A program made the position numbers and the translations under genes. From assembly GCF_009712475.1 (NCBI RefSeq), contig NZ_VCJO01000001.1, positions 310,001 to 374,000 on the forward strand: a DNA stretch of 64,000 nucleotides. Reading direction: 5' to 3'. Under the pieces are notes generated by a model. It worked only from the letters and a program-made list of their open reading frames with translations, was not told the origin of the DNA and ran no database searches. The DNA comes from Micromonospora sp. CP22 (GTDB taxonomy: Bacteria; Actinomycetota; Actinomycetes; Mycobacteriales; Micromonosporaceae). Shown one piece after another: positions 1 to 64,000 of this stretch; the stretch's first letter is position 1; each line of letters begins with the position of its first letter.

Positions 1-779
1 GACTGCTGCGGGACACCGCCGACCGCGTCGTACTGCCGTTGTTCCGCCATCTCGATGACGCCGACGTGATCGAGAAGGCTCCTGGTGAGCTGGTCACGAT
101 CGCTGACCGGCGGGCCGAGGAAATGATCAGCGCCGGGTTGCTCCGGCTGCGTCCCGGGTCGGTGGTGGTCGGTGAGGAGGCCGTGGCCGACGATCCCGAC
201 CTGCTGCGTCACCTGCGCGCCTCCGGGGACGTGTGGCTGGTCGACCCGGTCGACGGCACCGGCAACTTCGCGGCCGGGCGTCGCCCGTTCGCGTTGATGG
301 TCTCCCTGCTCACCGACGGCGAGCCGGTGGCGGCCTGGGTCTTCGACCCGCTGGCCGACGCGCTGGCGACCGCCCGCAGCGGTGAGGGCACGTACCTGGA
401 CGGTCAGCAGTTGCACCTGCCCGAGAAGGCCCCGCCGATGGGCGAGTTGCGGGGTGCCGCGATGACGCGGTACCTGCCGGGTCCGTCCCGGCGCAGGGTG
501 GAGGCGGGCGGTGCGCGGCTCGGCGAGCTGCTGCCGGGGCAGCACTGCGCCGGCCGCGAGTATCTCGATGTGCTCACCGGCCGTCAGCAGTTCGTGTTGT
601 TCGGGCGGACCCTGCCCTGGGACCACGGGCCGGGCACGTTGCTGGTGCGGGCCGCCGGTGGCGTGGCACGTCGGCTGGATGGTACGGACTACCACCCGGC
701 CAACTCGGAACACGGCCTGCTGGTCGCCGTGAACGACGAGGTGTGGAACACGGTCCACGCCGCCCTGCTGCCCTCCTGA
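1..779 (+). CDS. Inositol monophosphatase family protein (5' end outside window)
   Basis: This is a Mg-dependent sugar or inositol phosphate phosphatase-like protein. The frame is open from base 3, and the residues before the TTG at 39 (LLRDTADRVVLPLF) read like family sequence, so the true start lies before the window. Visible family motifs are the metal-binding GEE near 170, the DPVDGT box near 244-261 and the C-terminal WDHGPG box near 619, which corresponds to WDxxAG. Likely substrates are inositol-1-phosphate, fructose-1,6-bisphosphate or histidinol phosphate; sequence alone does not choose between them. The gene ends at a TGA 238 bp before the next gene. The family call is secure and the substrate is unknown. 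Confidence 0.85.
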   Translation, partial: LLRDTADRVVLPLFRHLDDADVIEKAPGELVTIADRRAEEMISAGLLRLRPGSVVVGEEAVADDPDLLRHLRASGDVWLVDPVDGTGNFAAGRRPFALMVSLLTDGEPVAAWVFDPLADALATARSGEGTYLDGQQLHLPEKAPPMGELRGAAMTRYLPGPSRRRVEAGGARLGELLPGQHCAGREYLDVLTGRQQFVLFGRTLPWDHGPGTLLVRAAGGVARRLDGTDYHPANSEHGLLVAVNDEVWNTVHAALLPS

Positions 780-1017
780 CACCTCCCGGCCGAGCGGCGG
801 CAACGCGACGGGTCGCCGCGAGTGGTGCGCAGGGTGAGGGGATCGTCGCGGAGGGTCGACGAGAGTCGGGAGGTGGCGATCGGTACAGTGGCCGACCGGG
901 CTGGTTCCGGTATTCTGACCGGCGGCCTTCCGCCAGCAGGCCGCCGATCGGCGCCGGCGAGGGTCGCCGCCGTGCAGTGAGTTCTCGGGGGTCGGCGGCC
1001 GACGAAAGGATGCTTTC

Positions 1018-2034
1018 GTGCGCAGGTCCATGCCCGTCATGCGGCGCGCCCACCGGCCGCTGATCGCCTTGCTCGCCGCCGTGGCACTGCTGCTCGGCGT
1101 GGGCGTCGTGCCGGCGTACGCCGAGCCTAACGAGGGCGGCAGCAAGAAGCTGCGAGACGCCTTGGAGGCCACCGCCAAGGCGCACATCGAGGCGAAGCGC
1201 AAGCTGGACGGCTCCAAGAAGCGGCAGAAGCAGTTGGCCAAGGAGCTGTCTGAGATGGAAGGCCGGCTGGAGGAGCTGACCGCGCTGGTCGGCGAGGTGG
1301 CCGCGCAGTCCTACCGGGTCGGCCGGCTCAGCCCGGCCGCCGCGCTGCTGGACAGCGCGACCCCGGAGGCGTTCGTGCAGCGGGCCGCCAACCTCGACAT
1401 GATGGCCCAGCGCGACGGCCGCCGGGTCCGGGAGCTGACCGAGGCGCGGGAGCAGGCCCGGCAGGCCAAGCTCGCGATCAACGCCGAGGTACGCGAGCAG
1501 ACCAAGCAGCTGGCGGTGATGGCGAAGAAGAAGCGGGAGGCCGAGGCGGCGCTGGCGGCGGTCAGCTCGGGTACCAGCGGTGGGTTCAGCGGCGGCAGTT
1601 CGACGTCGGCGAAACCGGCACCTCGCAACTCCGACGGATCGTGGCCCAGCGAGTCGTGCTCGGTGAACGACCCGACCACCTCGGGCTGCATCACGCCACG
1701 CACCCTGCACGCGTTGCAGCAGACCCAGGCCGCCGGCTACAAGCGGCACGTCTCCTGTTACCGCAGCGGTGGCTCCGGCGAGCACCCCAAGGGGCGGGCC
1801 TGCGACTTCTCCGCCGCCCCGAACGGCTTCGAGAACCGCTCGGCGACCGGTGGCGACAAGTCGTACGGCGACAGCCTGGCCGCCTGGCACGTCCGCAACG
1901 CCGACCGGCTCGGTGTGCTCTACGTGATCTGGTATCGCCAGATCTGGCACCCCGGCACCGGCTGGCGGGCGTACAGCGGGAGCGGCAGCCCGGCCGCCGA
2001 CCACACGAACCATGTTCATCTTTCGATGCATTGA
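1018..2034 (+). CDS. Secreted coiled-coil protein with M15-peptidase-like C-terminal domain
   Basis: This is a 338-residue exported protein. The GTG start has GAAAGGA 8 nt upstream and is followed by a signal peptide with a basic n-region, a hydrophobic core and a probable AYA cleavage site near residue 36. Residues about 40-180 are charged, Lys/Glu/Ala-rich and predicted coiled coil. After a Gly/Ser linker comes a domain with HPKGRACDF and a terminal NHVHLSM. These match the His/Asp and HxH zinc ligands of M15/VanY-like peptidases, as seen in the actinobacterial ARB_07466-like C-terminal domain. This suggests a cell-wall role, perhaps peptidoglycan cleavage or binding; activity is inferred. 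The 238-bp upstream region contains no ORF I can support. Confidence 0.8.
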   Translation: MRRSMPVMRRAHRPLIALLAAVALLLGVGVVPAYAEPNEGGSKKLRDALEATAKAHIEAKRKLDGSKKRQKQLAKELSEMEGRLEELTALVGEVAAQSYRVGRLSPAAALLDSATPEAFVQRAANLDMMAQRDGRRVRELTEAREQARQAKLAINAEVREQTKQLAVMAKKKREAEAALAAVSSGTSGGFSGGSSTSAKPAPRNSDGSWPSESCSVNDPTTSGCITPRTLHALQQTQAAGYKRHVSCYRSGGSGEHPKGRACDFSAAPNGFENRSATGGDKSYGDSLAAWHVRNADRLGVLYVIWYRQIWHPGTGWRAYSGSGSPAADHTNHVHLSMH

Positions 2035-2057
2035 CGTACGCGCGGCGAATCGCTGCG

Positions 2058-2063
2058 TACCAT
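2058..2063 (+). promoter_or_regulatory. -10 box TACCAT, probable leaderless promoter
   Basis: TACCAT lies 7 nt before the ATG at 2071 and no Shine-Dalgarno sequence is present. This spacing is typical of leaderless actinobacterial transcripts. No clear -35 was recognised. Confidence 0.55.
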
Positions 2064-2070
2064 CGCCACG

Positions 2071-3624
2071 ATGAACTCTCCATCGCCTGACGTGGCGGCC
2101 CGGTCCACGCCCTCCCTGGTGGAGGCGCCCCGGGCGCTGCCCAACGGGCTCGCCGCGTTCCTGGTCTTCTACTCCAGCGGTGCCGTCCTGGTGCTGGAGA
2201 CCGCCGCGCTGCGCCTGGTCGGGCCGTACGTCGGGGTGACCCTCCAGGTGACCAGCTCGGTCATCGGCATCGCGCTGGCGGCGATCGCGTACGGGGCGTG
2301 GGCGGGCGGCTGGCTGGCCGATCGGCGCAACCCGCGTACGCTGCTGGCCCCGGCGTTGGTGCTCTCCGGCATCGCCACCGCGATCACCCTGCCGGCGGTG
2401 CGGTACGCCGGTGAGGTGTTGCGCGGCGGTGCGGCCAGCGCGGTGCTGCTGCTGGTCGCGGTGGCCGTGTTCGCGCCCGCGATGCTGCTCTCCTCGGTCA
2501 GCCCGCTGGTGATCAAGCTCCAGCTCGCCGACCTGCGCCGCACCGGCCAGGTCGTCGGCCGGCTCTCCAGCATCGGCACGCTCGGCGCGGTCACGGCCAC
2601 CCTGGTCACCGGCTTCGTGCTGGTGGCCGCGCTGCCCAGCACCGTCATCCTGTTCGGGCTGGCCGCCTCCCTCGGCGTCGTCGGTATCGCGTTGGGTGTG
2701 TACCTGCACCGGCAGGACCGGGCCGCCCTCCCCGGGCCGGCCCGGGTCAAGGCCGCCCTGGCGGTGCTCGGTCTGGCCGGGGCCGGGCTGACCATGGTCG
2801 CCCCGAACCCCTGCGACGTGGAGACGGCGTACCACTGCGCCCGCGTCGAGACCGACCCGGGCCGGGCCAGCGGACGGACCCTGCTGCTCAACTCGGCCCA
2901 GCACTCGTACGTGGACCTGGCCGACCCGACCCACCTGGAGTACGCGTACACCCGGTGGATCGGCGCGGTGGCCGACGTGCTCGCCCCGCCGGGTCAGCGG
3001 CTCGACGCGCTGCACCTGGGCGGCGGCGGGTTCACCGTGCCGCGTTACCTGACCGCCACCCGGCCCGGCACCGACAACCTGGTGTTCGAGATCGACGGCG
3101 GGCTGGTCGAGTTGGGGGAGCGGCGACTCGGCGTACGCCAGGGGCCGGACCTGCGGGCGGTGGTGGGTGACGCCCGGTTGCTCGTCGCCGCCGAGGCGAC
3201 CGACAGTCGGGACTTCGTGGTGGGCGACGCGTTCGGGCACCTGGTGGTGCCCTGGCACCTCGCCACCCGGGAGATGGCCGCGGAGATCCGGCGGGTGACC
3301 CGGCCGGGCGGGGTCTACGTCCAGAACGTCATCGACTACCCCCCGCTGCGGTTCATCCGCAGCGAGATGGCCACCGTCGCCGCCGAGTTCGCCCATGTCG
3401 CGCTGATCGCACCGCCCGAGGCGCTGGCCGGTGAGCGGGGCGCCAACTTCCTCGTCGTGGCCTCCGACGCGCCGTTGCCGCTGGCTGCGGTGCGTGCCCG
3501 CCTCGACGACGCCAACGAACCGGTCAGCCTGCTCAGTGGCGGCGACCTGACGGACTTCGTCGGTGACGCGCTGGTGCTGACCGACGACTACGCCCCGGTG
3601 GACCAACTGCTCGCCACCGCCTGA
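2071..3624 (+). CDS. Membrane-fused spermidine-synthase-like protein
   Basis: This is a 517-residue protein of the fused MFS/spermidine synthase class. The N-terminal half (about residues 25-235) holds seven or eight hydrophobic helices with MFS-like loops (WLADRRNPR). The C-terminal half is a soluble Rossmann domain with a SAM/dcSAM-type glycine loop (LGGGGF), an acidic FEID that would bind the nucleoside, and VVGDAFG at the position of the catalytic aspartate. Aminopropyl transfer to polyamines is the family reaction, but many such membrane fusions are uncharacterised, so the substrate is uncertain. The start is fixed by a leaderless -10 box. The gene is followed by 71 bp and then the kinase gene on the same strand. 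Confidence 0.8.
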   Translation: MNSPSPDVAARSTPSLVEAPRALPNGLAAFLVFYSSGAVLVLETAALRLVGPYVGVTLQVTSSVIGIALAAIAYGAWAGGWLADRRNPRTLLAPALVLSGIATAITLPAVRYAGEVLRGGAASAVLLLVAVAVFAPAMLLSSVSPLVIKLQLADLRRTGQVVGRLSSIGTLGAVTATLVTGFVLVAALPSTVILFGLAASLGVVGIALGVYLHRQDRAALPGPARVKAALAVLGLAGAGLTMVAPNPCDVETAYHCARVETDPGRASGRTLLLNSAQHSYVDLADPTHLEYAYTRWIGAVADVLAPPGQRLDALHLGGGGFTVPRYLTATRPGTDNLVFEIDGGLVELGERRLGVRQGPDLRAVVGDARLLVAAEATDSRDFVVGDAFGHLVVPWHLATREMAAEIRRVTRPGGVYVQNVIDYPPLRFIRSEMATVAAEFAHVALIAPPEALAGERGANFLVVASDAPLPLAAVRARLDDANEPVSLLSGGDLTDFVGDALVLTDDYAPVDQLLATA

Positions 3625-3695
3625 TCGGGTGACATCGGTGACCGAATCAGACCAGAAAGGTGTAGGCGGCCTCACGTCGGGCAACAACGCCGACC

Positions 3696-5423
3696 ATGGG
3701 TGGTGGGGTTAGCGGCGGAGCGGATCTGCTCGGCGAGCGGTACCGGCTGATCGAGCAGCTCGGCGCGGGCGGCATGTCCGTGGTCTGGCGGGGCTACGAC
3801 GAGGTGCTCGGCCGGCAGGTGGCGGTCAAGGTCCTCGCGTCCCGACTGGCCAGCGACCGGGCGTTCCGGCACCGGATCCGGATCGAGGCCCAGGCCGCCG
3901 CCCGGTTGTGCCATCCCAACATCACCAACGTGTACGACTACGGCGAGTCCGAGCGGGACGGCGTGACCGTGCCGTACGTGGTGATGGAGCTGATCGACGG
4001 TGTTCCGCTGACCGCGCGGTTGGCCCGCGACGGACGCCTGCCGTGGCGGGAGGCGGTGTCGGTGGCGGCCGAGGTCACCTCCGCGCTGGCCACCGCGCAC
4101 GCCCGGGGTGTGGTGCACCGTGACGTCACCCCCGGCAACGTGATGCTCACCGCGACCGGGGTGAAGGTCGTCGATTTCGGCATCTCCGCCCTGATCGGCG
4201 AGAGTGAGAAGGGGCCCGACGGCACGCTGCTCGGCACACCGGCGTACCTCGCCCCGGAACGACTCGACAACGGGCAGGTCAGTCCGGCCACCGATGGCTA
4301 CGCGGTCGGGCTGCTGTTGTACCGGATGCTCACCGGTCGGCTGCCCTGGCAGGCCGACACCACCACGCAGATGTTGCGCGCGCACATGTACCGGGAGCCG
4401 GATCCGATGCCCGACGTGCCGGGGCTGCCCGGCAACGTCGTCGATCTCGTTCACCGGTGTCTGGCGAAGCTGCCGGCGGATCGACCGGCCACCGCCGAGC
4501 TGGCCCGGACCCTCGCCGAGGCGGCCGGGAAGGTGCCGACCGTGCCGGTGGCGGGCGGTACCGGGGACACCGGTCCGGAGTCGTTGGCCGACGCCGGCAC
4601 CACGATCCTGCCCTGGTCCGCGGCGACCGACGCGCTGCCGCTGGCCGGGCTGCGTACTCGTCGCGGGTTGAGCCGCCGACGCCGGATCGAGGCGGTGGCG
4701 GCTGCCGCCGGGCTGATGGTCATCACGGCGGCGGTCTGGGGTGTCACCTCGCACAGCCCCGCCAGCGGCGGGATCGACCAGCCGACCCAGGCGCGTATCG
4801 GCGGGGAGCGTGGGGTCCCCTGCCAGGTCACGTACGCGCTGCGCAAGGACTCCGGCAAGGACTTCACCGCGGAGCTGAGCCTGACCAACACCGGTGACCG
4901 TGAACTGCGTGACTGGACGATGAGCTTCGCCTTCCCGGGCGAGCAGCAGGTGACCGCGGCGACACCGATGCCGGTACGGCAGCAGGGTCGGGCGGTGGCG
5001 GTGCAGCCCGCTCCGCAGCGGCCCGTGCTGGCCCCCGGCGCCACCGAGAAGCTGAACCTGACCGGGCGCTACTCCGGGACGAACCCGCTGCCGGTGGAGT
5101 TCCGGGTCGGCACGGCGGTGTGCGGGGTACAGGTCTCCGGGGTGGCGGGCAGCGCGCCGATCACCAAACCGGCACCCACCAAGTCGGCCAAGACGGTGAA
5201 GGCGACGGCCGGTAAGGCGGGCTCTGTCGGCTCCGGCGACGCCAAGCCCGGCGGGAAGCCCAAGCCGGAGAAGGCCAAGCCCAAGCCGGAGAAGGCCAAG
5301 CCCAAGCCGGACAAGCCCAAGCCTGAACCCAAACCCAAGGACCCCAAGGCGGAGGACGGCAAGGCGAAGGGCGGGGCGAAGCCGCAGCCGGGCAAGAAGC
5401 CCGGCAAGGGTGCCGGCAGCTGA
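3696..5423 (+). CDS. Transmembrane Ser/Thr protein kinase with extracellular CBM2-like domain
   Basis: This is a 575-residue PknB-type kinase. Residues about 14-280 form the kinase domain: P-loop LGAGGMSVVW, VAVK lysine near 45, catalytic loop HRDVTPGN (Thr replaces the usual Lys, as in some actinobacterial kinases), DFG and an APE-like APER. A single membrane helix lies near 331-350. Outside, residues about 374-480 resemble a family 2 carbohydrate-binding module: a Cys near each end, NTGDRELRDWTMSF matching the CBM2 NxGxxxxxxW core, and LAPGAT. The tail is a Lys/Pro repeat (KPKPEKA units) ending in basic residues, perhaps a wall-contacting region. There are no PASTA repeats. The sensor could therefore read a polysaccharide. 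It converges on ktrA with a 9-bp gap. Confidence 0.88.
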   Translation: MGGGVSGGADLLGERYRLIEQLGAGGMSVVWRGYDEVLGRQVAVKVLASRLASDRAFRHRIRIEAQAAARLCHPNITNVYDYGESERDGVTVPYVVMELIDGVPLTARLARDGRLPWREAVSVAAEVTSALATAHARGVVHRDVTPGNVMLTATGVKVVDFGISALIGESEKGPDGTLLGTPAYLAPERLDNGQVSPATDGYAVGLLLYRMLTGRLPWQADTTTQMLRAHMYREPDPMPDVPGLPGNVVDLVHRCLAKLPADRPATAELARTLAEAAGKVPTVPVAGGTGDTGPESLADAGTTILPWSAATDALPLAGLRTRRGLSRRRRIEAVAAAAGLMVITAAVWGVTSHSPASGGIDQPTQARIGGERGVPCQVTYALRKDSGKDFTAELSLTNTGDRELRDWTMSFAFPGEQQVTAATPMPVRQQGRAVAVQPAPQRPVLAPGATEKLNLTGRYSGTNPLPVEFRVGTAVCGVQVSGVAGSAPITKPAPTKSAKTVKATAGKAGSVGSGDAKPGGKPKPEKAKPKPEKAKPKPDKPKPEPKPKDPKAEDGKAKGGAKPQPGKKPGKGAGS

Positions 5424-5432
5424 GCCGGCCGG

Positions 5433-6104
5433 TCAGGACAGCGCGGCGAAACGCTGGAGCTGTTCGATGGTGCCCTCCACGATGAGGATCATGTCCTCGT
5501 CGAGTTCAAGGTCGTCCGCGATGTACCGGTAGCGGTGTTCGCCGGGGCGCCGGATCCCGATCACCCGCACCCCGTAGCGGTCCAGCAGCCGCATCTCGTT
5601 GGTGCGGTGACCCCGCAGCGGTGGCGGTACGCGGATCCGCGCCACCGCGAAGGCCTCACCGAACTCCACCGAGTCCAGCATCCGGCTCACGATCAGGTGG
5701 GCGAGCCCCTCACCGGTCTCCGCCTCCGGGAAGACCACGTGGTGCGCGCCGACCGAGGAGAGGATCTTCGCGTGCTGGGCCGACGTCGCCCGGGCCCAGA
5801 TCTGCGGTACGCCCAACTCCGCCAGGGCGAGCACGGTGAGCACGCTGGCCTCGACCGATGCACCGATGGCCACCACCGCCCGGCCGAGGTCGCCCAGGCC
5901 GAGCTGACGCAGCGCCTGCTCGTCGGTGGAGTCGGCCTGGGCCACCTGATCGAGCAGTGACGACCACTTCTGCACCAGATGAGCGTCGCGGTCGACGGCC
6001 AACACCTCGTGACCGAGGGCGGAGAGGGATTCGGCCAGGTGGCTGCCGAACCGGCCGAGCCCGATCACGGCGATGCCACCGTCGTCTGGATTCCTAGCCA
6101 ACAA
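5433..6104 (-). CDS. ktrA: Potassium channel regulatory subunit KtrA/TrkA (RCK)
   Basis: This 223-residue cytoplasmic RCK protein gates the K+ translocation subunit encoded just upstream. The N-terminal Rossmann RCK_N domain has GLGRFGSHL (about residues 16-24) and an acidic AVDRD at the end of strand 2 for the adenine ribose. An RCK_C ligand domain follows from about residue 137. The start is TTG at 6104, chosen because AGGAG sits 7 nt upstream and the N-terminus matches the family; it overlaps the end of ktrB by 11 bp, implying translational coupling. Nucleotide (ATP/ADP or NAD) and possibly c-di-AMP binding are family properties. Confidence 0.9.
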   Translation of the reverse strand: MLARNPDDGGIAVIGLGRFGSHLAESLSALGHEVLAVDRDAHLVQKWSSLLDQVAQADSTDEQALRQLGLGDLGRAVVAIGASVEASVLTVLALAELGVPQIWARATSAQHAKILSSVGAHHVVFPEAETGEGLAHLIVSRMLDSVEFGEAFAVARIRVPPPLRGHRTNEMRLLDRYGVRVIGIRRPGEHRYRYIADDLELDEDMILIVEGTIEQLQRFAALS

Positions 6105-7428
6105 TGGGTTGCTCCTCTGGATAGCGGTAGAGCCGGTGTCGGGTGTTCAGGGCGATCGCCGAGCCGAAGGTGAGCGGCCCGATCCGGCCGACGTACATGA
6201 GCACGGTCAGCAACAGTTGGCCGCCGTCCGACAGGGAGGACAGGACGCCCACCGAGAGCCCGGTGGTGCTGAACGCCGAGGTGACCTCGAACAGCGCCGC
6301 GTAGAACGGAAGCTTGTCGGTCATCACGATCATCGCGGTGGTCCCGGCGGCGACGATCGCGAGGCTGAGCAGCGCGACGGCGACGGCATGTCGCTGGCTG
6401 GCGGTGGCGATCCGGCGGTGCCCGACCGTGACGTCGGGCTCGCCGCGTACCTCCGCCCAGATGACGAAGGCGAGCAGGAAGAAGGTGGAGACCTTGATCC
6501 CACCGGCGGTGCTGGCGCTGCCACCACCGATGAACATCAGCCAGATCAGCAGCAGGTAGCTCTCCTCGCGGAGCAGGTCGGTCGACACCACCTCGAAGCC
6601 GCCGGTGCGGGCCAACGCGATCTGGGCGAACGTGGCGAGCACCTTGCCGGGAACGTCGTACCGACCGACGGTCTGCGGGTTGTCCCACTCGGCGGCCAGG
6701 AGCGCGGCCACGCCGACAACCATCAGGGCGGCGCTGCCCCAGATGGTCAACTTGGTGGCGACTCCCCAGCGGCCCGGTCGCCGCCACTCGCGGGCCGCCT
6801 CGAACAGGGCCGGAAACCCGAGCCCGCCGATGATGCCGCCGACGGACATCGGCAGGCAGATCCAGGAGTCACGGGCGAAGGTCAGCAGCCCGTCGGGGTA
6901 GAGCGAGAAACCGGAGTTGTTGAACGCCTGGATGGAGTGGAACGCGCCGTGCCAGAGGGCCTGCCAGAACGGTTCGTCGTAGGCCAGCCAGAGCCGACCG
7001 GTGACGATTACCGTCATCGCCAGCTCGCAGGCGAAGACCGTGGCGGCGATGCGCAGCAGCAGCCGGCGTACGTCACCGGGGCCGTACTCCGCGGTCTCGG
7101 CCTGCACCAGCATCCGGTTGTGCAGGCCGAGCCGTCGGGACACGGTGAGGATCACCAGCGCGGCACCGGTCAGGATGCCGAGCCCGCCCAACTGGGTGAG
7201 CACGGTGATGAGCACCAGCCCGGAGGCGGACCAGTAGTTCGGGGTATCGGTGACGGTCAGGCCGGTGACCGAGATGGCCGAGGCGGCGGTGAACAGGGCG
7301 GTCATGAACGGGGGACGCTGGTGCTCGACGGTCATCGGGCGCAGCATCAACAGGCCGGTGCCGATCAGGATCGCCACCAGGAAGACCAGCGGCACCAGCC
7401 GCACCGGGTGACGTAGAAGCCGACGCAC
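6094..7428 (-). CDS. ktrB: Potassium uptake transporter subunit KtrB/TrkH
   Basis: This 444-residue polytopic membrane protein forms the K+-conducting pore. It has four repeated M1-P-M2 units with filter-like loops, for example SVTGLTV, NNSGFS, RTGGFE and STTGLS, each with the conserved filter Gly. The reading frame is open upstream to 7641, but that extension is Pro/Gly/Arg-rich with no family similarity. The GTG at 7428, immediately before the first basic-plus-hydrophobic segment (VRRLLRHPVRLVPLVF), is the likelier start. It is operonic with ktrA, whose start lies inside the last codons of this gene. Confidence 0.88.
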   Translation of the reverse strand: MRRLLRHPVRLVPLVFLVAILIGTGLLMLRPMTVEHQRPPFMTALFTAASAISVTGLTVTDTPNYWSASGLVLITVLTQLGGLGILTGAALVILTVSRRLGLHNRMLVQAETAEYGPGDVRRLLLRIAATVFACELAMTVIVTGRLWLAYDEPFWQALWHGAFHSIQAFNNSGFSLYPDGLLTFARDSWICLPMSVGGIIGGLGFPALFEAAREWRRPGRWGVATKLTIWGSAALMVVGVAALLAAEWDNPQTVGRYDVPGKVLATFAQIALARTGGFEVVSTDLLREESYLLLIWLMFIGGGSASTAGGIKVSTFFLLAFVIWAEVRGEPDVTVGHRRIATASQRHAVAVALLSLAIVAAGTTAMIVMTDKLPFYAALFEVTSAFSTTGLSVGVLSSLSDGGQLLLTVLMYVGRIGPLTFGSAIALNTRHRLYRYPEEQPIVG

Positions 7429-7799
7429 CAGACAATCTTCTGATTCCGCCCGCACATCCGGGCCGGAACCGGGATCCCCCACCAGCCTCGCTCCGGCTCC
7501 GGGCGGCGGCTGGCCGGGACGCCCGATCCACCTCGCCGAAGCCGAGCCGCCGGGCGGACAGGCGCTCCCGATGCGGGGCCGGAGCGTGGGGGGAGGCGAC
7601 ACATGGCGGGCCGAAGTCGTGGGAGCCGGGCCCATCGCCACGCCGGACCACCACCACTGAGCGGGCGAGGTTTGTGACAGCTGGCCACACCAACCCGGTT
7701 ACTTGTGTGTTTCCGCCACATGGCCCGTGGGTGACGTCACTTCTAGCGTGAGCCGACACATAAGGTTTTCCTTCCTCTGAGTCCTCACGTGGAGTCGCA
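7429..7799. other. 371-bp divergent intergenic region between ktrB and livK
   Basis: No coding sequence is supported here. For livK there is a -10 box TAGCGT at 7744-7749. It is immediately preceded by the perfect 10-bp palindrome GTGACGTCAC (7731-7740), where a regulator could act. Further upstream, 7698-7713 reads GTTAC-N6-GTTTC; on the other strand this is GAAAC-N6-GTAAC, which resembles GlnR half-sites. I looked for a c-di-AMP (ydaO) riboswitch upstream of ktrB and did not find its conserved core. Confidence 0.5.
7731..7749 (+). promoter_or_regulatory. livK promoter with palindromic site next to the -10 box
   Basis: GTGACGTCAC (7731-7740) is a perfect palindrome ending 3 bp before the -10 candidate TAGCGT (7744-7749). 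Transcription would begin near 7756, giving a leader of about 45 nt with GGAG before the ATG at 7800. The palindrome overlaps the spacer and could be a repressor site. Confidence 0.45.
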
Positions 7800-9005
7800 A
7801 TGACGGTCCGGACGACACGGCGGGTGGTTCTCTCCGCCGCCACGATGATGGCCGCGGCGATCGCCGCCACGGCCTGTGGCAGCCCCCAGGACACCGCAAG
7901 CGGCGGCGGCGACAGTGCCGCGCCGGTGAAGGTTGGTCTGGTCTACTCCCAGTCGGGAGCGTTGGCCAGTTACGGAAAGCAGTACATCGAGGGGTTCAGG
8001 GCCGGCCTGGACTTCGCCACCAACGGCACCAACAAGGTGGGCGATCGGGCGATCGAGATCACCGAGGTGGACGACGCGGGTGATCCGGCGAAGGCGGTCT
8101 CCGCGGCCAAGGACCTGATCGGCAAGGGCAACAAGATCATCGCCGGTTCGACGGCCTCCGGGGTGGCGCTTCAGGTCGCCCCGATCGCCGCACAGAACAA
8201 GGTGCTGTTCATCTCGGGTCCGGCCGCCACCGACGCGGTGACCGGCGCGAACAAGTACACGTTCCGGTCCGGTCGGCAGTCGTACCAGGACGTGCTGACC
8301 GCGAAGTCGTTCATCGGCGACCCGGCTGGCAAGAAGGTCGTGGTGTTCGCCCAGGACGGCGCCTTCGGCGACGCCAACGAGGCTGCGGTCAAGGAGGTGA
8401 TCGGCGGGGCCGGCGCGAGCGTCAGCTCTGTCCGGGCACCGGCCAGCGCCACCGAGTTCACCCCGTTCGCCAGCCAGATCAAGTCCGCCAAGCCGGACCT
8501 GCTCTTCGTCGCCTGGGCCGGCACCACCGCTCCGGCGATGTGGCAGACCCTGGACCAGCAGGGCGTGCTCACCTCCACCACGGTCGTCACCGGTCTGGAC
8601 ATCCGTGCCTCGTGGCCCACCTTCGGCGCCGCCGGTACCAAGATCTCCTTCCTGTCGCACTACTTCGACGGCGCGAGCGACACCGAGGCGGCCAAGGCCG
8701 CGAAGGCGAAGGTCCCCGGCGGCACGCTCGACCTGTTCCACCCCGACGGGTTCGCCGCCGCGCAGATGGTGGTCCGCGCTGCGGCCGAGGGTGGCGACGA
8801 CGTGGAGCAGATGGTCACCGCGCTGGAGGGCTGGAGCTTCGAGAGCGTGAAGGGCACCATGACCATCCGCGCCGAGGACCACGCGCTGCTCCAGCCGATG
8901 TACCAGGCGGGTCTGACCGGCAGCGGCGACGCCTTCACCGCGACCGCCCAGAAGGCGCTCGCCGGTGACGAGACCGCACCCCCGGTCCAGGCGATGAAGG
9001 GCTGA
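7800..9005 (+). CDS. livK: Branched-chain amino acid-type ABC transporter substrate-binding lipoprotein
   Basis: This is a 401-residue periplasmic-binding-fold lipoprotein of the Leu/Ile/Val (peripla_BP_6) family. A twin-Arg-flanked signal segment ends in the lipobox ATAC with the lipidated Cys at 26, followed by a Ser/Gly-rich linker. The two lobes run to the C-terminus, and features such as VGLVYSQSGALASYGKQ are family-typical. It is the first gene of a five-gene set (livKGFHM order) on the same strand, 6 bp before livG. Related systems carry branched amino acids, amides, urea or aromatic acids, so the ligand is not certain. ATG at 7800 follows GGAG. Confidence 0.88.
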   Translation: MTVRTTRRVVLSAATMMAAAIAATACGSPQDTASGGGDSAAPVKVGLVYSQSGALASYGKQYIEGFRAGLDFATNGTNKVGDRAIEITEVDDAGDPAKAVSAAKDLIGKGNKIIAGSTASGVALQVAPIAAQNKVLFISGPAATDAVTGANKYTFRSGRQSYQDVLTAKSFIGDPAGKKVVVFAQDGAFGDANEAAVKEVIGGAGASVSSVRAPASATEFTPFASQIKSAKPDLLFVAWAGTTAPAMWQTLDQQGVLTSTTVVTGLDIRASWPTFGAAGTKISFLSHYFDGASDTEAAKAAKAKVPGGTLDLFHPDGFAAAQMVVRAAAEGGDDVEQMVTALEGWSFESVKGTMTIRAEDHALLQPMYQAGLTGSGDAFTATAQKALAGDETAPPVQAMKG

Positions 9006-9011
9006 CCGGAG

Positions 9012-9755
9012 ATGCTCGCCACCCGCGGTCTGACCTGGCGGATCGGTGAGGTCTCCATCGTCGACTCCGTCTACCTGGACCTGGCGCCCGGGGAGTTCCT
9101 CGGCGTGATCGGTCCCAACGGTGCCGGCAAGACCTCGCTGTTCAACCTGATCACCGGCCTGCGCCGGGCCACCGAAGGTCGAGTCAACCTGGACGGGCAG
9201 GACATCTCCGACCTGCCGCCGTACCGACGGGCCCGGCTGGGCCTGGGGCGTACCTTCCAGGCGTCCTCGGTCTTCGGCTCGCTGAGCGTGCAGGAGAACG
9301 TCCGGCTCGCCGTGCAGGCACACCGCGGGGGTTCGCTCAAGCTGTGGCGGCGGGCGGCGGCCGACCGGGAGGTCGCCGCCGCCGCCGACGCGGCGCTCGA
9401 CCGGGTCGGCCTGGCCCACCGGGGTACGGCGTTGGCCGGCACCCTCGCCCACGGCGAGAAACGGAAGCTGGAGATCGCGCTGCTGCTGGCCGGTGAGCCA
9501 CGGGTGATGCTGCTCGACGAGCCGATGGCCGGGGTCAGCGCCGAGGACGTGCCGGAACTGGTCCAGGTGATCCGGTCACTGACCGGCGACAGCGGCCGTG
9601 CGGTGCTGATGGTCGAGCACCACATGGACGTGATCCTCGAACTGGCCGACCGGATCGCCGTGATGCACCACGGCGCGCTGCTGGCCTGCGACACACCGGA
9701 GACGGTGATGGCCAACCCGACCGTGCAAGAGGCGTACCTGGGGGAGTCCCTGTGA
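9012..9755 (+). CDS. livG: Liv-type ABC transporter ATP-binding protein
   Basis: This 247-residue ABC ATPase couples ATP hydrolysis to LivHM transport. Walker A is GPNGAGKTS (about residues 36-44). The signature helix is [12 protein letters not shown], the LivG-type variant of LSGGQ, followed by Walker B VMLLDEP, the D-loop and the switch His in MVEHHMD. The LivG-specific C-terminal extension around [19 protein letters not shown] is present. The ATG at 9012 lies 6 bp after livK. A 67-bp spacer containing an inverted repeat separates it from livF. Confidence 0.9.
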
Positions 9756-9824
9756 GTGAGCGAACCATCAGGCTCAGGGTCCTGGTGCCTCATGTCGGCA
9801 CGGAGCGAAGCGGAGTGCCGACAT
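9756..9824 (+). repeat. Intercistronic spacer repeat with 10-bp inverted repeat ending in a start codon
   Basis: The spacer begins GTGAGTGAGCGAACCATCAG directly after the livG stop. It ends with arms ATGTCGGCAC (9792-9801) and GTGCCGACAT (9815-9824) around a 13-nt loop. The last arm supplies the AT of the livF ATG (9823-9825). A related GAGCGAGCG...GATCAG...CTCAGGGT spacer lies between nuoL and nuoM (45946-45994). This suggests a mobile or recurrent spacer that may modulate coupling between neighbouring cistrons. Confidence 0.6.
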
Positions 9825-10641
9825 GACTGAACCGGTGTTGACCGTGGAGGATCTGTCGGTCCGGATCGCCGGGCTGCACATCCTCCAGGGAGTGTCGTTC
9901 ACGGTCGCCCCGACCGGGGTCACCGTGCTGCTCGGCCGTAACGGCGTCGGTAAGACCACCACGCTGCGCGCCGTCGTGGGGCTGACCCCACCGGGCGGCG
10001 AGGTGCGCGGCACGGTCCGGATGGGAGCCCAGAGCCTGTTGGCCCAGCGGACCCACCGCTTGGTCCGTGGCGGGCTCGGCTACGTGCCGGAGGACCGCTG
10101 CGTCTTCGCCGGGCTCACCGTCGCGGAGAACCTGCGGCTCGCCGAGCGGCGCGGCAGCACTCCGGCGTACGACCGGGTGTTCGCTCTCTTCCCCGAGCTG
10201 GACCGGCGTTCCCGGCAGCGGGCCGGCTCGCTCTCCGGGGGCCAGCAGCAGATGCTCGCCATCGGCCGGGTGCTGCTCAACGACAACCGACTGCTGCTGG
10301 TCGACGAGCCGACCAAGGGGTTGGCGCCGAAGGTGGTGACCGAGGTGGCCGAGGTGCTGGAACGGGTCGCGGAGTCCGTGCCGGTGCTGCTGGTCGAACA
10401 GAACCTGGCGGTGGTCCGGCGGCTGGCCCGGGACGCGGTGGTGCTGGCCGCCGGTCGGGTCGCCTGGGCCGGTGACGCCCAGGAACTGCTGCTGGAGACC
10501 GCACTGACCCGGTCCCTGCTCGGCGTCGGCTCGGCCGAGGGCCACCAGCCTGCCGCCGATCACCAGCCTGCCGAAGCGGCCGTCGACCAGGTCGCCGCCC
10601 GCCCGGCGGGCGCCGCGTCGGCCCCGGAGGACGGCAGCTGA
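9823..10641 (+). CDS. livF: Liv-type ABC transporter ATP-binding protein
   Basis: This 272-residue second ATPase completes the LivGF heterodimer. It has Walker [10 protein letters not shown], signature LSGGQQQML, Walker [14 protein letters not shown] and switch H-region replaced by LLVEQNL, which is normal for LivF. The last 35 residues are an Ala/Pro/His/Gln-rich extension (repeated DHQPAE-like units) not needed for the fold. Its ATG lies at the end of an inverted-repeat spacer. Its stop overlaps the livH start (TGATG at 10639). Confidence 0.9.
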
Positions 10642-11531
10642 TGGACACGATCATCCTGTTGACGCTGACCGGCCTCGGTCTGGCAGCCCTCTACTTCCTG
10701 GTCGCCTCCGGGCTGTCGCTGGTCTTCGGTCTGGCCGACGTGCTCAACTTCGCCCACGGGCTGTTCCTCGGTGTCGGGGCGTACGCCACCTGGTGGGCGG
10801 CGGGGAACCTGCCGGGTGCCGGACCCGACGGCCTCGGCTTCGTGGTCGCGGTCGCCTTCGGGGTGGCCGCCGGCACGCTGATGGCGGTCCTGGTGGAGCT
10901 GGTGCTGATCCGGCCGCTCTACTCGCGCACCATCGAGCAGGTGCTGGTCACCGTCGGCCTCTCCCTCGCCGGTGTGGCGTTGTTGCAGGCCACCTGGGGT
11001 GCGGACGCCCGACCGTTCCCGCGCCCGGCGTGGACCCGCGAGGTGACCTCGATCCTCGGCGCACAGGTGCCCAACGGAGGGCTGCTGCTGATCGTCGCCG
11101 CGTTGCTGGTGCTCGGCGCGATACTCGCCTTCCTCCGCTGGACCCGCTACGGCCTGATCATCCGGGCCGGGGTGGAGAACCGGGAGATGGTCACCGCGCT
11201 CGGCATCGACGTCCGCAAGGCGTTCACCCTGGTCTTCGCCATCGGTGGCGCGGCAGCGGCGCTGGCCGGGTCGCTGGGCAGCGTCTACTTCGGCACCGTC
11301 TCGCCCCAGCAGGGCGGCTCGCTGCTGATCTTCGCGTTCATCGTGGTGGTCATCGGCGGCATGGGCTCGGTGGTCGGGTCCGCGTACGCGGCGGTCGCGG
11401 TCGGGCTGCTGCAACAGTTCGTCAACTACTACGGCACCTCCGGGCTGGGTGACATCTGCGTGGTGGCGCTGCTGGCCGTGGTGCTGCTGCTGCGTCCGCA
11501 GGGCATCGCCGGAAAGGCGGTTACGGCATGA
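10641..11531 (+). CDS. livH: Liv-type ABC transporter permease
   Basis: This 296-residue inner-membrane permease has about eight hydrophobic helices. The family motif GLSLVFGLADVLNFAHG lies near the N-terminus, and the EAA-type coupling loop around RAGVENREMVTALGIDVRKAF contacts the ATPases. It starts at an ATG overlapping the livF stop by 1 bp and ends overlapping livM by 4 bp (ATGA), so the transporter is translationally coupled. Confidence 0.9.
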   Translation: MDTIILLTLTGLGLAALYFLVASGLSLVFGLADVLNFAHGLFLGVGAYATWWAAGNLPGAGPDGLGFVVAVAFGVAAGTLMAVLVELVLIRPLYSRTIEQVLVTVGLSLAGVALLQATWGADARPFPRPAWTREVTSILGAQVPNGGLLLIVAALLVLGAILAFLRWTRYGLIIRAGVENREMVTALGIDVRKAFTLVFAIGGAAAALAGSLGSVYFGTVSPQQGGSLLIFAFIVVVIGGMGSVVGSAYAAVAVGLLQQFVNYYGTSGLGDICVVALLAVVLLLRPQGIAGKAVTA

Positions 11532-12652
11532 CCGAGGTCAAGAGTCCCGAGGTTCCGGCACCCCCGGCGGCGGTGCCCGGCGAGTTGACCGAGGCAACGA
11601 GCCGCTGGGGTCGGCTGCGCCCGTTCCTGCCGCTGGTCGCGCTGGCCGTGGCGCTGCTCCTGCCGTACTCGACGCTGCACCTGCCCGGCATCTTCGAAGG
11701 GGCGCTGAACTCGCCGGGCACCCTGCAACTGCTCGCCGTGTGTCTGGTCTTCGGCGGTCTGGCGGCCGGTTACGACCTGTTGTTCGGGCGCACCGGGATG
11801 CTCTCCTTCGGCCATGCGCTGTACTTCGCCGCCGGGGTCTACGGCACCGACATCCTGATCACCCGGTTCGGGTTGTCGCTGTGGCAGGCCGCGCCGCTGG
11901 CGATCATCGGTGGCACCATCCTCGCCGGCCTGCTCGGCGCGGTGGCACTGCGCACGGTCGGCATCGCCTTCGCCATGGTGACGCTGGCGTTCGCGCAGGT
12001 CGGAGCGATCCTGGTGGCCCGGGACTTCGGCGGGCTCACCGGTGGTGAGGAGGGGCTGCCGCTGGACGTGGCCGGGCTGCCGGACGGGCTGGTCGGGGTC
12101 GCCAACACGGTCAACCTGTACTGGCTGGCGCTGGCGTATCTCGCGGTGGTGGTGTTGGTGGTGCACCGGGTCAGTGCCTCGCCGACCGGTCGGGTGCTGG
12201 CCGGGCTGCGTGACGACGAGCGCCGCATCGGCGTACTCGGGTTGGACCCGTACCGGTTCAAGCTGGTCGCCTTCACCCTGGCCGGTGGTCTCGCGGCGGC
12301 GGGCGGGGTGGTGTACTGCCTGATCGTCGGCGGTGCCTCGCCGCACATCACCGGCAGCGAGCTGACCCTGTCGCTGCTGGTGATGGTGGTCCTCGGCGGT
12401 CCGGGCACCCGGTGGGGCCCGGTGCTGGGCGGCATCGGCTACATGTACCTCGATCACCGGCTGGTGTCCTTCGGCACCTCCGACGCGGTGGACGCGTTGC
12501 CGGCGTTCCTCAGTCGGCCACTGTCCGAGCCACTGTTCGTGCTCGGCACGGTCTTCATCCTGGCCGTCTACTTCTTCCCCGGCGGCCTGGCCAGCCTCAC
12601 CTCCCGGCTGTCCCTGCTGCGCGACTCGCTTCGCCCCGGCACCCGGCGGTGA
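11528..12652 (+). CDS. livM: Liv-type ABC transporter permease
   Basis: This 374-residue permease is the partner of LivH. A short hydrophilic Ala/Pro N-terminal leader precedes about nine membrane helices. The family sequence GYDLLFGRTGMLSFGHALYF and the coupling loop around LAGLRDDERRIGVLGLDPYRFK are visible. ATG at 11528 overlaps the livH stop. It is the last gene of the operon, followed by a strong hairpin at 12658-12689. Confidence 0.9.
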   Translation: MTEVKSPEVPAPPAAVPGELTEATSRWGRLRPFLPLVALAVALLLPYSTLHLPGIFEGALNSPGTLQLLAVCLVFGGLAAGYDLLFGRTGMLSFGHALYFAAGVYGTDILITRFGLSLWQAAPLAIIGGTILAGLLGAVALRTVGIAFAMVTLAFAQVGAILVARDFGGLTGGEEGLPLDVAGLPDGLVGVANTVNLYWLALAYLAVVVLVVHRVSASPTGRVLAGLRDDERRIGVLGLDPYRFKLVAFTLAGGLAAAGGVVYCLIVGGASPHITGSELTLSLLVMVVLGGPGTRWGPVLGGIGYMYLDHRLVSFGTSDAVDALPAFLSRPLSEPLFVLGTVFILAVYFFPGGLASLTSRLSLLRDSLRPGTRR

Positions 12653-12657
12653 TCGGT

Positions 12658-12689
12658 GGCGGGGTGGCACAACGGCGTGCCGCCCCGCC
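12658..12689. terminator. Bidirectional terminator hairpin between livM and the lipoprotein gene
   Basis: Arms GGCGGGGTGGCAC (12658-12670) and GTGCCGCCCCGCC (12677-12689) pair over 13 bp with one G-T wobble and a 6-nt loop. It lies between convergent genes. There is no U-tract, as is usual in this GC-rich group. Confidence 0.75.
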
Positions 12690-12713
12690 GCTGCGGCTCG
12701 GGCGCTGCCCCGG

Positions 12714-13508
12714 TCAGCCGTTGATCAGGTCGTACGCGGAGTCCGGGGCCTGCTGCGCCTGGTCGTCGGTGAACGCGACGACCTCGGGAGCGGTGCCGAA
12801 GTCGAAGTACTCGATCACGTACTCGGACGCCTTCTTCTTACCGACCGCCGGGATCTGAAGGGTCAGCGACGAGAGGTTGCCGTCCGCACCGACCACCGCG
12901 CTGAGCGGAAGCTGCGCGGTGGCGTCGTCGAGCGCGGCCAAACTCTCCAGCGCGTCGGTCAACTCGGGCGCGGCGGACAGATCCACCACGCCGGTGTACG
13001 TCCCCGGCTCACCGGCCTGGATGTCAGTGGCCGCGCGGATGATGGCGTCGGCGTTGCCCGGGTCGGTGCCCTCGTAGGTGGGCAGCGCGTCCGGGGTCTC
13101 GATCTTCGCCGGGTCCATCTCCATCCACTTGGTGGGCAGCTTCATCAGCTTCTGGATGTCCTTGGCGCCCTTGAAGTTCACCTTCATCCAGGTGCGCGAC
13201 TCGACCATCCGGAAGGACATCTCCAGGGTGAAGTCCTTGTCCTTGGTGACGGTGTCGATGTCCATGCCCCGGTTCGCCGGGTCGACCACCCCCGAGACGT
13301 CACCCGAGGCGTCGCTGGTGGTGAAACGGAAGGCCGGGTCCTGGTCGTCCGGCACGGCCGCCAGCAACTCCTGCTTCGGGTCCGGCGGTGGCGCCGCCTC
13401 GGGGGTGGCCTTGTCGTCGCAGCCGGCCACCAGGGTCGCGGCCAGCAGGGCGGCGGCTGCGACCGCGAGACGCCGGGTTGTGGCGGTGGTGCCGGTTCGC
13501 TGAGTCAT
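12714..13508 (-). CDS. Lipoprotein, LppX/LprG-like
   Basis: This is a 264-residue exported lipoprotein. The signal segment ends in LVAGC with the lipidated Cys at 30, then a Pro/Ala linker. The mature part has alternating beta-strand and helix segments (FTLEMSFRMVESRTWMKVNF, LTLQIPAVGKKKASEYVIEYFDFG) resembling the LppX_LprAFG and DUF-type lipid-carrier lipoproteins of actinobacteria. Envelope lipid binding is inferred. The ATG at 13508 has GGAGAG upstream; the frame extends to 13577 but that part is not family-like. It is divergent from the recQ-like gene with a 92-bp gap. Confidence 0.75.
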   Translation of the reverse strand: MTQRTGTTATTRRLAVAAAALLAATLVAGCDDKATPEAAPPPDPKQELLAAVPDDQDPAFRFTTSDASGDVSGVVDPANRGMDIDTVTKDKDFTLEMSFRMVESRTWMKVNFKGAKDIQKLMKLPTKWMEMDPAKIETPDALPTYEGTDPGNADAIIRAATDIQAGEPGTYTGVVDLSAAPELTDALESLAALDDATAQLPLSAVVGADGNLSSLTLQIPAVGKKKASEYVIEYFDFGTAPEVVAFTDDQAQQAPDSAYDLING

Positions 13509-13600
13509 CTCGTCTCTCTCTCCGGGATCGAACGGGAATGGTAGAGCAAACCCCCGACCGTGGCCCGGCTCCGGCATCGCGCCGCTGGTAGAAACGTCGG

Positions 13601-15778
13601 ATGAGCCAGGAACGGACGGTGGTACGGCAGCGGGCCGAGGCGGTGCTGCGGCGGCTGGCCGGTGCGCGGGCCCGGCTCCGCGAGGACCAGTGGCGGGCCA
13701 TCGAGGCGTTGGTGGTGGACCGGCGGCGGGTGCTCTGCGTGCAGCGCACCGGATGGGGCAAGTCGGCGGTGTACTTCGTGGCGACCGCGCTGCTGCGGGA
13801 GCGCGACGGCGCTGACCCGCAGGGTGTCGAACCGGTCGGACCGACGGTCATCGTGTCGCCGTTGCTGGCGCTGATGCGTAACCAGGTCGAGGCGGCGGCT
13901 CGGGCCGGGATCCGGGCCCGCACCATCAACTCGGCGAACCTGGACGAGTGGGACGAGATCACCGCCGAGATCCAGGCCGGCACGGTGGACGTGCTGCTGA
14001 TCAGCCCGGAACGGCTCAACAACCCGGATTTCCGGGACGGCGTGTTACCGAAGCTGGCCGCCACCACCGGTCTGCTGGTGGTCGACGAGGCGCACTGTGT
14101 GTCGGACTGGGGGCACGACTTCCGGCCGGATTACCGCCGGCTGCGTACCTTCCTCGGTAACCTGCCCGACCGCACTCCGGTGCTCGCGACGACCGCCACC
14201 GCCAACGCCCGGGTGACCCGGGACGTGGCCGAGCAGTTGGGCACCGAACCGGCCGCCGCGACCGGGCACCGACCCGACGTCCTGGTGCTGCGCGGCAGCC
14301 TGGACCGGGAGTCGCTGCGGTTGGGCGTGCTCGACCTGCCGAGCCCGGCACACCGGCTCGGTTGGCTCGCCGACAACCTGGAACGGCTGCCCGGCTCCGG
14401 CATCATCTACACGCTGACGGTGGCTGCGGCGACCGAGGCCGCCGAGTTCCTCCGGTCGCGCGGCTGGGCGGTGGCCGCGTACACCGGGCAGGCCGAGGAC
14501 GCTGACCGCCGCGCCGCCGAGCAGGACCTGCTGGAAAACAAGATCAAAGCCTTGGTGGCCACCAGCGCCCTCGGCATGGGCTTCGACAAGCCGGATCTCG
14601 GCTTCGTCGTGCACCTCGGCGCGCCACCGTCGCCGATCGCGTACTACCAGCAGGTGGGTCGGGCCGGGCGAGCCGTGGAACACGCCGAGGTGCTGCTGCT
14701 GCCCGGCGTCGAGGACGCGGCCATCTGGCGGTACTTTGCCTCGCTGGCGTTCCCACCCGAGGAGCAGGTCCGGACGGTGCTGGCCGCGCTGCCCACCGAC
14801 CGACCGATGTCCACGCAGGCCCTGGAACCGCTGGTGGACCTGCGCCGGGCCCGGCTGGAGATGATGCTCAAGGTGCTCGACGTGGACGGCGCGGTCCGTC
14901 GGGTACGGGGTGGCTGGCTCGCCACCGGCGAGCCGTGGACCTACGACGAGGCTCGGCTGCGTCGGGTCGCCGCGGCCCGCGCCGCCGAGCAACAAGCCAT
15001 GATCGAGTACGCCTCGACGACCGGTTGCCGGCTGCGTTACCTGCGCGAATGCCTGGACGACGCGGAGGCGGCCGACTGCGGGCGGTGCGACCGCTGCGCC
15101 GGGCCGCTGTTCGCGCCCGAGGTGTCGGCGGCCTCGCTGACCGTCGCGCAGACCTTCCTCGGCCGCCCCGGGGTCCAGGTCGCGCCGAAGCGGCTCTGGC
15201 CCACCGGGTTGGCTGCGGTCGGCGTACCGCTGAAGGGGCGCATCGCCCCGACGGAACAGGCGCTGCCGGGCCGGGCGGTCGGCCGACTGTCCGACCTCGG
15301 CTGGGGCGGTCGGCTGCGTGACCTGGTCGGGCCGGAAGCGCCGGACGCCCCGGTGCCCGACGACGTGACCGCCGCGGTGATCGAGGTGCTCAAGGCGTGG
15401 GCACACGGTGACGACCCCTGGCCGAGCCGCCCGGCCGGGGTGGTCGCGGTCCGCTCCCGGACCCGCCCGTCGCTGGTCGGGTCGCTGGCCGAGCGGATCG
15501 CCACTGTCGGGCGACTGCCGCTGCTGGGCCAGGTGGACTCGACCGGGCCGGTGGCGGCCGACGGCCCCCGGGGCAACAGCGCCCAGCGGGTACGCGCCCT
15601 GCACGGCACCCTCACCGTCGCCGGTGACGTCGCCGCCGCCCTCGCCGGGCTCGACGGTCCGGTGCTGCTGGTGGACGACCTGGTCGACTCGGGCTGGACC
15701 ATGACGATGGCGGCCCGGGAACTCCGTCGCGCCGGTGCGCAGGCGGTCCTTCCGCTGGCCCTCGCCCTGGCGGCGTAG
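13601..15778 (+). CDS. RecQ-family DNA helicase with C-terminal phosphoribosyltransferase-like domain
   Basis: This is a 725-residue SF2 helicase. Walker A is TGWGKSA (about 46-52), motif II DEAHC is near 160-164, motif III is ATTATA and motif VI is QVGRAGRA. A Cys cluster near residues 473-505 (CRLRYLREC, CGRCDRC) matches the RecQ zinc-binding domain. No HRDC is seen. Instead the C-terminus, from about residue 590, resembles type I phosphoribosyltransferases or ComF, with the PRPP loop VLLVDDLVDSGWT near 688-700. The role is DNA repair or recombination; the tail might sense nucleotides or PRPP. A TAGAAA element 6 nt before the ATG suggests a leaderless transcript. Confidence 0.85.
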   Translation: MSQERTVVRQRAEAVLRRLAGARARLREDQWRAIEALVVDRRRVLCVQRTGWGKSAVYFVATALLRERDGADPQGVEPVGPTVIVSPLLALMRNQVEAAARAGIRARTINSANLDEWDEITAEIQAGTVDVLLISPERLNNPDFRDGVLPKLAATTGLLVVDEAHCVSDWGHDFRPDYRRLRTFLGNLPDRTPVLATTATANARVTRDVAEQLGTEPAAATGHRPDVLVLRGSLDRESLRLGVLDLPSPAHRLGWLADNLERLPGSGIIYTLTVAAATEAAEFLRSRGWAVAAYTGQAEDADRRAAEQDLLENKIKALVATSALGMGFDKPDLGFVVHLGAPPSPIAYYQQVGRAGRAVEHAEVLLLPGVEDAAIWRYFASLAFPPEEQVRTVLAALPTDRPMSTQALEPLVDLRRARLEMMLKVLDVDGAVRRVRGGWLATGEPWTYDEARLRRVAAARAAEQQAMIEYASTTGCRLRYLRECLDDAEAADCGRCDRCAGPLFAPEVSAASLTVAQTFLGRPGVQVAPKRLWPTGLAAVGVPLKGRIAPTEQALPGRAVGRLSDLGWGGRLRDLVGPEAPDAPVPDDVTAAVIEVLKAWAHGDDPWPSRPAGVVAVRSRTRPSLVGSLAERIATVGRLPLLGQVDSTGPVAADGPRGNSAQRVRALHGTLTVAGDVAAALAGLDGPVLLVDDLVDSGWTMTMAARELRRAGAQAVLPLALALAA

Positions 15779-15855
15779 CGGCGCACCGATCCGCGACCTG
15801 GCTGCCGGGTGCGGCCGGGCCAGGACCGCGCCGAGGGTGACCCAGGCGACGACGG

Positions 15856-15861
15856 TACGGT
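15856..15861 (+). promoter_or_regulatory. -10 box TACGGT, probable leaderless promoter
   Basis: TACGGT lies 6 nt before the ATG at 15868, and there is no ribosome binding site. Confidence 0.5.
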
Positions 15862-15867
15862 GGGCAC

Positions 15868-16893
15868 ATGGCTGACCAGGCACCCGACGCGCCTGCGCTC
15901 GGGTCGGTGCGGGCCGCCGAGCGAGCGGCGGCCGGGCCCGATCCCGGCGCGGCCCCGGCTGCCCAGGACCGTGCCGTGGCCTCTGCCGTGCCGGACCGGG
16001 CCACGCTGCGGCTGGCCCTGGTGGTCGGCGGCCTTGTGCTGGCGGTGCTGCTCGGGTTCGGGCTCGGCCGAATCGACGGTGGCGGTGACGCCATGGCGAC
16101 GGGCCGGACGGACAGCGCGTTGGCCGACCACACCCACGCCCCCGGCCTCGGCGCGCACTCGCACGGTGCCGACCAGGACGCGGCGGCCGAGGCCGGCGGT
16201 CTGGCGGTCAGCCGCGACGGCTACACCCTGACCCCGCTGAACGCCGAGTTCACCGCCGGCCAAGCCGGTGAGCTGCGGTTCCGCATCCAGGACGAGCAAC
16301 GCCGGCCGGTCACCCGGTTCGCGGTCGTGCACGACAAGCCGATGCACCTGATCGTGGTGCGTCGGGACCTGTCCGGTTACCAGCACCTGCATCCGACCAT
16401 GGCGGAAGACGGCACCTGGTCGGTGCCGCTGACGTTGCCGTCACCCGGCGTCTGGCGCGCGTACGCCGACTTCACCGCCCTCGCCGCCGACGGCCGGCAG
16501 ACCGCGACGACGCTCGGGGTGGACCTGGTGGCGCCCGGCGACTACCTGCCTCGTGAGCTGCCCACCCCGGCGACCACGAGCACCGTCGACGGATTCACCG
16601 TCGAGTACCGGGGCGTTCCCCAGCCCGGCCTCACCGTGCCGGTCAGCTTCCGGATCACCGGGGCGGACGGCGGGAGCCCGGAGCTGGAGCGCTACCTGGG
16701 CGCGTACGGCCACCTCGTCGCGCTGCGCGAGGGGGATCTCGGCTACCTGCACGTGCACCCGGACGCGGAACTGGTCGACGGGGCGGTGCGGTTCTGGCTC
16801 ACCGCGCCGGGGCCTGGGCGCTACCGCCTCTACCTGGACTTCGCGACCGGCGGAGCGGTGCGTACGGCGGAGTTCACGGTCTCCGTGCCGTGA
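15868..16893 (+). CDS. Membrane-anchored His-rich protein with duplicated beta domain
   Basis: This is a 341-residue protein. An Ala/Pro-rich cytoplasmic N-terminus is followed by one membrane helix near residues 49-70, then an extracytoplasmic His-rich linker (DHTHAPGLGAHSHG, about 88-103). Two similar beta domains follow. In the first, KPMHLIVVRRDLSGYQHLHP is followed by GVWRAYADF; in the second, GHLVALREGDLGYLHVHP is followed by GRYRLYLDF. The paired HLHP and HVHP motifs suggest copper or other metal binding of the YtkA/FixH-like kind. No function has been demonstrated. It converges with the XRE gene across a 4-bp gap. Confidence 0.7.
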   Translation: MADQAPDAPALGSVRAAERAAAGPDPGAAPAAQDRAVASAVPDRATLRLALVVGGLVLAVLLGFGLGRIDGGGDAMATGRTDSALADHTHAPGLGAHSHGADQDAAAEAGGLAVSRDGYTLTPLNAEFTAGQAGELRFRIQDEQRRPVTRFAVVHDKPMHLIVVRRDLSGYQHLHPTMAEDGTWSVPLTLPSPGVWRAYADFTALAADGRQTATTLGVDLVAPGDYLPRELPTPATTSTVDGFTVEYRGVPQPGLTVPVSFRITGADGGSPELERYLGAYGHLVALREGDLGYLHVHPDAELVDGAVRFWLTAPGPGRYRLYLDFATGGAVRTAEFTVSVP

Positions 16894-16897
16894 CGGG

Positions 16898-17323
16898 TCA
16901 ACACGCGTTCCGGCGCATCGGTGTGGCGGTGCCGTCCCCGGGGCGGCGGATCGGCCGTCGGGCCAGATAACGCAACAGGTCGCGGATGTGGTGCTTCTCC
17001 TCCGCCGGCACCGTCGGATCCGCCAGCCGTTGCAGGATCACCCGCACGTCGGCCTCCACCGGGCTGTCGTCGCCGCGTCGCCACGGCCCGCCGCCCGCGT
17101 CGGGCAGGCCGAGCGCGCGGAAGGCCGCCGCGACCGGTAGATCGAGCGCGGCGCAGAAGCCCCGGACCTTGGCGAGTTCGGGATAGTCCTGCCAGTCACC
17201 GGCGAGCCAGCGGAAAACGGTGGAGCGACCGACGCCGGTGTGTGCGGCCAGATCGGTGACCGTCCAGCCACGTTCCTCGCGGGCATCGTCGATGGCACGG
17301 CGCACGAAACGCGCGAAGGCCAT
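16898..17323 (-). CDS. XRE-family helix-turn-helix regulator
   Basis: This is a 141-residue DNA-binding protein. An N-terminal HTH (about residues 8-65) reads RGWTVTDLAAHTGVGRSTVFRWLAGDW, a standard lambda-repressor-like fold, and the rest is helical with no known effector domain. The ATG at 17323 is chosen because the frame upstream, though open for 498 bp, overlaps the next gene and has Arg/Pro-rich nonsense composition. It lies about 146 bp downstream of the methyltransferase gene on the same strand, which may share its promoter. Its target is unknown. Confidence 0.75.
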   Translation of the reverse strand: MAFARFVRRAIDDAREERGWTVTDLAAHTGVGRSTVFRWLAGDWQDYPELAKVRGFCAALDLPVAAAFRALGLPDAGGGPWRRGDDSPVEADVRVILQRLADPTVPAEEKHHIRDLLRYLARRPIRRPGDGTATPMRRNAC

Positions 17324-17469
17324 CTGTGGCGAAACCTCTGCCGAACCCACAGCTGGGTCTTCCCTCCCGCCCGGCACCCAACGGTGCGCAACTTCGAGAG
17401 TAGTACGGGAACGGCGTTGGGCAATTGACTGATCGACCAGACGGCCCCGGGCGGCGTGACGCGAATCCG

Positions 17470-18645
17470 TCACCCGGCCGTCGGCTGCTGCGCGAGCAGG
17501 GTCTCCAACCGGGGCGTGAGTTGCCACTGGGCGACCAGGTCGCGGTATTCGGCGCGCTGGGCGTCGGTCGGGTCGGCCCCGGTTCGCCGTGCCCGGATGA
17601 GCAGGTTGCGTGGGGTGTGCGCGGAGTCGACGAACTCGACCACCTCGGCCCGGTAGCCGTGCAGACGCAGCAACCCCGCGCGCAGCGCGTCGGTGAGGAC
17701 GTCCGCGAAGCGCTCCCGCAGGATGCCCTGCCGGGTGAGCAGGTCGTACGGCGTCGGGGCCGGTCGGGCGCGCAGCTGGGCCGCGACGTCGTGGTGGCAA
17801 CACGGCGCGGCGAGCACCCATCGGGCCTGCCAGCCCACCGCCCGGGCCAACGCCTCGTCGGTGGCGGTGTCGCAGGCGTGCAGCGCGAGCACCAGGTCGG
17901 GCGTCGGCTCGACGGTCGCGTCGGCGATGGTGCCGGCGACGAAACGCACCCGCTCGGCCCAGCCCAGCCGTTCGGCCAACTCGGTGTTGCGGCGACGCTG
18001 GTCGTCGCGTACGTCCACACCCACCAGCTCGACGTCGAGCCCGGACCGGGACAGATAGCGGTACGCGGCGAACGTCAGGTACGCGTTGCCGCAGCCGAGA
18101 TCCACCACCCGCAGCGGGCGGCCCAACTGCCCGGCCAGCCCGTCCGGCAGGGTGGCCGCCAGCGCCCGTAGGAAGGCGTCCACCTGCCGCCGCTTGGCCG
18201 CCGAACCACCGATCTCGGCGAACAGCGGATCGCCCGGATCGAGCAGGTACTCCTTGGCCCGGTCGTGACCGGCGACCGCCGCCGGGGCGGCCGGTCGGGT
18301 CGCCACGGCCCGGTGCACCTGGGCCTCGCCCGACTTGGTGACCCGCAGTTGCAGGGTGGCGTGGGTGGTCTCCACATGCCAGTTGCCGAACGGCTCGGCC
18401 AGCAGCGCCTCCACCGCCGCGTCCGCCTCCGGCCCCGGGCTCACGTTCCGGGTGTGCGGCCGTGCCCCGTCGGAGGTGGCGATCTGTAGCCGCTGACCGG
18501 CTTTCAGAGTGACCGGCCGCAGTTCGGCCCGGACCATCGAGGGGCGCTGGCCGCGCCGCCGTCCGGCCGCGACGGCCCGGGTCAGCCCCGGACCGAGGAG
18601 CATCGAACGGACCTCGGCCAGGGCGGAATCCAGTGGTTCGGGCAT
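17470..18645 (-). CDS. SAM-dependent methyltransferase (Methyltransf_32 / METTL25-RRNAD1-like)
   Basis: This is a 391-residue protein. The SAM-binding motif I is VVDLGCGNAYLTF near residue 207, followed by VELVGVDVR (motif II). HACDTATDEAL and PCCHHD are characteristic of the Methyltransf_32 family, in which the Cys-Cys-His block is conserved. The N-terminal region (residues 1-130) is a separate alpha/beta domain. The substrate is unknown; eukaryotic relatives are linked to RNA. The ATG at 18645 is the first Met consistent with family length. It lies 52 bp downstream of the DEAD-box helicase gene on the same strand. Confidence 0.8.
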   Translation of the reverse strand: MPEPLDSALAEVRSMLLGPGLTRAVAAGRRRGQRPSMVRAELRPVTLKAGQRLQIATSDGARPHTRNVSPGPEADAAVEALLAEPFGNWHVETTHATLQLRVTKSGEAQVHRAVATRPAAPAAVAGHDRAKEYLLDPGDPLFAEIGGSAAKRRQVDAFLRALAATLPDGLAGQLGRPLRVVDLGCGNAYLTFAAYRYLSRSGLDVELVGVDVRDDQRRRNTELAERLGWAERVRFVAGTIADATVEPTPDLVLALHACDTATDEALARAVGWQARWVLAAPCCHHDVAAQLRARPAPTPYDLLTRQGILRERFADVLTDALRAGLLRLHGYRAEVVEFVDSAHTPRNLLIRARRTGADPTDAQRAEYRDLVAQWQLTPRLETLLAQQPTAG

Positions 18646-18697
18646 CGCTCCATCTTCCAGGGGCGGCCGTTCGCCGCCACCGGGGGGCGGGCCGAGG

Positions 18698-20395
18698 TCA
18701 GTCGGTGGTCGATTCGGCGGGCGTGCCGTTACCGGAATCGGCACCACCCCGACGGCGGCGGCGTCGGCGCGGGCGCGGGGCGGCTTCACCGACGGCGTCG
18801 TCGCTGCGGCTGCTGCTCGTCTCGCTGGGTGCGCTGTCGACCGCCGACGTGACGGCGTCAGCGCCCGCTACCGTCTCGCCAGCCCGGCGACGACGGCGAC
18901 GACGGGGGGTACGGGTGCCCTCCTCGGCGTCGCCTCCGGTGGATCCGCCCGGCGTGGTGTCGGCACCGTCCTGTCGACGACCGCCGGAACCGCGTCCCCG
19001 GCCGCCGTCAGCCCGGCCGCCCTCGCCGCGACCGCGACGACGGGTGCCGCGTGGCTCGCCGCCCCGCCGGGACCGGCCACCACCCAGGTCTTCCTCGACC
19101 TCGGCGGCCAACCCGGCGCGGGTGCGCTCGGCGGTCGGCAGGGTGCCGGTGACCTCGGTGGAGATGTGCAGGTCGGTGTAGAGGTGGGGTGAGGTGTGGT
19201 AGGTCTCCGGCGGCTCGGGCATGTCCAGCCCCAGCGTCTTGTCGATGATCCGCCAGCGGGGCATGTCGTCCCAGTCGACGAAGGTCACCGCGACGCCGCT
19301 CGCGCCGGCCCGACCGGTCCGGCCGATCCGGTGGGTGTAGGTGTCCTGGTCTTCCGGACAGTCGTAGTTGATGACGTGGGTGACGCCGCTGACGTCGATG
19401 CCCCGAGCTGCCACGTCGGTGGCGACCAGGGTGTCGATCTTCCCGGCCCGGAAGGCCCGCAGGGCCCGCTCCCGGGCGCCCTGACCGAGGTCGCCGTGCA
19501 CCGCGGCGACCGCGAAGCCACGGAAGTCCAGGTCTTCGGCGACCCGGTCGGCGGCCCGCTTGGTCCGGGTGAAGATGATGGTCAGGCCACGGCTCTCGGC
19601 CTGGAGGATCCGGGCCACAATCTCGATCTTGTTCATCGAGTGGGTCCGGTAGACCAGCTGCTCGGTCTGTGGCGACGGACCGGTCTCGGCGGTGTGCCCG
19701 GCGTGGATCGTGATCGGGTGGCGCAGGAAGCGCCGGGACAGCGTCACGATCGGGTCCGGCATGGTCGCGGAGAAGAGCATGGTCTGCCGGTCCTCCGGCA
19801 GCATCGCCAGGATCCGCTCGACGTCGTCGAGGAAACCGAGGTCGAGCATCCGGTCGGCCTCGTCCAGCACCAACGCGCGTACGCCGTGCAGCCGCAGGTG
19901 CTTCTGCTTGGCGAGGTCGAGCAGGCGGCCCGGCGTGCCGACGAGGATCTCCACGCCCTTGCGCAACGCCTCGATCTGCGGCTCGTACGCGACACCGCCG
20001 TAGATCGGCAGCACCCGTACGCCACGGGTACGGCTGGCGGCGGCGATGTCCTTGGCGACCTGGATGCCCAGTTCGCGGGTGGGTACGACGACCAGGGCCT
20101 GCGGCAGCCCGTCGCCGCCCTCGTCCGGTGCGAAGACCCGCTCCAGCAACGGCACGCCGAAGCCCAGCGTCTTACCGGTGCCGGTCGGGGCCTGCCCGAT
20201 CAGGTCGGCGCCGCGCAGCGCGATCGGCAGCGCGTACTCCTGGATGGCGAAGGCGCGGGTGATACCGGCCGCGGCCAGCGCCTCGACGGTCTCGGCGCGG
20301 GCGCCGAGTTCGGCGAAGGTCGGTGCCTCGGGCCGGACCGGGGCTGTCGGGGTCAGTTCCTGGCCCTCGGTGAGGTCTTGAATCGGTTCACTCAT
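18698..20395 (-). CDS. rhlE: DEAD-box RNA helicase (RhlE/DeaD type)
   Basis: This is a 565-residue ATP-dependent RNA helicase. It has a Q-motif with IQEYALP, motif I APTGTGKT, PTREL, TPGR, motif II DEAD, SAT and motif VI HRIGRTGRAG. From about residue 430 the tail is low-complexity Arg/Gly-rich (RRGRG, RRRRRR), typical of an RNA-binding extension. It would remodel structured RNA in ribosome assembly or RNA decay. Gene content downstream and across the divergent gap matches the M. tuberculosis rhlE (Rv3211) neighbourhood. A -10-like TAGCAT (complement of 20583-20588) would give a leader of about 180 nt, as often seen in autoregulated or cold-responsive helicase genes. Confidence 0.9.
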   Translation of the reverse strand: MSEPIQDLTEGQELTPTAPVRPEAPTFAELGARAETVEALAAAGITRAFAIQEYALPIALRGADLIGQAPTGTGKTLGFGVPLLERVFAPDEGGDGLPQALVVVPTRELGIQVAKDIAAASRTRGVRVLPIYGGVAYEPQIEALRKGVEILVGTPGRLLDLAKQKHLRLHGVRALVLDEADRMLDLGFLDDVERILAMLPEDRQTMLFSATMPDPIVTLSRRFLRHPITIHAGHTAETGPSPQTEQLVYRTHSMNKIEIVARILQAESRGLTIIFTRTKRAADRVAEDLDFRGFAVAAVHGDLGQGARERALRAFRAGKIDTLVATDVAARGIDVSGVTHVINYDCPEDQDTYTHRIGRTGRAGASGVAVTFVDWDDMPRWRIIDKTLGLDMPEPPETYHTSPHLYTDLHISTEVTGTLPTAERTRAGLAAEVEEDLGGGRSRRGGEPRGTRRRGRGEGGRADGGRGRGSGGRRQDGADTTPGGSTGGDAEEGTRTPRRRRRRRAGETVAGADAVTSAVDSAPSETSSSRSDDAVGEAAPRPRRRRRRRGGADSGNGTPAESTTD

Positions 20396-20644
20396 GTGGT
20401 TTTGGGGGTGCCCTCTCGTGGGTGCGCCCCGTCATGTCCGCAGGGCGCTCTCGGTTTGACGCGGGCCACACGGTCGGCGGCAGAGAAGCCGAGCCGGACC
20501 GGGCCGCACGCGCGCCGTGGGTCGACGTCAACCGGGGTCGGAGTTGGCTCCGGCCGGGATTGGCACCTACGGCAACTGCTCCATGCTACCTGAACGGGCT
20601 GAACAGAGTCCCGATTCCGTGAGGGCGAGCGTTGGCGCAAAGGT

Positions 20645-20670
20645 TTGCATGTGATCCGTATCACATGCAA
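20645..20670. promoter_or_regulatory. Perfect inverted repeat with Crp/FNR consensus core
   Basis: The arms TTGCATGTGAT (20645-20655) and ATCACATGCAA (20660-20670) are exact complements around CCGT. The core is TGTGA-N6-TCACA, the established Crp-family operator consensus. It is AT-rich against a very GC-rich background, which makes chance formation unlikely. It lies between divergent rhlE and ferritin-like genes. Confidence 0.75.
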
Positions 20671-20732
20671 TGGGCGTCGTCGTTCGGCTGGCCCGGCCGG
20701 GTCGGGGGACTGCCGTCCCGGCGGCCGGACGG

Positions 20733-20738
20733 TAGCCT
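20733..20738 (+). promoter_or_regulatory. -10 box TAGCCT, probable leaderless promoter
   Basis: TAGCCT lies 6 nt before the GTG at 20745, and no Shine-Dalgarno sequence is present. Confidence 0.55.
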
Positions 20739-20744
20739 GCGCGG

Positions 20745-21398
20745 GTGTCCGCCTCCACCCCGCCCGGCCCCGCCGTCACCGATCTGCTCGGCTTGGTGGC
20801 TCTGGGCGAGTTGCTGGCCTTCGACCGGATGGCGGCCGATGCCCGGCTCGCCCCCGACCTGCGCCGTCGGGCCGCCCTGAGCGAGATGGCCGCCGCCGAG
20901 ATCGCCAACTACCGGCGGTTGGCCGACCGGCTCACCGCGCTCGGTGTGCTGCCGGACGACGCGATGGCGGCGTATGTCGGCCCGTTGCAGGCGTACCACG
21001 ACTCGACCGTGCCCCGCGACTGGGCGGAGGCGGTGACCAAGGCGTACGTGGGTGACGCGATCAGCGACGACTTCCTCCGGGAGATCGCCGTCGCGCTGGG
21101 GGAGCCGGACCGCCAACTGGTCCTCGACGTGCTGCACGACTCGCGCTACGCGGAGTTCGCCGCCGCCGAGATCCGCCTCGCGATCGAGGCCGATCCGAAG
21201 GTGGCGGGCCGACTGTCGATGTGGGCCCGACGACTGGTCGGCGAGGCGTTGTCCCAGGCCGGTCGGGTCGCCGCCGCCGACGACGGTGCGCTCACCGCGC
21301 TGATCGCCGCGAGCGGTCAGGTGGACGTCACGGAATTGTTCCGGCGGCTGACCGCCGCGCACACCGCGCGGATGGCCGCCGCCGGGCTCAACAACTGA
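20745..21398 (+). CDS. Ferritin-like fold protein (MiaE-like, Rv3210c type)
   Basis: This is a 217-residue, almost entirely helical protein of the actinobacterial ferritin-like fold family related to tRNA hydroxylase MiaE. Conserved acidic and Glu-containing helices are visible (LSEMAAAEIANYRRL, DSRYAEFAAAEIRLAIEADP). These could supply carboxylates for a di-iron site, although the classic ExxH pair is not evident. Hydroxylase activity is therefore unproven. GTG at 20745 is set by a leaderless -10. It converges with the DUF3107 gene and shares a perfect terminator hairpin. Confidence 0.75.
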   Translation: MSASTPPGPAVTDLLGLVALGELLAFDRMAADARLAPDLRRRAALSEMAAAEIANYRRLADRLTALGVLPDDAMAAYVGPLQAYHDSTVPRDWAEAVTKAYVGDAISDDFLREIAVALGEPDRQLVLDVLHDSRYAEFAAAEIRLAIEADPKVAGRLSMWARRLVGEALSQAGRVAAADDGALTALIAASGQVDVTELFRRLTAAHTARMAAAGLNN

Positions 21399-21425
21399 GC
21401 AGAGACCGCCTACCGGTCTCTGCTC
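21397..21425. terminator. Perfect 12-bp bidirectional terminator hairpin
   Basis: GAGCAGAGACCG (21397-21408) and CGGTCTCTGCTC (21414-21425) pair perfectly around a 5-nt loop. The left arm overlaps the stop codon of the ferritin-like gene. The hairpin serves the convergent DUF3107 gene as well. Confidence 0.85.
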
Positions 21426-21429
21426 GCCG

Positions 21430-21657
21430 TCAACGGACGGTGAAACCGACCGCTCGTGGAGACGCCTCGGCGATCTCGACGTAGGCGACCTTGCCGACCG
21501 GCACGATGACCCGCCGACCCTTCTCGTCGGTCAGGGAGAGGGTGCCCTCACCCCTGGCGACGGCGTCGGTCACGATCCGCTCGATCTCGGCCGGCGACTG
21601 TGCGCTCTCCAGGACCAGCTCGCGCGGTGCGTACTGCACCCCGATCTTGACCTCCAC
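21430..21657 (-). CDS. DUF3107 small protein (TB9.4-like)
   Basis: This is a 75-residue cytoplasmic protein of the actinobacteria-specific DUF3107 family (M. tuberculosis Rv3208A/TB9.4). It starts with the conserved MEVKIGVQYAPRELVLES and ends with a beta segment (RRVIVPVGKVAYVEI). GTG at 21657 is preceded by a strong GGAGGAGG. It is encoded 62 bp downstream of the TetR gene on the same strand, the same order as in mycobacteria. Its molecular function is unknown. Confidence 0.85.
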   Translation of the reverse strand: MEVKIGVQYAPRELVLESAQSPAEIERIVTDAVARGEGTLSLTDEKGRRVIVPVGKVAYVEIAEASPRAVGFTVR

Positions 21658-21719
21658 TGTGCCTCCTCCATCGGGCGAATGGCCGCCCTGCGAAGGCTAT
21701 CCGATCACGGGGGCGAGGG

Positions 21720-22358
21720 TCAGGCTGACTCACCTTGCAGCGGGAAGCTGGCGATACCCCGCCAGGACAGCGCCGCGACCAGCGCCTCCGCCTCGGCTTT
21801 GGGCACCTGGCGGCCACGGGCCAACCAGAACTGCGCGGCGGTCTCCGCCGCACCCACCAGGCCCGAGGCGAGCAACTCGGCGTGCGCCCGGCTGATCCCG
21901 GTGTCGGAGATGATCGTGTCGGTGATGGCCGCGATGCAGCCCTGCTCGACCCGCTCCACCCGCTGCCGGACGGCCGGTTCGTTGCGCAGATCCGACTCGA
22001 AGACCAGCCGGAACGCCTCGCTCTCGTGGTCGACGAAGTCGAAGTACGCGCGCACCGATGCGCTGACCCGCTCCTTGTTGTCGGTGGTGCTGGCCATGGC
22101 ATCGTGCACCTTGGCGACGATCGCGTCACAGTGCGTGTCGAGCAGTGCGAGATAGAGATCCATCTTGCCGGGGAAGTGTTGGTACAGCACCGGCTTGGAG
22201 ACTCCCGCTCGCTCGGCGATGTCGTCCATGGCCGCGGCGTGGTAGCCCTGCGCGACGAACACCTCCTGAGCAGCGGCGAGTAGCTGCTTGCGGCGCGCCG
22301 AGCGGGGCAGGCGCGTGGGTCGGCCGGCGGTCTGGGCGCCGTTCCCCACAGCGGTCAT
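21720..22358 (-). CDS. TetR-family transcriptional regulator
   Basis: This is a 212-residue regulator. The N-terminal HTH (about residues 20-65) reads AMDDIAERAGVSKPVLYQHFPGK, a canonical TetR recognition helix. The C-terminal helical domain would bind a ligand and dimerise. ATG at 22358 has GGAGG 6 nt upstream; the longer open frame to 22643 overlaps the divergent gene's promoter and is not family-like. It is equivalent by position to Rv3208 beside DUF3107. The inducer is unknown; autoregulation through the 146-bp divergent region is plausible. Confidence 0.85.
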   Translation of the reverse strand: MTAVGNGAQTAGRPTRLPRSARRKQLLAAAQEVFVAQGYHAAAMDDIAERAGVSKPVLYQHFPGKMDLYLALLDTHCDAIVAKVHDAMASTTDNKERVSASVRAYFDFVDHESEAFRLVFESDLRNEPAVRQRVERVEQGCIAAITDTIISDTGISRAHAELLASGLVGAAETAAQFWLARGRQVPKAEAEALVAALSWRGIASFPLQGESA

Positions 22359-22472
22359 CGGAACCTCCGAGGTCGTCGTACGGGCCGGCATTTCACCCGA
22401 ACCGGTCGGGGCCCCTCGGCCCCTCGCGGAATTGGCCCGCCGCTGTAACTTATCGCCACTGTCGCCACACGG

Positions 22473-22478
22473 TAGCCT
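22473..22478 (+). promoter_or_regulatory. -10 box TAGCCT for the proline-rich protein gene
   Basis: TAGCCT lies about 27 nt before the GTG at 22505. The start codon also has AAGGAG 5 nt upstream, so this is a leadered transcript. Confidence 0.45.
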
Positions 22479-22504
22479 CAGCGGGGGCGACCAAGGAGCG
22501 CGCG

Positions 22505-25315
22505 GTGAGTGAAACAGGGCAACCCGGTGCCGCCACCCCGGGAGAGCACGGCGACGGGACGGGTCAGCGCGATGACCTGGCCCGTTCCGGCAACGGGTGG
22601 GCCCCGCCACCGGCCGACTGGTCGTGGGGCCCGGAGGTGACACCTGGTTCGGGCCCGACAGGGCCCCGGGTCGAGTCTGCCTCCGGTTGGGCGACCGCCT
22701 CGTCGCGCCACGCCGACCTGCCCGCTCCGCTCGGTGAGCAGGCGGAGCCCGAGCGGCCCGCCCGGGTCAACGGCAACCACGTCAACGGCCACCAGGTGAA
22801 CGGCAACCCGGTCGCCGAGCAGCCGTCCGCCGGGCGGCACGCCCCGGTCAGCTCGCCACCCGGCCTGCGTGGGCCGGGCCATGACCCTGGCCAGGACCGG
22901 CTCGTCGTACCGGCACCCCGCCCGGTCCCGCCCGGTGAGCAACCGGGCACCTCCGGCACGGGTCTGCCGACCTCGGCACCCCCGGCGATGCAGGTGCCAC
23001 CGGTCGGCACCGCCCCCTCCGGCTTCGAGATGCCGCCTGGCCTGCACGCACCGACCGCCGAACGACCCGGCGAGGGCCCGACCGGCGGCCGGCAGCACGG
23101 GTGGGACGACTATCCGGCAGCCGCCGAACCGATACCCGGGTCGGCCGACCACCCACCGACGAGCGCCGACCAGCCAGCGGGCTGGTCTCCGGCCGACCAG
23201 CCCTCCGGTGAACCGGACCGGCCGCACTGGGCACAGCCCGGCCCGGCCAGCGACTGGGCGCCGCCGTGGGCGCGCGAGGAGAACGAGCCCACCGACCGCC
23301 GGTCCCGCGAGGTGCCGGCCCGGCCCTGGGCCAGCGAGCCGAGTCGACCGTACGAACCGGTCCGCGCCGAGCCGACCCGGCCGTACGAGCCGGTCCGCGC
23401 GGAGCGGTCCCGCCCCTACGAACCTCGCCGTGACGGCGGCGAGCCCGCACCGGAAGGGCAGCAGCCCGCCGCCCCCGAGCCGGCGGAGCAGCCCGCCGCC
23501 GTCGACCCGACCAGCGCACCCCCGGCCCAGCCTCCCTCCTGGGCGGCCCGCTCGGCCGACCCGCCGCCGGCCGACAATCGCCCGTCCTGGGCGTTGCCTC
23601 CGGTCAGCGGTGCGCCGACCAACGCCTCACCGGCTCCGCGTCCGTCCTGGGCGCGGGCACCCGAGGAGCGTCCGTCGTGGGCGTCGCCACCGGTCAGCGG
23701 CGCACCGGCGGACAGCGGCGTGCCCTGGGGTACGCGGAACGAGGAAGTCCCGCCCTGGGGCAGCCGGGCCGAGGCTCAACCCGCCGACGAGCGGCTGCCG
23801 TGGGCGCTGCGTCCGGCCAGCTCTCCACCGGCCGACGCACCGTCCGGCGCGGTCGACCCGACCAGCGCCCCGCCGGTCGACACCCGGCCGACCACCCCGA
23901 ACACCTCGGCCGCTGGTGCGGCGCAGCCGGGTACGTCGAGCCGACCGGAGACGCCCGAGCCCGGCCCGACGGCACCGGTCGCCGAGGCCCGGTCGACCGC
24001 CGACTCCTCCGGGTACCGACCGTTCCGACTGCGGCCGGTTCCGGACGCGCCGGCTGCCGCCCCGCCGGAGTCGCCCGCCGCCGACCAGGTCGCGGGTGAG
24101 CCCGGCCGCCGCGAGCGCACCCCCTCCGCACCCGTCTCGACGGGTGCCGCCCCATACACGGCACGCCGGTCCGCGCCCGACCCGGTCCCGCCGACCGAGC
24201 CGGCCGGGGATCGCTCGCGGGAGGGCGCCACGGCGGTGTTGCCGCAGCGCGTCCCCGCCGAACCGGACGTGCCTGTCGTGCCGGAGCCGCCAGCTGTGGA
24301 GCCACCCGCCGAAACCCCTGAACTCGCCCGGATCGCCACCCACCTCCGCCGTGACGACGAGCCGGCTCCGTTGCGGGACCGGCCCGAGGGCTTCGACGTC
24401 AACGCGATCCTCGCCGCCGTCCGAGGGGTCGACGGCGTACGCGACGCCGCCCTGCGGCGTACCCCCGCCGGGGCGCACAGCCTGCGCCTCGACCTCGCTG
24501 ACGGGGCCGACCCGGCCGAGGTGAGTCGACAGGTCGCCCGGTTGTTGCAGGAGCGGATGGGGCTGGCGGCGGCACCGCGCGGCCTGCCCGGCGTCCCGGC
24601 CGTGCCGGTGCGCCGACGCTCCACGGAGAGCCGGAACGAGGCGGGCGAGACGCGTCCGACCGCCGAGCCCCGACGCCCGTCGGCCCGTCCCGGCGGCGCC
24701 CGGACGGAGACTGCGCCGACTCGGCCGGAGACCGTGCCGGAGACCACCCGTCGGCGGCGGCCGTCACCGGCCACGACCCGGGGCCGGGCGGTCGTGGACG
24801 AGCCCGGCGCGGTCGGCAGTCCGGTGACGCTCGGCGCGTCCTACTCCGGTGGGCAACTCACCACCACCGAGTCCGCGCCGTCGCGCCCGCTGGACACCGG
24901 TGGGGTGCCGGGCCCCCGGGTGGTGCTCGACCACGTCCAGGTGAGCACGTTCGGGCTCGACGCCAATGTCGAGGTTCGGCTGATCGCGGGCGACCACAAC
25001 GCCTCGGGACACGCCACCGGGCCGGCGGTGGACGGGTTCGTGCTGCGGCTGTGTGGCGTCGCGGCGGCGGCGGCGATCGACGAGCTGCTCTACGTCGCCG
25101 GCACCTCGACCGAGCGTGGCCGGTGTTTCGTGGAACACGCGGCGGTGGTGCCGTTCGGCAACTGTGAGGTGGCCACGGTCGTGGTGCTGCTGGTCTGTGA
25201 CGGGTGGGTCGAGCAGTTGGCCGGCTCCGCGCTGGTGGCCGGCGATCCCCGACAGGCGGTGGTGCGGGCGACCCTGGCCGCGGTCAACCGGCGACTGGAG
25301 GCACTGCTGGCGTGA
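22505..25315 (+). CDS. Large proline-rich, mostly disordered protein with conserved C-terminal domain
   Basis: This is a 936-residue protein of unknown function. About residues 1-600 are Pro/Ala/Ser/Arg-rich with short tandem motifs (RPYEPVRAE three times, PSWALPPVSGAP-like units several times, DPTSAPP). They look disordered and have no signal peptide. Folded sequence appears near 605-690 (a segment with FDVNAILAAVRGVDGVRDAALRR) and in the last about 140 residues (VVLDHVQVSTFGLDANVEVRL, then DGFVLRLCGVAAAAAIDELL). The latter resembles a conserved domain found at the end of similar actinobacterial proteins. GTG at 22505 follows AAGGAG. It sits between the TetR gene and the hydrolase gene. Confidence 0.75.
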   Translation: MSETGQPGAATPGEHGDGTGQRDDLARSGNGWAPPPADWSWGPEVTPGSGPTGPRVESASGWATASSRHADLPAPLGEQAEPERPARVNGNHVNGHQVNGNPVAEQPSAGRHAPVSSPPGLRGPGHDPGQDRLVVPAPRPVPPGEQPGTSGTGLPTSAPPAMQVPPVGTAPSGFEMPPGLHAPTAERPGEGPTGGRQHGWDDYPAAAEPIPGSADHPPTSADQPAGWSPADQPSGEPDRPHWAQPGPASDWAPPWAREENEPTDRRSREVPARPWASEPSRPYEPVRAEPTRPYEPVRAERSRPYEPRRDGGEPAPEGQQPAAPEPAEQPAAVDPTSAPPAQPPSWAARSADPPPADNRPSWALPPVSGAPTNASPAPRPSWARAPEERPSWASPPVSGAPADSGVPWGTRNEEVPPWGSRAEAQPADERLPWALRPASSPPADAPSGAVDPTSAPPVDTRPTTPNTSAAGAAQPGTSSRPETPEPGPTAPVAEARSTADSSGYRPFRLRPVPDAPAAAPPESPAADQVAGEPGRRERTPSAPVSTGAAPYTARRSAPDPVPPTEPAGDRSREGATAVLPQRVPAEPDVPVVPEPPAVEPPAETPELARIATHLRRDDEPAPLRDRPEGFDVNAILAAVRGVDGVRDAALRRTPAGAHSLRLDLADGADPAEVSRQVARLLQERMGLAAAPRGLPGVPAVPVRRRSTESRNEAGETRPTAEPRRPSARPGGARTETAPTRPETVPETTRRRRPSPATTRGRAVVDEPGAVGSPVTLGASYSGGQLTTTESAPSRPLDTGGVPGPRVVLDHVQVSTFGLDANVEVRLIAGDHNASGHATGPAVDGFVLRLCGVAAAAAIDELLYVAGTSTERGRCFVEHAAVVPFGNCEVATVVVLLVCDGWVEQLAGSALVAGDPRQAVVRATLAAVNRRLEALLA

Positions 25316-25326
25316 GCCGTTCCAGG

Positions 25327-25332
25327 CAGACT
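25327..25332 (+). promoter_or_regulatory. -10-like box CAGACT before the hydrolase gene
   Basis: CAGACT lies 6 nt before the GTG at 25339, inside a small TTCCAG/CTGGAA inverted repeat. It supports a leaderless start there rather than the coupled GTG at 25312. Confidence 0.4.
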
Positions 25333-25338
25333 GGAACG

Positions 25339-26313
25339 GTGAAGCCCGCGACCCTCTGGCCCGACCGGCTGCTGCCCGCCCCCTCGGTCCCGCCGCCCTG
25401 GCCGGGGCGCGAGGTCCGTCTCGACGGGCTGGTCACCTACGTCCGGGAGACACCGGCGACCAGCCCGGACGCCGAACCGGCGCTGTACGTGCACGGCCTG
25501 GGCGGCTCGTCGCAGAACTGGACCGACCTGGCGGGGCTGCTCGCCGGCCGGCTGGACGGCCAGGCGATCGACCTGCCTGGCTTCGGTCGCAGCGAGCCGG
25601 GTCGGCGGTACACCGTGCCGGTCTTCGCGGAGCGGGTGATCCGCTGGATCGAACACTCCGATCGCGGGCCGGTGCACCTGATCGGCAACTCGCTCGGCGG
25701 TGCGATCTCGGTACGGGTGGCCGCGCTCCGGCCGGACCTGGTCCGGACGCTGACCCTGGTGTCGCCGGCCCTGCCGTTCCTCGACTTCCGCCGGTCGTTG
25801 CAGGGGCGGATGCTGCCCCTGCTGGCGATCCCCCGGGGCGAGCGGCTGGCCGCCTGGCGGCTGGCCCGACTGGCACCGGAGGTGATGGCCCAGCAGGTGA
25901 TGGAGGCGTGCGTGGCCGATCTCAGCCGGATCTGTGACCAGCGCCGCCGTGAGGCGTTGGAGGAGATCCGCGTCCGTCACCAGGCGGAGCACCACGCGGC
26001 GGCGTACGTGCGGACCTTCCGGGGGCTGGTGTCCAGCTTCCTGCGGTCGTACCTGCCCGGGTCCGGTTCGCTGTGGCGGATGGCCGGTGCGGTGCGGGCG
26101 CCGTCGCTCGTCATCGGCGGACGGCAGGACCGGCTGGTCGACGTGCGGGTGGCTCCGCAGGCCGCACGGGTGATCCCGGACAGTCGGCTCCTGATGATCG
26201 ACGATGTCGGCCACGTGGCCCAGCTGGAGGTGCCGCGCCTGGTGGCAAGGGCCGTGCTGGGGCTGCTCGCCGACGCGACGGACCCCGCTGTTCAGGTTGA
26301 CCTGGCAGGATGA
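25339..26313 (+). CDS. Alpha/beta hydrolase
   Basis: This is a 324-residue soluble hydrolase. It has the oxyanion HGLGG near residue 51, nucleophile elbow GNSLGG (Ser near 116), a cap region with many basic helices, catalytic Asp in GGRQDRLVD and His in DVGHVAQLE. These give a complete triad for an esterase, lipase or haloperoxidase-like reaction; the substrate is unknown. The start is either GTG 25339 (leaderless spacing) or GTG 25312, which overlaps the stop of the preceding gene. I prefer the former. The gene ends 4 bp before the first DUF3152 gene. Confidence 0.85.
   Translation: MKPATLWPDRLLPAPSVPPPWPGREVRLDGLVTYVRETPATSPDAEPALYVHGLGGSSQNWTDLAGLLAGRLDGQAIDLPGFGRSEPGRRYTVPVFAERVIRWIEHSDRGPVHLIGNSLGGAISVRVAALRPDLVRTLTLVSPALPFLDFRRSLQGRMLPLLAIPRGERLAAWRLARLAPEVMAQQVMEACVADLSRICDQRRREALEEIRVRHQAEHHAAAYVRTFRGLVSSFLRSYLPGSGSLWRMAGAVRAPSLVIGGRQDRLVDVRVAPQAARVIPDSRLLMIDDVGHVAQLEVPRLVARAVLGLLADATDPAVQVDLAG
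26306..26311 (+). promoter_or_regulatory. -10-like box CAGGAT before the first DUF3152 gene
   Basis: CAGGAT lies 6 nt before GTG 26318 and overlaps the final codons of the hydrolase gene. Confidence 0.4.
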
Positions 26314-26317
26314 CCGG

Positions 26318-27247
26318 GTGCACAGCCCTGGTAGCCGTCCTCGATCGGCTGGTTCCGCCGGCCGGCATGCCATCCGCCGGGAGTCCCCCGACCGTGATCG
26401 AGCGCCGGGGCGGCCGACCGCGTCCGGCAGACCGCACTCCGGGCGGGGATCGCTGATCCGGGGCGCGGTGCTGGTGGCCGCCGTCGGTGCGGCGGTGGCG
26501 CTGGTGGCCGGTGGCATCGGGTCGGGCCCGGGTGCGGCCGAAGAGGTGGCCCCGGTTGCTTCCGCGTCGAGTGTGGCTGCCCCCTCCCCGGCGGACCCGC
26601 CGCCGCAGCCGTCCCTCTCCCCGTCTCCGGAGGCTCCCGTCCTACAGGAGCCGGGTGCGGTCCCGTCGACCGGCCCAGGTCGGTTCAGGTACGACGACCG
26701 GACCGGCCCGGTGCTGGGCAAGGCCGGTGGCGTCCGGCGCTACCGGGTGGCGGTGGAGTCCGGCTCCGGCGTGGACGCGGGTGAGTTCGCCCTGGCGGTG
26801 CGCGCGGCGCTGGCCGGTCCGGGCAGTTGGGTGGACGGCGGTCGGTTGCGGTTGCGGCAGGTCGCCGGGACGGCCCGGCACGACTTCACCGTCTACCTGG
26901 CGACGGCGGGGACGGCGCGCCGGATGTGTGCCGCCGGTGGTGTCGACATCCGGGTCGGTGGTCGGCCGTACACCTCCTGCCGCACGTTCGGGAAAGTGAT
27001 CATCAATCTGGACCGGTGGCGGCTGTCGGTGCCGCACTTCGTCGAGGCCGAGGTGCCGCTCTCGCTCTACCGCACGTACGTGATCAATCACGAGGTGGGC
27101 CACGAGTTGGGCAATCGGCACGAGCGCTGCCCGGGGCGTGGCAAGCCGGCTCCGGTGATGATGCAGCAGACGCTCTTCCTGAGGGGGTGTGTCGCGAACC
27201 CGTGGCCATACCTGGACGGCAGGCGGTACGCGGGTCCACGCCTCTGA
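26318..27247 (+). CDS. DUF3152 membrane-anchored zinc-protease-like protein (Rv3207c type)
   Basis: This is a 309-residue protein. A basic N-terminus is followed by a membrane helix near residues 46-68 and a Pro/Ser/Ala linker. The extracytoplasmic DUF3152 domain contains VINHEVGHELG, the HExGH zinc motif of metzincin-like proteases, with another His shortly after in NRHERC. It also has conserved Cys residues (RMCAAGG, YTSCR, ERCPG, LRGCVANP) that may form disulfides. Proteolysis is inferred from the motif only. It is the first of two tandem paralogues. In mycobacteria the single homologue is also adjacent to moeB1/moeZ. Confidence 0.82.
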   Translation: MHSPGSRPRSAGSAGRHAIRRESPDRDRAPGRPTASGRPHSGRGSLIRGAVLVAAVGAAVALVAGGIGSGPGAAEEVAPVASASSVAAPSPADPPPQPSLSPSPEAPVLQEPGAVPSTGPGRFRYDDRTGPVLGKAGGVRRYRVAVESGSGVDAGEFALAVRAALAGPGSWVDGGRLRLRQVAGTARHDFTVYLATAGTARRMCAAGGVDIRVGGRPYTSCRTFGKVIINLDRWRLSVPHFVEAEVPLSLYRTYVINHEVGHELGNRHERCPGRGKPAPVMMQQTLFLRGCVANPWPYLDGRRYAGPRL

Positions 27248-27285
27248 ACCGCACCGGGCTGCGCAAAATGCAGTGATGTGCGGAA

Positions 27286-28107
27286 ATGGGGTGCGACCAT
27301 GGGGCTATGCCCTCTTCGCCCCTTTCATCTGGTTATGGTGGTTCGGCTCGTCCACCGGAGCCGGGAGACCGGCGTCCCGGGTCGGTGCTACCGCACCGGA
27401 CGGCCGTGCTGCTGGGCGTGGTGCTGGCCGCCGCCGTGGTGGTGCTGCTGGCCCGCGCCGGTCAGCCGGTGGCAGAGCCGGACCAGGGCTTCGGCCACCG
27501 GGTCGCCTCCGGTGCGGGAGGTGACGAGCGGAGCGGGTACCCGTGGGTGGGTGCGGGCAGCTTCACGGTGGCCGGTGACCGCTCACCGGTGCACGGCGAG
27601 GACGGACCGGTGGCCCGCTACCGGGTCGCCGTCGAGCAGGACACCGGCCAGGACCCGGACGCCTTCGCCGCCGAGGTCGACGCGGTGCTGGCCGACCCCC
27701 GCAGCTGGATCGGCACCGGGGAACTGCGCGTCCAGCGGGTGGGCGAGGCGGAACCGGCGGACTTCACCATCTACCTGGCCACCCCGCTGACCTCGGAGGC
27801 GATGTGCGCCGAGGGGGGACTCAGCACGGAGGGCTACACCTCGTGCCGGCTGCCCGGACAGGTCATCATCAACCTGGCCCGTTGGCTGGAGGCGGTGCCG
27901 GACTACGGCGCACCGCTCCAGGTCTACCGGGCATACGTGATCAACCACGAGGTAGGGCACGAGTTCGGGGAGGGGCACGAGGCGTGTCCGGGCCCGGGGG
28001 CTCCGGCACCGGTCATGCAACAGCAGACGTACGGCCTGGACGGCTGCCTGGCGAACGCCTGGCCGATCCTCGACGGGCGTCGACACGTCGGTGAGCTGAT
28101 CGGCTGA
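27286..28107 (+). CDS. Second DUF3152 membrane-anchored zinc-protease-like protein
   Basis: This 273-residue paralogue of the upstream gene shares the order membrane helix (about residues 39-56), linker and DUF3152 domain. It has the same VINHEVGHEFG zinc motif and Cys pattern (AMCAEGG, YTSCR, EACPG, LDGCLANAWP). It differs in linker and N-terminus, so it is an older duplication rather than a recent copy. The start may be ATG 27286 or ATG 27307, since ribosome-binding signals are weak at both. It lies 38 bp after the first copy and 124 bp before moeZ. Confidence 0.82.
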   Translation: MGCDHGAMPSSPLSSGYGGSARPPEPGDRRPGSVLPHRTAVLLGVVLAAAVVVLLARAGQPVAEPDQGFGHRVASGAGGDERSGYPWVGAGSFTVAGDRSPVHGEDGPVARYRVAVEQDTGQDPDAFAAEVDAVLADPRSWIGTGELRVQRVGEAEPADFTIYLATPLTSEAMCAEGGLSTEGYTSCRLPGQVIINLARWLEAVPDYGAPLQVYRAYVINHEVGHEFGEGHEACPGPGAPAPVMQQQTYGLDGCLANAWPILDGRRHVGELIG

Positions 28108-28231
28108 CCTGGATCGGCCGGGTATTCCCGCTCCCGCATGTCGGGCGACGTGTCGCTGCTCATGGTCGATGAGCGGGTCGGCGAGCGACAATGGCCCGGT
28201 TGCCCACCACATCGATCCCGGGGAGTCCACC

Positions 28232-29413
28232 GTGTCGTTGCCCCCGCTCGTCGAACCCGCCGCCGAGCTGACCGTTGACGAGATCCGTCGCTACTCGCGC
28301 CACCTGATCATCCCCGACGTCGGGGTGACCGGGCAGAAGCGGCTGAAGAACGCCCGGGTGCTCTGTGTCGGCGCCGGTGGCCTCGGTTCTCCCGCCCTGC
28401 TGTACCTGGCCGCCGCCGGGGTCGGCACCCTGGGCATCATCGACTTCGACACCGTCGACGAGTCCAACCTCCAGCGTCAGGTCATCCACGGCGTCTCCGA
28501 CGTCGGCCGCTCCAAGGCCGACTCGGCCGCGGCGAGCATCCGTGAGATCAACCCGCTGGTGAACGTCGAGATCCACAACACCGCGCTGGACCGGGACAAC
28601 GTCCGGGAGATCTTCGCCCAGTACGACCTGATCGTCGACGGCACGGACAACTTCGCCACCCGGTACATGGTCAACGACGCGGCCGTGCTGCTCGGCAAGC
28701 CGTACGTCTGGGGGTCGATCTACCGCTTCGACGGTCAGGCTTCGGTGTTCTGGGCCGAGCACGGCCCCTGCTACCGCTGCCTCTACCCGGAGCCGCCGCC
28801 GCCGGGCATGGTGCCCTCCTGCGCCGAGGGCGGCGTGCTCGGTGTGCTCTGCGCCTCGATCGGCTCGATCCAGGTGAACGAGGCGATCAAGCTCCTCGCC
28901 GGCATCGGTGAGCCGCTGGTCGGTCGGCTGATGGTCTACGACGCCCTGGAGATGAGCTACCGGAAGATCAAGGTTCGCAAGGACCCGAACTGCGTGCTCT
29001 GCGGCGAGAACCCGACGCTGACCGACCTGATGGAGGACTACGAGGACTTCTGCGGCGCGGTGTCGGTGGAGGCCCAGGAGGCGGTGGTCGACGCCACCAT
29101 CACCGCGACCGAGCTGAAGGAGTGGCAGGACGCCGGCAAGGACATCTTCCTCGTCGACGTCCGGGAGCCGGCCGAGTACGAGATCGTCCGCATCCCCGGT
29201 GCCACCCTGATCCCCAAGGGCGAGATCCTCTCCGGTGAGGCGCTGTCCAAGCTGCCGCAGGACCGTCAGATCGTGCTGCACTGCAAGTCCGGCGTCCGTT
29301 CCGCCGAGGCGTTGGCCGCGTTGAAGGCGGCCGGGTTCCGCGACGCGGTGCACGTGCAGGGTGGGGTGCTCTCCTGGATCAAGCAGGTCGACCCGTCGCT
29401 ACCCGCGTACTGA
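28232..29413 (+). CDS. moeZ: Adenylyltransferase/sulfurtransferase MoeZ (ThiF-rhodanese fusion)
   Basis: This 393-residue enzyme activates sulfur-carrier proteins such as MoaD, ThiS and CysO by C-terminal adenylation and thiocarboxylation. The N-terminal ThiF/E1 domain has nucleotide loop GAGGLGSP, DGTDNFATRY and two zinc CxxC pairs (CYRC, CVLC). The C-terminal rhodanese domain (from about residue 285) carries active-site Cys in LHCKSGVRS. The length matches mycobacterial MoeZ. GTG 28232 with GGGAG 7 nt upstream is preferred over the open upstream frame. It is followed by a strong terminator. Confidence 0.93.
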   Translation: MSLPPLVEPAAELTVDEIRRYSRHLIIPDVGVTGQKRLKNARVLCVGAGGLGSPALLYLAAAGVGTLGIIDFDTVDESNLQRQVIHGVSDVGRSKADSAAASIREINPLVNVEIHNTALDRDNVREIFAQYDLIVDGTDNFATRYMVNDAAVLLGKPYVWGSIYRFDGQASVFWAEHGPCYRCLYPEPPPPGMVPSCAEGGVLGVLCASIGSIQVNEAIKLLAGIGEPLVGRLMVYDALEMSYRKIKVRKDPNCVLCGENPTLTDLMEDYEDFCGAVSVEAQEAVVDATITATELKEWQDAGKDIFLVDVREPAEYEIVRIPGATLIPKGEILSGEALSKLPQDRQIVLHCKSGVRSAEALAALKAAGFRDAVHVQGGVLSWIKQVDPSLPAY

Positions 29414-29422
29414 GTCACCGGC

Positions 29423-29466
29423 CGAGGGGCCACTCCGCCTTCGCCGAAGGGTGGAGTGGCCCCTCG
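29423..29466. terminator. Strong 14-bp terminator hairpin after moeZ
   Basis: Arms CGAGGGGCCACTCC (29423-29436) and GGAGTGGCCCCTCG (29453-29466) are perfectly complementary. The 16-nt loop contains a further CTTCG/CGAAG pairing. It begins 10 bp after the moeZ stop. Confidence 0.85.
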
Positions 29467-29533
29467 CCGCTACCCTGCCGTCGGTCGGATCTCACCTATC
29501 CGTCCTCCTGAGGCGAGATCACGTTTGCGCCGG

Positions 29534-29539
29534 TAGCGT
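29534..29539 (+). promoter_or_regulatory. -10 box TAGCGT, probable leaderless promoter
   Basis: TAGCGT lies 7 nt before GTG 29547. Another in-frame GTG at 29538 overlaps the box and is therefore unlikely to be the start. Confidence 0.5.
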
Positions 29540-29546
29540 GGCCGCC

Positions 29547-30368
29547 GTGGTCGACATCGACGCCGCGATCGGGTTCGTGGTGGCTCACGGGGACGCGGTG
29601 GAGCGTGCCCGCCTGTCCTGGTTGTGCGCCGGTACGCCGCCACCGCCGGAGGTGCTCGACAGCGCCGAGGTCGGCCAGACACTCGGCGGCGGTTGGCCGG
29701 CCTCCTGGGGCGAGGAGATCGCCTCGGTCGACGCGACCTGCTTCCGCCTCGCGGAACTGGACGATCTCGGTGCGCTGGGCCGCCCGAGCGCCCGTCGGGC
29801 GTTGGACTGGCTCGCCGCCGGTCAGCACCGGGACGGCTGCTGGGAGGAGGACCCGGCGCTCGCGGACTCCGCGCCCGAATGGGCCCGCCCCGGTGACCCG
29901 GAGGCGCGGCTGTACCTCACCGCCAACGCCGCCTTCTGGCTGACCGTGGCGGGCTTGGACGCCCGAGCCGCCGGACCGTTGGACCACCGGGTCGGCGGGG
30001 CGTACGCGGGGGTGGTGACCGCCGCCAGCCAGGCGCTCGCCGCCCAGTTGCGCCCGGACGGCAGCTGGCCGTCCTTCCTGGCCGCCGGTTGGCTCAGCGC
30101 GGCGGTCCTGCACCGGCAGCAGATGTTCTACGAGTCGGCGCAGATCAAGGCGGTGCTGGCGGAGCGGCTGCCGCAGGCGTCAGCCGCCGACGCCGCCTGG
30201 CTCGCCGTGACGCTGCGCCGGGTGGGCGTCGACCACCAGGAGTGGACGCTGGTGGCCGCGCGGCGTCGGCTCAGCGAGACGCAGCGCACCGACGGCGGCT
30301 GGAGCAGCGACGACGGCCACCAGTTCGACGTACACGCCACCCTCGCCGTGATCCGCGCCTTCCGCTGA
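29547..30368 (+). CDS. Alpha-toroid (prenyltransferase/squalene-oxidase repeat-like) protein
   Basis: This is a 273-residue helical protein with recurring DGxW-type motifs: DGCWEEDP near residue 95, DGSWPSF near 171 and DGGWSSDDG near 250. They resemble QW/DGGW repeats of terpene cyclases and prenyltransferase beta subunits. The catalytic DxDD or DCTAE boxes of true cyclases are not seen, so it is probably a non-cyclase member of the alpha-alpha toroid fold. No signal peptide. It converges on proA with a 12-bp gap. Role unknown. Confidence 0.65.
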   Translation: MVDIDAAIGFVVAHGDAVERARLSWLCAGTPPPPEVLDSAEVGQTLGGGWPASWGEEIASVDATCFRLAELDDLGALGRPSARRALDWLAAGQHRDGCWEEDPALADSAPEWARPGDPEARLYLTANAAFWLTVAGLDARAAGPLDHRVGGAYAGVVTAASQALAAQLRPDGSWPSFLAAGWLSAAVLHRQQMFYESAQIKAVLAERLPQASAADAAWLAVTLRRVGVDHQEWTLVAARRRLSETQRTDGGWSSDDGHQFDVHATLAVIRAFR

Positions 30369-30380
30369 CCCGGTTGGGGC

Positions 30381-31625
30381 TCAGGTGCGGAGGTGACCGG
30401 TACCGGTGACCACGTACTTGGTGCTGGTCAGCTCCGGCAGACCCATCGGGCCACGGGCGTGCAGCTTCTGCGTGGAGATGCCGATCTCGGCGCCGAAGCC
30501 GAACTCGCCGCCGTCGGTGAACCGGGTGGAGGCGTTGACCATCACGGCTGCCGAGTCGACGCGGGCCACGAACTCCCGGGCGGCCGACTGCGAGTCGGTG
30601 ACGATCGCCTCGGTGTGGCCGCTGCCGTACCGCCGGATGTGCGCGACCGCGGCGTCGAGCGAGTCGACGACGGCGGCCGAGATGTGCGCGGCGAGGTACT
30701 CGGTGCCGAAGTCCTCGTCGGTGGCCGGGACCACGGCGTCGGAGTACGCCGCGACCCGTTCGTCGCCGTGCACGGTCACCCCGGCGTCGGCGAAGGCGGC
30801 CAGCACCGCCGGCAGGAAGGCGTCGGCGATGTCGGCGTGCACCAGCAGCGACTCGGCGGTGTTGCAGGTCGACAGGCGCTGCGTCTTGGCGTTCAGGGTC
30901 AGTGCGACCGCCATCGACACGTCGGCGGCGGCGTCCACGTAGACGTGGCAGTTGCCCACCCCGGTCTCGATGACCGGCACGGTCGACTCCTCGACCACGG
31001 TGCGGATCAGGGACGCGCCGCCACGCGGGATCAGCACGTCGACCAGGCCTCGGGCCCGCATCAGCTCCTTGACCGAGTCGCGGGTGCTGGCGTCGACCAG
31101 CTGCACCGCGTCGGTGGGCAGGCCGGCCTCGCCGATCGCGTCGCGCAGCACCGCGACCAGGGCGGCATTGGAGTGCGCGGCCGAGGAGGAGCCGCGCAGT
31201 AGCGCCGCGTTGCCGGCCTTCAGGCAGATGCCGGCGGCGTCCACGGTCACGTTGGGGCGACCCTCGTAGATGACGCCGACCACGCCGAACGGCACCCGGA
31301 TCTGGCGCAGCTCCAACCCGTTGGGCAGGGTCGAACCACGGACCACCTCACCCACCGGGTCGGGCAGCGCGGCCATCTGACGCAGCGCGTCGGCGATGCC
31401 GGCCACCCGTCCTTCGTCGAGGGCGAGCCGGTCCAGCACGGCCGCGCTCAGCCCGGCATCGCGTCCGGCCGCCAGGTCCGTGGCGTTCGCGGCCAGGATC
31501 TCCGGCGTACGCGCCACCAGCGCGTCGGCCATCGCGTGCAGCGTGGCGTCCTTGGCGGTACGCGTCGCGACGGCCAGCGTCTCCGCCGCCGTTCGCGCCC
31601 GCCGAGCCTGCTCACTCACGCTCAT
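30381..31625 (-). CDS. proA: Gamma-glutamyl phosphate reductase
   Basis: This 414-residue enzyme of the second step of proline synthesis reduces gamma-glutamyl phosphate to glutamate semialdehyde with NADPH. It is an aldehyde-dehydrogenase fold with catalytic Cys in [10 protein letters not shown]. Family sequence [17 protein letters not shown] (here VPFGVV) and the C-terminal [20 protein letters not shown] are also visible. ATG 31625 follows GAGGAG. It lies 77 bp downstream of proB on the same strand, and that gap is filled by a dispersed repeat that could attenuate or process the transcript. Confidence 0.95.
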
Positions 31626-31641
31626 GCCTTGCTCCTCACAG

Positions 31642-31696
31642 TGTTAGGAAGGGGCCCTTGTAATACACCAGGCGTTAACAAGGTGCCCTTCCTTAC
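31642..31696. repeat. Dispersed palindromic intergenic repeat, copy 1
   Basis: This is a 55-bp imperfect inverted repeat. The left arm is TTAGGAAGGGGCCCTTGT and the right arm AACAAGGTGCCCTTCCTTAC. It fills the proB-proA gap. It is the same family as the copies at 36239-36293 and 41288-41345. Confidence 0.8.
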
Positions 31697-31702
31697 CAGC
31701 AT

Positions 31703-32812
31703 CTACAGCAGTACGAGGTCGTCGCGGTGGACGACCTCCCGTTCGTACGCCGGGCCGAGGGCCGCGGCGAGGTCGGCGGTCGACCGCCCGAGCAGGCCGG
31801 GCAGTTCGATCGCGTCATAGTTGACCAGCCCTCGGGCCACCGGCGCGCCGGAGGTGTCGACCAGGTCGACCGGGTCACCGGCGGTGAACGCCCCGTCCAC
31901 GGCGGTGATGCCTGCGGGCAGCAGCGACTTGCGTCGGCCCACCACGGCGGCCACCGCGCCCGGGTCGAGGTGCAGCCGTCCCCGGGGCGCGGTGGCGTGG
32001 GCGAGCCAGAACAGCCGGGCGGCGGGTCGGCGGAGACTGGGGTGGAAGAAGGTGCCGACCGGCTCCCCGGTCAACGCGGCGACGGCCTGGGCGGCGGAGG
32101 TGAGCACCACCGGGATGCCGAAGCCGGTGGCGATCCGGGCCGCCTCGACCTTGGTCACCATGCCGCCGGTGCCGACCCCCGCGCGACCGCTGCCGCCGAT
32201 CTCGACGCCGACCAGGTCTCCCTCGTCGCGTACCTCGGCGATCCGGCGGGAGCCGGGTCGGGCCGGGTCGCCGGTCCAGAGCGCGTCGACGTCGGAGAGG
32301 AGCACCAGCAGGTCGGCGTCGACGAGCGCGGCCACCAGCGCGGCCAGCCGGTCGTTGTCGCCGAAGCGGATCTCCTCGGTGGCGACCGTGTCGTTCTCGT
32401 TGACGATCGGCACCGCTCGCAGGTCGAGCAGCTTGCGCAGGGTGCGGTACGCGTTGCGGTAGTGCGCCCGCCGGGTCACGTCGTCGACGGTGAGCAGCAC
32501 CTGCCCGACGGTGCGGCCGTGCCGGGCGAAGGCGGTCGCGTACCGCCCGATCAGCAGACCCTGACCGACGCTGGCGGCGGCCTGCTGGGTGGCCAGGTCA
32601 CGCGGTCGTCGGGCCAGGCCGAGGGGGGCGAGGCCGGCGGCGATGGCACCGGAGGAGACCAGCACCACCTCGCGGCCCTCGACGTCGCGCAGGCCGAGGG
32701 CGTCGACCAACGCGTCGACCCGCTCGTCGTCCAGCCCGCCACTGGCGGTGGTCAACGAGGAAGACCCGATCTTGACAACGACCCGCCGGGCCGCCCTTAC
32801 TGCGTCACGCAC
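31703..32812 (-). CDS. proB: Glutamate 5-kinase with PUA domain
   Basis: This 369-residue enzyme catalyses the first step of proline synthesis, phosphorylating glutamate with ATP. The amino acid kinase domain shows VVKIGSSSLT at the start, VLVSSGAIAAG, VNENDTV and GTGGMVTKVEAA, all family signatures. A C-terminal PUA domain follows from about residue 275. GTG 32812 is chosen because it directly precedes the kinase core and has CAGAAT 6 nt upstream. The larger frame to 33406 covers the divergent neighbour and is spurious. It is divergent from the ATL gene by 61 bp. Confidence 0.93.
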   Translation of the reverse strand: MRDAVRAARRVVVKIGSSSLTTASGGLDDERVDALVDALGLRDVEGREVVLVSSGAIAAGLAPLGLARRPRDLATQQAAASVGQGLLIGRYATAFARHGRTVGQVLLTVDDVTRRAHYRNAYRTLRKLLDLRAVPIVNENDTVATEEIRFGDNDRLAALVAALVDADLLVLLSDVDALWTGDPARPGSRRIAEVRDEGDLVGVEIGGSGRAGVGTGGMVTKVEAARIATGFGIPVVLTSAAQAVAALTGEPVGTFFHPSLRRPAARLFWLAHATAPRGRLHLDPGAVAAVVGRRKSLLPAGITAVDGAFTAGDPVDLVDTSGAPVARGLVNYDAIELPGLLGRSTADLAAALGPAYEREVVHRDDLVLL

Positions 32813-32818
32813 CCGCCC

Positions 32819-32824
32819 ATTCTG
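32819..32824 (-). promoter_or_regulatory. -10-like box CAGAAT for proB (minus strand)
   Basis: Read on the minus strand, CAGAAT lies 6 nt before GTG 32812, indicating a leaderless proB transcript. It is back-to-back with the promoter of the ATL gene. Confidence 0.45.
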
Positions 32825-32859
32825 CGCTGTGGTCGCGGCGTGGCCAGCCGCCGTTCCCA

Positions 32860-32865
32860 TAGTCT
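32860..32865 (+). promoter_or_regulatory. -10 box TAGTCT, probable leaderless promoter
   Basis: TAGTCT lies 8 nt before GTG 32874, and no ribosome binding site is present. Confidence 0.5.
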
Positions 32866-32873
32866 GGCCGCTT

Positions 32874-33188
32874 GTGACACCTGACGAGTACGTCGAGGCG
32901 GTGCTGGAACTGGTCGACCGGATCCCGCCCGGCCGGGTGATGTCGTACGGGGCGGTGGCCGACGCGTTGGCCGAGCGCTCCGGGCGGGCGTCGGCGCGGC
33001 TGATCGGGGCGATCATGGCTCGGCACGGTGCCGGGGTGCCGTGGCACCGGGTGGTGAACGCGGGCGGCGTACTGCCGCCGAGGCTGGCCCAGCAGGCACG
33101 GGCGCGGTGGCTCGCGGAGGGGACGCCGCTGCGTGGTGCCGGGGTGGACATGAAATCGGCGGGGTGGTGGCCCGAGCAGGGGATGTGA
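32874..33188 (+). CDS. Alkyltransferase-like protein (ATL, MGMT family)
   Basis: This is a 104-residue protein with the C-terminal DNA-binding fold of O6-alkylguanine-DNA alkyltransferases: IPPGRVMSYGAVADALAERSGRASARLIG (helix-turn-helix and Arg-finger region). The active-site motif reads PWHRVV instead of PCHRV, so the acceptor Cys is replaced by Trp. That substitution defines ATL proteins, which bind alkylated bases and recruit nucleotide excision repair rather than repair directly. M. tuberculosis has a homologue (Rv3204) near moeB1. Start by leaderless GTG. Confidence 0.88.
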   Translation: MTPDEYVEAVLELVDRIPPGRVMSYGAVADALAERSGRASARLIGAIMARHGAGVPWHRVVNAGGVLPPRLAQQARARWLAEGTPLRGAGVDMKSAGWWPEQGM

Positions 33189-33206
33189 CCATCGCCATAA
33201 CGTGAG

Positions 33207-33212
33207 TAATAT
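33207..33212 (+). promoter_or_regulatory. -10 box TAATAT, probable leaderless promoter
   Basis: TAATAT lies 8 nt before ATG 33221. It is an unusually consensus-like, AT-rich box for this sequence. Confidence 0.6.
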
Positions 33213-33220
33213 TCGGCCCC

Positions 33221-34741
33221 ATGATCGCGTCGCCGGGTGGCTCCGGCCCACCATCCGCACCCGGCTCGCCCACGCCCGCCTCCGGCCCACCATCCGCACC
33301 TGGCTCGCCCACGCCCGCCTCCGGCCCGTCCACCGCCGCCTCGGCGGCCACGGCCGGCGGTGCCGGAGTGGCGGCGGCACCGGGCGCGCTGCCGCGCCGG
33401 GTGCACGCCGGCTACGCGTTCGGCTCACTGGCGACCGGCGCCTTCGGCACCGTGCCGGGGCTGCTGCTGTTGCCCTATCTCACCGACACGCTCGGCGTGG
33501 CCGCCGGGATGGCCGCCCTGCTGGTGCTCTTGCCGAAGGCGTGGGACGTGCTGGTCAACCCGGTCGCCGGGCGGATCTCCGACCGCACCCGGTCACGGTG
33601 GGGCGCTCGACGTCCGTACCTGCTCTTCGGTGGGCTGGCGCTGGCCGCACTCTTCGGGGCCATCTTCGCCGCGCCGTTCGGTGCCGGTGCCGCCGCCGGG
33701 GCGTACGTCGCCGTCGCCTTCCTGGCCACCGCGACCGCGTTCGCCTTCTTCCAGGTGCCGTACGTGGCCATGCCCGCTGAGCTGACCAGCGACTACGCCG
33801 AACGTACCCGGATGATGACCTGGCGGATCGCGGTACTGGCCCTGGCCATTCTGGTCGCCGGTGCGGTGGCGCCACTGGTGCGCGACGCGGCCGGCGGCGG
33901 GATCGCCGGGCACCGGTGGATGGGCGTCTTCGTGGCCGCCCTCATCGCGCTCGGTGCCGTCGGTGCCTTCCTCGGCACCCGGTCCGCGCCACAGGGCACG
34001 GTCGGCGAGAGCGAGCCGAGCCTGCGCGCCCAGCTCGCCGTCGCGGCCCGTAACCGGCCCTTCCGGGCGCTGCTGCTCTGCTTCGTGGTGCAGTCCGCCG
34101 GGGTGGCCACGATCCTCGCCGGAGTCCAGTACTTCGCCGACCACGTGCTGCGGGACTCGACGACCGGCCCGACCGTGCTGTTCGCCTGCTTCGTCGGCCC
34201 GGCGCTGGTGGTGATGCCGCTCTGGTCCCGGGTGGGTGCCCGGGTGGGCAAGCTCGCCGCCCTGGTGGCGGCGTCGCTGATCCTGTCGGCCGGTGGGCTG
34301 GCGCTGGTCGCCGCGCCGGTGCTGCCGACCCTCGTGGTCTATCTGCTGGTCGCGCTGCTCGGCGTCGGGTACGCCGGACAGCAGGTGTTCGCCCTGGCCA
34401 TGCTCCCGGACTGCATCGCGTACGACACGATGCGTACCGGGCGGCGGCAGGCCGGCGTCTTCACCGGGGTGTGGACGGCCGGTGAGACGTTCGGGCTGGC
34501 CCTCGGGCCGGGCATCTACGGTCTGGTGCTCGCCCTGACCGGCTACGTCTCCTCCACCACCGGCACCGCCGCTACCCAGACCGACACCGCCCGCCTCGGC
34601 GTGCTGCTCGGCTTCACGGTCCTCCCCGCGCTCCTGATCGGCCTGGCTACCCTCCTGTTGCGCCCCTACGACCTCACCCCGTCCCGCCTGACACCCGCCA
34701 CCCCCGATGCCGCGGTTGTGCCAGGAACCCCGAGCCGCTGA
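33221..34741 (+). CDS. MFS transporter, GPH (sugar:cation symporter-like) family
   Basis: This is a 506-residue membrane protein with about 12 helices. The loop NPVAGRISDRTRSRWGARRPYLL after the second helix is the signature of the glycoside-pentoside-hexuronide (MelB-like) family. A Pro/Ser/Ala-rich cytoplasmic N-terminus of about 55 residues contains two copies of GPPSAPGSPTPAS, encoded by a 39-bp tandem DNA repeat. The substrate is unknown; sugars or organic anions are typical. It is followed after 27 bp by the PLP enzyme gene on the same strand, which may share the transcript. Confidence 0.82.
   Translation: MIASPGGSGPPSAPGSPTPASGPPSAPGSPTPASGPSTAASAATAGGAGVAAAPGALPRRVHAGYAFGSLATGAFGTVPGLLLLPYLTDTLGVAAGMAALLVLLPKAWDVLVNPVAGRISDRTRSRWGARRPYLLFGGLALAALFGAIFAAPFGAGAAAGAYVAVAFLATATAFAFFQVPYVAMPAELTSDYAERTRMMTWRIAVLALAILVAGAVAPLVRDAAGGGIAGHRWMGVFVAALIALGAVGAFLGTRSAPQGTVGESEPSLRAQLAVAARNRPFRALLLCFVVQSAGVATILAGVQYFADHVLRDSTTGPTVLFACFVGPALVVMPLWSRVGARVGKLAALVAASLILSAGGLALVAAPVLPTLVVYLLVALLGVGYAGQQVFALAMLPDCIAYDTMRTGRRQAGVFTGVWTAGETFGLALGPGIYGLVLALTGYVSSTTGTAATQTDTARLGVLLGFTVLPALLIGLATLLLRPYDLTPSRLTPATPDAAVVPGTPSR
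33242..33319. repeat. 39-bp tandem repeat (two units) within the transporter N-terminus
   Basis: Units 33242-33280 and 33281-33319 are identical except for one C/T change, with a partial third unit after them. They encode repeated GPPSAPGSPTPAS and indicate recent slippage expansion. Confidence 0.85.
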
Positions 34742-34768
34742 AACCCACGGAAAGGGCGCCACCACTTC

Positions 34769-36220
34769 ATGATCGACGAGAACCTGCCAGCGGAGCAGGT
34801 GTTGGCGGAGATCCGGCAGCTGCGGGCGATGGACCGGCCGACCCACGGTGGACGGCTGTTCGCGTACGTGTACGACCCGGCGGTACCCGGACTCGACGAC
34901 CTGGCCGCCGCCGCGTACGCCGAGAGCGCCCATGTCAACGGGCTCGACCCGACGGCCTTCCCGTCCCTGCTGGCCATGGAGAACTCGCTGGTCGCGGCGG
35001 CGGCGCGGCTGCTCGGCGGCGGGCCGGGCACGAGCGCTCCGGATGTCGTCGGCAGCGTCACCAGCGGCGGCACCGAGTCGCTGATCCTGGCGGTGAAGAC
35101 CGCCCGGGACGCCCGGCCGGAGATCACGGCACCCCGGATCGTGGTACCGGCCAGCGCGCATGCCGCGTTCGCCAAGGCCGCCCACTACCTGCGGGTGGAA
35201 CTGGACACCGTGCCGATCGACCCGACCACCCTGCGACCGGCTGCCGCCGCCGTGGCCGCCGCCATCCGGCCGGAGACGGTGCTGGTCGTCTGCTCGGCTC
35301 CCTCGTACGCGCACGGGGTGGTGGACCCGGTCGAGGAGATCGCCGAGGTGGCCGCCGCCGCAGGGGTCCGCTGTCACGTGGACGCCTGCTTCGGCGGCTG
35401 GACGCTGCCGTACCTGCGACGCCTCGGCGTCGAGGTGCCGCCGTTCGACCTCGCCGTACCCGGCGTCACCTCGATCTCGGTGGACCTGCACAAGTACGCG
35501 TACGCGCCGAAGGGCGTGTCGGTGCTGCTGCACCGCGATCCGCAGCTGCGCGCCCCGCAGTACTTCGCGTACGCCGACTGGCCCGGGTACACCATGATCA
35601 ACCCAGTGATCTCGTCGACCCGCTCCGGCGGGCCGATCGCCGCCGCGTACGCCACCCTGCGGCATCTCGGCGACGACGGCTACCTGGAGCTGACCCGCCG
35701 GACCTGGGAGGCGGTGCACACGCTGGCCGACGCGGTACGCGGCACCGACGGTTTGCGGCTGATGGCCGAGCCGGAGTCGACAGTGGTCTGCCTGACCGCC
35801 ACCGACACCGGGCCGGACCTGTTTGTGCTGGTCGACGAACTGGCGGCACGCGGTTGGCACACCCAGCCACAGTTGTCGTACGCCGAGCTGCCGCCGAGTG
35901 TCCATCTGACGGTGACCGCCGCCGTGGCCCCCCGCGCGGCGGAGTTCGGCCCCGACCTGGCCGACGCGGTCGCGGCGGCCCGAGCGGCGGGCCCGGTGGA
36001 ACTGCCGCCGGAACTGCGGGCCCTGGCTGGCACGTTGGCCCCGGAGGCGCTCACCGGTGACCTGGTCGCCGGACTCGCCGCCGGTCTCGGGCTCGGCCCC
36101 GGCGGTGGGCTGCCGGAACGGATGGCCCCGGTCAACACGCTGCTCGACGCCGCGCCACCGGCGCTGCGGGAGCGGCTGCTGGTGGAGTTCGTCAGCCTGC
36201 TGCAACGCCCAGCCTGGTAG
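34769..36220 (+). CDS. PLP-dependent decarboxylase/lyase, sphingosine-1-phosphate-lyase-like
   Basis: This is a 483-residue fold-type I PLP enzyme. The PLP lysine lies in SVDLHKYAYAPKG, very close to the SADTHKYGYAPKG of sphingosine-1-phosphate lyases. HVDACFGG supplies the PLP-pyridine Asp, and SGGTESL holds the phosphate-binding residues. The chain is collinear with group II decarboxylases, but glutamate decarboxylase-specific features are absent. A role on an amino-alcohol phosphate or an amino acid is inferred. The last 60 residues are an Ala/Gly/Pro-rich extension. ATG 34769 follows AAAGGG. Confidence 0.78.
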   Translation: MIDENLPAEQVLAEIRQLRAMDRPTHGGRLFAYVYDPAVPGLDDLAAAAYAESAHVNGLDPTAFPSLLAMENSLVAAAARLLGGGPGTSAPDVVGSVTSGGTESLILAVKTARDARPEITAPRIVVPASAHAAFAKAAHYLRVELDTVPIDPTTLRPAAAAVAAAIRPETVLVVCSAPSYAHGVVDPVEEIAEVAAAAGVRCHVDACFGGWTLPYLRRLGVEVPPFDLAVPGVTSISVDLHKYAYAPKGVSVLLHRDPQLRAPQYFAYADWPGYTMINPVISSTRSGGPIAAAYATLRHLGDDGYLELTRRTWEAVHTLADAVRGTDGLRLMAEPESTVVCLTATDTGPDLFVLVDELAARGWHTQPQLSYAELPPSVHLTVTAAVAPRAAEFGPDLADAVAAARAAGPVELPPELRALAGTLAPEALTGDLVAGLAAGLGLGPGGGLPERMAPVNTLLDAAPPALRERLLVEFVSLLQRPAW

Positions 36221-36238
36221 CGGCCCGTCGGTGCGCGA

Positions 36239-36293
36239 TGTTAGGAGGGGGCCCTTGTACAACGCCAGGCGTTAATAGGGGGCCCTTCCTTTC
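36239..36293. repeat. Dispersed palindromic intergenic repeat, copy 2
   Basis: This is a 55-bp copy of the repeat also seen at 31642-31696, in the same orientation. It lies between the PLP enzyme gene and nuoB. The arms TTAGGAGGGGGCCCTTG and AGGGGGCCCTTCCTTTC flank a centre with GCCAGGCGTTA. Confidence 0.8.
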
Positions 36294-36348
36294 AGCAAGG
36301 TGCGGTGGGGGCTGTGGTTGACTGTCGGGGACGGGAGGGGGAGCGGTC

Positions 36349-36954
36349 GTGCAGCTGCCTGCGGTGCTCGGTGAGCCGATCCGGTTCGTGCTCAACTGGG
36401 GTCGGCGCTACTCGCTCTGGGTCTTCAACTTCGGCCTGGCCTGCTGCGCCATCGAGTTCATCGCGACCAGCATGTCCCGCCACGACTTCATGCGACTCGG
36501 GGTGATCCCGTTCGCGCACGGGCCCCGGCAGGCCGACCTGATGGTGGTCTCCGGCACCGTGACCGACAAGATGGCTCCGGCGATCAAGCGGCTCTACGAC
36601 CAGATGCCCGAGCCGAAGTACGTCATCTCGTTCGGTGCCTGCTCCAACTGCGGCGGTCCCTACTGGGACTCGTACTCGGTGACCAAGGGGGTCGACCAGC
36701 TCATCCCGGTCGACGTCTACGTGCCCGGCTGCCCACCCCGGCCCGAGGCGCTGCTGCACGGCATCCTCCGGCTACAGGAGAAGATCGCCGCCGAGCAGTC
36801 CGGCATCGGCGGCGTGCCCCGTCCGGACCCGCTCGCCGCACCGGGCGACGCCGCACCGGTCGACACCGCGCCGGGCGACGCCGCACCCGGCAATGCCGCG
36901 CCGCGCTCCACCGCCTCGCTGACCGCCCCGGCGGTACGCCCGCCGAACGCCTGA
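36349..36954 (+). CDS. nuoB: NADH-quinone oxidoreductase subunit B (second-type cluster)
   Basis: This 201-residue subunit carries the terminal iron-sulfur cluster N2. It contains the four N2 cysteines: the vicinal pair in GLACCAIE, one in GACSNCGG and one in PGCPPRPE. An Ala/Pro/Asp-rich tail of about 50 residues (GDAAP-type repeats) is added beyond the usual end. GTG 36349 follows GGGAGG and GGAG. Its normal neighbours nuoA and nuoD are absent; instead a DUF2252 gene follows after 38 bp. This fits the secondary, partial complex I clusters known in actinobacteria. Confidence 0.9.
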
Positions 36955-36980
36955 GCGGATCCCGACTGGCGTCCGGTGTT

Positions 36981-36986
36981 TAACGT
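36981..36986 (+). promoter_or_regulatory. -10 box TAACGT, probable leaderless promoter
   Basis: TAACGT lies 6 nt before ATG 36993, so the DUF2252 gene likely has its own promoter and is not simply part of a nuoB operon. Confidence 0.5.
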
Positions 36987-36992
36987 CGGATC

Positions 36993-38309
36993 ATGACCGA
37001 CGTCGTGGAACAGCGTTCCGCTTTCATTGTCAAGGTGTTGACCGAGGAGTTCGGCACCCTGATGGCGCTCGACCCGGCTGCCTTCCGGCGCAAGTTCCGC
37101 AAGATGGCCGCCTCGCCGTTCGCCTTCTACCGGGGCAGCGCCAGCCTCTTCTACGCCGACCAACGCGGCGACTTCGCCGACGACCGTTTCCTGGACGCGC
37201 AGACCAGCCGGGTGTGGATACACGGTGACCTGCACGCGGAGAACTTCGGCACCTACATGAACGGCTCCGGCCAACTCGTCTTCAACGTCAACGACTTCGA
37301 CGAGGCGTACGTGGGGCCGTTCACCTGGGACCTGCGGCGGTTCGTCGCCAGCGTGGCGTTGATCGGCTACACCAAGGCGCTCTCCGACCGGGTGATCAGC
37401 GATCTGGTCACCTGCTTCGCCGAGGCGTACCTGGTCGAGCTGCGGGCCATCGCCGCCGGTGGGGACGACGCCATCGGCTCGATCACGCTGGACAACGCCG
37501 ACGGCGTGCTGCGTCGGGTGCTCCAGCAGGCACGGCTGAACACCCGGGTCGACCTGCTGCGCGAGCAGACCACCGTCGACAACTACGAGCGCCGTTTCTC
37601 CCTCGGCGACGGGGTGTACGAGGTCGACGATGAGGTCCGGGCGCGGGTGTGCGCGGCGTTCGAGGCGTACCTGGAGACCTTGCCCGCCACGACCACGCAG
37701 GCCCGGCCGCTCGCGGCGACCGTCAAGGACGTGGTGCTGCGTAAGGGTGTCGGCATCGGCTCGGCCGGGCTGCCGTCGTACAACCTCCTGCTGGAGGGGC
37801 ACACCCAGGCGTTGGAGAACGACGTCCTGATCTACATGAAGCAGGCGCAGGTGCCGGCGGTGGCGCGGTACATCGACGACGAGCGGGTGCGCGGCTACTT
37901 CCGGCACCAGGGGCACCGCACCGCCGAGTCCCAACGGGCCCTCCAGGCGCACGCCGACCCGTGGGTGGGCTACACCGAACTCGACGGCGTCGGCCAACTC
38001 GTCGCCGAGGTGTCGCCGTACGCGGCCGATCTCGACTGGGCGGACGTCAACGAGCCGGAGGAACTCGCCGGGGTGCTGGCCGACCTGGGCCGGGCGGTCG
38101 CCCGGATGCACTCGGTGGCCGACGACGAGTCCAGCCACGACCTCGTCGACTACTCGACCGAGGAGGCCATCGTCGCCGCCGTCGACGCGGACCCGGCCGG
38201 CTTCGTCGGGCACCTGGTCGATTTCGCCCACGCGTACGGCGTCCGTGCCCGGCAGGACCACCAGCTCTTCGTCGACCTGTTCCGCAACGGTCGGCTCCCC
38301 GGCATCTGA
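36993..38309 (+). CDS. DUF2252 family protein (kinase-like fold)
   Basis: This is a 438-residue cytoplasmic protein of DUF2252. Motifs recall aminoglycoside-phosphotransferase-like kinases: WIHGDLHAENFG at the catalytic-loop position (HGDxHxxN) and FNVNDFDEAY as the metal-binding DFD. A phosphotransferase activity is therefore possible but not demonstrated for the family. It lies between nuoB and nuoC in place of nuoD, with its own promoter. A 15-bp terminator hairpin follows. Confidence 0.8.
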   Translation: MTDVVEQRSAFIVKVLTEEFGTLMALDPAAFRRKFRKMAASPFAFYRGSASLFYADQRGDFADDRFLDAQTSRVWIHGDLHAENFGTYMNGSGQLVFNVNDFDEAYVGPFTWDLRRFVASVALIGYTKALSDRVISDLVTCFAEAYLVELRAIAAGGDDAIGSITLDNADGVLRRVLQQARLNTRVDLLREQTTVDNYERRFSLGDGVYEVDDEVRARVCAAFEAYLETLPATTTQARPLAATVKDVVLRKGVGIGSAGLPSYNLLLEGHTQALENDVLIYMKQAQVPAVARYIDDERVRGYFRHQGHRTAESQRALQAHADPWVGYTELDGVGQLVAEVSPYAADLDWADVNEPEELAGVLADLGRAVARMHSVADDESSHDLVDYSTEEAIVAAVDADPAGFVGHLVDFAHAYGVRARQDHQLFVDLFRNGRLPGI

Positions 38310-38360
38310 CCGCTCCCGACCCGGTCCGACCCGCCGCTCCCGACCCGCTTCCGACCCGGT

Positions 38361-38403
38361 CCGACCCGGTCCGGCGCGGGCGGACGGTGCCGGACCGGGT
38401 CGG
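38361..38403. terminator. Bidirectional 15-bp terminator hairpin
   Basis: CCGACCCGGTCCGGC (38361-38375) and GCCGGACCGGGTCGG (38389-38403) are perfect complements around a 13-nt loop, between convergent genes. The preceding 50 bp are low-complexity repeats of CCGACCCGGT-like units. Confidence 0.8.
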
Positions 38404-38404
38404 C

Positions 38405-39451
38405 TCAGCTGTCGAAGTCGAGGACCACCTTGATGTCCTGCGGGCCGGGGGAGTAGGCGGTGGCGTACTCGGCCAGCGGCACCCGACGGGTGATCAGCGA
38501 ACTCAACCAGCTGCGGTCGGCCTTGGACAGCGCCTCGGCGGCCCCCTCCCAGTGCCGCCGGTTCGCGTTCACCGAGCCGAACACGACGTTGTTCTCCAGC
38601 ACCAGCGTCCGGTTCAGCGCGCCCGCATCGAAGTCGATGGTCCGGCCGCCGCTGGAAACACCGGCCAGGCAGACGATCCCGTTGCGGCCGACCTTGCACA
38701 TCGCCTCCAGGACGACCACCGGCGCGCCGGTGCACTCGACGATGACGTCCGGTTCGAGATCCAGCTGGTTGAGCGGTCCGGAATGGTACGTCGCACCGAG
38801 CGCACCGGCCAGCGCCGGCTTCGGGCCCTCGGTGGCCAGGTCGAGCACGTGCACGGAGAGACCCCGCTGGCTGGCCAGCAACGCGCCGAGCAGGCCGATC
38901 GGCCCGGCCCCGGTGATCAGCGCGGTACGCGGCTGCCACTCCGCGCGTCGGCCGATCCGGTCGATGTGGTCCCACGCCTTGACCATCACACTGGCCGGTT
39001 CGAGCAGTACGCCCACCTCGATCAGTGACGGATCGAGGCCCACGGCGAACCGGGGCTGCAACCGCCACCGCTCACGGGCGAAACCCGGCAGCCCCTTGAT
39101 GCCGTGCTCGGTGAACATGCCGTTGCGGCACATGTCCCACTCGCCCGCCGCGCAGTTCGGGCAGGGCATCGGGTCCGGTTGCCGGACGATCCCGGCCACC
39201 AGGTCGCCGGGTTGTCGGGTGCCGGTCGGGTCCTCCAGCACCCGGCCCAACGACTCGTGGCCGAGCACCAGGTGGTCGATGCCGGGCGGCGCCTCGCCGT
39301 ACTGGCCCTCGATGATCTCGATGTCGGTGCCGCAGACACCCACCGCGACGGCCTCCACCAGGATCGGCCCCTCCTCAAGGGCCGGTTCCGGGTAGTCGTC
39401 GAGCAGCCGCAGCGAGCCGGGTACTCCGGGAATCACGGTCACAGCGCGCAC
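38405..39451 (-). CDS. Zinc-dependent dehydrogenase, glucose 1-dehydrogenase-like
   Basis: This is a 348-residue medium-chain dehydrogenase. The catalytic zinc ligands are in GVCGTDIEI and LVLGHES. Structural zinc Cys residues are in MPCPNCAAGEWDMC, and the NAD(P) loop is ITGAGPIGLLGALLAS. The C-terminal NNVVFGSVNANRRHW is characteristic of the glucose dehydrogenase (archaeal GDH-like) subfamily. It oxidises an aldose or polyol; the substrate is inferred. The start is GTG 39451, 6 nt after CAGGAT on the minus strand. The frame upstream to 39484 is not needed. It sits within the nuo cluster but on the opposite strand. Confidence 0.82.
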   Translation of the reverse strand: MRAVTVIPGVPGSLRLLDDYPEPALEEGPILVEAVAVGVCGTDIEIIEGQYGEAPPGIDHLVLGHESLGRVLEDPTGTRQPGDLVAGIVRQPDPMPCPNCAAGEWDMCRNGMFTEHGIKGLPGFARERWRLQPRFAVGLDPSLIEVGVLLEPASVMVKAWDHIDRIGRRAEWQPRTALITGAGPIGLLGALLASQRGLSVHVLDLATEGPKPALAGALGATYHSGPLNQLDLEPDVIVECTGAPVVVLEAMCKVGRNGIVCLAGVSSGGRTIDFDAGALNRTLVLENNVVFGSVNANRRHWEGAAEALSKADRSWLSSLITRRVPLAEYATAYSPGPQDIKVVLDFDS

Positions 39452-39457
39452 GGGTCC

Positions 39458-39463
39458 ATCCTG
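39458..39463 (-). promoter_or_regulatory. -10-like box CAGGAT (minus strand) for the dehydrogenase gene
   Basis: Read on the minus strand, CAGGAT lies 6 nt before GTG 39451, a leaderless arrangement. Confidence 0.45.
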
Positions 39464-39599
39464 GTGGCCGTACGCGGGCGGCACCGGCGAAGCCCGAAGG
39501 CGTCACCCGGCCGCGTGCATCGCCCCGGGCGGCCGCCCGAGATCCGCCGTTCGCCCGTCGGGGCACGTGCGCGCTCAGCGAGATCCCGCAGCCACGTCC

Positions 39600-39605
39600 T
39601 AGGAT
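39600..39605 (+). promoter_or_regulatory. -10 box TAGGAT, probable leaderless nuoC promoter
   Basis: TAGGAT lies 7 nt before ATG 39613, giving nuoC-nuoH their own transcript. Confidence 0.55.
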
Positions 39606-39612
39606 CAGCGGC

Positions 39613-40329
39613 ATGACACCGGAAGAGGTCGGCCGGCGACTCGTCGCGTTGCTCGCGCCCGTCGAGGCCACCGCGACGGTCTCCGGCGGGCAGGCACATG
39701 CCCGGGCCACCGTCGACGTACCCCCGCATGCCTGGCGGGCCGCGTTGCTGGCAGTCCGCGACGACACCGAACTGGCCTGCGACTACTTCGACTGGTTGTC
39801 GGCGGTGGACGAGCTGGCCGACGGCTTCGACGTGGTGGCCCACCTCTGGTCGACCACGCACCGGCACGGTGTCCTGGTGCGCGCCCGGGTCCCCCGCGAG
39901 ACGCCGACCGTCGACTCCGTGGTGTCGGTCTACCCGGGTGCCGCCTGGCACGAGCGGGAGACCCACGAGATGTTCGGCATCGACTTCGCCGGGCACGCCG
40001 ACCTGCGTCCGCTACTGCTGCCACCGGAGTTCGAGGGCCATCCGCTGCGCAAGGAGTTCGTGCTGGCCTCCCGGGTGGCGAAGCCCTGGCCGGGTGCGAA
40101 GGAGCCGGGTGAGTCGGAGGCCGGTGGTGGTCGCCGTCCGATCCGACCGCCGGGCGTTCCCGCACCGGGGGAGTGGGGAGTCGTGCCCACCCCCGCCGGT
40201 GCCGGTGGGGTGGGGGAGGGTCCGCGTGGCGGCACCCCGGCCCGACCAGCCCGGGAGCGACCGTCCCGCGAGCGACCGCCCCGCGAGCGACCGCCCCGTC
40301 CGACGTCCGGCGGGGAGGGTGGGGCCTGA
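39613..40329 (+). CDS. nuoC: NADH-quinone oxidoreductase subunit C (second-type cluster)
   Basis: This is the 238-residue 30-kDa-type subunit of the peripheral arm. The family signature is intact: WHERETHEMFGIDFAGHADLR followed by FEGHPLRKEF. After about residue 165 the protein continues with a Pro/Gly/Arg-rich tail (repeats of RERPP). A fused nuoD would begin here in some bacteria, but no NuoD sequence is present. Its stop overlaps the nuoH start (TGATG). Confidence 0.9.
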   Translation: MTPEEVGRRLVALLAPVEATATVSGGQAHARATVDVPPHAWRAALLAVRDDTELACDYFDWLSAVDELADGFDVVAHLWSTTHRHGVLVRARVPRETPTVDSVVSVYPGAAWHERETHEMFGIDFAGHADLRPLLLPPEFEGHPLRKEFVLASRVAKPWPGAKEPGESEAGGGRRPIRPPGVPAPGEWGVVPTPAGAGGVGEGPRGGTPARPARERPSRERPPRERPPRPTSGGEGGA

Positions 40330-41291
40330 TGCCGCTCTGGCTGGAACTGGTGATCCGGATCGGTGGGGTGCTGGCCGCCTTCCTGGTCCTGCCGCTGCTG
40401 GTGGGGCAGGCGGAGCACAAGGTGATGGCGCACATGCAGGGGCGGCTCGGCCCGATGTACGCGGGCGGGTTCCACGGTTGGGCGCAGCTGATCGCCGACG
40501 GGGTGAAGTTCGTCCAGAAGGAGGACGTGACCCCGCGTGCCGCCGACCGGCCGGTGTTCCGGTTGGCTCCGGCGGTGGCGCTGGTGCCGTACCTGCTGGC
40601 CCTGCTGGTGATCCCGCTCGGCCCGAACGACCTGGTCGGGCAGCCGCTCGACATCGGGCTCTTCTTCGTCCTCGCGGTGGTCGGCGTGGGTGTGCTGGCC
40701 GTGCTCATGTCGGCCTGGGCGTCGGCCAACAAGTACAGCCTGCTCGGCGGGCTGCGCGGCGCCGCCCAACTGCTCGGCTACGAGCTGCCGCTGGTGCTCG
40801 CCGCCGCCTCGGTGGCGATGGCCGCCGGTACGCTCAGCCTCTCCGGCATCGTCGAGGCGTGGCAGCCGTGGTGGCTGCTCTGGCAGGCCCCGGCGATGGT
40901 GATCTTCTTCGTGGCGGGGCTGGCGGAGATCCGCCGACCGCCCTTCGACATGCCGGTCGCCGACTCGGAGCTGGTCTTCGGCTACCTGACCGAGTACACC
41001 GGCCTGCGGTTCGCGTTCCTGCTGCTGGCCGAGTACGTCGGCATCGTGGTGATCGCCGCGCTCACCACCGTGCTGTTCCTCGGCGGCTGGCAGGGGCCGT
41101 TCGCCGACGCGCAGCTCGGCTGGCTCTGGACCCTGCTGAAGGTCGCCGCCGTCAGCTTCGTGATCATCTGGCTGCGGGTCTCCTACCCGCGCCTGCGCGC
41201 AGACCAACTGCAACGCCTCTGCTGGCTGGTCCTGGTCCCTGCTGCCCTGGCCCAGCTCGTCCTGACCGCCGCCGTCCGCCTGGCGATGTAA
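40329..41291 (+). CDS. nuoH: NADH-quinone oxidoreductase subunit H (second-type cluster)
   Basis: This 320-residue membrane subunit lines the quinone chamber. It has about eight helices. Conserved loops include EHKVMAHMQGRLGPMYAG near the N-terminus and EIRRPPFDMPVADSELVFGY, the NuoH quinone-site signature. It is coupled to nuoC through TGATG. Its TAA stop at 41289-41291 lies inside the dispersed repeat at 41288-41345, so the repeat inserted at, or supplies, the very end of the gene. Confidence 0.92.
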   Translation: MPLWLELVIRIGGVLAAFLVLPLLVGQAEHKVMAHMQGRLGPMYAGGFHGWAQLIADGVKFVQKEDVTPRAADRPVFRLAPAVALVPYLLALLVIPLGPNDLVGQPLDIGLFFVLAVVGVGVLAVLMSAWASANKYSLLGGLRGAAQLLGYELPLVLAAASVAMAAGTLSLSGIVEAWQPWWLLWQAPAMVIFFVAGLAEIRRPPFDMPVADSELVFGYLTEYTGLRFAFLLLAEYVGIVVIAALTTVLFLGGWQGPFADAQLGWLWTLLKVAAVSFVIIWLRVSYPRLRADQLQRLCWLVLVPAALAQLVLTAAVRLAM

Positions 41292-41345
41292 GGAAGGGCC
41301 CCCTATTAACGCCTCGTGTATAGGAAGGGCCCCCTCCTAACACAT
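41288..41345. repeat. Dispersed palindromic intergenic repeat, copy 3 (inverted)
   Basis: Its reverse complement begins GATGTGTTAGGAGGGGGCCC and matches copy 2 almost throughout, including the 5' flank. It is in the opposite orientation to the copies at 31642 and 36239. It contains the nuoH stop codon and lies between convergent genes, where it could also terminate transcription. Confidence 0.8.
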
Positions 41346-41351
41346 CGATGC

Positions 41352-42407
<1,056 letters not shown>

Positions 42408-42521
42408 GTCGCCCCCAGGGGTGTGCCCGACTCGTCCTCGCCCCATCATGGCCGATCTTCGTCGGCCCGGCCCGGTGACCGTCAACCCCGGGTGGTGGTC
42501 GCGCGCACCGGGGACACAGGG

Positions 42522-42527
42522 CAGGAT
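42522..42527 (+). promoter_or_regulatory. -10-like box CAGGAT, probable leaderless nuoI promoter
   Basis: CAGGAT lies 7 nt before ATG 42535. It would start the nuoI-to-nuoN transcript. Confidence 0.5.
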
Positions 42528-42534
42528 GTTCGGC

Positions 42535-43137
42535 ATGAGCGAGAGCGAGCGAGGCGAGGCGACCGGACTGCCCGGCAGCGGCTTGGTCAAGGGGCTCGCC
42601 GTCACGCTGAAGACGATGACGAAACGCTCCACCACCGCGCAGTACCCGGACGTCGCCCCTGAGCTGCCGCCCCGCTCGCGTGGGGTGATCGCGCTGATGG
42701 AGGAGAACTGCACCGTCTGCATGCTCTGCGCCCGTGAGTGTCCGGACTGGTGCATCTACATCGACTCCCACAAGGAGGAGGTGGCGGTGCCGGGTGCCGC
42801 GCGTGCGCGGCAACGCAACGTGCTCGACCGGTTCGACATCGACTTCTCACTCTGCATGTACTGCGGCATCTGCATCGAGGTGTGCCCCTTCGACGCGCTC
42901 TACTGGTCGCCGGAGTTCGAGTACGCCGAGTACGACATCAAGGACCTGCTGCACGACAAGGACCACCTGGGCGAGTGGATGGCCACCGTGCCGCCGCCCC
43001 CGGCCCACGACCCGAACGGCGAACCGGCGAAGGAGGAGACCGCCGCCGCGCGCAAGGCCGCCGTCCCGGGGACGACGCCCGCCGCCCGTCCGACCACCCC
43101 GGCGGTACGCCCCGACGACGGAGGTACGCCCGCGTGA
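42535..43137 (+). CDS. nuoI: NADH-quinone oxidoreductase subunit I (second-type cluster)
   Basis: This 200-residue ferredoxin-like subunit carries clusters N6a and N6b. The two 4Fe-4S motifs are complete: [12 protein letters not shown] and [14 protein letters not shown]-terminal tail of about 45 residues is Ala/Pro-rich. The start is ATG 42535, after a leaderless -10. Its stop overlaps the GTG start of nuoJ (GTGA), beginning a tightly coupled run to nuoN. Confidence 0.92.
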
Positions 43138-43655
43138 CCGGGGTGGATGTGCTGCTGCTCGCCCTCGGTGCGGTAGCGGTCGGCTCGGCGGTGCTGGTGG
43201 TGTCCACCCGGCACCTGGTGCGTGCGGGGCTCTACCTGGTGGTCTGCCTCGGCGCGGTGGCCGGCATGTACCTCGTCCTCGCCGCCGAGCTGGTCGCCTG
43301 GGTGCAGGTGTTGATCTACGTCGGCGCGGTGGTGGTGCTGCTGCTGTTCGCCGTGATGCTGACCCGCGCACCGATCGGCGCCTCCGACGATCTGGACCGT
43401 CCCGGTTGGCCGGCCGCGCTGATCGGCGGCGGGGTGGGGCTCGGCCTGGCGGCGTTGCTGGTCGACGCGTACCGCTGGACGACGGTCAGCCTGCCCGAGG
43501 CGGGCAACGCCGAGCGCATCGGTGAGCAGGTGTTCAGCAGCTGGGTGCTGCCCTTCGAGGTGCTGTCGGTGCTGCTGCTGTCGGCGTTGGTGGGGGCCGT
43601 CGTGCTGTCCCGCCCCGACATCGGCGCGACGGCCGATCGGGGGCGGTCACGGTGA
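43134..43655 (+). CDS. nuoJ: NADH-quinone oxidoreductase subunit J (second-type cluster)
   Basis: This is a 173-residue membrane subunit with about five helices. The segment [25 protein letters not shown] is the conserved pi-bulge helix of NuoJ. GTG 43134 overlaps the nuoI stop by 4 bp, with GGAGG about 10 nt upstream. Its stop in turn overlaps nuoK. Confidence 0.9.
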
Positions 43656-44032
43656 GGCCGGTCATCCCGTACGTCACCGCCGCGCTCCTGTTCGGCCTCG
43701 GCACCTACGGCGTCCTGCGACGCCGCAACGCGGTGCTGGTGCTGATGGCCGTCGAGCTGATGCTCAACGCGGTGAACCTGATCCTGATCACAGCCGACGC
43801 CACGGTGCGGGCGGTGCTGCCGCACAGCGGGCAGGTCTTCGCGCTCTTCGTGATCGTGCTGGCCGCCGCCGAGATCGGGGTGGGCCTGGCCATCGTCCTC
43901 CAGCTCTACCGGATGCGGGCCAGCGTCGCCGTCGACACGATTCCGCTGGGCGACCGGAACGCCGAGGCGGTACCCGCCACGACGAGCGCGGCGGCTCAGG
44001 CGGCCGGAAGCGAACCGGAGGGGCGGCGGTGA
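43652..44032 (+). CDS. nuoK: NADH-quinone oxidoreductase subunit K (second-type cluster)
   Basis: This is a 126-residue, three-helix proton-channel subunit. GVLRRRNAVLVLMAVELMLNAVNL contains the conserved membrane Glu, and VIVLAAAEIGVGLAIVLQLYR the second one. A hydrophilic tail of about 30 residues extends past the usual 100-residue length. GTG 43652 overlaps nuoJ by 4 bp, and its stop overlaps nuoL by 4 bp. Confidence 0.92.
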   Translation: MRPVIPYVTAALLFGLGTYGVLRRRNAVLVLMAVELMLNAVNLILITADATVRAVLPHSGQVFALFVIVLAAAEIGVGLAIVLQLYRMRASVAVDTIPLGDRNAEAVPATTSAAAQAAGSEPEGRR

Positions 44033-45945
44033 GCGCCACGACGTTGGGTGCGGCACTGCCGGTCGTACCGCTGCTCGCCGGGCTGACCGGCCTGCTGCTG
44101 CCGCCGTCGTCGAGCGGCGCGACCACCGGCCGGACGGCCCGTCGGGTGGCCGTGGCCCTCGGTGTGGCGGGCGCGGCCGGTGCCCTGGCCCTGGCGGTGG
44201 CGTTGCTGGTCACCCTGGACGATCCGGCCGAAGCCTCGACCACCTGGATCGACCTGGGCGGGCTCACCGTCACCCTCGGGGTACGCCTCGACGGTGCCGC
44301 CGCCCTGGTCGCCGTCGCGGTCACCACGGTCGCCCTGGCGGTGCAGGTCTACTCGATCGGCTACCTGCGGCAGGGGCCGCCCGACGAACCCGACCACCGC
44401 TACCCGCCGTACGCCGCGCAGATCAGCCTCTTCACCGCCGCGATGCTGCTGGTCGTGGTCTCCGGGGACCTGATCCTGCTGCTGGTCGGCTGGGAGGTGA
44501 TGGGCATCTGTTCGTACCTGCTCATCGCCCACGACCGGCGGCTGCCGGAAGCACCGGCCGCCGCGATGAAGGCGTTCCTGGTGACCCGGGTCGGCGACGT
44601 CGGCTTCCTGCTCGGCATCGCGTTGCTCGGTGTCTCGGCGGGCAGCTTCCGGATCACCGACGTGCTCGCCCACGATCACGGCACCGCCACCCTCACCACG
44701 GCCTGCCTGCTGCTGCTCGCCGGGGTGGCCGGCAAGAGCGCACAGTTCCCGCTGCACACCTGGCTGCCCGACGCGATGGCCGGTCCGACTCCGATCTCCG
44801 CGCTGATCCACGCCGCGACCATGGTCGCCGCCGGGGTGTACGCGGTCACCCGGCTGTGGCCGCTTTTCGAGGCCACCCCGACCGTGCTGGCCGTGCTCGG
44901 CGTGATGGCGTCGGTGACGCTGCTGCTCGGCGCGCTGGCCGCCACCGCGCAGGACGACATCAAGCGGGTGCTCGCCTGGTCGACGGTCTCGCAGATCGGC
45001 TACATGACCGGTGCGCTCGCCGTCGGTGCGCCCACGGCCGCGCTGTTCCACCTGCTCACCCACGCGGCGTTCAAGGCGCTGCTGTTCCTGGCCGCCGGTG
45101 CGGTGATCCACGCCGTCGGCACCTCGCTGATGTCCCGGATGGGCGGGCTGCGGCACAGCATGCCGGTGACCTTCTGGTGCACGGTGATCGGTCTCGGCGC
45201 GCTGGTCGGCGTACCGCCGTTGTCCGGTTTCTGGAGCAAGGAGGGGGTGCTCGCCGCCACGGAGGACGCCCTGCTCGGGCACGGCCCGGCACCGGCCTGG
45301 GTGGGTTGGCTGGTGTTGGTCTCGGGGCTGCTCGGGGTGGCCGTCACCGCGTGGTACGCCACCCGGCTGCTGCTGCGGACCTTCTTCGGCGTCAACCGGC
45401 TCCCGTCGGCGCGTCCGCACGACCCACCCGCCACGTTGCGCTGGCCGGTGCTGCTGCTGGCCGTGCCGGCGGCCCTGCTCGGGTTGGCCGGGTTCGCGCC
45501 CTGGTTCACCGACCGGCTGCTGTCCAGCGCTCCCGGCGAGCTGGGAGTACCCGGGTTGCTGCACGTCGGGCCGCTGATGGTGCTGCCGTTGGCGTTGCTG
45601 CTCGTCGGGGTCGGGCTGGCCTGGTCCCGGTGGCAGCGCGACGGTAGCGTCGATCCGGCCACCACGCTGGGTCCGCTGCGGCCGGTCCTGGCCCGCGCGT
45701 TCCGCCTCGACGACGTGCAGCACACCCTGGTCGTACGCCCGACGACCGCGCTGGGTCGGCTGGCCCGTTCCGCCGACGAACGGGTGGTGGACGGCGCGGT
45801 CACCGGCACCGGACGCGCCGCCCGTGCCCTCGGCGGTGGGCTGGGCACCCTGCACCGGGCGGCGCTGCCCCGGGCCGCCGCCGGGGTGCTGGCCGGCGCG
45901 CTGCTGATCGGCCTGGCCGCCGCCCTGATCGGAGTGACCACATGA
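44029..45945 (+). CDS. nuoL: NADH-quinone oxidoreductase subunit L (second-type cluster)
   Basis: This is a 638-residue antiporter-like proton-pumping subunit. The conserved core reads FLLLVGWEVMGICSYLLI-like (here ILLLVGWEVMGICSYLLI), then KSAQFPLHTWLPDAMAGPTPISALIHAATMV and DDIKRVLAWSTVSQIGYM, which hold the pumping Lys and Glu residues. The C-terminal long-helix region is present. GTG 44029 overlaps the nuoK stop. A 49-bp spacer related to the livG-livF spacer separates it from nuoM. Confidence 0.92.
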   Translation: MSATTLGAALPVVPLLAGLTGLLLPPSSSGATTGRTARRVAVALGVAGAAGALALAVALLVTLDDPAEASTTWIDLGGLTVTLGVRLDGAAALVAVAVTTVALAVQVYSIGYLRQGPPDEPDHRYPPYAAQISLFTAAMLLVVVSGDLILLLVGWEVMGICSYLLIAHDRRLPEAPAAAMKAFLVTRVGDVGFLLGIALLGVSAGSFRITDVLAHDHGTATLTTACLLLLAGVAGKSAQFPLHTWLPDAMAGPTPISALIHAATMVAAGVYAVTRLWPLFEATPTVLAVLGVMASVTLLLGALAATAQDDIKRVLAWSTVSQIGYMTGALAVGAPTAALFHLLTHAAFKALLFLAAGAVIHAVGTSLMSRMGGLRHSMPVTFWCTVIGLGALVGVPPLSGFWSKEGVLAATEDALLGHGPAPAWVGWLVLVSGLLGVAVTAWYATRLLLRTFFGVNRLPSARPHDPPATLRWPVLLLAVPAALLGLAGFAPWFTDRLLSSAPGELGVPGLLHVGPLMVLPLALLLVGVGLAWSRWQRDGSVDPATTLGPLRPVLARAFRLDDVQHTLVVRPTTALGRLARSADERVVDGAVTGTGRAARALGGGLGTLHRAALPRAAAGVLAGALLIGLAAALIGVTT

Positions 45946-45994
45946 GCGAGCGAGCGGATCAGCTCAGGGTGTTGGCGCGGGCCGGAGGGACGGC
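45946..45994 (+). repeat. Intercistronic spacer between nuoL and nuoM, related to the livG-livF spacer
   Basis: The spacer sequence around GAGCGAGCGAGCGGATCAGC and CTCAGGGT resembles the livG-livF spacer (GAGTGAGCGAACCATCAGGCTCAGGGT-like). It ends at GGAGGGACGGC before the nuoM ATG, supplying the ribosome binding site. Confidence 0.5.
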
Positions 45995-47530
45995 ATGAGC
46001 ACCGGGGAGTTCCTGCTGGTCGCGGTGCTCGCGCTGCCGGCACTGGGCGCGCTGGCCGTGGCGGCCATCCCACGCGACCGGGTGGCCCGGTCGGTGGGTG
46101 TGCTCGCCGCCGCCCTGACCCTGGTGGCGGCGGTGGCGTTGGTCGCCGACCGGGAGCAGGGCTGGACGGCGTACGCGGCGACCACTCCGGCGGTGCGTCC
46201 CTGGCACTCGATCGACCTGCCCTGGGTGCCGGGGCTGGACCTGCGCTTCCACCTGGGCGTGGACGGCATCTCCTGGCCGCTGGTGGTGCTCACCGCCCTG
46301 CTCACCCTGCTCTGCTGCGCCTACAGCCTCTGGCGGGTGCCCGGCGGTGGCGCGGGCCGGGCCCTGGTGGCGTTGCTGCTGGTCGTCGAGGTCGGCATCC
46401 TCGGCACCTTCCTCGCCCTCGACCTGGTGCTGTTCTTCCTCTTCTTCGAGGTCGTCCTGCTGCCGATGTACGCGATCATCATCGGCTGGGGCGGTGACGG
46501 CGCGGACCCTGCCGCACCCGACGCGCGGCGGCGGGCGGGGCGGAAGTTCGCCCTCTACACCCTCTTCGGTTCGGTGCTGCTGCTGGTGGGCGTGTACGTG
46601 GTGGTGTCCGCCGCCGGTACCGCCGACATCGTGGCGCTGACCGGCGGCGGCGACCTGTCCCGGGCCACCCAACTCGCGGCCTTCACCCTGCTCGCGCTGG
46701 CCTTCGCGGTGAAGAGCCCACTGTGGCCGCTGCACTCGTGGCTGCCCGACGCGCACACCCAGGCACCCACCGTGGGCAGCGTGCTGCTCGCCGGGGTGCT
46801 GCTCAAGATGGGCACGTACGGCCTGATCCGGGTCGCTGTCGGGGTGGCCCCCGAGGGGGCCCGCTGGGCGGCACCCGTGCTCGGTGTGCTCGCCGTCGCC
46901 GCCATCCTGGTCGGCTCGCTGGTCTGCCTGGCCCAGACCGAGTTGAAGCGGCTGATCGCGTACTCCAGCGTCGGGCACATGGGTTTCGTCCTGCTCGGGA
47001 TCGCCACCCTGACCGCCACCGGCATCCAGGCGGCGCTGATCGGCAACGTCGCCCACGGCATCATCACCGGCCTGCTGTTCTTCCTGGCCGGGGCGATCAA
47101 GGACCGCACCCACACCGGCGCGCTCAGCGAGCTGTCCGGGCTGCGGGAGACCGCGCCGCGCCTGTCGGGGCTGCTCGCGTTCGCGGCGGTCGCCTCGCTG
47201 GGCCTGCCCGGACTGGCCGGCTTCTGGGGTGAGGCGTTCGCCGTGGTAGCCGCCGTCAATGCCGGTGGCGCGTTGTGGACCACGCTGGCGGTGCTGGCCG
47301 CGTTCGGCGGGGCGCTGACGGCGGCGTACCTGCTGCGGCTGCTGCGGCGGGTGACCCACGGTCAGCCCACCCCGACGGTCGCCGCGCTCCGGCCCGGGTT
47401 GGCCGGTGCCGAACTGGCCGCCTGGGCACCGCTGGTGCTGCTCGCGCTGGCGGTCGGGCTGGCCCCGACGCTGGTGCTGGGCGTCGCGGAAGCCCCGGTC
47501 GAGGCCCTGCTGGGAGTGGTGGCGCGATGA
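45995..47530 (+). CDS. nuoM: NADH-quinone oxidoreductase subunit M (second-type cluster)
   Basis: This is a 511-residue antiporter-like subunit with about 14 helices. Signatures include FFEVVLLPMYAIIIGWGG (conserved Glu), KSPLWPLHSWLPDAHTQAPTVGSVLLAGVLLKMG and ELKRLIAYSSVGHMGFVLLG. ATG 45995 follows GGAGG, and its stop overlaps the nuoN ATG (ATGA). Confidence 0.93.
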   Translation: MSTGEFLLVAVLALPALGALAVAAIPRDRVARSVGVLAAALTLVAAVALVADREQGWTAYAATTPAVRPWHSIDLPWVPGLDLRFHLGVDGISWPLVVLTALLTLLCCAYSLWRVPGGGAGRALVALLLVVEVGILGTFLALDLVLFFLFFEVVLLPMYAIIIGWGGDGADPAAPDARRRAGRKFALYTLFGSVLLLVGVYVVVSAAGTADIVALTGGGDLSRATQLAAFTLLALAFAVKSPLWPLHSWLPDAHTQAPTVGSVLLAGVLLKMGTYGLIRVAVGVAPEGARWAAPVLGVLAVAAILVGSLVCLAQTELKRLIAYSSVGHMGFVLLGIATLTATGIQAALIGNVAHGIITGLLFFLAGAIKDRTHTGALSELSGLRETAPRLSGLLAFAAVASLGLPGLAGFWGEAFAVVAAVNAGGALWTTLAVLAAFGGALTAAYLLRLLRRVTHGQPTPTVAALRPGLAGAELAAWAPLVLLALAVGLAPTLVLGVAEAPVEALLGVVAR

Positions 47531-49032
47531 GCGAGCAGATCATGTGGCTCGGTGCGACGAGCGAGCCGAGCCTGGTGCAGACCGTCGACCACGTGGCGCT
47601 GCTCCCGGCGTACCTGGCGGCCGGGACGGCGGTGCTGGTGCTCCTGGTGGACCTGCTGCTGGCCCGACCGGTGGCCACGGTGGCCACGGCGGCCACCGGC
47701 GCGGTCGCCACCACGCTCGGCGCGGCGGCGGTCGGTTCGGGGGCCGAACGACGCACGTTCTGCGTCGGCGCCGACTGCTCGTACGTCTTCGGTGGCCGGG
47801 CCGCCCTGGTCGCCGCGCTGGTGGCGTTGCTCGTCCTCGGGGTGTTGGCGTTGTCCGGGCCGATGCTGCGGGCCGGGAACACGCCGGTGGGGGAGTTCTG
47901 CTTCCTGCTCACCTGCTCGATGACCGGTGGCGTGGTGCTCGCCGCGGCCGGTGACCTGATCACCCTGATCGTGGCGGTGGAGGTGCTCACCCTGCCGCTG
48001 TACGTCCTGGTCGGGCTCCGCCGGGGCAGCCTGGCCAGCGCCGAGGCGGCGGTGACCTTCTTCGTGGTCAGCGTGGTCGCCACCACGCTGACCCTGCTCG
48101 GTGCCGCCCTGCTGTACGCGGCGACCGGTGGGTTGCACCTGGAACGGCTGGGTGCGCTGCTCGCCGACGAGGCGCTGCCCGACCTGCCGTTGACCACGGT
48201 CGCGGTGACGCTGGTGGTGGCGGGCCTGGCGTTCAAGGTGGCGGCGGTGCCGTTCCACGCCTGGGCACCGGCCACCTACGACGGGGCACCGCTGCCGGTG
48301 GCCGCGTATCTGTCGACCGCGTCGAAGCTCGGTGGGGTGATCGCCCTGCTGGCGGTGGTACGGGAGGCGCTGCCGCCGGAGGTGACCGGCCCGGTGCTGG
48401 CCGTGGTCGCCGCGCTGACCATGACCGTCGGCAACCTGGTGGCGCTGCGTCAGCGGCGTACGGTGCGGCTGCTCGCCTGGTCCTCGGTGGCCCAGGCCGG
48501 CTACATCCTCGCCCCGCTCGGCGCGCTGGCCCTGGTCACCGAGGCGGACGCCCGCACCGCCGGGTACGCCGCCGCCCTGGCGTACGCCGTCTTCTTCGTG
48601 CTGCTGGAACTGGCCGCCTTCGCCGGTGTGGTGGCGTTGCGCCCGGCGGGCGCGGACGGCGGCCACCTGGACGAGCTGCGCGGCGCGGCACGCCGACACC
48701 CGTGGGTCGGTGCCGGGTTGGCGTTCGCGCTGATCGGCCTCGCCGGTCTGCCACCCGGACTGGCCGGGCTGTTCGCCAAGGTGACGGTGGTCCGTTCCCT
48801 GGTCGACGGCGGCGCGGGCTGGCTCGCCCTGGTGGTGGCGATCAACGCGGTCATCGGCCTGGCCTACTACCTGCGGTTCGCCGCGTTGCTCTACGCCCCG
48901 GCGGGTGGGGTCGCGGCGGGCCCCGCCGTCCGGCCGGCCCGCGCGGTGGTGGTCGCGCTGACGGTGGCGACCGTGGTGGCCCTGGCCGTGGGCTTCGCGC
49001 CGCAGGTCGTGCTCGATCTCGCCGGTAGCTGA
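47527..49032 (+). CDS. nuoN: NADH-quinone oxidoreductase subunit N (second-type cluster)
   Basis: This is a 501-residue antiporter-like subunit, the last of the coupled I-J-K-L-M-N run. The core is AVEVLTLPLYVLVGLRRGSLASAEAA, KVAAVPFHAWAPATYDGAPLPVAAYLSTASKLG and RTVRLLAWSSVAQAGYIL. The first 20 codons (MSEQIMWLGATSEPS) contain DNA resembling the GAGCGAGC spacer family. The end is 136 bp before htpX. Confidence 0.92.
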   Translation: MSEQIMWLGATSEPSLVQTVDHVALLPAYLAAGTAVLVLLVDLLLARPVATVATAATGAVATTLGAAAVGSGAERRTFCVGADCSYVFGGRAALVAALVALLVLGVLALSGPMLRAGNTPVGEFCFLLTCSMTGGVVLAAAGDLITLIVAVEVLTLPLYVLVGLRRGSLASAEAAVTFFVVSVVATTLTLLGAALLYAATGGLHLERLGALLADEALPDLPLTTVAVTLVVAGLAFKVAAVPFHAWAPATYDGAPLPVAAYLSTASKLGGVIALLAVVREALPPEVTGPVLAVVAALTMTVGNLVALRQRRTVRLLAWSSVAQAGYILAPLGALALVTEADARTAGYAAALAYAVFFVLLELAAFAGVVALRPAGADGGHLDELRGAARRHPWVGAGLAFALIGLAGLPPGLAGLFAKVTVVRSLVDGGAGWLALVVAINAVIGLAYYLRFAALLYAPAGGVAAGPAVRPARAVVVALTVATVVALAVGFAPQVVLDLAGS

Positions 49033-49111
49033 ACCCGGCAAACCTTCACCTCATTCCCACCCGAACCTCGTCTCAGGTAACTCTCAGTCATGAGACGGAT
49101 GTTTCGCGGGT

Positions 49112-49151
49112 ACGGATGTGTTGTACCGGTCAGCGGATTCCACACATCCGT
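49112..49151 (+). promoter_or_regulatory. 10-bp inverted repeat in the htpX leader
   Basis: ACGGATGTGT (49112-49121) and ACACATCCGT (49142-49151) are perfect complements with a 20-nt spacer. The right arm ends about 6 nt before the GAAGGAG ribosome binding site of htpX. It may be an operator (heat or stress repressor) or an RNA hairpin controlling translation. Confidence 0.5.
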
Positions 49152-49168
49152 GCACCGAAGGAGTGATC

Positions 49169-50041
49169 GTGCACCACAACCGTCTCAAGACCGCCGCGTT
49201 GCTGGGCCTGCTCACCTCGCTGATCCTGGCGGTGGGCTACTGGTTCGGCGGCAGTGGCGGCCTGGTCATCGCCGTACTCGTGTCGCTGGTGATGAACGGC
49301 GTCACGTACTTCTACTCCGACAAGCTGGCGCTTCGCTCGATGCGGGCGCAACCGGTCAGCGAGGCTCAGTTCCCCCAGCTGTACCACATGGTGCGGGAGT
49401 TGGCCGCCGAAGCCCGGCAGCCCATGCCCCGGCTCTACGTGAGCCCGACCGCCCAGCCCAACGCCTTCGCCACCGGCCGCAACCCGCAGAACGCGGCCGT
49501 CTGCGTCACCCAGGGCATCGTCGAGCTGCTCGACTACCGTGAGTTGCGGGGCGTCATCGGCCACGAACTGTCGCACGTCTACAACCGGGACATCCTCATC
49601 TCCAGCGTGGCGGCCGGGCTGGCCGGCATCATCACCATGCTGGCGAATCTCGCCCTGTTCATCCCGCTGGGCGGCAACGACGAGGACGGTCCCAACCCGC
49701 TGGTGCTGCTGCTCACCATCATCCTGGGCCCGATCGCCGCGACCATCATCCAGCTGGCGATCAGCCGCAGCCGCGAGTTCCAGGCGGACGCGTCGGGCGC
49801 CGAACTCACCCGGGATCCGCTGGCGCTGGCCAGCGCGCTGCGGAAGATCCACATGGGTGCCCAGCGGCGGCCGTTGCCGGCCGAGGGGCAGCTCACCAGC
49901 ACCGCCCACCTGATGATCGCCAACCCGTTCCGGGGTGGCGGGGTGGCCGCGCTCTTCGCCACGCACCCGCCGATGGAGCAGCGGGTCGCTCGGCTGGAGC
50001 AGATGGCCGCACAGCAGGGGCCGGTGCGTTACCGGCGCTGA
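49169..50041 (+). CDS. htpX: Membrane zinc metalloprotease HtpX
   Basis: This 290-residue M48 protease acts in quality control of membrane proteins. It has two N-terminal helices, then the zinc motif [14 protein letters not shown] (HExxH), two further hydrophobic segments and the third ligand Glu in [13 protein letters not shown]. The C-terminal [27 protein letters not shown] is family-typical. GTG 49169 is chosen because GAAGGAG lies 5 nt upstream. A nearby in-frame GTG at 49163 overlaps that site. A strong hairpin follows the gene. Confidence 0.92.
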
Positions 50042-50050
50042 CCCGACGAT

Positions 50051-50088
50051 CCGCCGCCCGCGTCCGGCCAGTCCGGCGCGGGCGGCGG
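50051..50088. terminator. Terminator hairpin after htpX
   Basis: CCGCCGCCCGCG (50051-50062) and CGCGGGCGGCGG (50077-50088) are perfect complements, and an inner CCGG/CCGG pairing extends the stem. It begins 10 bp after the htpX stop. Confidence 0.8.
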
Positions 50089-50213
50089 CGTGCTCGGGGC
50101 TGCCCCGGAAAGGCTGGTGAGCGCCGCCACAGGCCCGGACGGGGTCGCCGGAAGCCCTTCGGGCGTTAGGGTCGAACTGAATCTCACTCATTACATCCTC
50201 GTGGAGGTCCGCT

Positions 50214-51473
50214 GTGGCTGGGCTGCGCCGGTATCTGGCTGTCTGGCAGATCCCGGGCGCGCCGACCCTGCTGATCACCGGCATCATCGGGCGGCTCGGG
50301 ATCGGCATGACGCCGCTGGCGTTGCTGCTCGTCGTCGAGGGCGTGACCGGGCGCTACTCGCTGGCCGCCGTGGCGGGTGGCTGCTACGCCCTCTTCGGCG
50401 CGGCCCTGAGCCCGGTGGCCGGGCGGATCGCCGACCGGATCGGCCCCACTCCGGTGCTGCTCGGCACCGCGATCGCCCACCCACTGGCCCTGCTCGGGCT
50501 GCTCTGGGCGGCCCGTACCGAGTCCGCCCCCTTCGGGCTGGTGCTGCTCGCGTCGGCGGTGGCCGGTGGGACGTACCCGCCGATGACCGCCGCGATCCGG
50601 GGTGCCTGGAACGACCTGACCAACGTCGAGTCCGGGCGGTACCACCTGCGCAACACCGCGCTGGCCGCCGAGACCACCCTGTTCGAGATCGTCTTCGTGC
50701 TCGGACCACTGCTGGTGGCCGGGTTCGTCCTCGTCGCCGACGCCGGGGCGGCGCTGGTCGGCGCGGCCGTGGTGACCCTGGTCGGCACCGTGGTGGTGGC
50801 GCTCGGCCAGGTCATGCGCCAATGGCGTCCGCACGCCCGGGAACACCACGCCCGTGGCCTCGGCCCGCTGCGGGTCGCCGGTTTCCCGGCGCTGCTGCTC
50901 TGCGTGGCCAGCCTCGGCATCGCCTTCGGGGCGGCCGGGGTGACCGTACCGGCGTTCGCCACCCGCTACAGCCCGGACGACCCGGACAGCCTCGCCGGGG
51001 TGCTGTTGGCCGTCTGGGGGGTCGGCAGCGCGATCGGCGGATTCTGGTTCGGCGTCCGCCGACCGGCGCGCAACATGACCCGCCTGTTCGCCTGGCTGCT
51101 CGCCGGGGTCGCCGGCAGCTTCGCCGTCTTCGCCGTGATGCCCACACCGATCGCGCTGGGCACCGCCCTGGTGATCGGCGGGGCCATGATCGCTCCCGCG
51201 TTGACCCTGGAGAACACCCTCGTCGGGAGGATCTCGCCGACCGGCATGCTGAACGAGGCGTACACCTGGGTGGTGACCATGTCGGTCGGGGCGAGCGCGG
51301 TCGGCGGCGCGGTCTCCGGCCTGATCATCGACCATGCCGGCGGCGTGCCCTGGGCCTTCCTGTTCGCCGGGGGAGCGGTCGCCGTCGGGGCGGCGGTCGC
51401 CGCGCTGCCCACCGGCCCCATCGCCCGCGCGGAGGCCGCCACCGTACGCGTCGACAGCCCCGCCGTGGTCTGA
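50214..51473 (+). CDS. MFS transporter
   Basis: This is a 419-residue membrane protein with about 12 helices. The MFS loop between helices 2 and 3 reads [14 protein letters not shown]. The Asn/Arg-containing segment [29 protein letters not shown] is typical of the actinobacterial drug-efflux-like group. The substrate is unknown. GTG 50214 follows GGAGG 6 nt upstream. It is the last gene with core-like composition before the accessory region. Confidence 0.8.
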
Positions 51474-51494
51474 ACCGGCGCGTCGCACGCCCGG

Positions 51495-51500
51495 TAGCCT
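51495..51500 (+). promoter_or_regulatory. -10 box TAGCCT of a truncated gene
   Basis: TAGCCT is followed by the ribosome binding site GAGGAGG (51508-51514) and ATG 51521. The expression signals are complete although the gene behind them is broken. Confidence 0.5.
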
Positions 51501-51520
51501 CTGCCGCGAGGAGGCGCACT

Positions 51521-51628
51521 ATGAAGTTGACCGCCCCCGGCCCCGCCCACCCGGCCGTCGTGGTCAACGCTGCTATCGGGGGAGTGGGTCAGCGATGTAC
51601 ACGCCCTTGCCCTGTCGGCCGTCAATAA
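51521..51628 (+). pseudogene. Truncated gene start at the edge of the accessory region
   Basis: A canonical promoter, GAGGAGG ribosome binding site and ATG lead into only 35 codons. The first 18 or so (MKLTAPGPAHPAVVVNA) look like a genuine core-gene N-terminus. The rest is antisense to the convergent GntR gene and ends at TAA 51626. The most economical reading is a core gene cut by insertion of, or deletion next to, the accessory block; the missing part is not recognisable elsewhere in the window. I do not know the original gene. A real 35-residue peptide is the alternative. Confidence 0.5.
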
Positions 51629-51797
51629 GCCCCTCAGCCTTGAGGATCAGCATCGCGGCGCGGACGACGGTGTTGCTGACCTTGTAGTGCTCGCACAAGG
51701 CGGCGAAGGACGGCAGCTTGTCACCCGGCTTCAGTTGACCGGAGCTGACCTGCTCTCGGATATCCCGGGCGACCTGAAGGTACGCGGCTTCAGACAT
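51573..51797 (-). CDS. Short GntR-family regulator
   Basis: This is a 74-residue protein consisting only of the winged helix. YLQVARDIREQVSSGQLKPGDKLPS is the GntR N-terminal helix pair, CEHYKVSNTVVRAAMLILKAEGLI the recognition helix, and GRQGKGVYI the wing. No effector domain follows. Such minimal GntR proteins often control integrative elements. ATG 51797 with GGGAG upstream is preferred over the frame to 51851. Two copies of CCAGCTTGGCGGC (51809-51821 and 51921-51933) upstream could be its operators. Confidence 0.8.
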   Translation of the reverse strand: MSEAAYLQVARDIREQVSSGQLKPGDKLPSFAALCEHYKVSNTVVRAAMLILKAEGLIDGRQGKGVYIADPLPR

Positions 51798-52126
51798 AGG
51801 TGGTGCTCCCAGCTTGGCGGCTGGTGCAAGGAGATCACGCCACGCCCCCAACTTGCAACGCTATGTGCTGTTAGTAGTTGACCCTGAGCACATTGCGTCC
51901 TAAGTTGCTCGTGGGGTCATCCAGCTTGGCGGCCGGGTGCTCCTGCCGTGGGTGCTCCTTCACTAGCTGGGGGTGCCCACGGGCTTCTCCAAGTCCTGCG
52001 GGAGGCAACGTGGCGGGATCTGACGATCCGACTGTTCGGGCCGCAGGGCTGGGGCAAACGGACCAGAACGCTGGCCGTCGCCAGATTCCTGCCCAGAATC
52101 ATGGAATCGGCCGCAATCGGAGGCGA
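51798..52126. other. 329-bp divergent intergenic region
   Basis: It contains the GntR leader, the 13-bp direct repeat CCAGCTTGGCGGC at 51809 and 51921, and three GGTGCTCC motifs. An open frame runs through but has no family-like composition until GTG 52127. No RNA gene was recognised. Confidence 0.5.
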
Positions 52127-52318
52127 GTGTCCTATGGCGAGTACGTCGCGGCGGTGGCGCTGACTCTCGCGTACCGCCATCGCCCGGTCTGGTCGTGGCG
52201 GCGGTGGCGGCGCGTATGCCGCTGTGGTGCGGACCTGCCCTGCCGGGTCCGGCACCGAGTGCCGATCAACCGTGGGCACTGGCCGGTGCCGGATCGGCGG
52301 TGCGGTCGTGAGCCGTGA
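52127..52318 (+). CDS. Small hypothetical protein preceding an HTH-TPR regulator
   Basis: This is a 63-residue basic, Trp/Arg/Cys-containing protein (VSYGEYVAAVALTLAYRHRP, with CRCGADLPCR further on). GTG 52127 has GGAGG 4 nt upstream. It overlaps the start of the HTH regulator by 11 bp, so the two are translationally coupled. The CxC/CR cluster could bind a metal, but too few Cys residues are present to be sure. No known family. Confidence 0.6.
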   Translation: MSYGEYVAAVALTLAYRHRPVWSWRRWRRVCRCGADLPCRVRHRVPINRGHWPVPDRRCGREP

Positions 52319-53495
52319 TCCGGTGCCGATCGGTCGGCGGGTCGCCTACCTGCGGGTACGGCGGCGGATGTCGCAGCAGTCGTTCGCGGACCGGTTGGGC
52401 AAGTCGAAGAGTTGGGTGGACAAGGTCGAGCGTGGGGTGCGCTCGTTGGAGCGGGTGTCGACCATCCGTGACATCGCCGCCGTCCTGCGGGTTGATGTGT
52501 CGACGCTGCTCGGCCGCGACGCTCAGCCGGCCGAACCGGTCGCGCGAAGCGAGGGCGTGGCGCGGATCCGGGCGGCGCTGTCGACGTACGACGCGGCACT
52601 CGGCCGCCTGGCCCGCCGCGAACCGGCGTCGAACGAGCTGGCCGGGGCCGTTGCCCACGCCTGGACCAGCTACCAGCACGCCCGGTACCCGTACCTGATC
52701 GAGCAGTTGCCGTCGCTGCTCGCCGACGTGCAACGCGCCCACGCGCACGAGCCGGAGGTGGCCCGGGGCACGGTGGTCGAGGCGTACCGATTGACGGCGG
52801 CCCTGCTGGTCAAGCTGGACGAGCCGGGTCTGGCCTGGCTGGCCGCCGACCGCGCGATGTCCGCGGCGACCGGTGACCGGGTGTTGGTGGCGTGCGCGGC
52901 GATACAGCTCGGTCAGGCGTTGCGAGCCACGCCGAGGGCAAGATCCATACTGCTGGCCGCCGCCTATCGGATCGCTCCGCGAGACTTCGACACCGGTACG
53001 CCGGAGGAGCTGTCGTTGTGCGGATCCCTGCTGGTGCAGGCGGCGCTGGTGGCCGGCAGGTCCGGCGACGAGCGCGGGGCGGCCGAACTGCTGGACGAGG
53101 CCGCCGAGCTGGCCGCCCGGGTGGGCGAAGGGCACGACCATCATCGGACCGGCTTCGGGCCAACGGCCGTCGAGGTGGCCCGGGTCGCCGCTGCGGCGGC
53201 GGGTGATGCGGGGGAAGCTGTCCTCCGCCACGAGAAAATGATGACGCGGAGCGGGTGGCGCTGGCTCTCCGTCGAGCAGCGGGCCGCGCACCTGATCGAC
53301 GCGGCCTGCGCCTACCTGCACGTCGACGAGGTCGGCAAGGCTGGTCACGCCCTGACGCAGGCCGACCACATCGCCCCGGCCGAGATACGTCACCGGCCGA
53401 CGGGCCGGGAGATGGTCGCGCAGGTCGCCCGTGCCCCGGGCGCCCCCGCGACGATCACCCAGCTCGCCATCACCCTCGGCGTACTCCGCCCATGA
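52308..53495 (+). CDS. XRE-family regulator with TPR-like C-terminal domain
   Basis: This is a 395-residue protein. The N-terminal HTH (residues 8-65) reads RVAYLRVRRRMSQQSFADRLGKSKSWVDKVERG. The remainder is Ala/Leu-rich helical repeats resembling TPRs, as in actinobacterial NsdA/BldB-like or peptide-responsive regulators. It would bind DNA and probably a peptide or partner protein. GTG 52308 overlaps the small upstream gene. No clear regulon can be named. The downstream 640 bp lack a gene. Confidence 0.82.
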   Translation: MSRDPVPIGRRVAYLRVRRRMSQQSFADRLGKSKSWVDKVERGVRSLERVSTIRDIAAVLRVDVSTLLGRDAQPAEPVARSEGVARIRAALSTYDAALGRLARREPASNELAGAVAHAWTSYQHARYPYLIEQLPSLLADVQRAHAHEPEVARGTVVEAYRLTAALLVKLDEPGLAWLAADRAMSAATGDRVLVACAAIQLGQALRATPRARSILLAAAYRIAPRDFDTGTPEELSLCGSLLVQAALVAGRSGDERGAAELLDEAAELAARVGEGHDHHRTGFGPTAVEVARVAAAAAGDAGEAVLRHEKMMTRSGWRWLSVEQRAAHLIDAACAYLHVDEVGKAGHALTQADHIAPAEIRHRPTGREMVAQVARAPGAPATITQLAITLGVLRP

Positions 53496-54138
53496 CCGCG
53501 TCCTCAGCCCGCCGACAGCCGGGCGCCCGCGAGCACCACCGGAGGTACGGCAGCCGGCAGCCGGCGATGTCAGCCGGCGAAGTGGTTCAAAGTTTCTGTA
53601 CGTCTTCAAGGCGGCCCTGAACGGGCCGCACGCACCGCCGCCTGGGCGCGCGTCCGTCGCTCCGCTGACGCTCCGACTCCGGCCACGCAACACGCCCGGC
53701 GGCTGGCGCGGAAGCGGAAAGCCCAAGGGGCCGCCGCAGAACGACAGGGGCGTTGACCGGTGAGGGGTGGGCCGGCAGCCGGCCGGGCCGCGCGTCCACG
53801 AGCCCGCGCGGCGCAGGGCAGCGGACGCCGGCCGCGTCGGCGAGCTGGCGGCGGTGGCGGGGTTGCGGTTACTGCTGCCTCCGGCGGGGGCGCTCCGGCG
53901 CCAGGATGGCCCGGGCACCGTCGGCGCGTCACGGTCCGTGGGTGGTTACGGTAGGCCATCCCGCCCGCCATCGACCCGGGCAAGCCGAGCAGACCACCGC
54001 CCGACCCGCCAGCGCCCGAACTTGCGTCAAGGTCCGCTTGACGTGGCGGGCCGGGCGGCGGCCCGCTCCCCCAGGGGCGGGTCGACGGCAGACGGGATGG
54101 CTGAGTGCGCGCCGGTGTGCAGTGAGCTTCAGCAGAGC
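53496..54138. other. 643-bp region without a convincing gene
   Basis: Open frames exist on both strands but are Arg/Pro-rich and lack starts, ribosome sites or family similarity. The stretch 53580-53757 looks structured: GGCGGCCCTGAACGGGCC-like self-complementary blocks and the palindromic GGCCGGCAGCCGGCC near 53768. It has the appearance of a non-coding repeat or a decayed gene. Composition falls from very GC-rich to moderate near 54100, where the Fic gene begins. Confidence 0.4.
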
Positions 54139-55287
54139 TTATGCCACGGATACCGAGTAGATATTCTTCTCTCGGTAGGGATCGGTCAGGCGAGGTCGAT
54201 CCGCAGCCACTCGTTGTCGGATCTGGCGAAGTCTCTCAGTTGCAACATAGAAGCGTCCACGCGTCTCCCCGAGCGGTTCAAGCAACTGACGGCTTACCAT
54301 CATGCGGAGGTCGCGGTTTGCGGTTCCGACCTCAATCTCCGCATCCTTCTCATAAACCGGCCTCCGAACCCTGAGTCCCATAGCTGCTGGATACAGTGCG
54401 AACACGGTCCTCGGCGACAGGTCGAGCCGCTCTACCTCTTGTTCAAGCTCCAACCACGTCCGTTGCGCGTCCTCTACTCGACGGAGGACTGTCTGAGCCT
54501 GCATATGGTGAGCTACTAGGTTGAAGCGAACCCAGGGGCGCGTGTCGTTCTCGGGATGCCAAGAGCCCTGACCAACGGCAGCTAGGACTGCGTAGTATGC
54601 GGCGGTGTTTCGCCCTAGCCATTCCTCGATGGAACTGAACTCGGGCGCGAGAATTCTTTCTCGCGCTAGCACCAGCGTCTGTAAGGCGCGAGCCATGCGT
54701 CCGTTGCCGTCTCTGAATGGATGAATCATTACCAGGTTGAGGTGGGCGAGGGCGGCTCGGACGAAGTTGGGAGTCTCGCTTGCGTTCCGAAGATCTTCGA
54801 TAAGTTCCCGCATCAGTCCCGGCACTATGTCAGAACTTGGCCCTTCGTATACAAGGAGGTTCTTCTCCTCGTCGTGAACGAATATCTGCCCTGGGCGGTA
54901 CCTGCCTGGGCTCTTGGTTAGGTCGTGACCCAGCATCATGAAGTGCAAACTTCGGATTAGCGACTCATCCAGCGAGAAGTCTGAGTCGTCGGCAAGTTGC
55001 TGGATGTAAGTCAGGGCATTTCTATAGCCTAGGATTTCCAGCGAAGTGCGCTTGTCTGCGTCGAGAGGTTCCTCGTCCTCAAGAAGGGCAACCGCATCGT
55101 CTAGCGACACGTCGTAGCCCTCAATGCTGTTGGATCCGCGGATCGCGCGTGCCTTGAGGTTGCGACGTAGTTGACCCTTCCAGCGGCGAGGCTCGTGCAG
55201 GAACAACCGCAGTCTCTGCCGGAACTCATGGACCTCTGAGATGACTCGGAGGTCTTCATCGTCTAGAGGGGGAGGCGTGAAGAGCAT
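54139..55287 (-). CDS. Fic-domain protein (class II, self-inhibited AMPylase-like)
   Basis: This is a 382-residue protein. The Fic core HPFRDGNGRMAR (catalytic His, Mg and phosphate binding) lies near residues 190-201. Upstream, SNSIEGY near residues 52-58 matches the inhibitory S/TxxxE(G/N) motif placed N-terminally, which defines class II Fic enzymes. A C-terminal winged-helix-like region ends the protein. The usual reaction is AMP transfer from ATP to a hydroxyl of a target protein. ATG 55287 follows AAGGAGG. Codon use is less GC-biased than in neighbours, suggesting transfer. No antitoxin gene adjoins it. Confidence 0.88.
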   Translation of the reverse strand: MLFTPPPLDDEDLRVISEVHEFRQRLRLFLHEPRRWKGQLRRNLKARAIRGSNSIEGYDVSLDDAVALLEDEEPLDADKRTSLEILGYRNALTYIQQLADDSDFSLDESLIRSLHFMMLGHDLTKSPGRYRPGQIFVHDEEKNLLVYEGPSSDIVPGLMRELIEDLRNASETPNFVRAALAHLNLVMIHPFRDGNGRMARALQTLVLARERILAPEFSSIEEWLGRNTAAYYAVLAAVGQGSWHPENDTRPWVRFNLVAHHMQAQTVLRRVEDAQRTWLELEQEVERLDLSPRTVFALYPAAMGLRVRRPVYEKDAEIEVGTANRDLRMMVSRQLLEPLGETRGRFYVATERLRQIRQRVAADRPRLTDPYREKNIYSVSVA

Positions 55288-55303
55288 GGCAAATCCTCCT
55301 TGC

Positions 55304-55321
55304 TGATAGAACTTCTGTCAA
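55304..55321 (-). promoter_or_regulatory. Operator-like palindrome, copy 1 (at fic)
   Basis: On the minus strand it reads TTGACAGAAGTTCTATCA. It lies immediately upstream of the fic ribosome binding site, so a bound protein would block fic expression. Confidence 0.6.
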
Positions 55322-55323
55322 CA

Positions 55324-55342
55324 TTAACAGATCATCTGGCAA
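55324..55342 (-). promoter_or_regulatory. Operator-like palindrome, copy 2
   Basis: On the minus strand it reads TTGCCAGATGATCTGTTAA. It is separated from copy 1 by 2 bp, forming a tandem pair in front of fic. Confidence 0.6.
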
Positions 55343-55399
55343 TCTGGTTACTGTCGGTGTGTTGATCGTTGCAGCTCGCCTCCTGGTCCTGCGTTGCAG

Positions 55400-55557
55400 C
55401 TGAGGCTGCTGTGGTGGGTGGTTGTTGGCGGCGGCTGTGGTTGTGAGCGTGCTTGCCGCGATGCGCTGGGCAGATTGCCAGATGTTCTATCAATCCGGTT
55501 GGGCCGCTGCGCTGCTGCCAGCGTGCGTGCTGCGTCGGGAGGTCGGTTGCGGCGGTG
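55400..55557. repeat. 158-bp direct repeat, unit A
   Basis: It matches 55723-55880 with about five mismatches and a constant offset of 323 bp. The unit contains one operator-like palindrome (55475-55493). Confidence 0.9.
55475..55493 (+). promoter_or_regulatory. Operator-like palindrome, copy 3
   Basis: It reads TTGCCAGATGTTCTATCAA and lies within direct repeat unit A. Confidence 0.6.
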
Positions 55558-55595
55558 CGTTGCTGCTGCTGGTTGCGTGCGTCGTCATGAGTAGA

Positions 55596-55614
55596 TTGAC
55601 AGAAGTTTTGTCAA
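55596..55614 (+). promoter_or_regulatory. Operator-like palindrome, copy 4 (most symmetric)
   Basis: It reads TTGACAGAAGTTTTGTCAA; the outer arms TTGACA and TGTCAA are exact complements. It lies between the two direct repeat units. Confidence 0.65.
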
Positions 55615-55722
55615 TCTCGCCACGCCGCTGCATCGAGGGTGTCTGTAGAGGCTTCGTGTTCGAGCGTCACTGCAGTGGGGCGGTGGCTGCGAGGTGTGCC
55701 GATGCTGGGCATGTGGCTGCTA

Positions 55723-55880
55723 CTGAGGCTGCTGTGGTGGGTGGTTGTTGGCGGCGGCTGTGGTTGTGAGCGTGCTTGCCGCGATGCGCTGGGCAGATTG
55801 CCAGATGTTCTATCAATCTGGTTGGGCCGCTGCGCTGCTGCCAGCGTGCGTGCTGCGTCAGGACGTTGGTTTCGGCGGTG
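55723..55880. repeat. 158-bp direct repeat, unit B
   Basis: This is the second copy of the unit at 55400-55557, about 97 percent identical by eye. Differences cluster at its right end. Confidence 0.9.
55798..55816 (+). promoter_or_regulatory. Operator-like palindrome, copy 5
   Basis: It reads TTGCCAGATGTTCTATCAA, identical to copy 3, and lies within direct repeat unit B about 230 bp before tcmP. Confidence 0.6.
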
Positions 55881-56044
55881 CTGGACTGTTCGGACAGTTC
55901 GGCCCCGTTGCTGGCGCAGCTCATTGGCGGCTTTGGTTCCTCTTGGCGAAGAAATCAACCATGTGTTGGCGGAGATTCACAGCCTTCCGCGCGCCGCAAC
56001 CTTCCGCTAGCGTGGCGCTACTTACTGTGGCCAGGGGAGGGCTC

Positions 56045-57226
56045 GTGGCCGGTGCAGACTTCTTCGCTTCAAAGAAGGCGGCTGCCGTCTTCAAGCACGG
56101 CATCCTGAGCCGGTACCCGGTCGTGTTCGCATCGAAGACTGGCAAGAGCGTCGAGGGCAACCGGGTTGTCTTCCTAGATGGATACGCCGGCCGTGGGGAG
56201 TACGACGACGGGCAGCCGGGCTCGCCGCTGCTGCTGTCGCGGTGTGCCGAGTTCGTCAGGGGTTACCGCAATGTCCTGGGGTTCTTCATCGAGCAGAACC
56301 CGGACAACTTTGCCAACCTGGAGCGCGTACTCGACGAGAAGGGTGGCGACGCTGAGCGGGTCGTCCGGTCCGGCTCGGTTGACGAGCACCTTCCCGAAGT
56401 CCTAAGACGGGCCCAGGGCGCGTCGCTGTTCGCCTTTCTCGACCCGTTCGGTCCTGCGTTGGACTTTGACCTCCTCAAGGCCGCCCTGCTCGGTCGCCCG
56501 TCGTGGCCGCCTACTGAGGTCCTGCTCCACTTCAGCGTCTTAAGCGTCGCTCGAATGGGCCGTGCCGTACATGCGGCTCGTTCCAGGCGCGGGGAGCTGT
56601 CGCCGGCAGATCAAAAGACCGCCGGCCGGCTAGACCGCTTTCTCGGCGGCGACTGGTGGCAAGAACACTTTGCCGGCGTTCGGGACGAAGGCGATGAGCA
56701 GCGAGCTACCGAGATTGCCTTAGAAGTCTGTGACAAGTACGAGAAGCTCTTGACGGCCGGAACGAGATACCGAGCGGTCAAGATGCCGGTGCGGCCCAGG
56801 CCCGATCTGCTGCCGAAGTACGTGCTGGCGCTGTTCACGGCCAGCAACGAGGGAGCCTGGCACTTCGCGGACTCGCTGGGTAAGGCGGGCGTGGAGTGGT
56901 CGGTGGCGTGGCAGACGGACCTGCTCCGCAAGGGGGAAAAGCACGGGCAGGGCTCGCTGTTCGGCGACGATGAGTTGCCGACTCCCGAGAGCTACAGCAG
57001 TCGACACGGCACCGAGTGGACGAGGATTATTGCGGGGAACCTCGAACGGCTGCTGGACGAATTGGGCCCGTACTGCCCTGCCGATTATGTGCCGGAGGTC
57101 TATGGCGCGACTCTAGGCCAGGCAAGCACCCCTCACGTCCGGGCCGCCGTGAAACAACTGAGCGGAACGTCTGTGGCCAACACTGGTAAGGGCGACTTCT
57201 GGAAGGAGCAGCTGCGGCGCCCGTAG
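56045..57226 (+). CDS. tcmP: Three-Cys-motif partner protein TcmP
   Basis: This is a 393-residue protein. The N-terminus is characteristic of TcmP: DFFASKKAAAVFKHGILSRY, then VVFLDGYAGRGEYDDGQPGSPLLL, a Rossmann-like glycine-rich segment. AFLDPFGPALDF near residue 140 recalls a methyltransferase motif IV (DPFG). TcmP proteins are encoded beside Gp37/Gp68-type three-Cys-motif proteins; their function is unknown. GTG 56045 follows GGGGAGGG. The expected partner is present at 58455-59213 on the opposite strand, but an IS630 element now separates the two. Moderate GC suggests horizontal acquisition. Confidence 0.82.
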   Translation: MAGADFFASKKAAAVFKHGILSRYPVVFASKTGKSVEGNRVVFLDGYAGRGEYDDGQPGSPLLLSRCAEFVRGYRNVLGFFIEQNPDNFANLERVLDEKGGDAERVVRSGSVDEHLPEVLRRAQGASLFAFLDPFGPALDFDLLKAALLGRPSWPPTEVLLHFSVLSVARMGRAVHAARSRRGELSPADQKTAGRLDRFLGGDWWQEHFAGVRDEGDEQRATEIALEVCDKYEKLLTAGTRYRAVKMPVRPRPDLLPKYVLALFTASNEGAWHFADSLGKAGVEWSVAWQTDLLRKGEKHGQGSLFGDDELPTPESYSSRHGTEWTRIIAGNLERLLDELGPYCPADYVPEVYGATLGQASTPHVRAAVKQLSGTSVANTGKGDFWKEQLRRP

Positions 57227-57258
57227 GGGGTGTAGTCCCTCCTCTCCGGGCTGGCTTC

Positions 57259-58457
57259 TAGTGCCTCGTCTTTGAACGTTGATCGTGTAATGCGTCGGTT
57301 TTGAGGGTCTATCGGGCAGGCTGTCTCCCAGCACTCGTGGTGGGAGGTGATGGCCGGTGGGTAGACGGCCGGAGGTGTTTGTCCGGCAGGTGTCGATGGC
57401 CGAGGGGCAGCGGTTGCAGCGGATCACCCGGACCGCGAAGGACCCGGTGAAGCTGCGCCGGGCGATCGTGGTGCTGATGTCCGCGCAGGGGCAGCCCGCG
57501 CCGGACATCGCTCACCTGCTCAAGGCCAGCGAGGACTACGTCCGTGACGTGATCCACGCGTTCAACGAACGGGGGTTCGACGCCTTGAACCCAAAATGGA
57601 GCGGGGGCGCACCGAGACGGATCGATGAGCAGACCAGAGACTGGATCTGCGTCATCGCCCGGTGCGACCCCCGCTTCCTCGGCCAGCCGTTCTCCTGCTG
57701 GTCCCTGGCCAAACTGCGCGACTACCTCATCGCCGCTGGCTACGCCACGGCGATCAGCAGCGAGACCATCCGACGGATCCTGCACGAACGCGGGATCTCG
57801 TGGCAGGCCACCAAGACGTGGAAGGCCAGCACCGACCCCGACTTCACCACCAAGATGCGCCGCATCCTGGACCTCTACGACCACCCACCACCTGATGGGC
57901 GGGTGCTGTGCGTCGACGAGTTCGGGCCGCTCAATCTGCAACCCCGCCCCGGCCGCGCCTGGCGGCCCGTGGCACACCCGGTGCGGCTGCGGGCCACCTA
58001 CACCCGTGACCAGGGCGTACGGCACATGATCGCCGCCCTGGACTGACCACCGGACGGCTGCACTACCGCATCCGCGACCGCAAACGCTGGCGCGAGTTCC
58101 TGGCCTTCCTCAAGACCCTGCGCCGCCGCTGGCCCGACCAGCGTCTCTACCTCATCGTGGACAACTTCTCCCCGCACAAGCACCCCGAGGTCCGCACCTG
58201 GTGCGCCGACAACCAAGTGGACCTGGTCTTCCTGCCCACGTATGCGTCGTGGCTGAACTGGATCGAGGCCGAGTTCGCCGCCGTGCGCTACGTCGCCCTC
58301 AACGGCACCGACCACCGCAGCCACGCCGAGCAGGACACCGCGATCGGCGACTACATCCGCTGGCGCAACCAACGCGCCAGACCGAAAACCGCATTCGCCA
58401 CCGGATCCAAGATCCGCCACCCGGATTACCCGTTCAAGGCTGCATGACGAGGCACTA
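57259..58457. mobile_element. IS630-family insertion sequence with TA target duplication
   Basis: The element spans 57261-58455 (1195 bp). Terminal inverted repeats GTGCCTCGTC (57261-57270) and GACGAGGCAC (58446-58455) are perfect over 10 bp, and GAACG/CGTTC matches continue inward with a gap. Both ends are flanked by TA (57259-57260, 58456-58457), the target duplication expected of IS630/Tc1. Removing the element and one TA rejoins the ends of the convergent tcmP and Gp37/Gp68-like genes without changing either stop codon. Confidence 0.92.
57357..58447 (+). pseudogene. IS630 transposase, frameshifted
   Basis: The first part (GTG 57357 to TGA 58046, 229 codons) has the N-terminal helix-turn-helix domains and the first catalytic Asp in CVDEFGPL. 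The second part continues in another frame to TGA 58445, with IVDNFSPH (second Asp) and PTYASWLNWIEAEF (catalytic Glu). The shift occurs near 58040, where GGACTGACC looks like a one-base loss from a Leu codon before the expected LHYRIRDRKRW. Either the transposase is inactivated or frameshifting restores it; no obvious slippery run is seen, so I call it broken. Confidence 0.85.
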
Positions 58458-59213
58458 GCCGATCGACGTGAGTTCCCGCGCTGTTGGCATCTCGTCCCAT
58501 GTCCGACCGTCCAACTCCCGACCGCCGGCCTTTGGCGTTCTGCCGCCCCACTGTTTGAAGAAGAAAGCCGTACCGCTTGCGACGCACTGGTCGCGCAGCG
58601 ATCGCACCCAAGCGGGATCCATCGGCCGGCAGCCGGGGCCAGACTCGCCACCGGCGATCAGCCAGTCAACGCTCTCAAGGTTCAGGTCGTCCAGCGGGCC
58701 GAGTAGCGGCTCGGCCGAGACAAACCGAACGGCAGCAGGCACCCGGCGGAGATGGTCGATGCGCTCCGTCTGTTCATCATCCTCGACGGAGACACCCATC
58801 CAGACGTTGGCCGGCCAGGTCAGTCGGGGTGCGAGCTTCGCAAGCCTCGCGGCTCGCTTGGTGAGTACCTGGTAGGTGTGCTGCGGGGTTGCCGCCATGA
58901 CCTCAAAGACCTGCTCAACGAAGTCGAAGGGAACCTTCGCGTGGAACAGGTCGCTCATCGAGTTGACGAACACGACGCGGGGTTCTCGCCATCGAAGAGG
59001 CAGCGTTAGCTCACCGGGGTGTACTGCGATTCCGAAGCCCGGTCCCGACGTACGGGGGTCGCCGTCCGTCTGATACTTGGCCGACCCCATGGCCTTCAGC
59101 CGCTTCGCCAAGGTCAACGCGTAGCAGTGATCGCAGCCGCGCGAGATGCGATCGCAGCCAGTTGTCGGGTTCCATGTGGCTTCGGTCCACTCGATAGAGC
59201 TCTTGTCTGCCAT
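58455..59213 (-). CDS. Phage Gp37/Gp68-like three-Cys-motif protein (DUF5131)
   Basis: This is a 252-residue protein. It begins SSIEWTEATWNPTTGCDRISRGCDHCYA, the family N-terminus, whose Cx6CxxC cysteines form the three-Cys motif resembling a radical-SAM cluster site. FVNSMSDLFHAKVP, YQVLTKRA and WLIAGGESGPGCRPMDP are further family blocks. The C-terminus has FFKQWGG. A radical-SAM-like Fe-S chemistry is suspected for the family but not shown. ATG 59213 follows GGGGAG. Its TAG stop shares bases with the TA duplication of the IS element. It is the partner of TcmP. Confidence 0.87.
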   Translation of the reverse strand: MADKSSIEWTEATWNPTTGCDRISRGCDHCYALTLAKRLKAMGSAKYQTDGDPRTSGPGFGIAVHPGELTLPLRWREPRVVFVNSMSDLFHAKVPFDFVEQVFEVMAATPQHTYQVLTKRAARLAKLAPRLTWPANVWMGVSVEDDEQTERIDHLRRVPAAVRFVSAEPLLGPLDDLNLESVDWLIAGGESGPGCRPMDPAWVRSLRDQCVASGTAFFFKQWGGRTPKAGGRELDGRTWDEMPTARELTSIG

Positions 59214-59481
59214 CACCACTCCCCGGCCGGTTGGAACGATTCTGTCGAACGTGCGTACGGATTGAAAGGCGTGGAGGCGATCTTTCTGCCGGGCGAGCAA
59301 CACGGGCAGCAGTTGCCCATGCTCCAATCGACCAACGCGCAAGGCCCAGAGTGAGACGCGACCAGGCCGTCGCCAGGCCGTCGCAGGCCGAATGGCGGTG
59401 ACCAACGACGACCACTGGTGACGACTTCTGCCCAGGTGACAAGGCGTGGCCGGCGCGATGACCAGGCCGGCCGGGACCGCC
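59214..59481. other. 268-bp intergenic region upstream of the Gp37/Gp68-like gene
   Basis: It contains the leader of the Gp37/Gp68-like gene and the 3' side of yajQ. AT-richer sequence near 59238-59265 is the likely promoter area. I see none of the 19-bp operators here. Confidence 0.35.
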
Positions 59482-59976
59482 TTACCTGTAGTTGGTGAAC
59501 TGAAGGGCGACGCCGAAATCCTCGGCCTTGAGCAGCGCGATGACCGCCTGAAGGTCGTCCTTCTTCTTGCCCGTGACGCGGAGCTGGTCGCCCTGGATCT
59601 GGGCCTGGACACCCTTCGGGCCCTCGTCGCGGATCTTCTTGCTGATCGCCTTCGCCTTGTCCTGGTCGATCCCCTGGATCACCTTGGCGTCGATCTTGAA
59701 AACCTTGCCCGAGGGACGCGGGTCGCCGGCGTCCAGCGACTTCAGCGAGATGTTCCGCTTGATCAGCTTCTCCTTGAACACCTCCAACGCGGCGCGGACC
59801 CGCTCCTCGGTCTCCGCCTGGAGGCTGATCGTCTCCTCGCCCGACCAGGAGATCCCCGCCCCGGTGCCCCGAAAATCGAACCGCGTCCCGAGCTCCCTCT
59901 CCGCCTGGTGGAGGGCGTTGTCGACCTCCTGGCGATCGACCTTGCTCACGATGTCGAACGACGGGTTCGCTGCCAT
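59482..59976 (-). CDS. yajQ: YajQ-family nucleotide-binding protein (DUF520)
   Basis: This is a 164-residue cytoplasmic protein matching YajQ length and sequence: [30 protein letters not shown] at the start and [28 protein letters not shown] at the end. It has two ferredoxin-like lobes. Family members bind RNA, and some bind c-di-GMP and act as co-regulators; the role here is inferred. ATG 59976 follows AGGAG by 8 nt; ATG 59982 two codons upstream is too close to that site. It is divergent from tRNA-Tyr. Confidence 0.92.
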
Positions 59977-60056
59977 ACTCATGCTCCTGCTGTCCGGCCG
60001 GTTTGTGGTCCTTCGTCCCTGGTTGCCCAGGGGTACGACACCCTGACGGTACCCGG

Positions 60057-60087
60057 TTGCACCATCGGCGGTTGGAGCCGCTATCCT
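60057..60087 (+). promoter_or_regulatory. Promoter of tRNA-Tyr
   Basis: -35 TTGCAC (60057-60062) and -10 TATCCT (60082-60087) with a 19-bp spacer precede the tRNA by about 38 nt. Confidence 0.5.
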
Positions 60088-60125
60088 TGCTTCCGCTGCC
60101 GCATCACGGTGCGGTGGTACGCCCT

Positions 60126-60209
60126 GGCGGGTTGCCCGAGCGGCCAATGGGAGCGGACTGTAAATCCGTCGCGAAAGCTACAGAGGTTCGAATCCTCTAC
60201 CCGCCACCA
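60126..60209 (+). tRNA. tRNA-Tyr (GTA)
   Basis: This is a class II tRNA with acceptor stem GGCGGGT / ACCCGCC (60126-60132 and 60199-60205), discriminator A and encoded CCA (60207-60209). The anticodon is GTA (60160-60162) in loop CTGTAAA. A long variable arm and GGTTCGAATCC T-arm are present. The gene is intact. In Streptomyces coelicolor the integrative element SLP1 uses tRNA-Tyr as its attachment site, so this is a plausible integration hotspot, but no integrase lies nearby. Confidence 0.96.
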
Positions 60210-60220
60210 GGTGAAACAAC

Positions 60221-60254
60221 GGCCCCTGACCTGCGAAAACGCAAGTCAGGGGCC
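60221..60254 (+). terminator. Terminator hairpin of tRNA-Tyr
   Basis: GGCCCCTGAC (60221-60230) pairs with GTCAGGGGCC (60245-60254). After one mismatch, TGCG/CGCA extends the stem to an AAAA loop. It starts 12 nt after the tRNA CCA. Confidence 0.85.
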
Positions 60255-60358
60255 ATCGCGGTTCGCGGCTGTCCCGGAGGCGGCCGGCTGCGCCCCCGGC
60301 CACGCCGAGGACACCCGATTTCCGCGCCAACCGTTACCGCAGCGACTTGAATAGCGGT

Positions 60359-60916
60359 GTGCAGGTCAGCAAAGACGGGCGGAGCTGGCGGGTAGGCACC
60401 GCCGCCGACGTGGAGTGGATCGCCGGTCACACCACTGCCGGCATCTCGATCACCACCGCCATCCCGCCGATCTACGACGCCTACGCCACCACCCACCAAG
60501 CCGACGACGTCACCGTCACCGCCTATGAACACGCCCTCGTCGAGGACCTGATCAACCAGACCTCCGACCAGCCCTGGTGGCTGGCCTACCTCGACACCGG
60601 CGCCCACGACATCGTCTTTCCCCACGCCCCCAGAGTGTCGCTCTACTGGAACTGGTCTTACGTGCTGGTCGAGGCCGGACCCGAGCAGGCCCTCACCTGG
60701 CGGACCGGTCACATGCGCCACGGCCACGGATCGCTACCCGACCTGTTCTTCCCCGTCGATCGATCATGGCTGGTCTCCGCACTCTGGGACGACACCTGGA
60801 CCTGCATCGGCGGCCCGGAACCACTGATCGACACCCTCCACCGCAACCCCCTGGCCAACGCCCACCGGGTCCGACCCGACGAAGACGCGCTGCCACCGGG
60901 ACTCACCCGCGAGTGA
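60359..60916 (+). CDS. Hypothetical protein
   Basis: This is a 185-residue soluble protein of unknown function. It has no signal peptide. Recognisable features are aromatic-rich segments (QPWWLAYLDTGAHD, VSLYWNWSYVLVEAG, DRSWLVSALWDDTWTCIG). Composition is coding-like. The start is uncertain: GTG 60359 is used, TTG 60347 is possible, and no good ribosome site precedes either, so the gene may be 5'-truncated near the tRNA. It is followed by 660 bp without a clear gene. Confidence 0.6.
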   Translation: MQVSKDGRSWRVGTAADVEWIAGHTTAGISITTAIPPIYDAYATTHQADDVTVTAYEHALVEDLINQTSDQPWWLAYLDTGAHDIVFPHAPRVSLYWNWSYVLVEAGPEQALTWRTGHMRHGHGSLPDLFFPVDRSWLVSALWDDTWTCIGGPEPLIDTLHRNPLANAHRVRPDEDALPPGLTRE

Positions 60917-61578
60917 CACCCAACGCCTGACCCAGTCGCGCTACCCCAGATGAAAGCGCTCAGGGTTCCTGCGTGAGCGGACTGGGTGACGTTATGCTCG
61001 CGTCTTCGCTGCGAACGACGTCGATGCGTGACGGCCTGGCTGGCTTCACAGGTGTCGAGACTAAGACTGTGGTCGAGGGGCGGCTGGCGTGACCGGGTGT
61101 GAGAACCGCACCTGACCAGGGGAGATGGTGATCGGGGGCTGCTCTCGTTGATCTCGCGCGGTCCGACTGGAGAGATTCAGGCATCCATGGGGGTGACTGA
61201 AAGGGGTCTGCGGCCTACGCTGACGGTGGCGAATCTTCCCGTGACCGGGTTGGCTCGTCGTGATGCCATGACTGAGGGTGACGGGTGGGGCGCGCTGGGG
61301 GCCAGTCATTCCGCAGTGTCGGTCCGCGCGTTTCCACGACCGTGTCCACTAGATCCATAAAGCCGCCTTGGCGGGGGAATAGGCAGTTGGTGCTTTCTTT
61401 GACTGTGGCTGCCTCCCCGCCTCCGTCGGATGGCTCTGACCTGCGCAAACTCAAGCAGTCGGGCGGTGCGGAGCGACGAGCGCGCCGACATCGGGTTCGT
61501 GAACTTTCCAGCGAAGGACCGGCTGTGGCACCATCGGGGGACCTCCAATGCGTTCCCGTCACCCCGTCAGGAGCACAG
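60917..61578. other. 662-bp gene-poor region downstream of tRNA-Tyr
   Basis: No frame has a ribosome site, family similarity or the strong third-position GC of real genes here, and base composition is lower in GC than the flanks. It could be the scar of a lost integrative element or insertion sequence, but no terminal repeats or transposase motifs could be identified. Confidence 0.4.
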
Positions 61579-61725
61579 ATGTCTGCTCAACGTTTGGGCC
61601 GGTTGCTCGGCTCCCTATTGCTGGTCTCCGGCTTGGTGGTCGCGGCAGGCGTCGTCGCTGATCTTGAGTTCAGGTCGAACGGCCTCGAATGGCAGATGCC
61701 GGTAACTGGCAGCGTGGTGCGCTGA
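61579..61725 (+). CDS. Small single-helix membrane protein
   Basis: This is a 48-residue peptide. ATG 61579 has AGGAGC 5 nt upstream. A short basic start is followed by one hydrophobic helix (about residues 8-27, LLGSLLLVSGLVVAAGVVA), then an extracytoplasmic hydrophilic tail. No family recognised. It lies 64 bp before the GGDEF-EAL gene and may be cotranscribed with it. Confidence 0.5.
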   Translation: MSAQRLGRLLGSLLLVSGLVVAAGVVADLEFRSNGLEWQMPVTGSVVR

Positions 61726-61789
61726 CGCGCATCCGATCCCGCACAGGCAGCCTCGACACCTCCGGAAACCCGACGTCGCGAGGGGAGCC

Positions 61790-64000
61790 ATGACGTCCCG
61801 TGTCGGCTCCCCTTCCCGGCGTACTGAGAACGCCTGGCTGATCACCGGCCCACTCGCCCTGTGCGCGGTGATCTTCTCGCTCCTGCTCGGGTTGACCGTG
61901 CACCCGGCACTGGGCGACTGGCCACTCACCCTGCTGCTGACCGTGGCGATGATCGTCGCCGCGATGCCGACGATCAACGTCGTGGTCCGCCGGCAGGCGC
62001 TCGGCATCACCTTCACCGAGATCCCGCTGGTCGTCGCGCTGTACGTCCTGCCGCCGCTGTCGGTGGTGGTGGCCTACACCTTCGCCACGCTCGTGGTGCA
62101 GCTGCGCCGCAAGCTCCTGCCCGCCAAGCTCTGGTTCAACGTCGCCCTGGCGGCCTGCGCCACGTCGCTGGCCACCGTCGTCTACACACTGCTGCCGAAG
62201 CCCGAGGGGGTCGGCCCGGGCGCGTGGGCGGTGATGCTCGCCGCCGTCGGTACGCACACCCTGGTCGCCCTGATGGCGATGGTCGCTGTGTTCACGATCG
62301 CGCAGAGCTGGCAGGCCGGGCGGGAACTCCTGCGCGCCACCCCACCGATGCTGCTCGGCGTCGCGCTCAACCTCTTCATCGGTCTGCTCATCATCATCGC
62401 CCTGGAGAGCACCCTCTGGGCCGTGCTCCTCTTCGCCGGTCTGGCGATCGCGTTCGCGCTGGTCTACGACACGTACACGCAGTTCATCCGGCAGCACCGG
62501 ACCTTGGCCGAGATGTACGAATTGACCAAGGCGATCACCGAGAGCGGATCCGACAGCACCCTCATCGACGTGCTCCTGGTGCGTATCCGCAGCTTGATGC
62601 AGGCGGAGTACGCCACGCTCTGGCTACCGGCCCAGGGGCGTCACCCGGAGGTCCTGCTGAGCGCGCAGGAGGGCAAGCCGGGGCTGCTCGACGCCGCGCT
62701 CACCCCGGGGGCCCTGCGGGACGTCGCCGTGACGCGCCAGGAGACGGTGACCGTGGGCCGGGGGTTGGGCGGTGACCCTGAGGCCCGCGAGGCGTTGGGG
62801 CCGAACACGGCCAAGGACGTGATCGTGGTGCCGCTGCGCTCCGGCAAGGCGGTCATCGGCACCCTGGAGGTCGCGAACCGGCTCGGCGACACCAACTTCT
62901 TCCGTGGCCCGGACGTCCCCGTCTTCGAGACGGTAGCCGCGCACGCCGCGGTCGCGCTGGAGAACTCCCGTCTGGTCGACCGGCTGCGGCACGACGCGTA
63001 CCACGACGCGCTCACGAAGCTGCCCAACCGTCGCCGCATCCTCGGCGCGCTGGCCGAGGCGGTCCGGATCCGGGCGCCCGGCGAGGTGGTCGCGCTGCTC
63101 CTCTTCGACGTCGACCGGCTGCGCCAGGTCAACGAGGCGCTCGGCCACGCCGCCGGGGACAAGGTCCTGATCGAGGTCGCCGACCGGTTGCGAGGTTGCG
63201 TGCCGTCGGCCGCGCTGGTGGGGCGGGCCGGTGGTGACGAGTTCCTGGTGACCCTGCGGCTGGAGAGTGCCGAGGCGGCGGTCGAACTCGCCGGCCAGTT
63301 GCGGGAGCAGATCCGCGACGAGATGGTCTTCGACTCGCTCACGCTGGACGTCGACACCGCGGTCGGGGTGGTCGTACACCCGGATCACGGCGACGCCCCG
63401 GCGACCCTGCTGCAACGGGTGGACGTGGCCGCGACGGCGGCCAAGGCGGTCCCCGGCAGCGTCCAGCTGTACACGCCGGCGTTGGAGTCGCGGTCGCTGC
63501 ACCGGCTCGGCCTCGCCGGAGATCTGCGCAGCGCGCTCGACAACGGCGAGCTGGAGGTCTACTACCAACCCAAGGTGACGCTGCGGGACCGTCGCCTCAT
63601 CGGGGTCGAGTGCCTGGCCCGCTGGGAGCACCCGACACACGGGGCGGTCACCCCGGCGGACTTCGTCGCCGTGGCCGAGCACACCGGCCAGCTCGGCCGG
63701 CTCACCGAGTTCGTGCTCCGGGAGGGGCTGCGGCACAGTCGGGACTGGGCGCACGGTGGCCAGTCCCTCGCCGTCGCGGTCAACGTGTCCGCGCGTACCC
63801 TCACCGACCAGCGCTTCCCGGAGCGGGTCCAGGAGCTACTGGAGGAGTACGGCGTCCCGGCGCAGCTGCTGACCCTGGAGGTTCCGGAAGCCGGGGTGCT
63901 GGACGGCACCGAGCGTCCGATCCCGACGCTGCGCCGCCTGCGGGATCTCGGCGTGCGGCTCGCGGTGGACGACTTCGGCACCGGTAGCTCGTCGCTGGCG
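61790..64000 (+). CDS. Membrane GGDEF-EAL protein with GAF-like domain (3' end outside window)
   Basis: At least 737 residues lie in the window. ATG 61790 follows GGGGAG. Residues about 15-245 contain several membrane helices of a MASE-like sensor. A GAF-like segment follows (about 260-405). The GGDEF domain (about 410-565) is intact at its active site, GRAGGDEFLV, so diguanylate cyclase activity is possible. The EAL domain begins near 580; its signature reads GVECLARW (ECL rather than EAL), and the later EVPEAG replaces the usual ExTE. DDFGTG is present. Phosphodiesterase activity is therefore uncertain. The reading frame is open to the last base. Confidence 0.9.
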   Translation, partial: MTSRVGSPSRRTENAWLITGPLALCAVIFSLLLGLTVHPALGDWPLTLLLTVAMIVAAMPTINVVVRRQALGITFTEIPLVVALYVLPPLSVVVAYTFATLVVQLRRKLLPAKLWFNVALAACATSLATVVYTLLPKPEGVGPGAWAVMLAAVGTHTLVALMAMVAVFTIAQSWQAGRELLRATPPMLLGVALNLFIGLLIIIALESTLWAVLLFAGLAIAFALVYDTYTQFIRQHRTLAEMYELTKAITESGSDSTLIDVLLVRIRSLMQAEYATLWLPAQGRHPEVLLSAQEGKPGLLDAALTPGALRDVAVTRQETVTVGRGLGGDPEAREALGPNTAKDVIVVPLRSGKAVIGTLEVANRLGDTNFFRGPDVPVFETVAAHAAVALENSRLVDRLRHDAYHDALTKLPNRRRILGALAEAVRIRAPGEVVALLLFDVDRLRQVNEALGHAAGDKVLIEVADRLRGCVPSAALVGRAGGDEFLVTLRLESAEAAVELAGQLREQIRDEMVFDSLTLDVDTAVGVVVHPDHGDAPATLLQRVDVAATAAKAVPGSVQLYTPALESRSLHRLGLAGDLRSALDNGELEVYYQPKVTLRDRRLIGVECLARWEHPTHGAVTPADFVAVAEHTGQLGRLTEFVLREGLRHSRDWAHGGQSLAVAVNVSARTLTDQRFPERVQELLEEYGVPAQLLTLEVPEAGVLDGTERPIPTLRRLRDLGVRLAVDDFGTGSSSLA

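Follow-up and report, generated by a model that had tools for sequence, protein, structure and literature searches.

A mobile pair of predicted RlmJ-like methyltransferase and radical-SAM-type protein genes in Micromonospora, possibly a module of phage conflict

The window analyzed here, a stretch of 64,000 nucleotides from Micromonospora sp. CP22, carries two intact, convergent genes with an insertion sequence between them. On the forward strand is the gene for a TcmP protein (56045..57226; GTG start at 56045; 393 aa), probably an RlmJ-like SAM-dependent methyltransferase with a three-Cys-motif partner; on the reverse strand is a DUF5131 (Gp37/Gp68) gene (58455..59213; 252 aa), predicted to encode a radical-SAM-type protein. 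The 1,195-bp element (57261..58455, forward strand) has its transposase in two frames, 57357-58046 and 58157-58447, of which the first matches NF033545 with 110.5 bits (cut-off 100) and the second a DDE domain. The transposase match and the duplicated TA target place it in the IS630 family; its ends were taken by reading the sequence, from the flanking TA copies (57259..57260 and 58456..58457) and the matching inverted ends. Loci L002, L003 and L004 retain the junction without the insertion, with a gap of 31-32 bp between TcmP and DUF5131. Both proteins are unchanged by the insertion, because the right TA lies within the DUF5131 stop codon, TAG, which the end base of the element restores. The original prediction of an intact convergent pair split by an IS630 element is thus borne out by profile matches, element ends and uninterrupted relatives. 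Its further step, from intact genes to genes still expressed, does not follow: the insertion sits at the 3' junction common to both genes, so that their intactness is no sign of expression. Further copies of the element elsewhere in the assembly are pieces.

The pair belongs to an accessory island (51480..59465, ends approximate) that also holds an HTH regulator (52224-53495) and a Fic protein (54139-55287); in 19 of 20 genus genomes fetched for comparison, the left core block is separated from yajQ by 0.2-3.5 kb. The site is anchored at 59482..60209 by yajQ (59482-60147, reverse strand) and a tRNA-Tyr gene (60126-60209, forward strand), an arrangement found in 61 of 61 genus genomes. A fixed place for the pair beside yajQ had to be rejected: seven genus loci have it at another site, which is empty in the window (7452..7661, located by alignment with locus L178, flanks shared). 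Two alternative sites, empty sites, plasmids (pCAR1 of Pseudomonas putida KT2440 among them) and viral contigs all attest to mobility, and the copies in chromosomal islands have no obvious phage about them. As an accessory module of two genes, the pair is carried by phages, plasmids and chromosomal islands alike.

Assignment of the first protein to the TcmP family is secure: it scores 93.6 bits against TIGR04474, above the curated cut-off of 53, and its neighbor in the window, DUF5131, has a three-Cys motif. Profile comparison relates it to RlmJ, the 23S rRNA m6A2030 methyltransferase of E. coli (95.8%, E 7.2e-9), over 151 columns that include the motif X lysine, motif I and the Asp-Pro of motif IV. 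K17 (codon at 56093..56095, forward strand, as for the other TcmP motifs) stands at the place of the RlmJ catalytic K18 and is lysine in 62 of 62 aligned sequences (a set that includes phage Bosnia twice); in the SAM-binding motif I region, D45-G-Y-A-G49 (56177..56191), G49 is found in 62/62 and D45 in 59/62; in motif IV, D133-P-F-G136 (56441..56452), D133 (61/62) and P134 (57/62) align with D164-P165 of the RlmJ D164-P-P-Y. RlmJ mutants show that the catalytic K18 and D164 are needed (PMC3814359). The alignment begins at RlmJ residue 10, so RlmJ Y4 and H6 fall outside it. TcmP differs from RlmJ in having DPFG for DPPY, an additional C-terminal part, and a three-Cys protein alongside in every intact case seen. 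It is called ‘RlmJ-like’ and kept out of the RlmJ family, since a Pfam search gave no PF04378 match; a match to Vsr (E 0.11) was dismissed as noise, and sequence searches of solved structures returned nothing significant for TcmP, DUF5131 or their profiles. TcmP is probably an RlmJ-like SAM-dependent methyltransferase, for which the expected substrate is the exocyclic amine of a nucleic-acid base.

The second protein scores 345 bits against PF07505 (gathering cut-off 28.9). Its three-Cys motif, read at the outset as Cx6CxxC, is C20-C27-C30 (59124..59156, reverse strand); this CX6CX2C spacing, in place of the canonical CX3CX2C, is invariant in 39 of 39 diverse DUF5131 members. Spacings other than CX3CX2C are known in the radical SAM superfamily. 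Searches up to E 1 gave no hit to Pfam Radical_SAM (PF04055) for DUF5131, and its place is absent from the matches when PF04055 is searched against its own genome at E up to 10; one-by-one comparison with that genome's radical-SAM loci gave no convincing match either. What settles the kinship is comparison with an accepted superfamily member of canonical motif, radical SAM mobile pair protein A (TIGR04471): 99.7%, E 9.7e-26, with homology across residues 13-221 at 29% identity. Both proteins are halves of mobile two-gene pairs, but protein A has CX3CX2C and a second radical-SAM protein for a partner, where DUF5131 has TcmP; DUF5131 itself scores 72.8 against TIGR04471, below the cut-off of 355. 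DUF5131 is best regarded as a probable radical-SAM-type enzyme with enlarged cysteine spacing, one that may cleave SAM; the earlier suggestion of an Fe-S site gains support from this kinship.

The two families keep close company. Among 121 genomes of the genus, TcmP occurs in 28 and DUF5131 in 34, and none of the 28 with TcmP lacks DUF5131 (Fisher 6e-22); DUF5131 lies within 3 kb at 29 of 31 TcmP places (each count omits one small piece, from 32 matches for TcmP and from 49 for DUF5131). Adjacency holds at 31 of 32 loci in named genomes. In a sample of 246 genomes of the phylum, TcmP is found in 36 and has a three-Cys gene adjacent in 32: DUF5131 in 21 and another protein in 11, ten of these with CX3CX3C (four weak or partial PF07505 matches of 37 were omitted; the PF07505 matches in G225 and G326, E 1e-4, were seen on inspection to be radical-SAM-like proteins of other kinds and were counted so). 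In the remaining four TcmP genomes, where no partner is adjacent, there are only fragments or weak matches. Co-occurrence, on which the original prediction depended, thus survives in both samples. That prediction also took the pairing to be recognized and its function undescribed, in agreement with the database searches made and with literature searches in which no published function for TcmP, nor any phenotype data, was found. The TcmP-DUF5131 pairing was already known; new are the RlmJ likeness, the radical-SAM kinship, the adjacency in the phylum sample, and the cassette exchange and CarolAnn slot described below for Gordonia phages.

One reading of the pair is DNA repair: DUF5131 would be a lyase of the spore-photoproduct kind, with TcmP as its helper. 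The ten alternative TcmP partners do score with the SPL-like Rv2578c family, and the DUF5131 cysteine motif aligns with it (24.6% probability, motif only, with an alignment of 15 proteins of the Rv2578c type); global alignment gave nothing. Patchy presence, several insertion sites and exchange of partners beside repressors would be atypical for repair genes, and we consider this reading very improbable.

Gordonia phages provide a natural experiment. In six temperate phages DUF5131 is nearly constant (92-97% identical), yet TcmP comes as four very different alleles (23-29% identical) that have been swapped as a cassette. The protein identities were taken over aligned columns, and a few distant comparisons are falsely high (up to 1.00) from having few columns; for that reason the case for TcmP exchange rests on the Gordonia set and its DNA breakpoints. 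In five of the six, TcmP lies directly downstream of the immunity repressor. Phage Bosnia has DUF5131 as gene 44 and TcmP as gene 45. The slot that the pair occupies, between a metalloprotease-like gene and the repressor, is the slot of genes 43 and 44 in phage CarolAnn, a proven prophage defense whose products are one membrane protein and one that resembles RexA (PMC6426606). These RexAB-like genes are likewise two in number, but their products are unrelated to TcmP and DUF5131, so that 43/44 were rejected as a copy of the pair.

Such exchange bears on a second perspective, in which the pair acts on translation: TcmP, like RlmJ, would methylate rRNA or tRNA and DUF5131 modify the same RNA, either tuning translation or halting it during infection. 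The nearest characterized kin of TcmP is indeed an rRNA methyltransferase, and one deposited phage record names its DUF5131 protein ‘RNA methyltransferase’. Strong divergence and exchange of TcmP are nevertheless ill-suited to a fixed host RNA target, and presence is patchy (28 of 121 genus genomes); we regard this perspective as improbable.

A third perspective makes the pair a means of anti-restriction: it would modify the DNA of its own carrier, be that a phage, a plasmid or an island, and hide this DNA from host or rival nucleases, with TcmP alleles of differing sequence specificity and DUF5131 adding to the base. Phages and plasmids do carry the pair, and it comes without a nuclease. Stand-alone DUF5131 genes are common in phage regions devoted to replication and also occur in those for recombination, accompanied in some phages by DNA methylases; this indicates that DUF5131 can work without TcmP, which counts against the reading preferred below; around 60 viral DUF5131 loci with no TcmP found, 117 neighbor proteins included few recognizable families and at most five DNA methylases. 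Against this, the position of TcmP after the repressor in five of the six Gordonia phages leads one to expect expression during lysogeny rather than at an early lytic stage, and the chromosomal island copies have no obvious phage. Self-modification of this sort seems to us unlikely, though it deserves to be taken seriously.

Does the pair defend against phage? PADLOC lists two-part phage-defense candidates, PDC-M30 and PDC-M41, whose B models match DUF5131 with 350 and 368 bits; their A models match TcmP with best E of 1.7e-7 and 1.2e-4 (models without a given cut-off). These are entries in a candidate list, and it is the model matches that suggest equating them with the pair. PDC-M30 is commoner in resistant strains of P. 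aeruginosa, an association that is confounded (PMC10855318). A search for defense islands in the flanks of 20 genus loci (194 flank versus 199 control proteins) gave no clear signal; the visible excess, seven Ser/Thr-kinase proteins, probably reflects one shared site. No nuclease or killing domain was seen in TcmP or DUF5131. The idea of a defense role thus draws support from the PADLOC matches and the Gordonia slot, and none that is clear from defense-island co-occurrence at those loci. As for the companion idea of a two-protein nucleic-acid modification system, the RlmJ-like methyltransferase and the radical-SAM kinship speak for it; cooperation of the two proteins and the nature of their substrate are matters of conjecture.

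The reading we prefer, to which we would give about even chances, is that of a mobile nucleic-acid-modification module for phage conflict in which TcmP supplies specificity. That is, the two proteins would most likely modify nucleic acid jointly; the conserved radical-SAM half, DUF5131, would contribute a fixed chemistry; the fast-changing, cassette-exchanged TcmP half would set what is recognized; in temperate phages, expression in the lysogen would exclude other phages; and copies on chromosomes and plasmids would protect the host. A broader and more tentative proposal, possible but on balance doubtful, is that TcmP with a three-Cys partner forms a widespread constant/variable immune module using radical-SAM chemistry instead of a nuclease. 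Its partners would have relaxed cluster spacing, CX6CX2C in DUF5131 or CX3CX3C in the SPL-like family; the hypervariable TcmP would set specificity, and its recognition alleles would pass between temperate phages, plasmids and hosts in the way that specificity subunits do in restriction systems. Were these proposals true, phage conflict would gain a new chemistry, that of a radical-SAM enzyme coupled to an exchangeable methyltransferase, and TcmP could be used to find radical-SAM-like proteins of non-canonical cysteine spacing. The questions of defense and specificity are directly testable with existing Gordonia phages, as prophage defense has already been measured in this slot and host (G. 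terrae 3612).

Two known systems offer likenesses. Type I restriction joins a constant enzyme half to an exchanged variable half, the specificity subunit, much as the pair does; but its core is a nuclease and methylase of a kind absent from the pair, where TcmP, the variable half, would itself be the methyltransferase. Prokaryotic viperins are radical-SAM enzymes with anti-phage action, as DUF5131 may be, but they act on nucleotides and do so without a TcmP partner.

TcmP and DUF5131 (Gp37/Gp68) make up a genuine module, mobile and widely retained. The pairing itself was already known, as the original prediction had said; its parts and architecture are clearer from the present analysis. That the function is undescribed agrees with the open-licence PMC literature, in which no published study of the pair was found.

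The TcmP gene (56045-57226, + strand, 393 aa) and the DUF5131 gene (58455-59213, - strand, 252 aa) are convergent in the window, with an IS630-family element between them (57261-58455, 1,195 bp, TA flanking each end; the placement is our reading). The right TA lies in the DUF5131 stop codon, where the element's end base preserves TAG. In three relatives with an uninterrupted junction (L002, L003 and L004; TcmP 93, 93 and 91% identical to the window's) the spacing is 31-32 bp. Because TAG is kept and the junction is of this length in the relatives, both proteins are unaltered by the insertion. The original prediction had taken intactness to suggest that the genes are still expressed: the intactness stands, but unaltered proteins tell nothing about expression. 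The assembly holds one full-length copy of the element, the other five matches being pieces, and its transposase is split over two frames. Just upstream of TcmP are two copies of a 164-nt direct repeat (55395-55558 and 55718-55881; 96% identical, 323 apart); a 27-nt element, ATTGCCAGATGTTCTATCAATCTGGTT-like, occurs four times in the region of these repeats, in both arms of inverted pairs. The same island carries a Fic protein (54139-55287, - strand; HPFRDGNGR motif; PADLOC SoFic, E 3.6e-47) and a helix-turn-helix regulator (52224-53495, + strand; phage regulator family phrog_5823, E 6.6e-71).

The association is close. A TcmP profile search of named genomes gave 32 loci, and DUF5131 adjoins TcmP in 31 (22 convergent, 9 co-directional, by our count); the exception, L032, has a TcmP match of 67 residues. 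Among 121 genomes of the genus, TcmP is found in 28 and DUF5131 in 34, and all 28 TcmP genomes have both (Fisher 6e-22); DUF5131 lies within 3 kb of TcmP at 29 of the 31 places used (22 of them convergent and 7 co-directional). Of the 48 DUF5131 places used, 19 lack a TcmP partner. In a sample of 246 genomes from the phylum, 36 carry TcmP and 34 DUF5131. By place, the neighbour of TcmP is DUF5131 in 21 of the 36 and another three-Cys protein in 11; the remaining four are fragments or weak matches. Ten of the 11 score with the radical-SAM model for the SPL-like Rv2578c family (E between 2e-3 and 5e-15, under its cut-off); their motif, GC-x3-C-x3-CYA, exceeds the canonical spacing by one residue. 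The remaining one (L266) has CX3CX2C. TcmP thus has partners of several radical-SAM-like kinds, and in two of these the Cys spacing is unusual. The ten cases of the SPL-like family with CX3CX3C beside TcmP are loci L259-L265 and L267-L269.

Judged from sequence comparison, the biochemical classes are very probably these: TcmP an RlmJ-like methyltransferase, DUF5131 a radical-SAM-type protein. The TcmP model TIGR04474 matches Escherichia coli RlmJ, the 23S rRNA m6A2030 methyltransferase, with 18.8 bits (E 0.0012), short of its cut-off of 53; comparing profiles of 36 diverse TcmPs and 11 RlmJs gives 95.8% probability (E 7.2e-9, 151 columns), the aligned stretch running from motif X to beyond motif IV. 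Motif IV is DPPY in RlmJ, whereas TcmP has DPFG at the same place, which may resemble the DPFG of the tRNA guanine methyltransferase Trm1. Among 62 TcmP sequences, phage Bosnia being counted twice, K17 and G49 are present in 62, D133 in 61 and P134 in 57. K17 and D133 align with K18 and D164 of RlmJ, both required for catalysis according to PMC3814359.

In DUF5131, the motif C20-C27-C30 (CX6CX2C) is invariant in 39 diverse members. The window protein matches the radical SAM mobile pair protein A model at E 2.7e-20 (72.8 bits, cut-off 355), and a Bacteroides protein of that name aligns with residues 13-221 (E 9.7e-26); the latter has GC-x3-C-x2-CYA, so that the alignment needs a three-residue gap within the Cys motif. 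No match of Pfam Radical_SAM to DUF5131 was found, and other radical-SAM families compared matched weakly or not at all. One phage record annotates a DUF5131 protein as 'radical SAM domain-containing', and another record annotates one as 'RNA methyltransferase'.

The two halves differ in constancy. Of 1,540 comparisons between the members of a set of 56 pairs, the 275 in which DUF5131 is 70-75% identical have a TcmP identity of 35% at the median. The lower TcmP identity is in part an ordinary rate difference; 14 comparisons combine DUF5131 at 78% or more with TcmP below 45%, the lowest at 20%. Six Gordonia temperate phages share DUF5131 at 92-97% (15 of 15 comparisons) and carry four TcmP alleles: Bosnia/Angelique (88%), ThankyouJordi/Easley (97%), Jablanski and BaxterFox. 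Identity between alleles is 23-29%, and all six proteins score as TcmP (iterated profile, E 2.3e-32 or better). In all four phages with other alleles, homology with Bosnia DNA ends at locus position 4228, 22 nt short of the DUF5131 stop, and picks up again between 5341 and 5375, level with the TcmP start (5344) or slightly above it. Bosnia and Easley also agree on the repressor side (88.7% over 1.1 kb); with conserved DNA on both sides, TcmP has therefore been exchanged as one gene between conserved flanks. No such exchange is seen in the window's nearest bacterial relatives, L002-L004 (DUF5131 94-96%, TcmP 91-94%). Of 126 records in the collection that hold the metalloprotease block next to it, 15 also have DUF5131, under ten phage names (60 of the 126 rows covered), and allele searches added WelcomeAyanna, Pytheas, PantheRoc and Fairfaxidum (47%). 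The proteins might carry out a modification together, TcmP being the half that gives specificity, a tentative reading to which we give somewhat less than an even chance.

DUF5131 also stands alone. It is frequent in phages, with matches in 161 out of 50,697 records, and occurs in 587 or more stretches of viral contigs, TcmP being beside it in 18 of the 80 kept (iterated profiles). A quick tree built from 56 paired and 69 unpaired DUF5131 domains (125 in all), few of its forks strongly supported and some 'solo' rows lying at contig ends (L034, for example), needs 11 label changes, and none of 500 shuffles was as low; paired forms make groups amid stand-alone phage forms. Locus L181 has a second, unpaired DUF5131 gene (16014-16799) about 5 kb from its pair; in the tree its counterpart L003_17237 adjoins the paired DUF5131 of locus L012. 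The stand-alone genes in phages examined have genes of recombination or replication, or methylase genes, nearby; for phi3LM21 and PhiCh1 the neighbours are mostly unnamed. A DNA methylase gene lies within about 2 kb in three phage loci (L138, L144 and L141). Such methylase neighbours hint at DNA as the substrate.

Insertion sites are several. The island in the window, about 8 kb, is bounded on one side by core DNA, which stops near 51,480, and on the other by yajQ/tRNA-Tyr. In 19 of the 20 genomes of the genus retrieved for comparison here, core block and yajQ are about 0.2-3.5 kb apart with no nucleotide match to the pair; in the twentieth, L238, yajQ alone is visible. Grouping 20 of the 31 genus TcmP places by shared flanks (our grouping) put five at yajQ, seven at one other site and eight elsewhere, one of these (L196) having 3.6 kb in common with a stretch near L181. 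The site of the seven is present in the window near 7,452-7,661, empty. Extra, partial copies of the end of tRNA-Tyr (60126-60209 in the window) occur in many genomes of the genus no more than some tens of kb from yajQ, a pattern as left by elements integrating on the tRNA's far side. Among 72,556 plasmid records, TcmP matches 25 and DUF5131 397; annotated pairs examined are on pCAR1.3, Phaeobacter pP14_b, a Streptomyces plasmid and Rhodococcus pYYL1.1. The pair is followed by a dGTP triphosphohydrolase in L243 (Phaeobacter plasmid) and by DUF262 and an EcoRI-family adenine methyltransferase in L245 (Rhodococcus plasmid). Sinorhizobium meliloti pSymA (L218, 14221-17266) has a DUF5131 frame, then two TcmP-like frames on opposite strands; an expression table in PMC12445080 lists a TcmP gene, SMa2243, next to SMa2245, the gene of the Hna defence.

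A role in phage defence is somewhat favoured. Clustering in defence islands, proposed as a check by the original prediction, gave some excess (mad3 and kinases) among 20 loci but no clear signal. On crude gene calls, 194 flanking proteins from these loci, against 199 of 200 control proteins, matched 35 and 48 families in the two halves of the test (controls 6 and 8). Among the best 25 of each, mad3 had nine of 194 against three of 199, and the others were kinase models with three and four matching proteins, taken to be those of the seven-locus site. DUF5131 scores 350 and 368 bits with the B parts of the PADLOC candidates PDC-M30 and PDC-M41, and TcmP is matched weakly by their A parts, so that these candidates are probably the same pair. 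PDC-M30 was predicted in 32 of 100 Pseudomonas aeruginosa strains, 68.8% of those in the more resistant half (PMC10855318); the association is confounded, because resistant strains carried more systems overall (same source).

In five of the six Gordonia phages TcmP comes immediately downstream of the immunity repressor gene and shares its strand (4-nt overlap or 3-nt gap); in Jablanski two genes intervene and the repressor is on the opposite strand. In CarolAnn, the metalloprotease-like gene 42 (83% DNA identity to the Bosnia block) is followed by genes 43 and 44 and then the repressor; other phages, such as TuertoX, hold other unnamed genes in this slot. In lysogens, CarolAnn 43 and 44 are transcribed together with the repressor, and defence against Kita and its relatives needs both genes (PMC6426606). 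The slot is thus one of proven defence, by different genes: CarolAnn 43 and 44 share the place of TcmP and DUF5131 but differ from them as genes, which is evidence from position, not proof, of what the pair does.
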